Made by a program: the position numbers and the translations under genes
Notes under the pieces: model-generated
What the model was told of the DNA's origin: nothing
The model's database searches: none
Seen by the model: the letters and a program-made list of their open reading frames with translations, nothing else
Assembly (NCBI GenBank): GCA_902825775.1
Contig: CADECF010000020.1
Span: forward strand, 1-43,506
Direction of reading: 5' to 3'
Length of the DNA stretch: 43,506 bases
Source of the DNA: an uncultured Lysobacteraceae bacterium
Lineage (GTDB): Bacteria > Pseudomonadota > Gammaproteobacteria > Xanthomonadales > Xanthomonadaceae
Shown: positions 1-43,506 of the stretch, piece by piece
How the letters are laid out: each line of letters opens with the position of its first letter
How positions within the stretch are numbered: position 1 is the first letter of the stretch

Positions 1-987
1 CATCGCTTCAACAAGGCGCAGCAGGATGCGTTCCTGCCGCATATCGAACGCGGCACCATCCTGTTCGTCGGCGCGACCACCGAGAATCCGTCGTTCGAAT
101 TGAATTCGGCGCTGCTGTCGCGCTGCCGCGTGCATGTGATGGAAGCGGTGTCGACCGACGACATCGTCGAAGCCCTGCAACGCGCGCTTGCCGACGAGGA
201 ACGCGGTCTGGGCGGACGCGGGCTGCATATCGAACCGGAAGCCTTGCGCGAAATCGCAGGCGCCGCCGACGGCGATGTACGACGCGGGCTGACCCTGCTC
301 GAAATCGCTTCCGAACTGGCGGGCGAGGGCGGCCGCATCGACCACGACACGCTGCGCCAGGTGCTGGCCGACCGCACGCGCCGTTTCGACAAGGGCGGCG
401 AGCAGTTCTACGACCAGATCTCGGCGCTGCACAAATCGGTGCGCAGTTCCAATCCCGACGCGGCGCTGTATTGGTTCGCACGCATGCTCGACGGCGGCTG
501 CGACCCGATCTACCTGGCGCGCCGGCTGACCCGCATGGCGGTGGAAGACATCGGCCTGGCCGATCCGCGCGCGCTGCAGATGGCGACCGAAGCCTGGGAC
601 GCTTACGAGCGGCTCGGCAGCCCGGAAGGCGATCTCGCCTTGGCGCAGGTGGTGATCTATTTGGCCAGCACCGCCAAATCGAATGCCGCCTACATGGCCT
701 TCGGCGCGGCCAAGCGCGATGTGGAGGAGTACGGCACGCAGGAAGTGCCGATGCATATCCGCAACGCGCCGACCAAGCTGATGAAGCAGCTCGGCTACGG
801 CAAGGGCTACCAATACGATCACGACCGGGAAGGCGGCATCGCCGTCGACCAGACCGGCTTTCCCGATGCGATGGGCGAGCGCGTCTATTACGAACCGGTC
901 GAGCGCGGCATGGAAATCAAGCTCAAGGAAAAACTCGATGCGTTGCGCGCCGCGCGCGCTAGCGCGACGCGTAAGCCGCCAGCATAA
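1..987 (+). CDS. rarA: Replication-associated recombination protein A (RarA/MgsA), 5' truncated by window edge
   Basis: Frame 1 is open from the first base; the first in-frame ATG (100) is internal. RarA is a cytosolic AAA+ ATPase of the clamp-loader/RuvB type that acts at stalled forks and single-strand gaps. What remains is the C-terminal part of the AAA+ module (sensor-1 segment FVGATTENPSFEL, then the SRC arginine finger), followed by the helical tetramerisation region characteristic of the family (VRSSNPDAALYWFARML, RRLTRMAVEDIGLADP, STAKSNAAY, HIRNAPTKLMK, GYQYDHD). Walker A and B lie upstream of the window. The C-terminus is at the usual place. A REP-like hairpin and crcB follow. The identification is by recognised family motifs and is very secure. 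Confidence 0.96.
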   Translation, partial: HRFNKAQQDAFLPHIERGTILFVGATTENPSFELNSALLSRCRVHVMEAVSTDDIVEALQRALADEERGLGGRGLHIEPEALREIAGAADGDVRRGLTLLEIASELAGEGGRIDHDTLRQVLADRTRRFDKGGEQFYDQISALHKSVRSSNPDAALYWFARMLDGGCDPIYLARRLTRMAVEDIGLADPRALQMATEAWDAYERLGSPEGDLALAQVVIYLASTAKSNAAYMAFGAAKRDVEEYGTQEVPMHIRNAPTKLMKQLGYGKGYQYDHDREGGIAVDQTGFPDAMGERVYYEPVERGMEIKLKEKLDALRAARASATRKPPA

Positions 988-1008
988 TCCGCAGAATTGC
1001 CGCTTTTC

Positions 1009-1086
1009 GTGGGAGCGGCTTCAGCCGCGAGCTTTTGAGATTGCGGCAACCTGTACCGAAGAACTCGCGGCTGAAGCCGCTCCCAC
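1009..1086. repeat. REP-like inverted repeat between rarA and crcB
   Basis: A perfect 23-bp inverted repeat: left arm 1009-1031 (begins GTGGGAGCGGCTTCAGCC), right arm 1064-1086, with a 32-base spacer. An 11-bp pair outside it (GCTTTTCGTGG at 1002-1012, CCACGAAAAGC at 1097-1107) can form a competing stem that shares 1009-1012. Arms of this type (GTGGGAGCGGCTTCAGCCGCGA) are dispersed extragenic repeats in Xanthomonadaceae and pseudomonads; the family assignment is from memory. It may work as a transcript-end or mRNA-stability hairpin for rarA. Confidence 0.85.
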
Positions 1087-1143
1087 AAAGCCGCTGCCAC
1101 GAAAAGCAGTTCCATGAAAACCGCATCAGCGAGAGCCGTCCGC

Positions 1144-1548
1144 ATGAACCCATCCCTCTGGTGGCAACAACTAGCGCTGGTCATGGCCGGCGGCGCACTC
1201 GGCGCAGCGGGGCGTTTCTGGATCGGCGGTTACCTGCTGCGCCAAATCGGCAGCGGTTTCCCCTGGGGCACGCTGGCCGTGAACCTGTTCGGATCGTTCG
1301 CGGCCGGCTACGTCGCGATCTGGCTCGAGGGCAGGGGACAGGCGGCCCTGTACTGGCGCGCGTTCCTCATCGTCGGCGTGATCGGCGGCTTGACCACGTA
1401 CTCGGCGCTGATGCTCGAGTGCCTGCTGTTCGCACGTTCGCAGCGCACCAGCATGATGCTGGGCTATCTGGCGATCACCTTGTTCGCGGGCCTAGCCCTG
1501 GTTTGGCTCGGCGCACGCACCGCCGCCTGGCTGCGTCCATGGCCGTGA
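1144..1548 (+). CDS. crcB: Fluoride-specific ion channel CrcB/Fluc
   Basis: 134 aa, the normal length for a single-domain Fluc subunit. These form antiparallel dimers in the inner membrane that export fluoride. The four hydrophobic segments and the family motifs are visible: GAAGRFWIGG near the N-terminus, WGTLAVNLFGSF, and GVIGGLTTYSAL in the third helix (usual form GxxGGxTTFS). I chose the ATG at 1144 rather than 1114 because homology-like sequence starts at MNPSLWW and the extra ten residues are polar and unlike the family. No fluoride riboswitch was recognised upstream; the leader is occupied by the REP-like hairpin. crcB next to rarA is a familiar Xanthomonadaceae neighbourhood. Confidence 0.93.
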   Translation: MNPSLWWQQLALVMAGGALGAAGRFWIGGYLLRQIGSGFPWGTLAVNLFGSFAAGYVAIWLEGRGQAALYWRAFLIVGVIGGLTTYSALMLECLLFARSQRTSMMLGYLAITLFAGLALVWLGARTAAWLRPWP

Positions 1549-1673
1549 GCCGTCAAGCGTTTGGAATGCTTTGGTAATGCGATAGGAATGCCGTCCCGGT
1601 AGCGCAGTCACAGCGTTGCGGTCCGGCCCGTGCCCCCGCGGGCCGTCCCCACGAACGCCCCCGGAGATGACAT

Positions 1674-3356
1674 ATGCGACCGATGCAGGTTATCCGCGCC
1701 CTGTGGTACGGATTCGTTGCCCTGATCCCCTGGCTGTTGCTGTTGTTGATTCCTTTCAGCGATGTGCTGGCCGCGCACTTCGAGCGCGCCGGCGATCTGC
1801 GCCAAGGACGCGATATGGCGATGGCCGCCACCTTGCCCGACGGCCGCGTGCTGGTCACCGGCGGCGTCGGCTTGAACGACGAAGGCTGGGGCGTTTATCT
1901 GGCCACATCGGAGTTGTTCGACCCGGCGACCAACGCCTTCGTCGCCACCGGCGCGATGAGGGACGGCCGCGACGGCAACGCCACGCTCACGCCCTTGTCC
2001 GATGGCCGGGTGCTGATCACAGGCGGCATCGGCCAGAACGAGCAGGGCGACAACATCGCCTTCGCCAGCGCCGAAGTTTACGACCCGGCCACCGGTCTAT
2101 TCGCCCCCACAGCCAACAAGATGAGCAGCGTGCGTTATTTCCACACCGCCACCTTGCTCGCCGACGGCCGCGTGCTGGTGACCGGCGGTTGGGGCGCAGG
2201 CGAACGATTGGCGAGCGCCGACGTTTACGACCCCGCAACGAATCGCTTCACCCGCGCCGGCGACATGGCCATCGAACGCAACAGCCACACCGCGACATTG
2301 CTCGCCGATGGCCGCGTACTGATCGCCGGCGGCCTGACCACCGATGCGGAAATCGTCGCCAGCGCCGAAGTCTTCGATCCCGTTAGCGGCCATTTCACCG
2401 TCACCGGCAGTTTAGCGAAGCCACGTTTCATGGCCACCGCATCGCTTTTGGAAGATGGCCGCGTGCTCGTCGGCGGCGGCATGGACAACGGCGAGTGGCG
2501 TCCGGTCGGCGAACTTTACGATCCGTCCCGCGGACAGTTCGACAGCGCCGGTTCGCTGCACTGGGCGCGCAGCGATCATGCGCAGACCACGCTGCCCGAT
2601 GGACGCGTCCTGCTCACCGCGGGCGGCACCGACGAAGGCCCGACGCGTCGCGCCGAACGTTTCGATCCGGTCAGCGGCCGCTTCACCCTGATCGCGAACA
2701 TGGCATTGGGGCGGGCGCGGGCGGCGACTGCGATGCTGCCCGACGGCCGCGTACTGGTCGCCGGCGGCAACCGGCCGTGGGAACCGCCGCTGGCGATCGC
2801 CGAGGTGTATACGCCGACGCCCGCGCCATATGCCGATTTGGCGCTCGAGATGCGCAGTTCCAGCGCGACCGTGCCGGCCGGCGGCGCTTTCCACTATCTG
2901 CTGTCGCTGCAGAACCGGGGCACGATCGCCGCGCGCGATGGCGTCATCGATGTGGAATTGCCGCAAGGCGTCGACGTCCGCCAGATCAAGATCGCGCAAT
3001 CCGGTTTATCGGGCACGTGGCGCTGCGATCACGACGGCGCGGCGGTTTCATGCACGTCGCAAGGCGTGGTGCGGCCCAATCCCAATCCGGACCTATCGCG
3101 TCCTGCGCTGGCGATCCGTATCGATGCCACCGCACCGGCCGGATCGGAGTGGCCGCTGTTCGCGACCGCGCTGGCCGGCACATCGACCAACGAAGACATC
3201 ACCGCCAACAACGAAGCCGATGCGGTCTTCGACGTGGTCGTTTCCGCAAAAACTCAGGGCATCGCCGCTCGGAAACCCGGCGGCAAGACCCAACCGTCGT
3301 CGTCGGTTTCGCGCGTGGTGCGCGACGCGATCAGCGGCGTGCCGCGTTCGCGTTGA
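1674..3356 (+). CDS. Secreted kelch-repeat beta-propeller protein with C-terminal DUF11-like domain
   Basis: 560 aa. The start at 1674 has GGAG at 1663-1666. Residues about 10-35 form a hydrophobic signal or anchor segment. From about residue 38 to 375 there are six to seven kelch-type repeats, each with a core like ATLLADGRVLVTGG followed by a segment like AEVYDPATGRFT, so a six- or seven-bladed propeller is expected. Residues about 385-535 look like a DUF11/CARDB-type beta-sandwich (PAGGAFHYLLSLQNRG, then NNEADAVFDVVVS) as found in surface proteins. The C-terminal tail is basic with no LPXTG-like or autotransporter signal. It is probably exported and involved in binding, but the ligand is unknown. 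It is convergent with a second propeller gene. Confidence 0.85.
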   Translation: MRPMQVIRALWYGFVALIPWLLLLLIPFSDVLAAHFERAGDLRQGRDMAMAATLPDGRVLVTGGVGLNDEGWGVYLATSELFDPATNAFVATGAMRDGRDGNATLTPLSDGRVLITGGIGQNEQGDNIAFASAEVYDPATGLFAPTANKMSSVRYFHTATLLADGRVLVTGGWGAGERLASADVYDPATNRFTRAGDMAIERNSHTATLLADGRVLIAGGLTTDAEIVASAEVFDPVSGHFTVTGSLAKPRFMATASLLEDGRVLVGGGMDNGEWRPVGELYDPSRGQFDSAGSLHWARSDHAQTTLPDGRVLLTAGGTDEGPTRRAERFDPVSGRFTLIANMALGRARAATAMLPDGRVLVAGGNRPWEPPLAIAEVYTPTPAPYADLALEMRSSSATVPAGGAFHYLLSLQNRGTIAARDGVIDVELPQGVDVRQIKIAQSGLSGTWRCDHDGAAVSCTSQGVVRPNPNPDLSRPALAIRIDATAPAGSEWPLFATALAGTSTNEDITANNEADAVFDVVVSAKTQGIAARKPGGKTQPSSSVSRVVRDAISGVPRSR

Positions 3357-3381
3357 ACGGAAATAAGAAGAACGGCGGGTC

Positions 3382-3406
3382 GGGCATGCGGCGAACCGCA
3401 ATGCCC
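3382..3406. terminator. Hairpin between two convergent genes
   Basis: GGGCATGCGG, loop CGAA, then CCGC-A-ATGCCC forms a ten-pair stem with one bulge, 25 bases after the kelch gene stop and 56 bases before the 3' end of the gene on the other strand. There is no T-tract on either side, so it would be a non-canonical or bidirectional terminator. Confidence 0.5.
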
Positions 3407-3462
3407 GCCCACCGTGGGCTGCGCAACCCGGACATGAGGGAACGGGGGGCGCAACCCAAAGC

Positions 3463-5457
3463 TCATCGCTGACGAGGCAAGGAGGAAGACGGCAGGCGTG
3501 CATCCTTGCTGCCTGCCGAAGTTTTGAAGACCTGCACGCCGGTTTCGCCGCCGGCCACGTAAAGCACGCCGTCCGATGGCGCCAGCAAGCGCTGCGGCGC
3601 CTGGTGGCCCAGGTTGGTCCGCTTCAACAAAGTCGGATGCGTGGGATCGGAGACGTCGAGTTCGTGCAAGCCGTCGATATTCGCGAACCAAGCGCGATCG
3701 CCGCGCTGGGCGACCTTGTTGAATTGCGAATAGCCGGGCGTGGCGTATTCGCCGACCACCGCCGGCGAGCGCGGATTGGAGATGTCGACTACCTGCATGC
3801 CTTCCTGGCAGGCCACGTACGCCAGCGCGACGCTGCTGTCGATCGTCACGTCGAACGCGTGGCCGCAACCGCGGTTGAAATGCGCCGCGAGCACGGGTTT
3901 GGCCGGATTGGCCAGATCGAAGATGCGCAAGCCGCCAGTCTCGGTGCCGGTGCCGGGTTCCTGGCTTTCGGCCATGTAGGCGTATCGCCCATCGACCTTG
4001 ATCCGGTACGGCTGTCCCGACAGCCCGCCGTACCAGACCAGCCGCGGCGCGGCAGGATTCGAGATGTCGACCACGCCGAACAAACCGCCGTTGGTCCATT
4101 TCGCGATGTACGCGTAGTTGCCCTTGACATCGAGCACGGCGGCGAAGGGGAACGAGAAGCTGCCGATTTCGACCGGCTGCTTGGGATTGGAAAGATCGAC
4201 ATTGATCAAACCGAAACCCCAGGCCGCGATATAGGCGCGATTACCGACGACGACCACCTGCTCGAGGCTGCGTCCTTCCATGCTTTCCGGCAGGCGCGCC
4301 TCGAACCGCGACAACGGCGACAGCGTATTGGGATCGCTCATCATCAAGCCGTAGTTCGGCTGCACCAGCAGCACGCGGTCGCGATACATCGCGATGTCGC
4401 GCGGATCGACGCCGCCGGGCAGCCACGCCGTCGCCACGCGCTTCGGATTCGTGGGCGCGCTGACGTCGATCGAATGCACCAGGTCGGTCGTGGTCTGCAG
4501 CAACAGATGCTTGCCGGTGCGCACCGCGTAGTGGCCGCCGAACGTGGGCATGTCGAAATGGCCGACGGGACGCGGCGCATCTAGATTCGACAGATTCCAG
4601 ACATCCATGCCCGGTCCCCAGCCGAAGCTGTAGAAATTCGCGCTGCCGACGCGCACGCCGTACGTGGCGGGCGGTACGTCGAGCCAGCTGCGCTTGACGA
4701 TCTGGGTCGGATCGCTGAGGTCGAAGACGCTCAGCTGGTTGCCGATGCCGATCGCCATGCCCGGTTCCGGCGTCAGGCTGAAAGTATCCAGGCCATCGAC
4801 TGAATGCGCGGCGATCTTCACCGGATCGTCGGGATTGCTCACATCGTACAGATCCAGCGCCGTGCTCAGGATCCAGCCGCGCCCGGTGGCCTGGATGAGA
4901 TTGCCGTTGGCGACGATCTTGCTGTACTGGATCGGGACGTAATCGATCGCACTGCGGACGAAGGTCGGCTTGGCCGGATCGCTCAGGTTGCCGACGAACA
5001 GGCCGTGGTTGTTGTCGAACAGATACAGATGATTGTTCGCCGCCACCACGCCCAGCATGACTTTGTTGTCGGCGTCGGTGTAGTCCTCGGACTGGCCGAC
5101 CAGCACCGGCTTGGCCGGATCGGCCAGCGAGTACACGGCCACGCCGCCGGTGCCGTCGTGGCCGCGCCAGCTGGCGTACAGATAGCTGCCGTTGCGGGTG
5201 ACCGAATTGATCGCGCCGTCGGCGGGCTCGGTGGTGGCGATGCGCAGCGGCGCGGTCGGTTTGGCGTAATCCCAGGTGGCCAGCACGCGACCGGTGGGGA
5301 TGTGGACGTAGCGGCCGTCGACGATCGGCTCGGCTTTCACGGCGCCGCCGCGCGCAAGGACGAGTTCCAGAGGAGAGGCGCCGACGGCCGCGGCGGGCAG
5401 GGGGGAGGCGAAAGGGAGTACGGACAACAGCGCTACGGCGAGCAGCTTGCGGGTCAT
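3463..5457 (-). CDS. Secreted LVIVD-repeat beta-propeller protein
   Basis: 664 aa with a clear Sec signal peptide (MTRKLLAVALLSVLPF then SPLPAAA). The rest is built from about ten repeats of roughly 45 residues with the pattern 'Y.Y.A....L.V.DLSNP..P..VG', the LVIVD (PF08309) signature, e.g. DLSNPKQPVEIGSF, DISNPAAPRLVW, DLANPAKPVLAA, DISNPRSPAVVGEY and DVSDPTHPTLLKR. These fold as propeller blades. Substrates are usually unknown, and no enzyme motif is visible. The gene is transcribed towards the kelch gene and is downstream of the winged-helix/TPR regulator gene on the same strand, with a 152-base gap. Confidence 0.88.
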   Translation of the reverse strand: MTRKLLAVALLSVLPFASPLPAAAVGASPLELVLARGGAVKAEPIVDGRYVHIPTGRVLATWDYAKPTAPLRIATTEPADGAINSVTRNGSYLYASWRGHDGTGGVAVYSLADPAKPVLVGQSEDYTDADNKVMLGVVAANNHLYLFDNNHGLFVGNLSDPAKPTFVRSAIDYVPIQYSKIVANGNLIQATGRGWILSTALDLYDVSNPDDPVKIAAHSVDGLDTFSLTPEPGMAIGIGNQLSVFDLSDPTQIVKRSWLDVPPATYGVRVGSANFYSFGWGPGMDVWNLSNLDAPRPVGHFDMPTFGGHYAVRTGKHLLLQTTTDLVHSIDVSAPTNPKRVATAWLPGGVDPRDIAMYRDRVLLVQPNYGLMMSDPNTLSPLSRFEARLPESMEGRSLEQVVVVGNRAYIAAWGFGLINVDLSNPKQPVEIGSFSFPFAAVLDVKGNYAYIAKWTNGGLFGVVDISNPAAPRLVWYGGLSGQPYRIKVDGRYAYMAESQEPGTGTETGGLRIFDLANPAKPVLAAHFNRGCGHAFDVTIDSSVALAYVACQEGMQVVDISNPRSPAVVGEYATPGYSQFNKVAQRGDRAWFANIDGLHELDVSDPTHPTLLKRTNLGHQAPQRLLAPSDGVLYVAGGETGVQVFKTSAGSKDARLPSSSLPRQR

Positions 5458-5609
5458 GCCTGTGGCTCCTGGGGGCTTGGAGATAGTTGGGGGCGTCGGC
5501 CGGGCGTTGGGGATTCGCCCGTTGGGGGTGGCCGACCTTGCGACGGCCGCGCGCGCCCGTCATTCCAATCGTTTGACGATTGCATTACTCGCGATGGAAT
5601 GCCGCCATT

Positions 5610-7973
5610 TCAGTGAACGCGATCACTCGCTTCAGCCGTGGTTTGCGCCGGATCGAGTTGCGCCGGGATCGCGCGCTCGCCGGCCAGCGCTTTGGCCCGA
5701 TCGTAGGCTTGCTGCCATTGCGCCGGTTGCCCCATCGCGCGCAACAGCCGGACCTGCAGCACGGCCATGTCGAAATCGTGATCGGCCCATGGCGCGACGC
5801 GGCCGATCAGTGCCCCGGCTTCGGCGGCCCGGCCGCGTTCGAGCAGCCAGGATGCATAGGCGTCGATCGCGATCGCGGTCTCTTCCGGCACGCCTTCGCG
5901 TTCGGCCAGGGCCACGGCCGCGCGGTAGGTGCGCTCCGCGGCGGTAGCATCGCCGCGCGCCCGCTGCAGGGTGGCCAGGGTCAGCCGCTCGGGCAAGGTA
6001 TCGCCGTAAGTGGCGACGGCATTTCGGGACGATGCGCCGAGATCGGCGGCCAGCGCGGCTTGTTCGCGCCGGAACGCGGTCCACGCGCGCAGCCGCGGAT
6101 TGGAATCGGGCGGCCACGCGCGCAATGCCGCATCGGCCATCGCCACCGCCCGCTGCGCTTCGCCGGCGCGGCGGGCCAGATCCACCCGCAGATAGTCGCG
6201 ACGCCCGTAATCGGCGGGCACCGCCAACGTCGCTTCGGGCATGGCCAGCAGCGTTCCGGCCTCGCGCAGCCGTCCCGCGAGGATCAGCACTTCGGCACGC
6301 GTGAGGATCAGGTCCGCGCGCTGGCTCGGGTCGCGCATGCGCGGCAGCATCGCCCACGCGCGGTCGCTCTCGGCGAGCGCGGAATCGGTGCGCAGCAGGG
6401 CCACGTGCACGCCCATCAGCACTTTGCGCGCGGTAGCCAGCTCGTTCATGGCGCCCATCGCTTTGAAATCCTCGGCCGCCTTTTGCAGATAGGGCAGCGC
6501 GTGCGCCGGACGCTGGCGATCGAATTCCAGGATGCCCAGATTGGCATCCACGCGCGCTACCGCCAGCGCATCGCCCATGGCCACCAGTTGCACGCGCGCG
6601 CGGCCCAGATCGGCCAGCGCGCGGTCGTATTGTTTCTGCAGCGAATACGCCACCGCACGGCCGCTCAGCGCCTGGCCGAGTTCCGCCGGATGCCGGCCGC
6701 CGCCGATCAGAGCGACCGACTGGTCGTAGGTGCGCTCAGCGTCGGTATAGCGATCCAGGCGGATCAGCATCGCACCGCGCGCATTGAGCAGGCGCGCGTG
6801 GAAGGCCGGGTCGCGACGCGATTCGTCGCTAGCCAGCGCGCGGTCCAGTGTCGCCAGGCCGCGTTGGTACTCGCCGGCGCGGAAATCGACTCGCGCCAAC
6901 TGATACTGCAATTGCGGTTGCGAACGCTGCAGCTCCGGCGCTTCCAACAGGATGCGCTGCGCGGTTTCGATCTCGTTGGCGAGCATCGCCGCGCGTGCGC
7001 GCTGCAAGCGTTCGGCGAGCGCGGGCATGTCCGATCCGTCCGGCGAGCGGCTGCCGCCGAGCGTCGGCGACAAGCGATCGGCGGCCAGCCGCGCCGCCTG
7101 CAGCAAGTCGGCATGACGCGCCTGCCCGCGTTGTTTCACGCCGCTCGCGTCGGTCGCGGTCAGCGCCACTTCCCACGCGTCCTGGGTTTGACGGGCCCGG
7201 CTGTCGACGATCCAGATCGCCCGCGTCGCCCGGCGCAGCGCCTGGCTGTCGTCCTTACGCTCCTGCTCGCGCAGCACGCCGAGCACGCTTTCGCTGGACA
7301 GCACCGGCAAACCCGCGCGATGCAGCCGATCGGCGACGAAATCCATCAGGCCCAGCCGCGCCCACGGCACATCGTTGGGTTCGGCGACGACGGTCGGCAA
7401 GACCATGATCGTCCTGCCGGACGGCAACGCTTCGGCGGTCTTGTGCGGCGGCACCGATATAGCCGATGACGGGCGCTGCAGCCACGCCCAGCCGAGCAAA
7501 AACAGCAATGCCAGCGCCGCTGCGCCGATCCACCCGCCGACGCGTCCGCGCCATGCGCTGCGCGCGGGTTCTTCGCCATCGATGGACGTCGCCGCGGGCG
7601 GGGATTCTGGCGCGTCCGGAACCGCGACGCCCGCAGCGTCCTCGTCGGCCGCGATTTCCGCCTGCGTCTGTTCCAACCAGCGGAAGCCATAGCGGGGCAC
7701 GGTGCGTATCGAATGCTGCTCGTGGCCGTCGTCGCCGACCGCACGCCGCGCGCGCAGCACGATTTGCGCGAGTTGCGCATCGGATACGTCTGCGCGGCCG
7801 AATACCGCCTGCACCAATTCGTCGCGGCTGACGGCGCGGTCGCGATGTTCGATCAGGCAGATCAGGCATTCGAACACGCGCGCCGGCAACGCCACGGCCT
7901 GGTTGCGCAGGCGCAGTTCGCGTGTGGCGAGATCGAGTACGTACTCCCCGAAACGATAGCGAGCGGTGGTCAT
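5610..7973 (-). CDS. CadC/ToxR-like winged-helix regulator with TM segment and TPR sensor domain
   Basis: 787 aa. Residues about 1-102 form an OmpR-type winged helix (YRFGEYVLDLATRELRL, LPARVFECLICLIEHR, VSRDELVQAVF, the recognition helix DAQLAQIVLRARRAVG, and the wing RTVPRYGFRW). A 40-residue acidic/proline linker follows, then one transmembrane helix around residues 153-175 (WIGAAALALLFLLGWAW). The remaining 600 residues are periplasmic and helical, with repeated TPR-like pairs of helices. This one-component layout reads a signal outside and regulates transcription from the membrane without phosphorylation. The start at 7973 fits the domain edge. It may control the LVIVD gene just downstream on the same strand. 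Confidence 0.9.
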   Translation of the reverse strand: MTTARYRFGEYVLDLATRELRLRNQAVALPARVFECLICLIEHRDRAVSRDELVQAVFGRADVSDAQLAQIVLRARRAVGDDGHEQHSIRTVPRYGFRWLEQTQAEIAADEDAAGVAVPDAPESPPAATSIDGEEPARSAWRGRVGGWIGAAALALLFLLGWAWLQRPSSAISVPPHKTAEALPSGRTIMVLPTVVAEPNDVPWARLGLMDFVADRLHRAGLPVLSSESVLGVLREQERKDDSQALRRATRAIWIVDSRARQTQDAWEVALTATDASGVKQRGQARHADLLQAARLAADRLSPTLGGSRSPDGSDMPALAERLQRARAAMLANEIETAQRILLEAPELQRSQPQLQYQLARVDFRAGEYQRGLATLDRALASDESRRDPAFHARLLNARGAMLIRLDRYTDAERTYDQSVALIGGGRHPAELGQALSGRAVAYSLQKQYDRALADLGRARVQLVAMGDALAVARVDANLGILEFDRQRPAHALPYLQKAAEDFKAMGAMNELATARKVLMGVHVALLRTDSALAESDRAWAMLPRMRDPSQRADLILTRAEVLILAGRLREAGTLLAMPEATLAVPADYGRRDYLRVDLARRAGEAQRAVAMADAALRAWPPDSNPRLRAWTAFRREQAALAADLGASSRNAVATYGDTLPERLTLATLQRARGDATAAERTYRAAVALAEREGVPEETAIAIDAYASWLLERGRAAEAGALIGRVAPWADHDFDMAVLQVRLLRAMGQPAQWQQAYDRAKALAGERAIPAQLDPAQTTAEASDRVH

Positions 7974-8298
7974 GAATATCGATAGGTTATACGGACAGCC
8001 GCGCCGGTATGCCCGCTATCGGCGCGGTCCATTCATCCGCCGTCGAAACTTATCCGAAGCGCTGCATGCGCAGTGCGGCGATGCCGATGCGAATCCGCAA
8101 TCGCGCGCGCAAGCCCGGCGCGTACGGCTTATTTCAAACCACTTGATGACCTCGTCGCAATGTTATGTTTTATAAGGATTTTATTGGCTATTTGATATCG
8201 ACGACCTAGGGTCGATCCTAGGTCTGCGCCGGCTTGCCCGCTCATCACCGCAGGCGCATGCTCGACGCAGGCGAGCCACGTCCATTTCGGGAGGAACC
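7974..8298. promoter_or_regulatory. Divergent intergenic region with an 8-bp palindrome
   Basis: 325 bases between the regulator gene (leftward) and a membrane-protein gene (rightward), so it must hold both promoters. It contains GACCTAGG (8203-8210), six bases, and CCTAGGTC (8217-8224): a perfect inverted repeat about 75 bases before the rightward ATG, plus an AT-rich stretch (8161-8195) that could supply a -10 element. An operator role is an inference. Confidence 0.4.
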
Positions 8299-8877
8299 AT
8301 GCGTCTTCTGATAGCGGCGATCATCGGCGGCATCGTGATGTTCATCTGGAGCGCCGTCGCGCACATGGCGTTGCCGATCGGCGAAATGGGAATGAAGGTC
8401 GCGGTCGAGCAGGACGCCGCGCTGAGCGCGATACAGGCTTCGGCTACGCAAGGGGAGGGCGTCTACATGCTGCCGACCTTCGCGCCCGAAAGAATGTCCG
8501 ATAAAGCCTTCGTCGAAGCGTTCCAGCAGCAATACAAATCCAGCCCGTATGCACTGGTGATCTGGCAGCCCGGCGGCAATCCGGTCATCGCGAGCATGGT
8601 GCCTAACCTGATCAAGCAATTGGCCAACGATCTGATTGCGGCCTTCCTGCTGGCGTGGGTGCTGGCGCTTGGCGCGTTCGGTTTCGGCAAGCGGCTCATG
8701 GTCGCCGGCGTGATGGCGTTGTTCGCCTGGATCGCGATCAGCCTGCCGCATTGGAATTGGTTTATGTTCCCGACCGCTTTCACGGTCGGCACGTTGCTCG
8801 AACAGTTGATCGGCTGGCTGCTGGCCGGCGCGGCCATCGCGTGGTGGCTCGCACGCGACGAACGCAGGGCGGCTTGA
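8299..8877 (+). CDS. Hypothetical integral membrane protein
   Basis: 192 aa, RBS GGAGGA just upstream of the ATG. The N-terminal helix (LLIAAIIGGIVMFIWSAVAHMAL) carries a conserved-looking W-x3-H signature. A soluble loop of about 80 residues follows, then three further helices (about 112-132, 133-152, 155-185) and a basic tail. I do not assign a function. Similar four-helix proteins are annotated only as hypothetical in my memory. It appears to form a two-gene unit with the next gene, 3 bases downstream. Confidence 0.75.
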   Translation: MRLLIAAIIGGIVMFIWSAVAHMALPIGEMGMKVAVEQDAALSAIQASATQGEGVYMLPTFAPERMSDKAFVEAFQQQYKSSPYALVIWQPGGNPVIASMVPNLIKQLANDLIAAFLLAWVLALGAFGFGKRLMVAGVMALFAWIAISLPHWNWFMFPTAFTVGTLLEQLIGWLLAGAAIAWWLARDERRAA

Positions 8878-8880
8878 GCG

Positions 8881-9300
8881 ATGTCGCCGCAACCGCACAT
8901 CGGAGACCAGCCTCGGGACGCGCAAGCCGCACCTCGGGATCCGGCGCTGCCGTGGTCGATCACCTTGCCCGTGGCCGCAGGCGTTTTCCTGGGTGCGCTG
9001 CTGCTCGGCCTGCTGTTGCTGGCCTATGCCAACGGTCAGAAGAACAGCTCTGAAACAGCCGCCGCAGCGCCTGGGCAGGGCAGGGCACAGCAGGCCGCCG
9101 CAACTATCCAACCCACCGCATCGGTCGCCACGACCGATGCCGCGTCGTTGCTGCCGAGGCTTCCGGGCCTCATCGAAGCCAACCGCTTGCAGCTCAAGAG
9201 GGCGTGCATCGGCGGTACCGTGGGTCACCGCCGCAGCAACGGCTGGGTGCAAGCGGTCGCCGACAATGCGCCGCGGCGCTGCGTGGCGACTACCCAGTAA
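8881..9300 (+). CDS. Hypothetical single-pass membrane protein with C-terminal Cys pair
   Basis: 139 aa. It has a short proline-rich cytoplasmic N-terminus, one transmembrane helix at about residues 24-48, an Ala/Thr/Gln-rich linker, then a small domain from about residue 85 to the end. That domain contains two cysteines (in ACIGG and RRCVA), which could form a disulfide if the domain is periplasmic. The start lies 3 bases after the previous stop, implying translational coupling. Function unknown. A rho-independent-type terminator follows at 9384-9405. Confidence 0.65.
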   Translation: MSPQPHIGDQPRDAQAAPRDPALPWSITLPVAAGVFLGALLLGLLLLAYANGQKNSSETAAAAPGQGRAQQAAATIQPTASVATTDAASLLPRLPGLIEANRLQLKRACIGGTVGHRRSNGWVQAVADNAPRRCVATTQ

Positions 9301-9383
9301 CGCCGGTAGCCGTCCGTCGCCGTGAAAACCTCGTGAAAATCGCGACTTAGCGGCGATCTGCGTACCGTTCCAGTCGCAATACT

Positions 9384-9405
9384 GTTGCGTCGGCGCAACG
9401 TTTTT
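9384..9405 (+). terminator. Rho-independent terminator after the two membrane-protein genes
   Basis: GTTGCG (9384-9389), loop TCGG, CGCAAC (9394-9399), then G and TTTTT. This is a six-pair GC-containing stem with a stable UNCG-like loop and a T-tract, 84 bases after the stop at 9300. Confidence 0.75.
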
Positions 9406-9701
9406 CATCATCGCCGTAGAGGCCATGTATTCGCCGACGACGCGCGTCGAATGCGTCTAGCAGCTCCGTACGCACTGCAAGGCTTCGCAGGTGCGTTGCG
9501 CAGATGAAACGTTTTCCGCATTTTGGCTCCTGTTTCAGAGGGAGCCGCGGGCGTTCTCGCATTTTTCGGCCTCGAATACTCCGGCGAAAACAATCAGCTA
9601 CGAAATATTAATGCGCGACGGCATTAATGATGCATGTCTTGTTTCGCGTCGTGAGCGGATGCCACCCCCGGGTGTCCTGTCGGCGTGCAGGAGAACAAGA
9701 T
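9406..9701. promoter_or_regulatory. Promoter region of the Fap-like operon with palindrome
   Basis: About 300 bases without a credible gene, between the terminator and the first operon gene. It contains ATTAATGC (9607-9614), six bases, GCATTAAT (9621-9628), a perfect 8-bp inverted repeat 73 bases before the chosen ATG. This is well placed for a transcription-factor operator or for a 5'-UTR hairpin. The upstream in-frame ATG at 9627 overlaps the palindrome and lacks a ribosome binding site. Confidence 0.45.
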
Positions 9702-10628
9702 ATGCATATCCGTAAATCACTCATCGCCACGGCGGTGCTGGTTGGCATCGGTATGACCGGCCAAGCATGGGCCCAGGCGGAAAACACAGAGAATGGCCCT
9801 GGACGCAATATCCAGATAGCGATAGACGACGATAGCGACAACTCCAACAGCAGCACTGGCGACAACCGCAACAACGACGGCTACGCCGACTCGTCCGGTT
9901 ACGGTTCAGCGGCTGCCAACAACGGCGGTACGGCTACCGCCAACTTCTCCAACTCCTTCAACTCCAGCAAAGCGATCGCGGTGACCCGTCTCGACGGTTA
10001 TGTCACCGACATCCGCGTGCGCGACATCGGCAATTACGCTGGCAACAGCGGCAATGCCAATGGCGGCGGCGGCGGTAGCGGCGGTGGCGGCTACGGCGGT
10101 TGGGGCAACGGCGGCAAAGGCGAAGGCGGCAAGGGCGACGGCGGTAGCGGCGGCGATGGCGGCCGCGGCGACGGCGACAGCGGCCATGCCGGCGCAGTAA
10201 GCCTCGCAGCAAGCGCGGGCGGCTCGGGTAATGGCGGCAGGGCGCGCGAGCGCGGCCCCGGCGCAGCCACGGGCGGCGCGGGCAGCGGCGGCGCAGGAAC
10301 GGCCACCAGCGGCGCGGCGACGGCCTCTACGGGTGCGGCATCCGGCACGGGCGGCTCAGGCGGTGCGGGCGGCGCAGGCACGGGCGGCTCGGGCGCGGGC
10401 GGCGCAGGCGTAGGCGGTGCCGGCAACGGCGCGGCCGGCGGCGCTGGCGGCGCGGGTGGTGCGAACTTCGTCGATGCCGGCACGTTCGACATGTCCAACG
10501 ACATGACGAGTGTCGGACAGACGGCTGCGGGCATCATGGTGGCGGCGCAGAACAGCGGCTTCGCCTCGCTGATCCAGCAGGGCGTGACCGTGCAGGCCAA
10601 CCTGACCGTCGGACCCAGCGCTCCGTAA
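9702..10628 (+). CDS. Exported Gly/Ala-rich silk-like protein, candidate major substrate of Fap-like system
   Basis: 308 aa. The ATG at 9702 is preceded by AGGAGA and begins a clear Sec signal peptide (MHIRKSLIATAVLVGIGM, cleavage likely after AWA). The mature N-terminus is Asn/Ser/Asp-rich (about 25-115). Residues about 120-265 are low complexity, built of GG, GGxG and GGAG units, much like silk or PE_PGRS repeats. A distinct C-terminus of about 50 residues ends in AAQNSG, SLIQQGVTVQANL. That ending resembles the end of the next gene product (IQNSG, LIQNGMIVNVQF). Position as first gene, signal peptide and low complexity suggest a secreted fibre or matrix protein. It does not carry FapC-type repeats that I can recognise. 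Confidence 0.72.
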   Translation: MHIRKSLIATAVLVGIGMTGQAWAQAENTENGPGRNIQIAIDDDSDNSNSSTGDNRNNDGYADSSGYGSAAANNGGTATANFSNSFNSSKAIAVTRLDGYVTDIRVRDIGNYAGNSGNANGGGGGSGGGGYGGWGNGGKGEGGKGDGGSGGDGGRGDGDSGHAGAVSLAASAGGSGNGGRARERGPGAATGGAGSGGAGTATSGAATASTGAASGTGGSGGAGGAGTGGSGAGGAGVGGAGNGAAGGAGGAGGANFVDAGTFDMSNDMTSVGQTAAGIMVAAQNSGFASLIQQGVTVQANLTVGPSAP

Positions 10629-10638
10629 GCGCGACCCA

Positions 10639-10675
10639 GATGCGCCGCGAGGGCGAAAGCCCTGCGCGGCGCATC
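10639..10675 (+). promoter_or_regulatory. Strong GAAA-loop hairpin after the first operon gene
   Basis: GATGCGCCGCG-AGGGC, tetraloop GAAA (10655-10658), then GCCCT-G-CGCGGCGCATC: a 16-pair stem with a single bulged base, starting 11 bases after the stop. With no T-tract it is more likely an mRNA 3'-end protecting or partial-attenuation element than a full terminator. It would favour higher expression of the first gene over downstream ones. Confidence 0.6.
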
Positions 10676-10759
10676 GCGTGCCCGTACGCAGCGCATCCGC
10701 GCGCCAACGCGCAAGCGTACACGTGCGGGCACGACACGCATGGCTGAAGGAGAACGACC

Positions 10760-11161
10760 ATGCCGGCATGCAAAACAACGGCACTCGCGGCAGCGGCGTT
10801 CTTGTCGGCGCTGATCGCAGGAGCGGCCTTCGCCGACGAACCGGCCGCCGTCGGCGCGCCCGTCGAAGCAACGGCGCGGCTGTCCTTCGCGGTACCGATC
10901 GAAGGCTTGGGTCCTGCCATGGACCCGACAACGCTCGAGGCTTATCGCGGCGGCGACGATTCGGTGGAAAACGACGTCGACATCCACGGACAAGTCGGCG
11001 GCAACACCGCGCAGAACACCGTCAGCGGCAACAACACGCTGGGCGGAGACGCGTTCTCCAACGCCAGCGGCATTTCCACCGTGATCCAGAACAGCGGGTC
11101 GAACGTGCTGATCCAGAACGGCATGATCGTCAACGTCCAGTTCATCGGATCCGGCCCATGA
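10760..11161 (+). CDS. Exported small protein, candidate minor substrate/nucleator of Fap-like system
   Basis: 133 aa, RBS AAGGAG at 10747-10752, Sec signal peptide (ALAAAAFLSALIAGAAFA). The mature protein has no cysteines and contains Asn/Gly/Gln/Ser-rich segments typical of amyloid-prone secreted proteins (QVGGNTAQNTVSGNNTLGGD, then FSNASGISTVIQNSG). The C-terminal LIQNGMIVNVQF parallels the C-terminus of the preceding protein. In the Pseudomonas operon the small FapB nucleator sits next to the major FapC protein, so a comparable role is plausible but unproven. The stop overlaps the next start (ATGA). Confidence 0.7.
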   Translation: MPACKTTALAAAAFLSALIAGAAFADEPAAVGAPVEATARLSFAVPIEGLGPAMDPTTLEAYRGGDDSVENDVDIHGQVGGNTAQNTVSGNNTLGGDAFSNASGISTVIQNSGSNVLIQNGMIVNVQFIGSGP

Positions 11162-11853
11162 GACTGTGCTTGCTGGCGGCATGCTTGCTGGCAGCGCCTG
11201 CCGTCGCGCTCGTCGCCACCGACGCGCGCGCCGGCTCCACGGAAGTGCGCGCCGCCAACGGCAGCTATACGGTACGGCTGACGAGCCTGAAAGAAGCGCG
11301 CTTCAAGACCACCGTGCGCCAGCAGTACGACTTCAGCTGCGGCTCGGCGGCGGTGGCGACCCTGCTGACCTATCAGTACGACCAGCCGGTCAGCGAGACC
11401 GATGTGTTCATGCGCATGTACGCGAACGGCGACCAGGCCAAGATCCGCGCCGAAGGTTTTTCGCTGCTGGACATGCGCCGCTACTTCGAATCGCTCGGCT
11501 ACGAGGCCGACGGCTTCGAACTGCCGCTGGACAAATTGGCCGAGGAAGGATTGCCGGCGATCGTGCTGCTCAACGAACGCGGTTACCGGCATTTCGTGGT
11601 GGTCAAAGGCCTGCGCAACGGCCGCGTGCTGATCGGCGATCCGGCGATGGGCACGCGCGCGTTGTCGCGCAAACGTTTCGAACAGCTATGGGACAACGGC
11701 GTGCTGTTCGTGGTCCACAACAAACGCGAGCTGGCGCATTTCAATACCGGCAACGACTGGCGCGTGGCGCCGATGGCGCCGGTGGACCAGGCGATCCAAC
11801 GCACCGGCCTGCAGAACATCGTCATGCCGCGACGCGGACCGGGAGACATCTGA
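11158..11853 (+). CDS. fapD-like: C39-family cysteine peptidase, FapD-like
   Basis: 231 aa including a signal peptide (MRLCLLAACLLAAPAVAL). It has the C39 papain-like fold signature: catalytic Cys61 in QQYDFSCGSAAVATLL, His145 in GYRHFVVVKG, and Asp161 in IGDPAMG. FapD of Pseudomonas is a C39 peptidase of this length that is required for fibre secretion. It may process or escort substrates in the periplasm. Unlike bacteriocin exporters it is not fused to an ABC transporter, and none is nearby. It overlaps the preceding gene by 4 bases and is followed 7 bases later by the FapE-like gene, so it is part of the operon. Confidence 0.85.
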   Translation: MRLCLLAACLLAAPAVALVATDARAGSTEVRAANGSYTVRLTSLKEARFKTTVRQQYDFSCGSAAVATLLTYQYDQPVSETDVFMRMYANGDQAKIRAEGFSLLDMRRYFESLGYEADGFELPLDKLAEEGLPAIVLLNERGYRHFVVVKGLRNGRVLIGDPAMGTRALSRKRFEQLWDNGVLFVVHNKRELAHFNTGNDWRVAPMAPVDQAIQRTGLQNIVMPRRGPGDI

Positions 11854-11860
11854 AACGGCC

Positions 11861-12370
11861 ATGCGCACGATTCCGCACCGCTGGCTGCGACGCCTGCCAT
11901 GGCTGATGGCCGGCTTGGTTTGCGTTACGACCGCGCATGCGCAGGATGCGGACAAAGCTTCGAATTTCGACCGGCCGGTGGTTTTCGACCGGCTCGAAAC
12001 CCTGCGCGGCGGCTTCGACCTGCCTTCCGGATTGCAGGCGTCGTTCGGCTTCGAGCGTGTGGTCTATCTCAACGGCGAACTCGTCGCCACCACGCGCGTC
12101 AGCATTCCCGACATCGGCAACATGACGCCCGAACAGGCGCAAGCGTTGGCGTCGGCGAAACAGACCACATTGCTGCAAGTGGGGCAGGGCAACGTTTACC
12201 GGGGCAATTCCGCAGCGGGCGGGTTGGTCGTCCAGAACACGCTCGACAACCAAGACATCCAGGTGCTGACCACGATCGACGCCGGCACCAACATGCTGGG
12301 CCACTACAAGGATCTCAACACGGAGGCGGCCCTACGCGATGCGCTGATCGCGGCGCCGGGCTCGCCTTGA
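11861..12370 (+). CDS. fapE-like: FapE-like exported protein
   Basis: 169 aa with a signal peptide ending near TAHAQ. It sits between the C39 peptidase and the porin, exactly where FapE lies in fapABCDEF. The mature sequence is soluble and lacks low complexity. A central segment (NGELVATTRVSIPDIGNMT, QAQALASA) is followed by a C-terminal part with VVQNTLDNQDIQVLTTIDAG, whose QN...IQ spacing recalls the C-termini of the two upstream substrates. FapE in Pseudomonas is exported and found with fibres. The assignment rests mainly on gene order and general features, so moderate confidence for the exact orthology. Confidence 0.65.
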   Translation: MRTIPHRWLRRLPWLMAGLVCVTTAHAQDADKASNFDRPVVFDRLETLRGGFDLPSGLQASFGFERVVYLNGELVATTRVSIPDIGNMTPEQAQALASAKQTTLLQVGQGNVYRGNSAAGGLVVQNTLDNQDIQVLTTIDAGTNMLGHYKDLNTEAALRDALIAAPGSP

Positions 12371-13677
12371 ATACGCATCCGGCGCGAATTTCGATCCTGG
12401 CGGCCTGCCTGGGCGCCGCGTTTGCCGGCGCCGGCGGCGCGGCGCACGCACAGCAAGCTTCCGACACCCGGCTGGACGCGTTGCAGCAGCAGATCGACGC
12501 GCAAACGCTGAAGCTCGAGCAGATGCGACAGGCGTTGAGCGACCAGGAGAGCAGCGTCGCCGAGCTGCAGCGCGCCTTGAACGAAGAACGCCTCGCCGGC
12601 GCGCGCGCGCGAGGCGGCACGATATCCGCCTATCAGGACATGCCCGCGCAGACGGCGGCGCAGGAGCGCATCGAACAGCAACCGAGCCAGCCGGTCGGCC
12701 GCGCGCCGGAACCGGAAACGCGGCCGCCGGAAGTCGCGCAGATCTTCGATCAGCCCGGCGTGCTCACGCCGAGCGGCAAATTCGTGCTCGAACCATCGCT
12801 GCAATTCGGCTACTGGGCCAACGATCGCGTCGCGCTGGTCGGCTACACCGTGATTCCCGCCATCCTGATCGGCTTGATCGACGTGCGTCAGGTCAAGACG
12901 ACCACCGCCACCGCCGCACTGACCGGGCGCTACGGCATAGGCAAACGTTTCGAACTGGAAGCCAAGGTGCCGTACGTCTACATCGACGGCGACACCATCA
13001 GCCGCGAAATCTTCACCGGCAGCGCGGTCGACCGCGTGTTCAACGCCAGCGGGCACGGCATGGGCGACGTCGAAGTCACGGCACGTTACCAGTTGAACCA
13101 GGGCGGCATGGACAAGGCGTTCTGGGTCGGCTGGTTGCGCTACAAGAGCCGTACCGGCCGCGACTTGTTCGAAGTCACCACGGACTGCGTGACGCGCTGC
13201 GTCGGCAACGCGACCGGCACCGGATTGCCGCTGGAACTGCCCACCGGCACCGGTTTCGAAGCGCTGCAGCCCGGCGTGACCTGGCTGTATCCCACCGATC
13301 CGGTCGTCTTCTTCGGCAGCTTCAGTTATCTGCACAATTTCCCGCGCAAGAACGTCACGCGGCGGGTGCTGGGCGGCGTCGAGGAGCCGCTGGGCGAAAT
13401 CGATGTCGGCGACATCTTCGGCTTCAACGTCGGCATGGGCCTGGCCCTGAACGAAAAAGCCTCGATCAGCCTCGGCTACGACCAGAGCGTCATCGGCAAG
13501 ACCCAGCAGAACGGCCAGGACGCGCCGGGCGCGGTGCGGATCGTGCTGGGCACGTTGCTGATCGGCGCTTCGTACCGCTACAACGAGCGCACCACGCTGA
13601 ACTTGTCGCTGGGCGTGGGCGTTACCCGCGATACGCCGGATCTGACGCTGACCGCACGGCTACCGACGTCGTACTGA
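12367..13677 (+). CDS. fapF-like: FapF-like outer-membrane porin with N-terminal coiled coil
   Basis: The only start that includes the signal peptide is TTG at 12367, overlapping the previous stop (TTGA). The product (436 aa) begins MNTHPARISILAACLG and has a cleavage site near AHA-QQ. Residues about 32-80 are a heptad-rich coiled coil (LDALQQQIDAQTLKLEQMRQ). A Pro/Glu linker follows, then from about residue 140 a beta-barrel of amphipathic strands (FVLEPSLQFGYWAND, FELEAKVPYVYI, GDVEVTARYQLN, ASISLGYDQSV, ending LTLTARLPTSY). FapF is a trimeric 12-strand barrel with an N-terminal gating coiled coil and about this length. It is the probable export pore for the fibre proteins encoded upstream. 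Confidence 0.8.
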   Translation: MNTHPARISILAACLGAAFAGAGGAAHAQQASDTRLDALQQQIDAQTLKLEQMRQALSDQESSVAELQRALNEERLAGARARGGTISAYQDMPAQTAAQERIEQQPSQPVGRAPEPETRPPEVAQIFDQPGVLTPSGKFVLEPSLQFGYWANDRVALVGYTVIPAILIGLIDVRQVKTTTATAALTGRYGIGKRFELEAKVPYVYIDGDTISREIFTGSAVDRVFNASGHGMGDVEVTARYQLNQGGMDKAFWVGWLRYKSRTGRDLFEVTTDCVTRCVGNATGTGLPLELPTGTGFEALQPGVTWLYPTDPVVFFGSFSYLHNFPRKNVTRRVLGGVEEPLGEIDVGDIFGFNVGMGLALNEKASISLGYDQSVIGKTQQNGQDAPGAVRIVLGTLLIGASYRYNERTTLNLSLGVGVTRDTPDLTLTARLPTSY

Positions 13678-13893
13678 TCGCTTCCGCACTCATCGCTATC
13701 GTCAGGCCTTCGCAATAACCGACGTCGGGTGCGAATCGCTTCCGGTTTCCGCTGACCGGCCGAGCGCGTGCCGCGCAAAGTGGAGGGTATCCCCCGAGCG
13801 GATATCGACATGGCGCCCTTGTTCCGTTCGAGTGCTGCAGAGCCTGCGGGTGCGGTCGTCGGCGCACCTGGCCGCACACTGAAGGGATTCAGC

Positions 13894-15180
13894 ATGAAAA
13901 CGATTCGAATCGCCGCATTGGCGGCTTTGCTCGGCACGACAGGCGCACATGCGCAAAGCGGCACTCAGGCCGCATACGACGCTTTCGCGCCAGCGTACGT
14001 GGTCAGCTCTCCGGACACCTACCATAAAAGCCTCGGCGGCATCGCCCGCAACGCCCAGAGCCGGCGCGACGGCGCTGGCAACGACGTGGTGATCTCCGAG
14101 GTGAGCCAGCACCAGCTGCCCGACGTCACCGAACGCATCCACTCGCGCGAACGGCGCTGCGGCGGATTCTTCTCTTTCGAGACCCGCGCGGAAGCCGAAG
14201 CGTTCGTGCATTCCGCCGTATCGCCCGCCGCGGTCGCTTCGATTCCTATCGTCTACACCATCGACAACCAGGCCACCGTCATGCCGTGGCTGCCGCAGGT
14301 CCGCGAAGACAATATCTACCGCACCATCAAGCACCTTTCGACCGCCTACCAGAACCGCTACTACGCCAGCGCCAATGCCCATGCGCCGTCCGTCTGGATC
14401 CACGACACCTGGCTGGGCTTGGCCGCGGGCCGAGACGATGTGAGCGCGGTGCTGTTTCCGTGCAGCGCGTGCGGCAACCAATATTCGGTGATCCTGAGCA
14501 TCGAAGGCAGCGAAAATCCGGACGAAATCGTGGTGCTCGGCGCGCATCTGGATTCGATCGCTCTCGGCGGAAACACCAAAGCCATGCTCGCCCCGGGCGC
14601 GGACGACGACGCCTCCGGCATCGCCACGTTGACCGAAGCGCTGCGCGTGGCGCTGGCCAGCGGCTGGAAACCCAAACGAACCGTGATGTTCATGGCCTAC
14701 GCGGCCGAAGAAGTCGGCTTGCGCGGCTCGCTCGCGATCGCCGAATCGTTCAAGACCGACGGCAGAAAAGTAGTCGGCGTCCTGCAGCTGGACATGACCA
14801 ACTACAAATCCGGCAACGGCCCCGACTTGCGCCTGATGACCGACAACTCCGATCCGGCCTTGCAATCGTTCGTCGCCGCCCTGTTCGAAGAGTATCTGGC
14901 CCCGATCGGCCCGACGCTAGGCAGCTTCACTTGCGGTTACGGTTGTTCCGATCACGCTTCGTGGACGATCAAGGGCTACCCGTCGGCGATGCTGTTCGAA
15001 GCCGGCGACGACGACGGCGGCTATTTCCCCTACATCCATTCGCCGCACGACAAGCTGGAGAACATGGGCGATTCGGCCGGCCGCAGCGTTTATTTCGCGC
15101 AGATGGCATTGGCGTTCATGGGCGAAGTGGGCAAGACGGCAGCCGGCACGCCTGGCGGGCGCGTAGCCGACGCGCGCTGA
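13894..15180 (+). CDS. Secreted M28-family zinc aminopeptidase
   Basis: 428 aa. ATG 13894 starts a signal peptide (MKTIRIAALAALLGTTGAHA); the longer frame upstream is non-conserved. The M28 catalytic domain (about 185-410) shows the two-zinc ligand set: VVLGAHLDS (His), PGADDDASG (Asp bridging), YAAEEVGLRGS (Glu-Glu), LQLDMTN (Asp), and SDHASW (last His). It resembles the Vibrio proteolyticus/Aeromonas leucyl aminopeptidase type that trims extracellular peptides. There is a propeptide-like region before residue 120. It is convergent with the arginase gene, with only 2 bases between the stops. Function assignment is secure; natural substrates are unknown. Confidence 0.93.
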   Translation: MKTIRIAALAALLGTTGAHAQSGTQAAYDAFAPAYVVSSPDTYHKSLGGIARNAQSRRDGAGNDVVISEVSQHQLPDVTERIHSRERRCGGFFSFETRAEAEAFVHSAVSPAAVASIPIVYTIDNQATVMPWLPQVREDNIYRTIKHLSTAYQNRYYASANAHAPSVWIHDTWLGLAAGRDDVSAVLFPCSACGNQYSVILSIEGSENPDEIVVLGAHLDSIALGGNTKAMLAPGADDDASGIATLTEALRVALASGWKPKRTVMFMAYAAEEVGLRGSLAIAESFKTDGRKVVGVLQLDMTNYKSGNGPDLRLMTDNSDPALQSFVAALFEEYLAPIGPTLGSFTCGYGCSDHASWTIKGYPSAMLFEAGDDDGGYFPYIHSPHDKLENMGDSAGRSVYFAQMALAFMGEVGKTAAGTPGGRVADAR

Positions 15181-15182
15181 TA

Positions 15183-16088
15183 TCAGCGCAGTTTGGCGGG
15201 CGCGGCGGTACCGAGCGCGTTCGCCAGCGTGTCGGCGAGCCTGCGTCCCGCTTCGCCGTCCTTGTCGAGATTCGGGTTGTAGATGGTGACTTCGATGCCC
15301 ATCGCCATGCCGCTGGCCATGGCGATCCGCAATGCCTGCGTCAATTCTTCGGTCGACAAGCCGCCGGGCAGGCGGTAGTCGACCGCGGGCATTACCTCGT
15401 CGTCGAGGCAATCCGCATCGACATGGATGAAGAATCCCTTCGACTCCAGCCGCGTGAGATGTTTCACCGCCGCCCAGGCCGCGGCTTTGATGCCGAGTGA
15501 GCGGATTTTTCCGAGGTCGTAGGCCAGCAGATCGTCCGGCAACGGCTGGCTGCCGTATTCGGCTTGTTCCTCCGCGTCGCGGAAAGCGAATGCGACAACA
15601 TCTTCATCGCGCACCAGCGGGCCGCGATTCTCGAGGTTCGCGAGCAGGGCGGGGCCGTGCCCGGTCGCGAAAGCCAGATCCATCGATGCGGCCTCGCCGT
15701 TGGGATTGGCTTCCGGTTGGTAGAAGTCGGCGTGACCGTCGATGAAGAGCAATCCATAGCGGCCGCGGCGCTTCATTGCCAGGGTCGTACCGAGCACGAT
15801 CGAGCAATCGCCGCCCAGCACGACCGGGAATTCGCCGCGATCGAGCACGTCCTCGACATCGTCGGCCAACGTCGAGGACCATGCCGCGATCGAATGCGCA
15901 TTCAGCGTCAGCGTCTCTTCATCGCGCGCATCCTCGTACGCGGGCACGCGCAACCGCGTCGCGCGGCGCGCCTGCAGACGCTCGGCCAGGCCGTGGTTCA
16001 ACAGCGCTTCCGGCAGCAACTCCACACCGGTAGGCCGCAATCCGAGATTCGATGGGGCTTCGATGATGGCGTAGCGTCTCGTGTCCAC
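15183..16088 (-). CDS. Arginase/agmatinase-family ureohydrolase
   Basis: 301 aa, full length for the family. Mn-binding motifs are present in order: GGDCS (about 93-97), DGHADF (about 117-122), and [22 protein letters not shown] (about 218-239; the second and third motifs normally read D-x-H-x-D and S-x-D-x-D-x-x-D-P). Here the third motif has VDADCLDDE in place of SxDVDxxDP. This is seen in some arginase-like proteins, so the substrate may differ from L-arginine. It would hydrolyse a guanidino compound to urea plus amine. ATG at 16088 precedes a good N-terminal strand ([12 protein letters not shown]). Confidence 0.85.
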
Positions 16089-16198
16089 CGCAGGCCTCCA
16101 TTGCAGGGCATTGCAGTGTCCACGAAGGCCGTGAAAGGCCGCGTCATGATGCCGTGAGGCGTGTCGCGGTGGGGGAGGGGAGGACCCTCGCCGCTACA

Positions 16199-16720
16199 TC
16201 ACTCCTGCTTATCGCGCTTGGACATGAGCCCGATGAAGAACAGGAATTCGATGGCCGCGAACGCGAGCAGCACCATCAAACCGAGCACGTATACGGCTTG
16301 CCCGCGCGGAACGACCGCATCCCAAACGCTCAGCCACAACGCGACGCCCATCGCCAGGGCTACGGCGAAAATCGCGTAAAGCACGGGCGTAATCACCGGC
16401 ACGGTCACCAGGCGCTGCGCCGCACGATCCCGGCGTTCGCCGCGCAAGGCCAGCAAGTTGCCAAGGATGAACCATGAGCCGAGCAGCGCGCTGCACCAAC
16501 CCCAAACCGTCGCCTGCGACCAACCAGCGAGCGCCATCGGGAACGGCAGCAGCGAGAAGAACAGCACCAGGAAGCTGTCGCCGATCAGCAACCAGAGCAA
16601 ACGCAACTCGGTCGACGACCAGGGCTGCGCTCCGCGGAAACGGATCGTCACCACCAGCCCGGAAAAGCCCGCCAGCGTGACCGCGATCTTGGCGAGGGTT
16701 TGCAGGATCGGCTCGTTCAC
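16199..16720 (-). CDS. Hypothetical four/five-TM membrane protein
   Basis: A GTG at 16720 gives 173 aa starting VNEPILQTLAKIAVTLAGFSGLVVTI. An upstream in-frame ATG (16822) would add 34 Arg/Cys-rich residues that look non-coding. Hydrophobic segments lie at about 8-27, 40-60, 65-90, 100-120 and 130-160, ending in a basic SKRDKQE tail. The opening (…LAKIAVTLAGFSGLV) is typical of a small uncharacterised membrane family I remember only as hypothetical. No function is proposed. Confidence 0.7.
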   Translation of the reverse strand: MNEPILQTLAKIAVTLAGFSGLVVTIRFRGAQPWSSTELRLLWLLIGDSFLVLFFSLLPFPMALAGWSQATVWGWCSALLGSWFILGNLLALRGERRDRAAQRLVTVPVITPVLYAIFAVALAMGVALWLSVWDAVVPRGQAVYVLGLMVLLAFAAIEFLFFIGLMSKRDKQE

Positions 16721-16835
16721 GGCGCGAAAGCTACACCAAAACACGCGGTTATGGCATTCGAACCCAGTCTTCGCGTTGCGGCTACTCGCGATGGGCCAGC
16801 ATCGCCATCGACGCCGCTTCACGGGAGTTTGTGCG

Positions 16836-17312
16836 ATGCAACACTCAGCCTATCAATCGCATCGGGGCAAAGGTCATTACGGCCGTTTGATGGCGATGGC
16901 GATCCTCTCGTTCTTCGTCATGTACGCGCTGATGTACGCGATGGTCGATCGTTGGGACAACGTTTTCGCCAATACCAACCAGTTCTACATGGTGGGTTTG
17001 ATGGTGGCGCCGATGGTGATCATCGAAGTCGCGCTGATGCGCGGCATGTATCCCAACAAGGGCGCGAACGCGCTGATCGTCGGGCTCAGCATCGCCGCGG
17101 GAATCTTCTTCTGGTTCGGAATCCGCCAGCAGATCGCGATCTCGGACGCGCAGTTCCTGAAATCCATGGTGCCGCATCACGCAGGCGCGATCCTGATGTG
17201 CGAGAAAAGCAAACTCGAGGACCCGGATCTGCAGCGGCTTTGCGGCGAGATCGTCTCTTCGCAGCAGCGCGAGATCGATCTGATGCAGGCCAAACTCAAG
17301 ACGCTAGACTAG
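16836..17312 (+). CDS. DUF305-family membrane protein
   Basis: 158 aa. Three hydrophobic helices (about 18-40, 50-72, 78-98) precede a C-terminal DUF305 segment with the hallmark MVPHHAGAILMCEKS (the conserved His pair is thought to bind metal, as in CopM-type proteins) and a helical tail IVSSQQREIDLMQAKL. ATG 16836 is chosen because the family sequence starts there; the longer frame is spurious. It is followed 35 bases later by a DoxX-family gene, probably co-transcribed. Confidence 0.88.
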   Translation: MQHSAYQSHRGKGHYGRLMAMAILSFFVMYALMYAMVDRWDNVFANTNQFYMVGLMVAPMVIIEVALMRGMYPNKGANALIVGLSIAAGIFFWFGIRQQIAISDAQFLKSMVPHHAGAILMCEKSKLEDPDLQRLCGEIVSSQQREIDLMQAKLKTLD

Positions 17313-17347
17313 CGACGCCCGGCCGCACACCGGAATCGGAGATGCCC

Positions 17348-17734
17348 ATGTACCTATCGCCGGAACAGGCGCAAGTCGCCACGATCATCGGACGCGCGCT
17401 GCTCGGCGGCTTGTTCGTCCTCGGCGGGATACACCACTTCACCTCGCTGCCCGCAGTGAGCGGCGCTATGGCCGAACGCGGCGTTCCCATACCGCGCCTG
17501 GTGCTGATCGTAGGCAGCGTCTTTCAGATCGCCTGCGGCGCATTGCTGATGCTCGGACTTTGGGCGACCGCAGCCGCATTGGGATTGGTGGTATTCACGC
17601 TCGCGGCCTCGGCCATGTTCATGGACTTCTGGCGCACGCAGGGCGAGGCGAGGACAAAAGCCATCGAAGGTTGGAAAACCAATCTGGCGCTCATCGGAGG
17701 CTTGTTGATCGCCGCTGCAAGTAGCGCACTCTGA
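17348..17734 (+). CDS. DoxX-family membrane protein
   Basis: 128 aa with four transmembrane helices. The typical start (IIGRALLGGLFVLGGIHHF) is followed by a loop MAERGVPIPRLVL, a second helix with GALLMLGLW, a third TM helix and FMDFWRTQG before the last helix, all matching DoxX/DoxD-like small membrane proteins. Two ATGs are possible: 17342 is directly abutted by GGAG (17338-17341), whereas 17348 has proper 6-base spacing, so 17348 is preferred. Role unknown; some relatives take part in redox or respiration-linked complexes. Confidence 0.87.
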   Translation: MYLSPEQAQVATIIGRALLGGLFVLGGIHHFTSLPAVSGAMAERGVPIPRLVLIVGSVFQIACGALLMLGLWATAAALGLVVFTLAASAMFMDFWRTQGEARTKAIEGWKTNLALIGGLLIAAASSAL

Positions 17735-17758
17735 TCGGGTTTTTAGTTGCGATCTGCG

Positions 17759-18256
17759 TCAGCCCTCTTTCCGCCACACGGAAATCGGGATGCTGCCGTC
17801 CGGACGCGGCGGTACCCGATAGCTCAAGGTCCGGCCTTCGAGAGCGAACTTGCGCTTCTGCACGGTGCCTTCCCAATTCGGAAACGAAGCCGATTCGATC
17901 GCGAACACCAGAAGGCCTTGCTTCGCATCGACCGTGACGGTGCCGAAATGGGTGCTCGAGCCCATGACCGCTGCCTTGAATTCATCGTCGGTGCCGTTGC
18001 CTTTGTCCGGCCCGACGAATCGCGGGCGTTCGGATTTGAATATCTGCAGGGAATAGCGCCCTGACGCGTCGACGATCAGGCGGCCTTTGGGGCTTTCTCC
18101 ATAGTCGCGTACTTGCTCGCCGTCGGGCCGGATCTGGTCCGCAGCGACCAAAGTCCACGTTCCTCGCAAAGGGGATTCCTGCGCCGAGGCGGCAGAGGCT
18201 GTCGTTAAGCCGCCCATTGCGGCCACTACGGCTAAAGCGATGTGGGTAAGGCGCAT
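17759..18256 (-). CDS. Secreted lipocalin-like domain protein
   Basis: 165 aa from ATG 18256, which starts a signal peptide (MRLTHIALAVVAAMGG, cleavage near ASA-QE). The mature part matches the lipocalin-like (Lipocalin_5) pattern: LRGTWTLVAAD, YGESPKGRLIVDASGRYSLQI, a central GTVTVDAKQGLLVFAIE and a final ISVWRKEG strand. These are small beta-barrels with no known enzyme activity. A longer start at 18295 is possible but would disrupt the signal peptide. It is divergent from the LysR gene, 97-103 bases away, and is the obvious candidate target for it. Confidence 0.85.
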   Translation of the reverse strand: MRLTHIALAVVAAMGGLTTASAASAQESPLRGTWTLVAADQIRPDGEQVRDYGESPKGRLIVDASGRYSLQIFKSERPRFVGPDKGNGTDDEFKAAVMGSSTHFGTVTVDAKQGLLVFAIESASFPNWEGTVQKRKFALEGRTLSYRVPPRPDGSIPISVWRKEG

Positions 18257-18353
18257 GACGGCTCCGATTCGGGGGATGCGAATGAGCCTAGTCATTCGGC
18301 ATCCATTTGAATACCCTGTTGATCCGGATATCTGTCATTTCATTATTAAATAG

Positions 18354-19199
18354 ATGGCTATGAAGAGCCTGGACGTAAGCGCCGTCAAAGCATTCGTTCT
18401 GACCGCGGAGCTGCAGAGCTTCACGCGTGCGGCGGACGTGTTGGGAACTACCCAATCCGCGATCAGCCTGAAGTTGGGCCGGCTGGAAACGCAGCTCGGC
18501 CGACGCCTGCTGGAACGCACGCCCAGATCGGTCCGCTTGTCCGCCGAGGGGCTCGCTTTTCTCGATGCGGCGCGGGAACTGGTGGCCACGCACGATCGCG
18601 CCGCCAAATCGTTCGAAACGCAGCCGCGTCGCTTGGTCGTGGGCGTCAGCCATCAGATCGTGGGCAGTGCGCTGCCGGCGTTGCTCCGCCAGATGAGGCA
18701 TCACGATCCCGGCTTGCAACTTGAAATGCGCGTGGCGGGAACGCGCGACCTCATGCAGGCATACGAACGCGGCGAGGTAGAAGCGGCGTTGGTGCTCCGT
18801 CCCGACGATCGGCGCAAACAGGGCAGGGTGGCGTTCTCGCAAACGTTCTACTGGTTCGCCGCCGTCGATTGGAAACCGCAGCGCGGACAGCCGTTGCCGT
18901 TGGCCACGCAAGGCGAGTCGTGCGGGGTACGCAATGCGGCGGTTCGTGCGCTCGATCGTGCGCGCATCGATTGGAACGAGATATTCGTCGGCAAAGGCGC
19001 TGCAGTCGTCGGCGCCGCAGCCGCGGCCGGTTTAGCGGTGGCACCCCTGGCGAGACAGACCGCGCCGGCCAATACGATAGACATCGGCGGCCGACTGTCG
19101 CTACCCGCTATTCCGGCTCAGGATGTTTTGCTTTACAGCGCGCTCACCGACGCCCGTTCGCGAGATGCGCTGCGCATTCTTTGCCTGGCCTTTCAATGA
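18354..19199 (+). CDS. LysR-family transcriptional regulator
   Basis: 281 aa. The N-terminal LysR winged HTH is complete (SAVKAFVLTAELQSFTRAADVLGTTQSAISLKLGRLETQLGRRLLERTPR). The effector-binding region begins RRLVVGVSHQIVG and has two lobes. ATGs at 18354 and 18360 are both possible and neither has a clear Shine-Dalgarno sequence; the sequence just before is AT-rich (ATTATTAAAT), which would fit a leaderless transcript. Divergent orientation to the lipocalin-like gene is the classic LysR arrangement. The ligand cannot be deduced. Confidence 0.92.
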   Translation: MAMKSLDVSAVKAFVLTAELQSFTRAADVLGTTQSAISLKLGRLETQLGRRLLERTPRSVRLSAEGLAFLDAARELVATHDRAAKSFETQPRRLVVGVSHQIVGSALPALLRQMRHHDPGLQLEMRVAGTRDLMQAYERGEVEAALVLRPDDRRKQGRVAFSQTFYWFAAVDWKPQRGQPLPLATQGESCGVRNAAVRALDRARIDWNEIFVGKGAAVVGAAAAAGLAVAPLARQTAPANTIDIGGRLSLPAIPAQDVLLYSALTDARSRDALRILCLAFQ

Positions 19200-19220
19200 A
19201 ATTCGCACCGCTCGTGCGAG

Positions 19221-19613
19221 CTATTCCTCGGAGCGACTCGGACCCTCGCGATCGCGTTCGAACCGTTTCTTGAGCGGAAACGGCGGTAGCCAGGACTCGC
19301 GACGGATGGTCCAGAGTTCGTAGGTCGGCGTCAGCTGGTCGGGGGCATCCAGGACCCCCAAGTTCACTTCGATTTCGTCCGCGGTGTGCGAGAAAACGGG
19401 CGAGCCGCAATGGGGACAGAAATGCCGCCCCGCGTGATCGCGCGTTTCGCCTTCGATCGAAACCGCATCCTCGGGAAATATCGCGAAAGCTTGAAAAAGC
19501 GCGCCGTGATGCTTGCGGCAATCGAGACAGTGGCAAATGCCGACGCGGTACGGGCGTCCGGACGCCACAATGCGAACGTCTCCGCATAGGCAACCGCCGG
19601 TGAATCGATCCAT
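19221..19613 (-). CDS. GFA-family zinc protein (CENP-V/GFA domain)
   Basis: 130 aa. The seven-cysteine zinc pattern of the GFA fold is visible: GGCLCGDV, CHCLDC, then HFCPHCGSPVF. Founding members bind glutathione-formaldehyde adducts, but most relatives have no proven activity. The start at 19613 has a good RBS (GAGGAG, in the reverse orientation). It is convergent with the LysR gene. The C-terminal Arg/Glu/Ser-rich tail is unremarkable. Confidence 0.9.
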   Translation of the reverse strand: MDRFTGGCLCGDVRIVASGRPYRVGICHCLDCRKHHGALFQAFAIFPEDAVSIEGETRDHAGRHFCPHCGSPVFSHTADEIEVNLGVLDAPDQLTPTYELWTIRRESWLPPFPLKKRFERDREGPSRSEE

Positions 19614-19646
19614 GCTGCAGCTCCTCTAAATCAGTCCTCAATGATG

Positions 19647-19727
19647 GTAGCCCGGGTAAGCGAAGCGCACCCGGGAACTTGGCCGCGCCGCGTTCCCGGG
19701 TGCGGCCTTCGGCCTTACCCGGGTTAC
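19647..19727. repeat. REP-like inverted repeat (GTAGCCCGGGTAAG type)
   Basis: Left arm 19647-19678 (GTAGCCCGGGTAAGCGAAGC then GCACCCGGGAAC); right arm 19692-19727 is its imperfect reverse complement, differing by a few bases including an inserted GG pair that gives the right arm its own small GGCC-rich hairpin. This kind of 'cccgggtaag…gcacccggg' element is a dispersed intergenic repeat in Xanthomonadaceae and relatives (from memory). It sits just after the GFA promoter and before the serine hydrolase gene. Confidence 0.8.
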
Positions 19728-19772
19728 GCCATCGGACCTTGATGCGACCGGCGTTAGCGTATCCAATGGGGA

Positions 19773-20993
19773 ATGCCGATTCGTCCGATTCCAGACCGCC
19801 GTCGCTTTATTGCCAGCGCTGCTGCGCTCGGCGCGCTTGGCGTGCTGCCCTTGCGTGGCGCGATGGCGGCTTCGTGCAAAGAGGATGGTTCCTGGATTCC
19901 AGACGATGAGTTTCTCGCCGGGCTGCCGAGGATCATGCAGGCTTTCGCCGTTCCCGGCGTGGGCATTGCGGTGGTCGAAGACGGCACGGTGGCCTGGAGC
20001 CGGGGCTTCGGCGTGACCAACGCGCAGACCGGCGCGCCCGTCGACGCGCGGACGGTGTTCGAGGACGCGTCGCTGAGCAAACCGGTATTCGCTTATCTGG
20101 TCATGCAGTTGGTGGAGCAGGGCATGATCGACTTGGACCGTCCGCTGGTGGAGTATCGGCGCCCCGAGTACCTGGCCGACCATCCCTGGATAGCGCTGAT
20201 CACGCCGCGTGATGTGTTGCGCCATACCACCGGGCTACCGAACTGGCGCGCTTCGCCGGCGACGGAAAAACTCATGCCGATGGTGAAGCCCGGTAGCCGC
20301 ATCGATTATTCCGGCGAGGCGTTCTTCTGGTTGCAGTTAGCGGTGGAAAAGATCACCGGCCAGAGCCTGGACGATTCGATGCGGACGCATCTATTCGCTC
20401 CGGCCGGCATGCAGGACAGCAGCTACACCTGGAATGCGGACCTGGCCGCGCGATCGGTCTACGGTCACCGTGCGCACGACGATGCGGAATCAGGGATGCC
20501 GCGGCAGATGTTCCGGGAACAGTGGAGCATCGCCCAGCAAGTCGCGGACCGCTGGGGCAAGCCGTTGTCCGCATGGAAGTACGAAGACGCCGAACGCGCG
20601 CTACCCGAAGTGATGGCGCTCGCACCGGCCGGATTGGTGACGTGGCCGGGCGACATCGTAGCCAACGCGGCGGCGAGCCTGCGCACGACCGTGCAGGACT
20701 ACGCGACGTTCTTGACCTTGATGATGGCGTGCAAGCAGCGCGCGCCGTGGGAGATCAGCGAGGCTACGCGACAGGCCATGCTCACGCCGCAGATCAAGCT
20801 GCCTGGCCGTTGGACGGAAAAAGGCCTGGGCTGGAACATGGAAGAGACCCGCGACTTCAAGAACTTCGCCGTCGGCGATGCGCAACGGCTGCGCGGCATC
20901 GTGGTGCTGACCAACGGCGGCAGCGGCTCTTTCGTCCATCAGCGTGTGGTGCGGGCGGCAACGGGATACGACTTGCTGTCATACGATCTCTAG
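19773..20993 (+). CDS. Tat-exported serine hydrolase of the class C beta-lactamase/esterase fold
   Basis: 406 aa. The N-terminus has a twin-arginine signal (DRRRFIASAAALGALG). The beta-lactamase-like domain has the nucleophile motif S100-L-S-K103 (in EDASLSKPVF), a tyrosine motif replaced as YSG in RIDYSGEAFFWL rather than YSN/YAN, and a third-box candidate TNGGSGSFVH. HTTGLPNW is the characteristic loop of this family (EstB, 6-aminohexanoate hydrolase, DD-peptidase-like). It is therefore more probably an esterase or peptidase than a true beta-lactamase. Expected in the periplasm. Substrate unknown. Confidence 0.88.
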   Translation: MPIRPIPDRRRFIASAAALGALGVLPLRGAMAASCKEDGSWIPDDEFLAGLPRIMQAFAVPGVGIAVVEDGTVAWSRGFGVTNAQTGAPVDARTVFEDASLSKPVFAYLVMQLVEQGMIDLDRPLVEYRRPEYLADHPWIALITPRDVLRHTTGLPNWRASPATEKLMPMVKPGSRIDYSGEAFFWLQLAVEKITGQSLDDSMRTHLFAPAGMQDSSYTWNADLAARSVYGHRAHDDAESGMPRQMFREQWSIAQQVADRWGKPLSAWKYEDAERALPEVMALAPAGLVTWPGDIVANAAASLRTTVQDYATFLTLMMACKQRAPWEISEATRQAMLTPQIKLPGRWTEKGLGWNMEETRDFKNFAVGDAQRLRGIVVLTNGGSGSFVHQRVVRAATGYDLLSYDL

Positions 20994-21175
20994 GCGCATC
21001 TCCGGAACAAACGTACTCGGACCCCGGTTTCCTCCGGCCAGTAGCAGAAATGTCGCCCGAACCGAAAAAGCCCGCTCCTTTCGGATCTCTCGAAGGGGCT
21101 TCGGCCTGGAACGCAGCTTCCGCTTGCGCGTTTGCAGGGATAGACTGGCGCCGCGTCGGCTCAAAAGGAAAGTAC

Positions 21176-21695
21176 ATGAGTGCATTCTCTCTTTCGCCTG
21201 ACGGGAAGCTTGCGATAGCAGCTAGCGAGACTTCGTCCAAAAAATGATTTCGATTATTTGGTGGGTAACTGGAACATCAGAAATCGCACGTTGAAAGAAC
21301 AACTGGCCGGCAGCAACGAGTGGGACGAATTCGACGCAACCCAGGAGTTCCGCCTGATATTGCTGGGCCTGGGCAATTTCGACATTTTTCATACGGAGTT
21401 TGACGGGAAGCCATTCGAAGGCCTCACGGTGCGATTGTTCGACCCGCAGACGCGTCTATGGACGATCTATTGGGCCGACAGCAACGCAGTGAAACTCGAC
21501 GATGGAAAGGTAGGCTCGTTCGATGGCGATGTAGGTGAATTCTTCGGTCGTGAGGTTGTTGCCGACAAAGACGTTATCGTGAAATTCCACTGGGATAAGC
21601 GCAACCCGAAAACTCCGATTTATAGCCGTGCGTTTTCCGCCGATGAAGGCCAAACGTGGGAATGGAATTGGTACTCGGACTTTTCACCACGGTGA
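21176..21695 (+). pseudogene. Small DUF1579-like protein gene with a frameshift at an A6 run
   Basis: ATG 21176 (preceded by AAAGGAAAG) opens a 23-residue frame, MSAFSLSPDGKLAIAASETSS, that stops at 21245 right after AAAAAA (21239-21244). The continuation NDFDYLVGNWNIRNRTLKEQ lies in the next frame and runs to 21695. Related proteins begin with 'DFDFLxGxWxVxNRxLKxRLxGSxEW' only a few residues after their start, and this frame has no ATG. Removing one A joins the two frames. It could be a pseudogene, a sequencing error in the homopolymer, or slippage-dependent expression. The body (GSNEWDEFDATQEF, FEGLTVRLFDPQTRLWTIYWAD) is otherwise intact. Confidence 0.7.
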
Positions 21696-21931
21696 TTGAC
21701 TGAGCATCACCCAGCAAGGGTCCTTGTTAAATATCTCGCATTCTCAATGCAAGACGTACGTTGAGAACGGCTATTTCGATCCGTACCGCAAGGAAAAGGA
21801 AACGGGGGGCAGCAGGGCACCCAGCGGTCGCCCCAATGGAAGTCTTCGGAGATCATGGAAGTAGAGTGGTACGGTCTGATCTCATGCGCTGAGCCGGGAC
21901 GGGGAGTATGCTCTCGGCCAGGGGGTGGGGC

Positions 21932-22234
21932 ATGAAAGGATTCTTGGGAATTTTCTTACTCGGCGCGCTGGGCGTTGGGCATGCGCAGAGCACCATCGTG
22001 AAGCGTGTAGATCTTAAAGGCCAGGTGATCTACCAGACCAGTCCTTGCCTAGGGACAGAAGGGCAGAAATTTGTTTCTGCTAAGCGTTACGACGCTGTTT
22101 ACGATGACCCTTGTGCTGCACAGCGTATGCGCCAAGCGCAGGCTGAGGTCGATGCGCGCCGGCAATCCTATGGCAACCGAGCGCAAGCTGCATTCATCCC
22201 CAGCAATCGAGGTGCATCGTGCGCAGCAGCTTAA
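21932..22234 (+). CDS. Small exported DUF4124-like protein
   Basis: 100 aa from ATG 21932, with signal peptide MKGFLGIFLLGALGVGHAQS. The mature start IVKRVDLKGQVIYQTSPC is the DUF4124 pattern (short beta motif D-x-x-G-x-V-x-Y followed by a cysteine). Other cysteines (DDPCAAQRM and the terminal CAAA) could pair. Base composition is less GC-rich than the backbone. An upstream ATG (21908) would add eight residues before the signal. Function of the family is unknown. Not obviously in an operon. Confidence 0.7.
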   Translation: MKGFLGIFLLGALGVGHAQSTIVKRVDLKGQVIYQTSPCLGTEGQKFVSAKRYDAVYDDPCAAQRMRQAQAEVDARRQSYGNRAQAAFIPSNRGASCAAA

Positions 22235-22345
22235 GCCCACCGCGATGCAGTTTTAAAGGCCGCTGGCATGCGCCGAAATTTTGATTTGCTTCGATCCTTA
22301 GACGACAGTGTGCAGCGCGCTTGTAAAGCGTGACGGAGAATTATT

Positions 22346-22627
22346 GTGGCGACAATTGACACCGCAAAACTAATTGAGCATCTCAAAGAAGTTTGGAAGG
22401 GAGCAGATTGTCCTATGTGTCATAAGGGCCCCTGGAATGTTCAGAGCACGGCGCTGCAGCTTACTGAGTTCCATGAGGGCGCGGCTGTAGTCTTGAGCGG
22501 CTCTGTTATGCCTGTAGTTCCCGTCATCTGCGGGCACTGCGGCTATGTCGTGCTAATTACCGCGTTTGGAACCGGGTTACTTCAGAACCCAAACCTTCCC
22601 GAACCGGAGGCGGAAAAAAATGACTGA
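22346..22627 (+). CDS. Small zinc-ribbon protein
   Basis: 93 aa starting at GTG 22346 (CGGAGAA upstream). Two Cys pairs, CPMC (about 22-25) and CGHC (about 62-65), form a treble-clef/zinc-ribbon like fold around a hydrophobic core that ends VLITAFGTGLL. It overlaps the next gene by 8 bases and is clearly coupled to it. The AT-richer composition marks it as probably acquired. I do not recognise a named family; stand-alone zinc ribbons with a membrane partner occur in phage and defence loci, but function is not assigned. Confidence 0.7.
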   Translation: MATIDTAKLIEHLKEVWKGADCPMCHKGPWNVQSTALQLTEFHEGAAVVLSGSVMPVVPVICGHCGYVVLITAFGTGLLQNPNLPEPEAEKND

Positions 22628-23015
22628 GCCGGCCGTCATAGTCTCCTCGCAAGAATTCTCGATTCTGCTGCCGCAAGGCTCCTCCCACTATTCGATTGCT
22701 TGTACGGATTGGGCGCTACTCCGCACAAATCTTGAGTCGATAAAAGGTGATTCGAAAGTGTTTGAACTGGTAGGTGCCGCGCTAATTGGTGTAGCACTGA
22801 CTGAATTGGTTGCCATCTTGACGCAGTCATTTCAATTGCCGGCACAGCAACGTCAGCTTGACTTCGCCTGGGTCATTTTCGCAGCCGCCACCCTTTGCGG
22901 CGGCCTTTGCTTTTTGTTCACCTTTCTTATGCAGCGCGGAAAAAGGACGGCAGCGCAGTACGTCATCGCTCAGATGGAACTGATCGAGCAAAGGTTTGTG
23001 CGGCAGGAACAGTAG
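22620..23015 (+). CDS. Small two-TM membrane protein, partner of the zinc-ribbon gene
   Basis: 131 aa from ATG 22620. An N-terminal soluble part of about 40 residues is followed by two hydrophobic helices (about 48-68, FELVGAALIGVALTELVAIL; and about 82-104, DFAWVIFAAATLCGGLCFLF) and a charged C-terminal helix (about 108-131, AAQYVIAQMELIEQRFVRQEQ). The start lies inside the end of the zinc-ribbon gene. Two-TM proteins co-expressed with a small soluble partner are a recurrent layout in accessory regions; the role here is unknown. A terminator-like hairpin follows. Confidence 0.68.
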   Translation: MTEPAVIVSSQEFSILLPQGSSHYSIACTDWALLRTNLESIKGDSKVFELVGAALIGVALTELVAILTQSFQLPAQQRQLDFAWVIFAAATLCGGLCFLFTFLMQRGKRTAAQYVIAQMELIEQRFVRQEQ

Positions 23016-23063
23016 CGAGACTGTCCTAGAAGCCGTGGACAGGGCACAGCTGTCAGGCAGCTG

Positions 23064-23100
23064 GCGGGATAAGTAAACGTGTTACCCCGCGTCCTCTTTT
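23064..23100 (+). terminator. Terminator-like hairpin after the two-gene unit
   Basis: GCGGGATAA (23064-23072), 9-base loop, TTACCCCGC (23082-23090) with one mismatch, then GTCCTCTTTT. It lies 49 bases after the stop at 23015. Confidence 0.6.
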
Positions 23101-23260
23101 AAAACATGGACTTGCCTGACGATACGTCGCCCTTGTAACAGTTTTCCCGAATATGGAAGATCGGCTCAAATGTTACATTTCACGAGCTTGCCGGGAGGTT
23201 CGTGACAAATCCCGAGTGTGAAGTTTCGCGGTGAAGGCCTTGGACGATTGGCGTAGGTCT

Positions 23261-24250
23261 CTAGGCTGGATACGCGCCAAACGCTGCTGCTGCCGCCTCA
23301 AGTTGAAGCGCTCGTTTGACCGCTGCCCAGTCTTGAGGCAGCTCAGCGTAGTCATCCAGATCAAGCATCGGCTCGAACCAGTAAAGGGAAGAGCGCAGGC
23401 TGAGCGCACGCATGCGCTGCTGATTCTCAGCGGTATCGCGCACCAGAACGATGTTCGTGGGAAGTCGATGCAATGACTGACGTGGGCTGCGACTGCGGTG
23501 GCCGGAGGCCCGGAGCCAGCGAACGGCGCCCTGTACTGCTATGTCCAGCCGATGGGCCAAATCTGGGCCTTGCTCGCTGCTTTGCACCCAGTCCAGGTGT
23601 CCGATAAATGAGGCGCACTGCGTGCAACTGTCGGCGAGAGCATCAATCAAGTCGGGATTGGCAATGTCACCTTGGCGGGCAGGCAGGAAGTGCCATACGG
23701 CTAGATGGAGCAGGCTCAACAGAAGCGTGAGCGCCTCGGGTGTTGCCTCGGTCGCCAGGGCGTGCAGCGAGAGGCGTTCGGCGGCAGCAATTCCCTTCGC
23801 ATCGTGCTCTCGCCACGCATGCACGCATTCGGCGCTCAGCAGTGCCATGGACCGCTCCGTCAAGAGCGCACTTACGTTTTGCGCGCTTTGATCGACGGAA
23901 GTCTCGTCGCTGAAATACGGCGCAGCGTCAGCCAAGAGCCAATGCTTGGATTCCGGAACGCGCGCGACCACGCGCTGGAAGAGGTTGAACTTGACCTTTG
24001 AGCGACCAGGCTCTACGAAGTAAGCGCCGTCTGGATTCTTTCCCAGCTCAAACGTGCGGCGAAACATTTCGGGAATCGAAAAGTCAGGGGGCGGCGACAC
24101 GCCGAGAATGAATTTCGATTCGCCGTCTCTTACTGGCTGCGGGAGTTGGGCGTCCAACGCGCGTAGGTCACATGCGAAACGATGCAATAGAAATCGCACC
24201 CAGAGCATGGGGCCGACCACGTCCAAATAACGATGTTTCTTCTGGGCCAT
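23261..24250 (-). CDS. Uncharacterised 329-aa protein next to Tn7-like genes
   Basis: 329 aa, mostly helical, no signal peptide, no transmembrane helix and no metal motif. It begins MAQKKHRYLDVVGPMLWVRFLLHRFACDLR; the middle has a Leu-rich helical bundle (ALTLLLSLLHLAVWHFLPARQG) and Cys/His residues that do not form a ribbon. It reads away from the transposition operon, with a 308-base shared upstream region. It may be an accessory transposon gene or a neighbouring gene interrupted in its context by the insertion. I do not recognise a family. GC-rich codon use like the transposon genes supports a shared origin. Confidence 0.6.
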   Translation of the reverse strand: MAQKKHRYLDVVGPMLWVRFLLHRFACDLRALDAQLPQPVRDGESKFILGVSPPPDFSIPEMFRRTFELGKNPDGAYFVEPGRSKVKFNLFQRVVARVPESKHWLLADAAPYFSDETSVDQSAQNVSALLTERSMALLSAECVHAWREHDAKGIAAAERLSLHALATEATPEALTLLLSLLHLAVWHFLPARQGDIANPDLIDALADSCTQCASFIGHLDWVQSSEQGPDLAHRLDIAVQGAVRWLRASGHRSRSPRQSLHRLPTNIVLVRDTAENQQRMRALSLRSSLYWFEPMLDLDDYAELPQDWAAVKRALQLEAAAAAFGAYPA

Positions 24251-24558
24251 ACGCGTTCTTCGCTACCGAGCCAATGGATTCCCGTCCAATCCATCCCTGA
24301 CAGGCACCCAAGCCGTGTCCTAGCATCGTCAATTCGCCCTAATGGAAGCAAGACGATGGCGTGACGAAATCGAACTCCACTCGGCAGGCGAAAAAAAACC
24401 GGCTGGCGGCCGGCTTTTCTTCTGACGCGGGTTGGCAACAACTTACTGACGATTTGACTCTAGCGCGCGGGATTTCCTGTGTCAACAGGCTTCCTTTGCG
24501 CCGGTTTGCGCCTTCCCGCTTCGAGCCTGCCTTTCCCTGAACTCACAAAAGGAAAGGT
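24251..24558. promoter_or_regulatory. Divergent region with terminator-like hairpin and tandem repeat (possible transposon end)
   Basis: 308 bases between divergent genes. It holds AAAAAAAACCGGC (from 24391), loop TGGC, GCCGGC TTTTCTT (to 24421): a short stem with A/T tracts that could terminate on both strands, odd between two divergent genes. TTTGCGCC occurs twice with 10-base periodicity (24495-24502, 24505-24512), close to a candidate end-like TGTCAACAGG (24480-24489). Tn7-family ends carry repeated transposase-binding sites near the first tns gene, so this is where an end would be expected. No matching inverted copy was found by eye. Confidence 0.35.
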
Positions 24559-25227
24559 ATGAAGAAGCCATCCTCAACGCCTGCGCAACGCGGGCGAAGC
24601 GCCATTGCGGACGCAGTACGCAAACGGGGACAAAGCCCCTACAACCTCTGGATCATCCGGCCTCCGTTGGATGGGGAAGACATCGTCGTCAACTCTGATC
24701 CCAAGATGGAGCTCGTGTACCTGCTGGAAGGCGATCCGCAGCTCGACGAAATCGACTACGGACCTTTGCGCCAGGCTCCCGTCGAAGACGCAAAAGAGAC
24801 CCGGCGTCGACCGCCCGCAGGTCCGGAGCATTTCGCCAACGTGGTACGTGCCGGCGTGCCGGGGCGTGTCCTGTGGGGCGGCACACGTCCGCCACCGACC
24901 GCGCTACTTGCGCCGGCCGATCTCTACCTGACGTTCTCCGATCTGGATGGGCAGATGATGCGGATAGACAACTGGCGGCGCATCGCCGCCGCGATCCGGC
25001 GTGTGCGTGCGTTCCCGACGACTGTGTTGGAGCGCCAGGTCATGGCATCGCTCGGGCAATGTACAGCGATGTCCGTGGCCGATGTGCTGGAGGCCGCTGC
25101 AGCGCAGCCCCCTGCCATGGTGCTGGGCGTCATCGGATTACTGCTGCGCCAGCGCCTGGCTGATTCCGATGCAGATCGCCGACCTTGGTCTTTGCATACC
25201 CGGATCTGGGCACGGAGGCCATCATGA
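24559..25227 (+). CDS. TnsA-like protein, nuclease apparently degenerate (TniC/TnsA family)
   Basis: 222 aa, first gene of the transposition operon. The segment KMELVYLLEGDPQLDEIDYGP (residues about 49-69) matches the TnsA core 'E..fL.LLe.DP.V..y..QP', with Glu51 at the catalytic position. The following PDxxV and ExK strands of the nuclease fold are not found; instead there is a Pro/Arg-rich stretch and APADLYLTFSDLDGQMMRIDNW. Residues about 150-215 look like the C-terminal winged-helix part (TTVLERQVMASLGQCTAMSVADVL … IGLLLRQRLADSD) that contacts TnsC. I infer a structural rather than cutting role. RBS AAAGGAAAGG precedes the ATG. It overlaps the next gene by 4 bases. Confidence 0.65.
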   Translation: MKKPSSTPAQRGRSAIADAVRKRGQSPYNLWIIRPPLDGEDIVVNSDPKMELVYLLEGDPQLDEIDYGPLRQAPVEDAKETRRRPPAGPEHFANVVRAGVPGRVLWGGTRPPPTALLAPADLYLTFSDLDGQMMRIDNWRRIAAAIRRVRAFPTTVLERQVMASLGQCTAMSVADVLEAAAAQPPAMVLGVIGLLLRQRLADSDADRRPWSLHTRIWARRPS

Positions 25228-27194
25228 GCCGGTACTCCCGCAGCAACGCGCCGGCCGATCGGCTGAGCTACCGTCACTGGCCGGAGGTGAGCTTGGCCTC
25301 CCTGGATAGCGAAACCTGCACCCGGTTCACCTCGCTGCGACGCGCCTTGATCCGCTACCTCGACGGAGACAAGGTCGAGCAGATCGAAGCAGACGAGGGA
25401 TGGTCACGCGAGGAACTCATCCGGGCGTTGAACCGATGCATCACCCTGCGCTCCGACGGCCGCTTGGTCGGCTGGCTGGGCTTGGTGTCCGGCATCAGGA
25501 TTCGGGCTCCTGTCCGCGTCAAGCCGCTGTCCCCCAGTGGTCGCAACGGCAAGGCAGGGCTCACCGGCGCGTGTGCCTTGTTCATGCGCAATCACTCCGA
25601 GATCGAATCGGAATTCCATGCCTATCTGTTTCAGACCGCAACGAGGCAGGCCTCCCACGAGAACAAGGTTCGTCCGGGTGTCGCGCACAGATGGTTCGTC
25701 CAGCGCTGCCGAGACAGGGGTGTCTCCGAGCACGAATGGCCCTTGAACACCGACAAGCTAGGACGAGGGGCGATCCGCGAGTACGTCGAGCTGTACCTTT
25801 TGAATAATTACGATGCCATCGTGGCCACGCAGTACGGCCATAAGGCCAAAGCCAAGTCCCATACCAATACCGGTGACCCCTCTCGCTTGCGCGCGACCCA
25901 GTTCCTTGATGTGGTGGAATTGGATGAGCACCTGTGCCATTTCAAAGGCTGGATCGCCTTCGGCACGCCCGGTGGCAAGCGTTGGGTCAAAAGCCCTCGA
26001 TTGAGCCTGATTGCCATGGTCGATCGGATGTTCGGTCTGGTGATCGGCATGAAGATCATCTTCCGATCCCAGGCGCGTGCCGATGACATTCTGGATGTGC
26101 TGCACCACGCCAGCATCGGGGGTGGGGTACCAGCCGATCTACGGGAAGGCGCGAGCGCAAACGAACCGGCCATGCCGGCGGACTTGGGAGTGCCCTTTAC
26201 CTGGTGCGCTCTCAACCAGCTTCTGCTGGACAATGCCTTGTCACACCTCGCCGACGAGATTCAGGACCGGGCGCGTGCGTTGCTGGGGTGTGACATCAAC
26301 TTTGGGCCGGTGTGTCGGCCTGAGCGTCGGCCTAATGTCGAGGGTTTGTTCAGCGATCTGGCCCGTCACGGCTTTCATCGGCTGCGCGAAACCACGGGCT
26401 CCGGACCTCAGGATCCCATCCGCATCGACCCGCCACCGGCCAGCGAGCCGCAGATGAGCGAGTCGCAGGCCGTCTCCCTCATCTTTGGCTGCGTGCGGTC
26501 CCACAACCGTCAGCGCTCCAAGGGCGCCTATGGGGTGCGCCGGATCGAGCAACTGAAGGGGATGATGGCGGACCCCGACCAGGGCCTGATTTTCCCAGTG
26601 CTGCCGCCTTTGCTGGAATACATGCCGAGCCTGGACGTCAGCGTGATGCGGCTCAAAGTGCAGGGCAATGAGGACAAGGGAAAGCGGCCTCATCTCTACT
26701 TGCAGGAAGAAACGTACGCCGGATCGGTCCTGTCAGAGCGCTGGGACCTGTTGGGCAAACGGGTCATGGTCCACATGGATCGCCGCGATGCGCGGTACAT
26801 GTGCTTGTTCCAGATCAATAGTGAGTCGCTGGGAACCGCAGTCGTCACAGGGCGGTGGCGCCACGCTCCCCACACGCTGAATCAGCGAATTCTCATCAAC
26901 AAGCTCATTCGCGATGGCCAGCTACGTGTCAGCTATGACGAGGATCCGATTGCGGCGCACCTGGCGCAAATCGCGAATGGGGCTGCCAAAGGCGAAACGC
27001 CTTCACCTGACCAAGTCAAAGCGCTCGCGGCTCGCGCCGAACACCAGCATGCGAGGCAGCAAGACGCCCAGACGATTGCGCAGGAGGCGATGCAGGCTGC
27101 TATCCAAAGCGCTCAGAGCCCGGATCCCAAGGACAAGGAAGAGCGCCGCTTTGTGATGCCGCAATTGCGAGCCTTAAGCGGGAGGCGGCGCTGA
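25224..27194 (+). CDS. TnsB/TniA-type DDE transposase
   Basis: 656 aa from ATG 25224 (ATGA overlap with the previous stop). The N-terminal region contains helix-turn-helix-type segments (GWSREELIRALNRC; others). The RNase-H-like core has Asp234 (VVELDEHLC), Asp336 (LLLDNALSH) and Glu373 (RPNVEGLF), spacing DD(36)E, typical of the Tn7/Mu/Tn402 integrase group. A C-terminal beta-barrel (DLLGKRVMVHMDRRDARYM) and a charged tail that would bind the AAA+ regulator complete the family layout. It would join transposon 3' ends to target DNA. Translation is coupled to the next gene by a 1-base overlap. Confidence 0.9.
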   Translation: MSRYSRSNAPADRLSYRHWPEVSLASLDSETCTRFTSLRRALIRYLDGDKVEQIEADEGWSREELIRALNRCITLRSDGRLVGWLGLVSGIRIRAPVRVKPLSPSGRNGKAGLTGACALFMRNHSEIESEFHAYLFQTATRQASHENKVRPGVAHRWFVQRCRDRGVSEHEWPLNTDKLGRGAIREYVELYLLNNYDAIVATQYGHKAKAKSHTNTGDPSRLRATQFLDVVELDEHLCHFKGWIAFGTPGGKRWVKSPRLSLIAMVDRMFGLVIGMKIIFRSQARADDILDVLHHASIGGGVPADLREGASANEPAMPADLGVPFTWCALNQLLLDNALSHLADEIQDRARALLGCDINFGPVCRPERRPNVEGLFSDLARHGFHRLRETTGSGPQDPIRIDPPPASEPQMSESQAVSLIFGCVRSHNRQRSKGAYGVRRIEQLKGMMADPDQGLIFPVLPPLLEYMPSLDVSVMRLKVQGNEDKGKRPHLYLQEETYAGSVLSERWDLLGKRVMVHMDRRDARYMCLFQINSESLGTAVVTGRWRHAPHTLNQRILINKLIRDGQLRVSYDEDPIAAHLAQIANGAAKGETPSPDQVKALAARAEHQHARQQDAQTIAQEAMQAAIQSAQSPDPKDKEERRFVMPQLRALSGRRR

Positions 27195-28123
27195 TGGATT
27201 ACTTGATTTCTGAGCGCGAACGGCTGTGGGATCTGCACCCGATCATTGGCGAGGCTGCGGTATTACCTAGCACCTCGATACAGGACGCCGTGGGCGCCAT
27301 CATGAATGGATCAAGGAAGACGCGGTTTTCGCATGCATTCTGGGCGGATCCCTGTACTGGAAAGTCCTCTTGCCTGGACGCGATCGAGGACCACATCAAG
27401 GAGTTTCACCCCGGCAGCGGGGTGCTGTTCTATGAGCCCATGAAGGAGGATGGGTCTGCGGAAGGGCGCCTTCTGGAAGACATGTTGCTCCAGATGGAAA
27501 TCGGTGCGCCCATTGCTCGCACCTTGGCGGGCAAGCGTGACCAGCTGACCCGGGCGTTGCTCGCATTAGCCGGCGCTGATCTGCACGTGTTCATTCTGAT
27601 TGATGAGGCGCAGGAGTTGCACGTGCAGGAGCTCAATTGGCTGAAGGGTGTCATCAACAAGGTGGTCAAGAAGCGTGTCAAGGTCACCACGGTACTGATG
27701 GGGCAGCGCCAACTGCTCGATCGTGTGGAACAGCTCAGGAGGGCGAATCGTCAGGACCTGCTCGAACGATTCTTCAAGCGGGTGCTTGAGTTCACGGGCT
27801 GCAGAACGAAAGACGACTTCGCCACGTTGTGTGAGGCGATCGACACCAAGTCCGAGTACCCGGAAGCCAGTGGCTGGACCTACACCCAGTTTCTGTTTCC
27901 TCGTGCCTATGCCGCCGGATTCAGGCTGCAAGCGCAGGCCTCACTGCTCTGGGAAGCGCTCATCGCATCCAGAAGTGCGGGGGACATCGAGCGCGGGGTT
28001 CCCATGCAGGACCTCGCCGGCTACCTGGCGCAGGTGTGCATCCTGCACAAGGATCTAGATGCCGGGGAAATGCAACTAAGCGGCGAACTCCTCGCCAAGG
28101 CGACCAGGGAGGCGTTTCGATGA
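27194..28123 (+). CDS. TnsC/TniB-type AAA+ transposition regulator
   Basis: 309 aa. Walker A ADPCTGKSS (residues 51-59, lysine 57; the first glycine is replaced by Ala), Walker B FILIDEAQEL (133-142), sensor-1 region TTVLMGQRQLLDR (about 163-175). This matches the TniB/TnsC AAA+ family that forms filaments on target DNA and links the target selector to the transposase. It starts on the last base of the upstream stop and overlaps the TniQ gene by ATGA, so all four genes form one transcript. Confidence 0.9.
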   Translation: MDYLISERERLWDLHPIIGEAAVLPSTSIQDAVGAIMNGSRKTRFSHAFWADPCTGKSSCLDAIEDHIKEFHPGSGVLFYEPMKEDGSAEGRLLEDMLLQMEIGAPIARTLAGKRDQLTRALLALAGADLHVFILIDEAQELHVQELNWLKGVINKVVKKRVKVTTVLMGQRQLLDRVEQLRRANRQDLLERFFKRVLEFTGCRTKDDFATLCEAIDTKSEYPEASGWTYTQFLFPRAYAAGFRLQAQASLLWEALIASRSAGDIERGVPMQDLAGYLAQVCILHKDLDAGEMQLSGELLAKATREAFR

Positions 28124-29613
28124 CGCCGGGGGGCTTCATTCCCTGGCGAGATGATTGTCTGTTGCCAGAGGAGTCGGTGTACTCGGCCTTCAGCAAGATC
28201 GCTTGGTTCCAGGCGATCACGCCAGCACGCTATTTGGCCCGACTTCGAGGGAAATGCGCGACTCAACCAGTCAATTTCTATTTGACGAAAGAATGGACTT
28301 TGTTGCTTCAGAGCCACGAAATGATGCCGGACATCCAAGGTCGGCCGATGCAGGGCTGGATCAGCACGCTGTCGACCCGCGAAGAAGATGATTTGCCGAT
28401 TGTGTGGCGAAGCAAGACCCTGCGTGTCTGTGATCTTTGTTTAAGGGAAGGAGTCCATCTCAGGATTCACCAAGATCTAGCGGTGCATCTTTGTCCCGTA
28501 CACCTCACACCGTTGCGAGAGAAGTGCAAACACTGCTCGAGGTTGTTACCGCTTCTGGCATGGCCCAGAACCCAACCCTTCTGCTGTGGGCACTGTGGAA
28601 AGCCTTTGACGTTGAGTCAAGTATTTGGCCTTCCACGAACGCTGCATCAGCAGCGCGAGGTTCAACTCGCAACTGAGCAGCTCATGGCGTCGGTCCTAAA
28701 GGTTAGGCAGATGGTTGAGTCATGCTTCAAATCGGACATAGCAGCGCCAAGTTCTTTAGCAGCATTGAGGATCAACTGTATACAGTTCGAGAGTGCTCGT
28801 CGTTACGTTGCAGCCCATCCCGCAATTCGAAGGTGCGACTGGCCATCGGTCAAGGTTGCGACCGAGTCCTTCAGCATCAAACAGCCGCAAGGACGTCACG
28901 AAGATGTCGATACCGGCGACGCGATAAGCCAGTTGGAGCTTCAGATCGCCGCAGCGCATGTTGTCACTTGGTTCTTGCACCGGGCACGCCGGACGCACAC
29001 TCAATGCCTCGATGCTCCTTTTCAGATGTTTGGGACGGGCTTCAATGTCGATCTCCAAGATCCGAACGATATCCTGGACTGCTGTCCCGTGGCCCTTGGC
29101 TTCTGGTTCTGGAGGCTGTCCCTGTTCAGCCGCATTACTTCCTACTTCACAGAGAAGCACCTTCATGATCGCGTGAGCTTGGACAGGACACGCGTACTCG
29201 TTCACTACAAGACCCTGAGAAGCCATCTCCAATATTGCCTTTACGTGACGCACCAGGTACTACACGTGGGCGCAAAGCGTTTGGACAAGGCCACAAGATT
29301 GCGCGCACTTGAGGGGGTGGAGTGGTCATCTGCCAATGAATTTTTCGTGGGTCGATTGGGATCCGCGGTGGCGCCCAGCAGGCTGGTGCGCTTCGAGTTG
29401 CAAGGCAGATGGATGGACGTGCCTTGCTACCGCAACGCAGCTCACGCAAGCCGTGTCCGGCGGCGATTGACTAAACTCTCGGCTAGAACGATAAGCAATG
29501 CAGGAGACGCGGTTGATCCGGGCGATGGCATTCCATCGGACGGCCTGCCATCGCGCTTTCCATTCACTCTGATGCGCTTTGAGCGATTCCTACTCGAGCA
29601 CCGAGTACGATGA
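28120..29613 (+). CDS. TniQ/TnsD-type target-selection zinc-finger protein
   Basis: 497 aa from ATG 28120, overlapping the previous stop. The opening (PWRDDCLLPEESVYSAFSKIAW) is the TniQ N-terminal segment. Paired zinc-binding motifs follow: CDLC (104-107), then His117, CPVH (125-128), CKHC (136-139) and CGHC (156-159). The length is TnsD-like rather than the short Tn5053 TniQ, so a sequence-specific DNA-binding C-terminus of about 300 residues is expected. This protein would choose a fixed chromosomal site. The target was not identified here. The C-terminal region is less GC-rich than the ATPase gene. Confidence 0.85.
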   Translation: MTPGGFIPWRDDCLLPEESVYSAFSKIAWFQAITPARYLARLRGKCATQPVNFYLTKEWTLLLQSHEMMPDIQGRPMQGWISTLSTREEDDLPIVWRSKTLRVCDLCLREGVHLRIHQDLAVHLCPVHLTPLREKCKHCSRLLPLLAWPRTQPFCCGHCGKPLTLSQVFGLPRTLHQQREVQLATEQLMASVLKVRQMVESCFKSDIAAPSSLAALRINCIQFESARRYVAAHPAIRRCDWPSVKVATESFSIKQPQGRHEDVDTGDAISQLELQIAAAHVVTWFLHRARRTHTQCLDAPFQMFGTGFNVDLQDPNDILDCCPVALGFWFWRLSLFSRITSYFTEKHLHDRVSLDRTRVLVHYKTLRSHLQYCLYVTHQVLHVGAKRLDKATRLRALEGVEWSSANEFFVGRLGSAVAPSRLVRFELQGRWMDVPCYRNAAHASRVRRRLTKLSARTISNAGDAVDPGDGIPSDGLPSRFPFTLMRFERFLLEHRVR

Positions 29614-29742
29614 AGCCGCACGAGGTTCGGGCTGGCGCATGAGGCACTGATTGCAGACGCCATCGCTTGGGTCGACCATGGTGCACATCGGATACGGACT
29701 GGACCGCCATTGGGATTTCTCGGAACGTCCATGCTTCGCAGA

Positions 29743-31056
29743 TCAAGCCGGCTCACGATCTCGCTTTTCGTAAAGTGACTCAGGCAACCAGCAAAGGCGC
29801 CACGGCTGTAAATGCTCGATTGCTTTTAGAGAGGCGCGATCTCCGACCACTTCAATGACCTCGGAACGCCGCGCTTGCGGGATGCACACGATCGCCTGAA
29901 AGGGTTGATCCTTGATGACGTCCAGCAAGCGCAAAAAGTTTCCTTTGTCGAAATTTGAGATAGGATCTTCGACGACCAGCAGCGTCAGCCGCTGCTCGCT
30001 GATCTGGCGGGCTTTTGCAATAAGCAGTGAAACGATCAAGCGCCCACGCTCGCTTGTTGACAGTCCCCCGAGCGTGACTGAGACCGTGTCTGTGCCGAAG
30101 GCTCTGAGTATGCAAGCCTCGATATAACGCTCGCCGTTCGGCTTGCGCCTAGAACGCTGAACGTCCGGGTCGTCGTCGTCGGTTTCCACGCCTTGGCGAA
30201 ATTCTATGGCGCCGGGGCAAAGACGCCAATCCACCACCGCCGCGATGGCGTACAGCGCACTCCGGTCAACCTTGAGGATTCGCGCCAGATAGTCTAAGTC
30301 ATCCTCATGATCGAACCAGCGCAAGTCGTTGTTTCCGCAATAGACAATCTCCAGGTCACCGGGAGGTAGCAAGCAAGGCTGGTTCTTCTCCTTGCGCACG
30401 ATGAACGAACCCTTGGCTTCAACATCGACCCACTTATCCACGGTGTCGACGGTGGAGTAAGTGACGCGAGCCGCGAACTGCGGTCTCATTGGCGGGTTGT
30501 CGAACTTGTCGCTAACAAACCGATTCAGGTACTCGCTATGGGATACGCTGGCCGCCGACTCCAGCAGCGATGTCTCACCGGTCTGCCCGACCCCTGCTAG
30601 TAGGGTAAAGCGCCACAGCTTTAGCTTGGGCTGCTTGGAAACGCCGGGGAACTTGGTGAGTTCGATCGTATCCACCCAGCCGAGAGGAGAGGGGACGTCA
30701 TTGAGCAGTTTGGTCACCCGCGCTTCGGCTAACGCCTTCCACGCGAAGAGCACTTCGACGGGATAGCCCTCACCACTATTCTTGTCGATAAGCCCTCCGT
30801 GCGGGGCACAACACCACAAGCCGTTTTCCGAGCTGCCGATAAACGTTTCGTCCTTGTCTCCCCAACCCCGTGGACCATCCCGCGATGCGCTATAGATGTG
30901 GCATGCCATTCCGAGGTTCACCGCACCGCTGCCGACGGCAGTTGGGCCTCGAGCAGGATTCTTGCAGCGTGGAACCGAGCATCGCCCGTCGACTCGGTTG
31001 CGGATAGTGTCGACAACAGGCTTCCTGAATTCGATACGCTTTCCCGACCTTTTCAT
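29743..31056 (-). CDS. HNH nuclease fused to ABC/SMC-type ATPase with altered Walker A, putative defence protein
   Basis: 437 aa. Residues about 15-110 are an HNH/McrA-type nuclease: CSVPRC (26-31), ACHIYSAS (His53), ENGLWCCAPH (Asn78, His86), then LID and YPVEVLFAWK as in many defence HNH proteins. After residue 150 comes an ABC-ATPase: Walker A GVGQTGETS (155-163) with the catalytic lysine replaced by Glu161, signature LSTSERGR (332-339), and Walker B LLVVEDPISNFD (359-370). Septu (PtuA ATPase plus PtuB HNH) combines these activities as two proteins; here they are one chain, nuclease first. It is preceded upstream by an XRE gene on the same strand. The Lys-to-Glu change may mean loss of ATP binding. 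Confidence 0.78.
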   Translation of the reverse strand: MKRSGKRIEFRKPVVDTIRNRVDGRCSVPRCKNPARGPTAVGSGAVNLGMACHIYSASRDGPRGWGDKDETFIGSSENGLWCCAPHGGLIDKNSGEGYPVEVLFAWKALAEARVTKLLNDVPSPLGWVDTIELTKFPGVSKQPKLKLWRFTLLAGVGQTGETSLLESAASVSHSEYLNRFVSDKFDNPPMRPQFAARVTYSTVDTVDKWVDVEAKGSFIVRKEKNQPCLLPPGDLEIVYCGNNDLRWFDHEDDLDYLARILKVDRSALYAIAAVVDWRLCPGAIEFRQGVETDDDDPDVQRSRRKPNGERYIEACILRAFGTDTVSVTLGGLSTSERGRLIVSLLIAKARQISEQRLTLLVVEDPISNFDKGNFLRLLDVIKDQPFQAIVCIPQARRSEVIEVVGDRASLKAIEHLQPWRLCWLPESLYEKRDREPA

Positions 31057-31234
31057 CCCGACCCCATCACGGTCACCTTATGCCGGCGCTTTGCGGCGGC
31101 CCGCATCATCTTCGCGCACGGCATATTCGCAACTCAGTTGATCCGAACATCATCGCTGCGCTGGCAGCCGGCCCGAGGCGTCAACATTTTGTCAAGTGAC
31201 TACAGTCGGGCGTGATGTATCCGGCAAGTCACCG

Positions 31235-31459
31235 CTACAAGTTAGCTTCGGCGAGCAGCTCGGAAGGCTTGACTCCTAACCCCTGTGCCACACGCCACAA
31301 CGTCCACAGCGTGACATTGCGCTCGCCTCGTTCGATCGAGGCGTAGTAGGCGCGGTGCATTCCGATCGTGTCAGCGAACTTGTCCTGACTTAGCTCCAGC
31401 GCAGCACGTAGCTTGCGCATGGCAACGCCCAACCGTCTTGAAAGTGTGCTTTCGTCCAT
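31235..31459 (-). CDS. XRE-family HTH regulator
   Basis: 74 aa, a stand-alone HTH_3 domain (LGVAMRKLRAALELSQDKFADTIGMHRAYYASIERGERNVTLWTLWRVAQGLGVKPSELL). Similar one-domain regulators sit next to restriction-modification and other defence genes. It lies 178 bases upstream of the HNH-ATPase gene in the same direction and is divergent from a small gene at 31540. A near-symmetric TACATATA…TATATGTA palindrome in the shared promoter region is a likely operator for autoregulation. Confidence 0.9.
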   Translation of the reverse strand: MDESTLSRRLGVAMRKLRAALELSQDKFADTIGMHRAYYASIERGERNVTLWTLWRVAQGLGVKPSELLAEANL

Positions 31460-31502
31460 GGGACGAACGCTAAGGCGGCTGCTACTTTTGTCGCTACACC
31501 CT

Positions 31503-31525
31503 TACATATAGACTATATATATGTA
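31503..31525. promoter_or_regulatory. Palindromic operator candidate TACATATA-N7-TATATGTA
   Basis: TACATATA (31503-31510) and TATATGTA (31518-31525) are exact reverse complements separated by 7 bases, in a locally AT-rich stretch between the XRE gene and the divergent gene at 31540. It is 44 bases from the XRE start and 15 bases from the other start, a typical position for control of both promoters. Confidence 0.6.
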
Positions 31526-31539
31526 TCAGGTGACTGTCC

Positions 31540-31902
31540 ATGCCCCTTCTCCTCATTGACGCGGATCTGGACCTGCTGGTCGAGGTGCCGATGACGCCCG
31601 ATGCCCGGGACGCATTGACCCTGCAATGCCGGCGTCTGGCGGACGAGCGGTCTCGGAGCAGCTTCGAGCAGCGTCTGGGCGACCAGCTCGCGCCGGCGCT
31701 GACCGACTGCCTGGACTGGGATCTGAAACCGCCCAGCTCGGCGCAGATCACGTTCGCAACCTCCATCGCGCGACAGCTGGGAGTCGATCTCCCGGCCGAC
31801 GTGCTGCGGCTGCGCGGCGCAATGAACGCCTATTTGGATAAGCACGGCGAGACGTTCAAGCAGCAACAGCAGGCGCGGCGCGCCGCCAAACCCCAAGACT
31901 GA
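31540..31902 (+). CDS. Small accessory protein, function unknown
   Basis: 120 aa. The acidic N-terminus (PLLLIDADLDLLVEVPMTPDARDALTL) is followed by helices, and residues about 75-105 read PSSAQITFATSIARQLGVDLPADVL, a 'P-x-x-Q-x-x-x-A-x-x-I-A' helical module I associate with DNA-handling proteins of integrative elements and topoisomerase III tails (weak, from memory). It ends in a Gln/Arg/Ala-rich tail. It is divergent from the XRE gene across the palindrome and followed 18 bases later by a secreted-protein gene, probably co-transcribed. Confidence 0.6.
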   Translation: MPLLLIDADLDLLVEVPMTPDARDALTLQCRRLADERSRSSFEQRLGDQLAPALTDCLDWDLKPPSSAQITFATSIARQLGVDLPADVLRLRGAMNAYLDKHGETFKQQQQARRAAKPQD

Positions 31903-31920
31903 CTCAGAGGACGCCCTTGA

Positions 31921-32424
31921 ATGGACATAACGCGTGGCTTGAAATCCCTGCGCCGAAAGCTCGGCCTCATTCCCCTGCTGCTCTTGGGGATCTCGACGCC
32001 CGCCAATGCCCAGCCCCTCTGGAAGGGCACCCAGGCCGGCATGTCCCTGCAGGACATACAGCGCAAGTTCCCTGAAGCGAGCCGCCCCACGACCCCGACC
32101 CACATGGCCGACGGAAGTCGGGAACTGCTACGCCTGCCGAACACCATAGTGGTGGGGCACACGTTCGACGCCCTCTTCTTCTTCAAGCAGGGCGCGCTCC
32201 GGCACATCAATCTGGAGCTGCAAGAGCAGGGTGGCGCCGCGGCTGCCCTGCAAACGTTTCGCGGGATCAAAAACGCGTTCAATGCCAAGTACGGCCCGCC
32301 GGACGACGAGCAGGATCAGACCTTCGATGCACCGGCTGGCCCGGCGAGCTTCCGATCTGCCTCTTGGCGGTCTGGGCGCACGTTGATCACGCTGTCGTAC
32401 GCCACTGCCGCCGGGGGCGGCTAG
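31921..32424 (+). CDS. Exported small accessory protein
   Basis: 167 aa. RBS GAGGAC upstream of the ATG. After a basic N-terminus the signal peptide is LGLIPLLLLGISTPANAQ. The mature protein starts PLWKGTQAGMSLQDIQRKFPEAS, a pattern typical of periplasmic domains described as 'W-x-G-x-x-P-G-M-S'. One Gly/Ala-rich end. No enzyme motif was recognised. It forms an apparent two-gene unit with the gene before it. Genes of this type turn up as cargo on integrative elements of Xanthomonadaceae; that association is a memory-based inference. Confidence 0.6.
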   Translation: MDITRGLKSLRRKLGLIPLLLLGISTPANAQPLWKGTQAGMSLQDIQRKFPEASRPTTPTHMADGSRELLRLPNTIVVGHTFDALFFFKQGALRHINLELQEQGGAAAALQTFRGIKNAFNAKYGPPDDEQDQTFDAPAGPASFRSASWRSGRTLITLSYATAAGGG

Positions 32425-32662
32425 TGGTCATGAACGTCGCGTACCGACCGGCGCCGTGGCGCGTGGAGGACGACATCTAGGCCCTTCGTTGTCTGCCAAC
32501 TCAAGAGAGCCAGTTGACCTTCGAGCGTGGCATGGCGTTGAGGGGTAGGACAGCGATCCCGTGATTTATGGACAAACGCGCGTGCACCTGACTCAGCAAG
32601 TCGCGCTGCGACCACGCCTTCAGCGCAGCGCGCTCTACTGTTTGCGCTTCGATGGCTGAGCT

Positions 32663-33293
32663 TTATGGCAAGGACTGCCTCGAATCGCTCGCGCTTCGCC
32701 GACGCAACGTATGTCCACGAAGCTCCAATCCGCGTTCCAATAGAATTGTTTGCCAGTAGCTCGACAGTCCGATGCGCGTTGTATCTGCGTACAAACCCGC
32801 AGCCTACTCTTGACGAGTTAAGCGCGCGAACTTTTGAACCCGAGAATCGCTGGAAGGAAGAAATTTCTCCTTTCTATGTAGTATTGGCGAGGCTACGTTT
32901 CCGGCGTAGTTGTATACGCTCATTTCTTGCCATCTCAAGTGCAAGCAGGTTGAGGACTGCAAGCACGGATGAGGATCACTATCGAAGTCTGGGTAGCTGA
33001 GATAGGAGACCACTGGCGTGTCGTAGTGGAGCTTTACGATCTCACCCTCGATTCTCCTTGCCCAAGCGCTTGCGCAGCCTTCATACAGCCGAAGCAATGG
33101 CGTCAGTTCGTGTAAGCGTCGCGATGAACGCACACCTCTTTCGGTGTGAGCTTCCCGATCTTGGATTGTCCCAGGCGCGGCGAATGACCTCGGCGTTGCC
33201 GATAGCGAACAACACCTCGTCCGCTAATACGCATGCGGCGTCGTACGAAGCGAAGAAGGCTCGGACGTCGGCTTGGATCTCCCTAGGTAGTGG
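32663..33293 (-). pseudogene. Remnant of a DNA phosphorothioation-associated putative methyltransferase
   Basis: Reading the minus strand from 33293, consecutive pieces match the C-terminal half of this Dnd-linked family as I remember it: PLPREIQADVRAFFASYDAA, VLFAIGNAEVIRRAWDN, (frame change) IGKLTPKEVCVHRDAYT, (frame change) ELTPLLRLYEGCASAW, KLHYDTPVVSYLSYPDFDSD, PILHRKEKF, KFARLTRQE, in-frame TAG (32804-32806), then AAGLYADTTRIG, LERGLELRGH, final TAA at 32663-32665. Two frameshifts and one stop show decay. The N-terminal methyltransferase part is missing, replaced at the upper junction by a truncated XRE gene. Confidence 0.65.
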
Positions 33294-33501
33294 CAAGCAC
33301 GAGCCGAAGCTTGATACCGCCAAGCGTCTGGCGAAGGTGCTTGGCATTCCAGCCGCCTTCTTCTACACGGACGGCGAACTGCTGGCTGAGCTGCTGCTGC
33401 AGTGGAACGATCTGACGCTCCGACATAAGAAGGCCTTGTTCAAGCAGTTGCCGGGAAGTGGCCCGCCTGGGCAAAAGCGTGCTCGCCATAGCGAAGAGTG
33501 A
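33288..33501 (+). pseudogene. Truncated XRE-family regulator (3' part only)
   Basis: From about 33288 the plus strand encodes GSGKHEPKLDTAKRLAKVLGIPAAFFYTDG … ELLLQWNDLTLRHKKALFKQL, the last helices of an HTH_3 domain and the C-terminal tail of a larger XRE regulator. The recognition helices are absent; the frame upstream runs through the antisense of the methyltransferase remnant, so the apparent start at 33058 is not real. This is a rearrangement junction. Confidence 0.6.
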
Positions 33502-33897
33502 TCGCACGCCACAGTACGACGACTACCAGGGTGTCCCATCTGGACAATCTAGCCACGCCCTCGGCGCCTGCGCTACGTCATGCGGCCGGTAGGCGTCATT
33601 GAAGACCGGGCGCACGCCGAGATCGATCATGCCCGCTAAGAAACCAAGGTGGTGCGCACCGACCTGAGTGCGCAACTGCGGGCAGGAGGCCGGGTTGTGG
33701 GCCGCGCGCGAGCGCGAGCGAGTCGCTGGTATGGAACCATACGAATCGGAAGGGGCGAGGTGGGAGGCGCATATATTCATGAGCGGGGCACGACGATGGG
33801 CAATCAGTTCAACGGTCGTACGGGTCTGGAGTGACCATCTCACCGCTCTGCCGCATGCCACGCTCGTTCTCGGGGCATGTCGTCGCGTGATGTTGCA
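33502..33897. other. Apparent non-coding / decayed stretch before the biosynthetic cluster
   Basis: 396 bases with no frame I can support. A minus-strand frame (33523-33861) ends in GAHHLGFLAGMIDLGVRPVFND, which looks protein-like, but its first half is low-quality and has no recognisable start. It is treated as a possible gene remnant. Confidence 0.35.
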
Positions 33898-34719
33898 TCA
33901 TTCAGCTGGCTCATGACGCAGCAGTTGCGTGAATGCGGCAGGCTCATCGTGGCGATCGTAATGCAGGCAATGCTCGCTCAGGCCGGCGGCTAACAGCTGC
34001 ACGCTGGCATTCCGGATCATCGTTAGTGGACCGCTTAGGTAGACCTCGTGCTCCGACAGCCTGGGATGGTCCTGCAGAACGACCTCGTGGATGAGGCCGT
34101 GCCTCATATCGGCGACGGTGTCGTCATCGGAAATCACCGGGACGTAGCGAAAGTTGGCGTGCTCACGTTCCCATGCGCCGACCAAGGCGTGATCATAGAG
34201 TTCGTCACGGCGGCGGGCTCCCCAGTACAGCGCGATTGGCCGACGCGACCCGGCGCGCAACAAGTGTTCGGCGATAGCCTTGATCGGTGCGAAGCCGATT
34301 CCGCCGGCGATCAATAGGATTGGCGTAGGATGCTCGCAGGACCCTTGACGAACATCCACATTCGTGTCCGGATTCAAAGTGCCGAATGGCCCTTCGATGC
34401 ACAACAGGTCGCCAACAGCGAGCGGGCCGAACACCAATGCGCTGAAGTCGCCACCGTCGACCCGACGCACGTGCAGTTCGATTTGGCCGTTCGCACTAGG
34501 CGCGTTTGCGATGGAGAAAGGTCGGCGCTTGCCGTCGGCTAGGACCACTTTAAGGTATTGGCCGGCGCGGTAGCAGAACCGCGCACCCGGCTCCAGCCCT
34601 AGGCGGAGCCTGGCAATGTTTCCAATGACCTGCTTGTCCACCACGTGCGCAACCATGGGCTCCGGCGACGCCGGAGCTGCGATGTCGGTATTCGTAAGCG
34701 CGCTCAGTAGGTCGACCAC
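33898..34719 (-). CDS. FAD/NAD(P)H-dependent reductase (ferredoxin reductase/flavin reductase type)
   Basis: 273 aa from GTG 34719, or 252 aa from ATG 34656. FNR-fold: residues about 20-120 bind flavin (YRAGQYLKVVL, KRRPFSIANAP, LCIEGPFG), residues about 130-245 bind NAD(P) (PILLIAGGIGFAPIKAIAEHLL, ALYWGARRRDELYD, and VYLSGPLTMIRN). There is no 2Fe-2S ferredoxin domain at either end, so it resembles Fre/LuxG flavin reductases or the FAD half of AscD-like reductases. It could supply reduced flavin or electrons to an oxygenase or reduce ferric siderophore. It is transcribed with the TonB receptor, 26 bases downstream. Confidence 0.85.
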   Translation of the reverse strand: MVDLLSALTNTDIAAPASPEPMVAHVVDKQVIGNIARLRLGLEPGARFCYRAGQYLKVVLADGKRRPFSIANAPSANGQIELHVRRVDGGDFSALVFGPLAVGDLLCIEGPFGTLNPDTNVDVRQGSCEHPTPILLIAGGIGFAPIKAIAEHLLRAGSRRPIALYWGARRRDELYDHALVGAWEREHANFRYVPVISDDDTVADMRHGLIHEVVLQDHPRLSEHEVYLSGPLTMIRNASVQLLAAGLSEHCLHYDRHDEPAAFTQLLRHEPAE

Positions 34720-34745
34720 GCAGTCTTCGCGTCCGCTATAGCGAC

Positions 34746-36938
34746 TTACAACTGGTGTTCGAATAAGAGCTTTATGCCAGTGTAAGTCTCAGTTGCATAG
34801 AGACGCGAACTGGAGCCGCCGGCATCTTGGTAATAGCTGCTGAGTCCTTGGCGCTGATGAAGAACATTGGAAAGAGATAGTCTTACATTATTCTTACCGT
34901 TGATTTTCCAGTTCGCGTATAGATCCAAGGTACGCTCTGGCCAGCTAGCAGTACTCCGCGTTGGACTCACCCGGCTGAAGCTGCTGCCCGTGTAGGTATA
35001 GTCCAGGCCCGTCGATAGTTTTCCCGTTGGGCGCCACTCCATGCCGACGTTGCCACTGAGCGGCGTCTGCGCAGCGAGCCTGTTCTTTGGGCCGGGTACG
35101 CTGTCGACCGTAGACCAGTTGCGAGTTAGGCTGCCGTGGAACTGGAGATCCGTGGCCGTCTCATACAAGTCGTTCAGTGAAAACTTCATTTCGAGGGTCA
35201 AACCATGGGTGCGTGCCTTCCCAGCATTGACGGGCATGGAGATCCATACGCCATCCTCCTCGAACAACGACTCGATGATGACGTCGTCGAGTCGACGCAT
35301 GTATGCGCTGAGGCTGACTAGGCCGGCGCCGCCGAAATAGTGTTCATAGGCCATGTCCAGGCCCCATGCAATTTCCGGTCGCAGGTCGGGATTGCCCTGC
35401 AAATCGGGGTTAGTCGGGCCATTATTGTTGTTGACGGTATAACGGCGCGGCACCAGTCGGCGTGGCTCAGGAGCGCTAAAGGTGCGGGCCAATCCGACCC
35501 GTACCTGATCCTTTTCGCTTCCAGGTAGTTTCCACAATACTTGTGTGATCGGACTGAACTCACTGGATCTGTTGCTAGTCGAAGCAATAGTGCGTCCAGA
35601 CAGGGAGGTATCCCATCCTTCCCAGCGTATTCCAAGATAGGTCTGAAGTTGAGGTGTGGTCTGCCATTCGTCTTGAGCGTAAAGCGCCAAGCGCCTGACG
35701 TCAGCGGTATAGTCTTCGTCGATGACGTCCAGTAGTGTGCCTTCTGGCGTCCGATCATGTTGCAAGCGACTTTCGGTGCGGCGCGTGTAGGCGCCATCCC
35801 ATCCAAAGCCAAGGCTATGTTTCTCGCCGATCTTGTCGACGTATTTGCCTATGCTGGTGTAGCTGCTATCGACAGCGTCGGATACGATACCGCGATCGAG
35901 CGCAAACACACCTTCCGGGTTGAAGCCAAGAAAACTGAAGTCAGTATCGCGCTTGAGATAATTGAATCCGAACTTGACGCTGAGCGAGCTATCGTCTTCG
36001 AAATAATGCATCCAGTCTAGGTCGGTACGAGTCGACCAAGAGCGGGAGTCGTTCAGCCAGACGTTGTGCGGGAACTCGCTAGGACCACCGATCAGCACTG
36101 TTTCGCGTCGGTCACGAGTCCAGTCGTCGTCGCCGCGCTGCAGCAAGCTTTGCAAAGTAAGGGTATCGCCACTGCCGAAAGTCCAGTTCAAGCGCGGCGC
36201 AATATTGTAGGTCTTGACCTTCCGATCGAACACTTCGCGAGTGTCGCGAAGCTCGGTCTGCAAGCCTTGGGAATCGAAGACGCTTTCGATGATGTGAGCG
36301 TCGACACGGCTGTCCGGGTGCGAGGCCGTGCCGTTGACCGACCAGTAGAAATTCTCGCTCTTGTCGGAGAGCGACAAGCTGACGCTTGGATACCAGTCGC
36401 CGCCATCGCGTGCAGCGTTGAGCTTGATCGTGCGTTGGGTTGACCGGCTTGCCTTGCGTAACACGATATTGACCGTGCCGGCGATGGACTTGGTGCTGTA
36501 CTCGGCAACGGCTGTGGGCAGTATCTCGATGCGTTCAATCAGATCCGGGGCTATGGAGTCGATGGAAAAGCCGGTCGGCACAGGATCGCCGTCGATTAGG
36601 ATCTGGACATAGCCGGCGCCAAGGCCCCGCATGCGAATGCCGTCGGTGGGGGACACGGTGATTCCCGGCAATCGTCGCAGTATGCCGCTTAAAGCGTTGT
36701 CGTTGTGCCGCTGTATCTCCTCACGGCCGACGACGATCCTGTTGGTGATCCCGTCGCGGCGCAATTCGATCTCGTTCGGCCCGGTGACGGTCACCTTCTG
36801 CAGATTGACGGCATCGTTCCCTGCCGTCTGACCAGAAGCTTGGGCGCCGGCAAGGCCGGAGGTAAACAGCGCCAAATAGAGTGTGTGCCTGGCCCCTAGC
36901 GAACATCGATGACCAGGTCTCGTCTTAGTTCTTTTCAT
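34746..36938 (-). CDS. TonB-dependent outer-membrane receptor
   Basis: 730 aa from ATG 36938, which starts a plausible signal peptide (MKRTKTRPGHRCSLGARHTL, then LALFTSGLAGAQA); the frame is open further upstream but that part is not signal-like. The plug domain is recognisable (VTVTGPNEIELRRDGITNRIV, LSGILRRLPGITVSP, IRMRGLGAGYVQILIDGDPV, IERIEILPTAVAEYSTKSIAGTVNIVLRKA). The 22-strand barrel with FAPEPRRLVPRRY and LRPEIAWGLDMAYEHYF follows. The last residues, LLFEHQL, lack the usual terminal Phe. No N-terminal signalling domain, so no sigma/anti-sigma system is implied. Likely uptake of the cluster product or its metal complex. Confidence 0.92.
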   Translation of the reverse strand: MKRTKTRPGHRCSLGARHTLYLALFTSGLAGAQASGQTAGNDAVNLQKVTVTGPNEIELRRDGITNRIVVGREEIQRHNDNALSGILRRLPGITVSPTDGIRMRGLGAGYVQILIDGDPVPTGFSIDSIAPDLIERIEILPTAVAEYSTKSIAGTVNIVLRKASRSTQRTIKLNAARDGGDWYPSVSLSLSDKSENFYWSVNGTASHPDSRVDAHIIESVFDSQGLQTELRDTREVFDRKVKTYNIAPRLNWTFGSGDTLTLQSLLQRGDDDWTRDRRETVLIGGPSEFPHNVWLNDSRSWSTRTDLDWMHYFEDDSSLSVKFGFNYLKRDTDFSFLGFNPEGVFALDRGIVSDAVDSSYTSIGKYVDKIGEKHSLGFGWDGAYTRRTESRLQHDRTPEGTLLDVIDEDYTADVRRLALYAQDEWQTTPQLQTYLGIRWEGWDTSLSGRTIASTSNRSSEFSPITQVLWKLPGSEKDQVRVGLARTFSAPEPRRLVPRRYTVNNNNGPTNPDLQGNPDLRPEIAWGLDMAYEHYFGGAGLVSLSAYMRRLDDVIIESLFEEDGVWISMPVNAGKARTHGLTLEMKFSLNDLYETATDLQFHGSLTRNWSTVDSVPGPKNRLAAQTPLSGNVGMEWRPTGKLSTGLDYTYTGSSFSRVSPTRSTASWPERTLDLYANWKINGKNNVRLSLSNVLHQRQGLSSYYQDAGGSSSRLYATETYTGIKLLFEHQL

Positions 36939-37753
36939 CAAAATGGCAGCCAGATATCTGAGGTTACAGGAGAGGCGGAAAGGTCCGTCAAGGCCGTCTC
37001 GGGCAATACAAAGGAACATAAGCATGGGTGCGCGAGAAACTGCGAGTCGCGACACGATTCGATTCCGCAGACGATCAGGCTGAAGAAGATTCAAACGAAA
37101 TCTTCATGTCGCCGGCAAAGTGAAGTTCCCCACATGTCGTCGCGACCAGTGTTCGCTCGCCGAGCACGCTACAAACAAAAGTGTCGGGTAAAAGATAAGG
37201 GCGCCGTGGAAGATGCGATCAATGCCCGAACAGGTATGGATGGCCTCTGGCCTCGAGGCACTAAGTCGAGAGCTGCCGCGATAGATGCCCCAGACCCCGG
37301 CAGCCAACTCAGCCGGCGAACTTTCGCGAAGTGCTGCCAAGCTGCACTCATGCGGCTCTCGTCCTTGATTAAGGTCGTCCCAGTCTAGCGTGGCCGACAG
37401 GCGAGAGGCAAACTGTCGTCTGCGTCACAGAGGGTTGGCGTCTATTGACGGGGTCGCGCGGCACCAGATATCGTTGGGTGGGCACTGGGCGTGCAAGGGG
37501 GCTGCGGCGCAAAAACCGCGGACATCCCACTCTGCTCGCATCCCTCTACTCGCTCGTTTGGAATGCACTTTAGGTCATGCGCCTCAAAGGGCATCAGTAT
37601 TTCTTGTTGGTGCCACCATATGGATGGGTGAAACGAGATGGATTTCGGCTTTCTCGACAAAATGACAAGTTTGCGACACCGCAGTTCGTGCTGCCGATCC
37701 CGCTTTAGTTTCAAAAACGGCTGAGTCTGAGCGACCCGCGGACTCATTATCAG
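36939..37753. promoter_or_regulatory. 815-base divergent region before the biosynthetic operon
   Basis: No gene of confidence. It must contain the promoters for the receptor/reductase unit (leftward) and the metX-NRPS operon (rightward). A small frame at 37577-37708 (43 aa, MRLKGHQYFLLVPPYGWVKR…) is possible but has no strong RBS or family. No riboswitch of the SAM type was recognised before the metX-like gene. The leader is less GC-rich than the flanking genes and could be long enough for attenuation. Confidence 0.4.
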
Positions 37754-38902
37754 ATGCCGTTGTCTAAGATCGAGACCACGACCAGTTTTGCGCTCTCGCC
37801 TTTAACGCGGTATTGGGTCAGTGACAGGTCGTTGGCGCTCGAGCTCGGCGGCGAACTATCGACCTATACTCTGGCGTACAGGACTTGGGGGCGCCTATCG
37901 GCGACCGCCGACAATGCGGTCCTGGTCTGCCACGCGCTCACTGGTTCGGCCGACGCCGACGAGTGGTGGGCAGCATTGTTTGGGCCCGGCAAAGCATTGG
38001 ACCCGACTCGCGACTTTATAGTTTGCAGCAATGTACTCGGGGGCTGTTATGGCAGCACCGGGGCAGCTTCAATCGACCCGAAGGGACGCCGCTATGGCAG
38101 GACGTTTCCGGCGCTCACTATCCGTGACCAAGTGCGCGCGCAAATGCGATTGGCCGATGCTTTAGGTGTGCGCGGCATCGAGCTGGTCGTTGGCGGATCT
38201 ATGGGTGGCCTGCATGCGTTGGAATGGGCCCTGTTAGATGTCGTGCGGGTGCGCTCTGTTGCGGTCATCGCCGCCAGTGCGCGCCATTCCGCTTGGTGCA
38301 TGGCATGGAGCGAGGCGCAGCGGATGGCCTTACGCGCTGACATAGCATTTCGCAACGGAGATTATTCAATCGATGCGCCGCCCATAGCCGGTTTAGGGGC
38401 CGCGCGTGCCATTGCGATGGCTACCTATCGCTCTCCATCGACCCTCGAACAGCGCTATGGTCATGATGAAACGAGCCTAGCAACGCTCGGCAAGCCTGCG
38501 CTCGTACCAGATAAGTCAGCGGTTCGAAACTGGCTGCGCCATCATGCGGAGAGCTTCGTCGCCCGGTTCGACGCGAACTGTTATATAACCTTAATAGATG
38601 CGATGGATCGGCATGATATCGGCCGTAACCGCGGCGGAGTCCATGCAGCATTGCGCAGCATCGTTCAGCCGGCATTGGTTGTCACCGTATCGAGCGATGG
38701 CCTCTATGTTCCCTCCGAGCAAGATGAAATGTCTCAACATCTGCCTGACAGTGAACTTGCCCGCATCTCGTCGGCGCATGGGCACGACGGATTCCTGATC
38801 GATGCGGCCATGCTCGAGCCTTACATCTCCCGTTTCCGCGAACGAACACGCGGTCATTCGAGTCTGGTCGAGACTACGGCTACGATAGGAAGCATGTCAT
38901 GA
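37754..38902 (+). CDS. metX: Homoserine O-acetyl/succinyltransferase-like enzyme (MetX family)
   Basis: 382 aa, full length for MetX. An alpha/beta hydrolase with nucleophile elbow GGSMGGLHALEW, early oxyanion motif VLVCHALTGSADAD, and conserved segment SNVLGGCYGSTGPxS (here GSTGAAS). The catalytic Asp is in VSSDGLYVPSEQ and the His in GHDGFLID. It would transfer an acyl group from acyl-CoA to the hydroxyl of L-homoserine. Homoserine dehydrogenase follows directly (4-base ATGA overlap), so this is an operon unit for making and activating homoserine inside a nonribosomal peptide cluster. The acyl donor cannot be told from sequence by eye. Confidence 0.88.
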   Translation: MPLSKIETTTSFALSPLTRYWVSDRSLALELGGELSTYTLAYRTWGRLSATADNAVLVCHALTGSADADEWWAALFGPGKALDPTRDFIVCSNVLGGCYGSTGAASIDPKGRRYGRTFPALTIRDQVRAQMRLADALGVRGIELVVGGSMGGLHALEWALLDVVRVRSVAVIAASARHSAWCMAWSEAQRMALRADIAFRNGDYSIDAPPIAGLGAARAIAMATYRSPSTLEQRYGHDETSLATLGKPALVPDKSAVRNWLRHHAESFVARFDANCYITLIDAMDRHDIGRNRGGVHAALRSIVQPALVVTVSSDGLYVPSEQDEMSQHLPDSELARISSAHGHDGFLIDAAMLEPYISRFRERTRGHSSLVETTATIGSMS

Positions 38903-40014
38903 ACGCCGAAGCCGCTGTTTTAGCGTGGGAAGCCGAGTTGGGCGCCAGTTCCATGCGAAGGGTGGATTTGGTGCTGATCGGGGCTCGAGGCCAAGTAGGT
39001 AGCGCCTTTCGTAGGCAATTCGCAAGACAGCGCAAGGCGTTGCAAGCCGAAGGTTTCGATCTACGTTTGATTGCAGCGTTCGACCGGCGCGGTTTCTCTT
39101 TTGACGAGAACGGCCTGGCTCCCGAGCATATGGATGAAGAGATGCCAGCCAGGGAAAACGGCGATAGCGAACGGTTGATGGAACATCTGTGCGCAAACCA
39201 CGCTGTGCGCACCATGGTAATAGACTGTACAGCCAGCGACGAAATCGCCGATTTGTACCCGCGATTGCTTGCTAGCCGCGTCGGTGTGATTGCGGCGAAC
39301 AAGCGTGCCAATGCCCGCAGCCTGGAATACTACCGACAATTACAGCGTCTGGCGCGCGTGCACTGCGCACCGTACCGATACGAGACCACTGTCGGTGCGG
39401 CAATTCCTCTGCTAGGACCACTGCGCGACCTGCGCCTGCGTGGCGAGAGAGTGGTTTCGATCAAAGGCGTGCTGTCCGGTTCGCTGAGCTATATTCTGCA
39501 CCGCATGCACGAAGGCTGTGCTTTTTCGGTCGCGGTGGAGAGTGCGCGTCGGCTGGGCTACACCGAGCCCAACCCGCTGGAAGACCTTCGCGCAGTCGAT
39601 TTGAGCCGTAAGCTCTTGATCCTCGCGCGCGAAGCAGGATTCATGCTGGAACTCGAGGACCTCGAGATCGTACCGCTCACCAATGCCGCCGATTCCGACT
39701 CCGGTAACCTGGCCGAACGCCTGCGCGATGAAGATGCAATCTGGGCTCGACGCATCGCCGAGGCGGCCCAGCGTGACGAACGTTGGGTGGCCATGGCCGA
39801 GGTCGATTCCCAGGGCGGACGGGTCGCCATTCGCAGCGTGTCGGAGAAGTCAGCATTCGCGCAACTGCTTCCAGGGCAGAACCAGATCACTGTTTTCACA
39901 GAGCTTCAGGATCGCGTACCGCTAAGCGTTAGCGGCCCTGGTGCGGGCGTGGAGATAACCGCCGCAGGCGTACTCAGCGATATAGCCGCCGCCGCCGCAC
40001 TCTGGACGAAGTGA
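38899..40014 (+). CDS. hom: Homoserine dehydrogenase
   Basis: 371 aa, catalytic domain only, no aspartokinase and no ACT domain. NAD(P)-binding LVLIGARGQVGSAF, VIAANKRANA, substrate part RYETTVGAAIPLLGPLRDL, GVLSGSLSYIL, GYTEPNPLEDLRAVDLSRKLLILAREAG (the Glu, Asp and Lys that contact and reduce the aldehyde), matching family motifs in order. It converts aspartate semialdehyde to homoserine. Start at 38899 overlaps metX; a later ATG (38953, MRRVDLV) is also possible. In Xanthomonadaceae metX, metB and hom are normally together for methionine; here metB is absent and the pair heads an NRPS operon. Confidence 0.9.
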   Translation: MNAEAAVLAWEAELGASSMRRVDLVLIGARGQVGSAFRRQFARQRKALQAEGFDLRLIAAFDRRGFSFDENGLAPEHMDEEMPARENGDSERLMEHLCANHAVRTMVIDCTASDEIADLYPRLLASRVGVIAANKRANARSLEYYRQLQRLARVHCAPYRYETTVGAAIPLLGPLRDLRLRGERVVSIKGVLSGSLSYILHRMHEGCAFSVAVESARRLGYTEPNPLEDLRAVDLSRKLLILAREAGFMLELEDLEIVPLTNAADSDSGNLAERLRDEDAIWARRIAEAAQRDERWVAMAEVDSQGGRVAIRSVSEKSAFAQLLPGQNQITVFTELQDRVPLSVSGPGAGVEITAAGVLSDIAAAAALWTK

Positions 40015-40015
40015 C

Positions 40016-41665
40016 GTGCCTTGGCTCCCTGAATTGGTGGTAAGTCGTAGACGGGATCAGCCGAATCGATTGGCCTATCGATTTTTCCAGGGCAAGGCTG
40101 AGCCGCGCACCCTGACCTATGGGGAACTATGGCTCAATGCGGCCGCGCTAGCGCGGACGTTCACCGAGCGGGGCTGGCGCGGCGAGCGCGTCCTGCTGGT
40201 ATGTAAGAGGGAATGTAACTTTGTAGTGTCCTTCTACGCCTGCCTGCTAGCGGGTGCGATCGCCGTGCCGACCGCGCCACCGCGCAAACAATTGTTACAG
40301 GATCGCCTGCGGTTGCTCGTGCAGGACGCACGCGCGATCGCGGTTGTCTGCGATTTCGACGACGTGGCGCGAACTGGCTTCGGCATCTCTGCCGGCATCG
40401 AGGTGCTCGACCTGCGCGGCCTGTCTGTTTGGGAGGATGTGGCGTTCGAGCCAGTTGCGGTGGAAGGCCACGACTTGGCTTTTCTCCAATACACCTCTGG
40501 TTCCACAGGCGACCCCAAGGGCGTCGCTGTCAGCCACGCCAATCTGATTGACAACAGCGAATCAATTCGTATCTCAATGGGGATGTCGGAAGCCTCGTCG
40601 GTGCTGATCGGACTACCGCTGTTCCACGATATGGGTTTGGTTGGTGGAGTACTGCAGTCGATGTACGTGGGCTGCACCACTAGCTTTATCCCGCCTGCGG
40701 AATTGGTGCAGTATCCGGAACGCTGGCTCGAGCTGATCTCGTCCCTGCGCATAACCACCAGTGGCGGCCCGAACTTCATCTATGAATTGGCGGCCAACGA
40801 AGTGAGCGACGAGGACCTGCGCAATCTGGATCTATCCTCGTGGCAGGTGGCCTTCTGCGGCGCAGAGCCGATACGCGCGCGCACGTTTTCGCGCTTCGCC
40901 AAGCGCTTCGCCGCCGCTGGGTTCCGGCCGGAGGCCTTCTATCCATGCTATGGCATGGCCGAGGCGACTCTTTTCATTTCCGGCAACCGGGTCGACGATG
41001 TACCGACCATCGTGCAGCGCGACGGCATCGATGTGGTGTGTTGCGGCGAGCCGGCAGCGGGAACGCTCGTACGAGTCGTCGATCCGCAAACGTGTCGCGC
41101 GGTGGCCGACGGCGAGACCGGCGAGATTTGGGTCAACGGTGGCGGCGTTGCCCAAGGCTATTGGATGCGGGAGCAGCAGTCAAAGCAGGTGTTCGAGGCC
41201 TACGTGCAGGGCGAAGGTGATACAGCGTATCTGCGTACAGGCGATCTAGGCTGGATGGAACAGGGACGCTTGTACGTCTCTGGCCGGCTCAAGGATCTGA
41301 TCATCATCAACGGCCGTAATTACGCGCCGCAGGATATCGAGGAAACCGCCGAAGCCGGATGCACGGCCATCCGTCAGTCAGGCGTGGTGGTTTTCACCGT
41401 CGGCGGAGAAGGGGCCGTGGACCGTGTCGTTGTTGTCGCCGAACTTGAGCGCCGCTGGCTGCGACGCGAGTCCGAGTGGCCGCCATTGGCCGCGGCCGTG
41501 CGTGCAGCGATTCATGCGGTGCATGGACTGGTCGTGGCCGACGTGTTGTTCATCAAGCCCGGCGCGTTGCCCAGGACATCAAGCGGCAAGGTGCGCCGTT
41601 CGCAGTGCCGGACCGACTACCTAAACGGTCTGTTCCAACCCGCTTCGGCCGAATCGCCGGCATAG
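40016..41665 (+). CDS. Fatty acyl-AMP ligase (FAAL), lipoinitiation enzyme
   Basis: 549 aa, GTG start one base after the homoserine dehydrogenase stop. Adenylate-forming motifs are in order: LQYTSGSTGDPKGVAVSH, FHDMGLVGG, SGGPNF, CGAEPI, YGMAEATLF, RTGDLGW, GRLKDLIIINGRNYAPQDIE, TSSGKVRRSQ (the catalytic Lys). GRNYAPQDIE and the HDMGL loop are typical of FAALs rather than CoA ligases or amino-acid A domains. It activates a fatty acid as acyl-AMP and loads it on the carrier protein encoded next. This sets up N-terminal acylation of the peptide made by the following NRPS. Confidence 0.93.
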   Translation: MPWLPELVVSRRRDQPNRLAYRFFQGKAEPRTLTYGELWLNAAALARTFTERGWRGERVLLVCKRECNFVVSFYACLLAGAIAVPTAPPRKQLLQDRLRLLVQDARAIAVVCDFDDVARTGFGISAGIEVLDLRGLSVWEDVAFEPVAVEGHDLAFLQYTSGSTGDPKGVAVSHANLIDNSESIRISMGMSEASSVLIGLPLFHDMGLVGGVLQSMYVGCTTSFIPPAELVQYPERWLELISSLRITTSGGPNFIYELAANEVSDEDLRNLDLSSWQVAFCGAEPIRARTFSRFAKRFAAAGFRPEAFYPCYGMAEATLFISGNRVDDVPTIVQRDGIDVVCCGEPAAGTLVRVVDPQTCRAVADGETGEIWVNGGGVAQGYWMREQQSKQVFEAYVQGEGDTAYLRTGDLGWMEQGRLYVSGRLKDLIIINGRNYAPQDIEETAEAGCTAIRQSGVVVFTVGGEGAVDRVVVVAELERRWLRRESEWPPLAAAVRAAIHAVHGLVVADVLFIKPGALPRTSSGKVRRSQCRTDYLNGLFQPASAESPA

Positions 41666-41734
41666 GCCGGATAACGGCGACCCACGCGGGCGGCGACGAA
41701 GCATCCGGGTGGTCTTACACCGATCGAGGAAATG

Positions 41735-42022
41735 ATGAGTACTAACGAGGAAAAGCTGCTTCTGGTGTTACGCAAGGAGTTGGAAATGGATTCCACAGAG
41801 GCGACCGTTCATACTGGATTCGCTGAGCTAGGACTGGACTCGATTGCCGGCCTGCGCTTCGCGCGCAAGGCACAGGATGCACTCGGCATGCACATTGAGC
41901 TGGAGTGGCTTTTCGATTACCCCAGTGTGGCCGAACTGGCCAGGTTTCTCGAAACTCGCGGCGATGCAGCTGACGACGGCTCGCTGCTTGAACGAAGGCT
42001 GCCGGCTGCGCATGAACCGTAA
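41735..42022 (+). CDS. Stand-alone acyl carrier protein
   Basis: 95 aa from ATG 41735 (GAGGA at 41726-41730; the ATG at 41732 is too close). The phosphopantetheine attachment serine is in LGLDSIAGLRF, followed by helix II/III features (IELEWLFDYPSVAELARFL). It sits between the FAAL and the first NRPS module, the usual place for the lipid carrier. It overlaps the NRPS start by 11 bases. Confidence 0.92.
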   Translation: MSTNEEKLLLVLRKELEMDSTEATVHTGFAELGLDSIAGLRFARKAQDALGMHIELEWLFDYPSVAELARFLETRGDAADDGSLLERRLPAAHEP

Positions 42023-43506
42023 CGACCATAAGCATTGGTTCCCTCTATCTTATGCGCAGCGCAGCCGTTGGTTCATGTACCAATGGACTCCGCAGCGGCA
42101 AGGGCAGCACAACAATATCTTCGTCACCAGACTGAGCGGCTCGCTGGACGAGACTGCGTTGTCTGTCGCGTTGCGCTCGTTGGCCGAGCGCCATCCGATG
42201 TTGCGCTCGCGCTTCGCCGAGGACGCGGGGCAACCGCGACAAAGCGTCGATTTCGCGCCCGAGGTGCCACTGACCCGCACTGATGCGTCGCGGTGGAGCC
42301 AAGCAGATCTGCGCGTTCGCGTGCACGAGGATGCGTTGTGTTCTTTCGACCTGCGACATGGGCCACCGATCCGCGCCCATTTGTACCGCTGCAGCGCCGA
42401 TGAGGCGGTGTTTTGCTTGAGCATGGATCATCTCGTAAGCGATGGATGGTCTTATTGGCGACTGCTCGCGGAGTTAGGCAGTCGTCTATCGGGCGAAGTG
42501 GCCGGGCCGACAATCTCGACTTGCTATGAAGAATATGTCGCGTGGCAGCAGAATTGGATCGGCGGCGCCGATGCTCGGCGCCAACTTAATCACTGGCGAC
42601 ATGCTCTTTCCGGCGACCTGCCGGCTCTGCGTTTGTCATTCGCGGAACGACCCTCGTCGGCTCAGAGTGCGCGCGCATTCGTCCGACTCGATATACCAGC
42701 CAAGCGCATGCGTGGCTTGCGCGCTCTGGCCGGGCGTCATGCCGGGACGCTGTTCACATGCTTGCTGACCGCCTACCAAATCGCGCTGCATCGCCATACC
42801 ATGCAGGACGACATCATTGTCGGTTGTCCGATGCCGGCTCGTGGCTTGGGCGAATGGGATGAGGTGATCGGCGACTTCGTCAATATCGTCGCCCTACGTA
42901 CACGATTCGACGATGACTGCGAACTGGGGGAGGTGCTGCGCCGTGTGCGCGCTACTGCGTTCCAGGGTATGGCCCATCAAGACTATCCGTTCGCGGCGTT
43001 GCTAGAACATCTACGTGTGCCGCGTACGGACGGACATCCGGTGTTCCAAGCGTTGTTCGCGTTCCAGAAAGCGCGCTTCGACGCTGGGTTGCATAGGCTC
43101 TGGAGTGAGGACGACGACGTGGCCCCAGAGCTGCGTTGGGGCGAACTGTCGCTGTCCTCCTTTCCAATACATCAGCACGTCGGCATGGATGGCATCGCGC
43201 TCAGTCTGCAGGTCATCGAACTAGGCAACACGATGCGATGCGATTTCGGTTTTGACGCGGGACAGCTTGACGAAGTAGCCGTGGAGCGTTTTGTCGCCAG
43301 TTTCGACACTTTGCTCGAAAGCATGGCCACGGTCTCTTCCACGACTTCGGTGACCACGTTGCCAATCCTGACGCCGGCATGGCGCGAGCGGCTTCTCAAT
43401 GGTTTCAACGACACGTTCACGCACTACGAAGCCGCCTCGCTGGTACATCGCTTGTTCGAGGAGCAGGTCCGGCGCGACGGGGCGGCGATCGCGTTGGAAG
43501 ACGAGA
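42012..43506 (+). CDS. Nonribosomal peptide synthetase, N-terminal condensation domain and start of adenylation domain (3' truncated by window)
   Basis: The frame stays open to the last base. From ATG 42012 the first residues (KHWFPLSYAQRSRWFM) are core C1 of a condensation domain. The active-site motif is D-H-L-V-S-D-G (residues 139-145) in place of HHxxxDG: the first His is Asp, the catalytic second His140 is kept. Later cores are IVGCPMPARG, GDFVNIVALRT and HQDYPFAALLEHLRV, then HPVFQALFAFQ. After about residue 455 the linker and A-domain start (FNDTFTHYEAASLVHRLFEEQ) appear. A condensation domain opening the first module after FAAL and ACP is expected to be of the starter type that takes a fatty acyl group. 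Confidence 0.93.
   Translation, partial: MNRNDHKHWFPLSYAQRSRWFMYQWTPQRQGQHNNIFVTRLSGSLDETALSVALRSLAERHPMLRSRFAEDAGQPRQSVDFAPEVPLTRTDASRWSQADLRVRVHEDALCSFDLRHGPPIRAHLYRCSADEAVFCLSMDHLVSDGWSYWRLLAELGSRLSGEVAGPTISTCYEEYVAWQQNWIGGADARRQLNHWRHALSGDLPALRLSFAERPSSAQSARAFVRLDIPAKRMRGLRALAGRHAGTLFTCLLTAYQIALHRHTMQDDIIVGCPMPARGLGEWDEVIGDFVNIVALRTRFDDDCELGEVLRRVRATAFQGMAHQDYPFAALLEHLRVPRTDGHPVFQALFAFQKARFDAGLHRLWSEDDDVAPELRWGELSLSSFPIHQHVGMDGIALSLQVIELGNTMRCDFGFDAGQLDEVAVERFVASFDTLLESMATVSSTTSVTTLPILTPAWRERLLNGFNDTFTHYEAASLVHRLFEEQVRRDGAAIALEDE

Follow-up and report, generated by a model that had tools for sequence, protein, structure and literature searches.

A five-gene operon in an uncultured Lysobacteraceae bacterium probably encodes a system, related to the functional amyloid system Fap but separate from it, for the export and assembly of a surface or biofilm matrix protein. 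We put the probability of this reading at roughly 0.7, and the product would serve as a biofilm matrix fibre or coat. The operon occupies positions 9702-13677 of the window, i.e., of the whole stretch of 43,506 nucleotides that was analysed (contig CADECF010000020.1), and consists of the open reading frames G1 to G5, listed here with two further elements:

9619..9634, forward strand: weak sigma-54-type -24/-12 site upstream of G1, with GG and GC correctly spaced
9702..10628, forward strand: G1, exported glycine-rich protein, 308 aa, with Sec signal
10639..10675, forward strand: strong RNA hairpin immediately downstream of the G1 stop codon, without a T-run
10760..11161, forward strand: G2, small exported subunit, 133 aa, with Sec signal, a leader ending in G64-G65 and a mature part of 68 residues
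11158..11853, forward strand: G3, exported C39 cysteine peptidase, FapD-like, 231 aa
11861..12370, forward strand: G4, FapE-like exported protein, 169 aa, with Sec signal, a leader ending in G50-G51 and a mature part of 118 residues
12367..13677, forward strand: G5, FapF-type outer-membrane barrel with an N-terminal coiled-coil-like segment and a TTG start

The five genes of the preliminary description are all present as open reading frames, and the tight packing from the second gene onward is borne out by overlaps of 4 bases between G2 and G3 and between G4 and G5 and by a gap of 7 bases between G3 and G4. It had also been suggested to check in other genomes whether the glycine-rich first gene accompanies the export genes; a separation of the first two genes from the barrel gene would have spoken against the Fap-type reading. 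We found all five genes in the same order in 19 of 19 relatives examined, so that the arrangement is more than chance. Of 504 related stretches detected in a scan with G2, the 80 best were examined; all but one, a probable contaminant, come from Beta- and Gammaproteobacteria. Counting matches anywhere in these 80 loci, G2 and G3 are present in 80 each, G4 in 78 and G5 in 75; a G1 with both ends on one open reading frame is found in 70. The operon is common to many soil and water bacteria. Neither a tRNA nor an Rfam match was found in the window.

The kinship to Fap is seen in the peptidase and in the barrel. A signal peptide and the catalytic triad can be read from the sequence of G3, and the residues assigned earlier, Cys61, His145 and Asp161, are kept in 86 of the 87 G3 proteins in the alignment; the last one has gaps there. 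Pfam detects Peptidase_C39 (1.9e-23) and solely C39 domains, with no ABC transporter domain, and the NCBIfam models FapD (2.2e-42) and FilB (4.3e-39) match. The FapD score of 144.8 bits is below the cut-off of 330 bits, which is likewise not reached by the canonical FapD of this genome (213.9). By these features G3 is a FapD-type periplasmic C39 peptidase. G5 matches NCBIfam FapF with 1.3e-44 over residues 23-433 (152.6 bits against a cut-off of 700; canonical FapF of the same genome, 348.2) and FilC with 5e-10. With the G5 profile the best match in the PDB is FapF (5o67, E 1.3e-33) and the first non-FapF match has an E of 0.021; the closest kin of the barrel is FapF and not an unrelated transporter family. 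Judged by this profile kinship, G5 is a FapF-type barrel. In some relatives the barrel apparently lacks the coiled coil, and in some its gene lies on the other strand. An RGG occurs within the linker of 9 of 65 G5 proteins with anchor, including that of the window (18 of 83 have no anchor). Together with the gene order D-E-F, which is seen in the operon as claimed, the FapD and FapF matches uphold the proposed divergent Fap-type export set; of the three profile searches suggested, that with the NCBIfam FapE model gave no match.

The genome of the window also holds a canonical fap operon with two FapC. Its FapA candidate is named solely by its place. We searched the window by tblastn with the FapA candidate, FapB, one of the two FapC, FapD, FapE and FapF of this operon. 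Inside the five-gene operon FapD (E 4e-41) and FapF (E 3e-38) were matched; elsewhere in the window there were chance-level matches only (FapE 0.88, FapF 0.069 and 0.19), and the FapA candidate, FapB and FapC gave no match. In agreement with the reported lack of FapA, none was found with the candidate of the same genome; FapA is often missing in accepted fap operons as well (PMC3792158). In a phylogenetic tree one branch with support 100/99 splits the C39 peptidases of the operon from FapD. The five-gene set thus forms a separate lineage, and the genome carries it in addition to its canonical fap operon.

A feature absent from the preliminary description is the double-glycine leader of G2 and G4. 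Behind the Sec signal the motif L..xRGG is present in 88 of 89 distinct G2 and in all 88 distinct G4 proteins; elsewhere in the operon it occurs in 1/75 G1, 3/87 G3 and 7/83 G5 proteins. The corresponding shuffle means were 0.27, 1.05, 1.25, 1.36 and 2.40. The leader residues L59, R63, G64 and G65 of G2 are invariant in 20/20 sequences, as are L45, R49, G50 and G51 of G4 in 19/19. Comparison of the G2 and G4 profiles gave an E of 2.4e-9 with leaders and of 1.2e-4 without, reversed controls of the profile comparisons giving 0.009 or worse. The FapE of canonical operons has the same leader with G-K/R instead of GG, and the G4 profile matches that of FapE with E 3.3e-6 and a probability of 88% in a 34-column stretch around the leader. 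The mature parts, however, do not match (E 0.15); the assignment of the fourth gene as FapE-like therefore stands for the leader and not for the mature protein. G2 as a FapE relative was rejected (E 3.7e-4 and probability 36% with leaders; mature part E 0.17). The AlphaFold model of G2 is of low confidence (mean pLDDT 57) with an almost structureless mature part; that of G4 is moderate (mean pLDDT 70), and comparison with the PDB gave nothing down to an E of 0.001. PDB sequence searches with the G2 and G4 profiles gave nothing useful.

In class II microcin and peptidase-containing ABC export a double-glycine leader is cut by a C39 peptidase. The textbook combination of leader and peptidase, and the small mature G2 peptide of 63-76 residues across relatives, could suggest that G2 is a peptide toxin leaving through the pore with G1 and G4 as accessories. 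We consider this very improbable, since a Sec signal precedes the leader, G3 is a free peptidase, neither an ABC exporter nor an immunity-gene lookalike is among the five genes, and G2 is strongly conserved across genera and shares a module with G1.

This module is the C-terminal part of G1, which is homologous to G2 (profile comparison, E 8e-7). Judged from sequence, G2 is an exported subunit sharing one module with the C-terminus of G1. FapC and FapB likewise have a module in common, and G1 and G2 might correspond to FapC and FapB whose repeats have eroded past recognition, the operon then being a divergent fap operon for ordinary Fap amyloid. G2 also aligns weakly to the repeat region of FapB/C (E 0.0024, probability 12%; FapB alone E 0.0025; NCBIfam FapB E 0.38), which, like the gene order and the D/E/F homologues, is consistent with this. 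The C-terminus of G1 gave no match to the FapB/C profile (E 0.053), and the NCBIfam FapC model matched none of the operon proteins, in agreement with the earlier observation that the first gene has no recognisable FapC repeats. The published Fap repeat motif scored no better in G1 or G2 than in shuffles, a test of low power because even the canonical FapB and FapC of the same genome deviate at 4 of the motif's 10 fixed positions. A C-terminal CxxC is a feature of FapC and is present in both canonical FapC of this genome, but in none of 75 G1 and 89 G2 proteins within the last 30 residues. With the fully supported branch between the peptidases and the canonical operon kept in the same genome, these results make a merely divergent fap operon improbable.

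G1 is built of a Sec signal, an Asn/Ser/Asp-rich N-terminal part, the glycine-rich core and the conserved C-terminal module. The core, described before as about 140 residues, measures 137 residues with 49% Gly and 19% Ala. Among 60 of the 75 G1 proteins, those with a core excisable by pattern, it has a median of 42% Gly and a length of 89-576 residues, and a glycine spacing of three is enriched (mean z 3.55; 87% above 2). In GGx, x is mostly A, D, S, G or N. The motif R.RERG was dropped as a core feature, being present in 11 of 75 G1 proteins only. A Pfam search of G1 with E up to 1 gave no match and hence no PE domain as in PE_PGRS. Composition, variable length and three-residue spacing would suit a glycine-rich surface coat or adhesin, polyglycine-II-like or a hydrogel, which passes a Fap-type pore and is not a cross-beta fibre. 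Against this, lags 6 and 9 carry little signal (mean z 0.71 and -0.48), and what is conserved is not the core but the N-terminal part and the Asn/Gln-rich C-terminal module. Furthermore, in a distant relative (loci L200 and L201) there are G1-like proteins without the core, which may therefore be an add-on. We regard such a coat as unlikely, if the least so of the alternatives to a separate Fap-related assembly system.

In part of the relatives the operon is linked to sigma-54 and VpsR. Sites scoring at least 13 lie 70-112 bases before G1 in 33 of 68 relatives (shuffle mean 0.33, maximum 2, in 30 shuffles). The site of the window is weak: its score of 12.0 is reached in 2.6% of 500 shuffles of the same interval and anywhere in 450 bases in 16% of shuffles; at the same place loci L034-L036 score 12.0, 12.0 and 13.0. 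Sigma-54 activators that fall into one sequence cluster are encoded in 16 of 80 loci, the single scanned member having a VpsR domain, and in the genome of the window a VpsR gene lies ~5 kb from the canonical fap operon. The first 75 nt after G1 fold with an MFE of -50.2 (z -6.0), and over 69 loci the mean folding z is -3.4 after G1 versus -0.65 to +0.18 after G2-G5. Possibly this hairpin stabilises the mRNA or acts as a partial stop.

We propose that all five proteins would cross the inner membrane by Sec and that G3 would cut G2 and G4 in the periplasm after RGG, removing the double-glycine leader. By homology G5 would form a pore of FapF type, its coiled coil lying in the periplasm, and export G1 and mature G2 and G4, and G4 might remain near the pore like FapE. 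G2 could nucleate, the related C-terminal module of G1 adding onto it, and the variable glycine-rich core would thereby be displayed as a fibre or coat. As G1 lacks the leader, this scheme gives no account of how the main substrate is handled.

Fap papers of 2017 and 2018 describe the substrate of FapD as unclear or undetermined, the former noting the absence of canonical C39 sites from Fap proteins; a 2025 review names FapE and FapF as presumed targets of FapD. The leaders of G2, G4 and canonical FapE therefore point to a target. In the operon studied here the C39 sites are canonical and nearly invariant, their G-K/R version is seen in canonical FapE, and they may also reveal the role of the FapD-type protease in Fap systems. 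In the 2025 review Fap is described as evolutionarily 'fixed', nearly always with three repeats; as the screen behind it demanded these repeats, operons like the one described here would presumably escape it. Co-located fapD and fapF homologues are reported from five further phyla (PMC6173800) and FapD and FapF profiles match many proteins outside fap operons (PMC3792158), so that distant kin of these genes have already been noticed in print; literature searches on Fap relatives listed no account of the five-gene operon. We see the chances as evenly balanced that the operons form a sister system of Fap, widespread and so far undescribed, where a glycine-rich protein of variable core replaces the repeat amyloid and a single-module partner nucleates, and that GG leaders behind Sec disclose a substrate rule of FapD-type C39 peptidases that includes canonical FapE, which would be cut at LxxMRG-R/K. 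An exported fibre or coat with such a core would be of interest to biofilm biology and protein materials.

Among known systems, class II microcin export likewise joins a double-glycine leader to a C39 peptidase, but here the leader stands behind a Sec signal, and G3 is an exported peptidase free of any ABC fusion. Curli (CsgA/CsgB/CsgG) would be similar in outline, a main subunit being paired with a small nucleator-like one and served by a pore of its own; unlike in curli this pore is FapF-type, and no Csg family, CsgG included, is among the Pfam and NCBIfam matches of the five proteins. The Fil system (Acinetobacter 'putative pilus') is alike in that FilB matches G3 and FilC matches G5, a comparison based on NCBIfam names and one literature mention, whereas G5 is far closer to FapF and no Fil model is among the matches of G1, G2 and G4. 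From Fap the operon differs by the absence of detected FapB/FapC repeats, of CxxC and of FapA, by a glycine-rich main substrate with variable core and a single-module small subunit, by canonical GG leaders, by C39 peptidases in a separate group and, in some relatives, by a barrel on the other strand. With Fap it shares a C39 peptidase with Sec signal, a FapF-type barrel, a FapE-like leader protein and two exported substrates ahead of D-E-F. As far as its sequence tells, the system is related to Fap without being Fap proper.

The operon consists of five consecutive genes, which we refer to as G1 to G5:

9702-10628, + strand: G1, first of the five genes, exported Gly-rich protein
10760-11161, + strand: G2, second gene, small exported protein, four-base overlap with G3
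11158-11853, + strand: G3, C39 peptidase (Pfam E 1.9e-23; NCBIfam FapD 2.2e-42 and FilB 4.3e-39)
11861-12370, + strand: G4, fourth gene, exported protein, four-base overlap with G5
12367-13677, + strand: G5, FapF-type outer-membrane barrel (NCBIfam FapF 1.3e-44, residues 23-433)

The catalytic residues that the preliminary description had named for G3 (Cys61, His145 and Asp161) are as claimed; an alignment of 87 G3 proteins has them in 86, and gaps at these positions in the 87th. The proposed kinship of the barrel with FapF was borne out as well: besides the NCBIfam match, a profile of 20 G5 proteins compared with the solved structures gave FapF (5o67) as top match (E 1.3e-33), and the first non-FapF match followed at E 0.021. 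No Pfam family was matched by G1, G2 or G4 at E up to 1. With NCBIfam, G1 gave no match and G2 matched FapB alone (E 0.38); the sole match of G4, UMP kinase at E 0.066, was taken as chance. Upstream of the operon, 5610-7973 on the minus strand encodes a protein with TPR repeats behind a DNA-binding domain of the OmpR/CadC type, and downstream there is a gene for an M28 aminopeptidase (13897-15180; NCBIfam LapA-like, E 4.8e-51).

Relatives of all five genes were found in unchanged order in all 19 loci fetched out of the 39 other loci of the window type. When named genomes were scanned with G2, 504 related stretches emerged, and we analyzed the best 80 of these, which are partly the same loci as those of the family scan. 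Among these 80 loci matches anywhere in the locus were obtained for G2 in 80, G3 in 80, G4 in 78 and G5 in 75, and both conserved ends of G1 lie on a single ORF in 70. The Gly-rich gene is thus part of the gene set, as had been supposed. By our spacing rule G2, G3 and G4 are consecutive in 73 of the 80 loci, and all five genes are collinear in 48; in 13 the barrel gene lies on the opposite strand (10 divergent, 3 convergent), and other layouts stem partly from contig ends, a broken frame (L108) and start-site picks. Start-site picks permitting, the FapF-type barrels of L136, L137, L149 and the visible start of that of L135 apparently have no periplasmic coiled coil. Represented among the 80 loci are Luteimonas, Lysobacter, Pseudoxanthomonas, Rhodanobacter, Dyella and Povalibacter together with many Burkholderiales (Massilia, Duganella, Cupriavidus, Ralstonia, Rhodoferax, Polaromonas and others). 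One of the 80 lies on a MAG contig labelled Akkermansia (L107); its C39 peptidase groups with those of Burkholderiales, and the contig is probably a contaminant. At class level 13 of 369 genomes have G4, and at phylum level 14 of 398 have G2, the window's own genome being counted in both cases.

Our main new result concerns the targets of the peptidase. Behind the Sec signal both G2 (L59..R63-G64-G65, 20/20) and G4 (L45..R49-G50-G51) carry an invariant motif with the pattern of the double-glycine leader of C39 substrates; for G4 the count is 19/19, with L051 omitted owing to a long insert, and this protein also has the motif. When proteins differing within their last 60 residues are counted as distinct, L..xRGG occurs in 88 of 89 G2 proteins (shuffle mean 0.27) and in 88 of 88 G4 proteins (shuffle mean 1.05). 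Position -12 is V, I, L or M in 81/88 G2 and 81/88 G4 proteins, and position -4 is Leu or Met in 55/88 and 68/88, respectively. In the predicted models of G2 and G4 a short helix ends at the motif, with low to moderate confidence. Two variants were seen: a G2 leader ending in RGR (L192 on G268:C5), adjoining two G1-like genes, and one ending in SGR (L194), in a G2-like match that lies about 3 kb from another such match (L199) on G684:C11.

The motif is near chance in G1 (1/75) and G3 (3/87) and somewhat above the shuffle mean of 2.4 in G5 (7/83). The seven barrels (L109, L114, L116, L118, L119, L128 and L140) have the full motif at about residue 75-106, past the coiled coil, and judging from this position the peptidase might cut the barrel too.

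The genome of the window contains, on a different contig, a further C39 peptidase and barrel. This locus (L033, G000:C5:40500-49500) is an ordinary fap operon with FapB (3.5e-31), two FapC genes (6.2e-29 and 1.8e-26), FapD (1.8e-63), FapE (4.3e-13) and FapF (5.8e-104). Neither these proteins nor those of the window reach the curated NCBIfam cut-offs. An extra ORF at the place of FapA matched no model. A scan of 198 genomes from the family gave a G5-like match in 79; with a split at E under 1e-120, the window-type barrel is found in 40, as read from the table, and 14 of these 40 also contain a canonical-type barrel. In an unrooted tree, 84 window-type peptidases (of 87; three were dropped on length) and 21 canonical FapD, the FapD all from the window's family, are separated by one branch with 100/99 support.

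The same leader, its second Gly replaced by K or R, occupies the corresponding place in canonical FapE; this holds for all 20 FapE proteins found in the 21 canonical loci of the family (in L068 FapE was not found). All 23 aligned FapE share Leu47 and Gly52, and the profiles of G4 and FapE align exactly over the leader stretch (E 3.3e-6). Elsewhere in the class the pattern was recovered from 8 of the 16 loci, in forms such as LAQMRGRF and LAQMRGKF, and one of these eight genes had been counted before; two more FapE leaders have Met for Leu, and six loci gave no readable FapE frame.

Secretion of FapC is reported to require FapD and its catalytic Cys, and the FapD target is stated to be unclear, the Fap proteins being described as lacking canonical C39 sequences; FapE is named as the only protein of the fap operon with complete N-terminal processing, and FapF is also considered (Rouse et al. 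2017, PMC5557850). Later reviews state that the FapD substrate is yet to be determined (2018, PMC6173800), call the role of FapD unclear (2022, PMC9268375) or give FapE and FapF as presumed substrates of FapD (2025, PMC12822426). Co-located fapD and fapF homologues are described in five further phyla (PMC6173800), fapA is often lost, and FapD and FapF profiles match many proteins outside fap operons (Dueholm 2013, PMC3792158). The 2025 review regards Fap as evolutionarily "fixed", nearly all systems having three repeats; its screen required FapB/C repeats and would therefore presumably miss operons of the window type.

Homology to mature G2 was found for the C-terminal part of G1, about 40 residues containing AAGIMVAAQNSG and QQ.V.VQANL (profile E 8e-7; 3.5e-6 with all distinct sequences). 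G2 in turn matches G4 (E 2.4e-9 including the leaders, 1.2e-4 without them), and G1 and G4 gave no direct profile match. These E-values refer to single comparisons; reversed-profile controls gave 0.009 or worse. Kinship of G2 with FapB/FapC is only suggestive at the profile level (E 0.0024, probability 12%). A distant relative (G268:C5) has two G1-like genes (L200 and L201) with the same C-terminal module and Asp-Asn-Ser-type repeats and without a Gly-rich core, and therefore the core of G1 may be an exchangeable insert. In the 60 of 75 G1 proteins with an excisable core, this spans 89 to 576 residues with a median of 42% Gly, and Gly at a spacing of three is above chance (mean z 3.55), which would suit short GGx stretches.

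Directly 3' of G1 in the window there is a strong hairpin (MFE -50.2, z -6.0). Over 69 loci the 75 bases past G1 have a mean z of -3.4 and 80% are under -2, compared with 3-16% after the other four genes; possibly this hairpin keeps G1 in excess. A sigma-54 activator forming a single sequence cluster accompanies 16 of the best 80 of the 504 loci, and the one scanned contains a domain of VpsR, a biofilm regulator in Vibrio. A site scoring at least 13 was found 70-112 bases upstream of G1 in 33 of 68 loci; shuffles gave 0.33 on average and 2 at most. In the window the corresponding site is weak. VpsR is matched once in the genome of the window, at a distance of about 5 kb from the canonical fap operon (L033).

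The operon seems to work like Fap, and a surface or biofilm matrix protein is its most likely product. We do not file it as Fap, because the repeat-bearing subunits, which are a defining feature of Fap, were tested for in the window operon and not found. The window operon is a widely conserved sister system.
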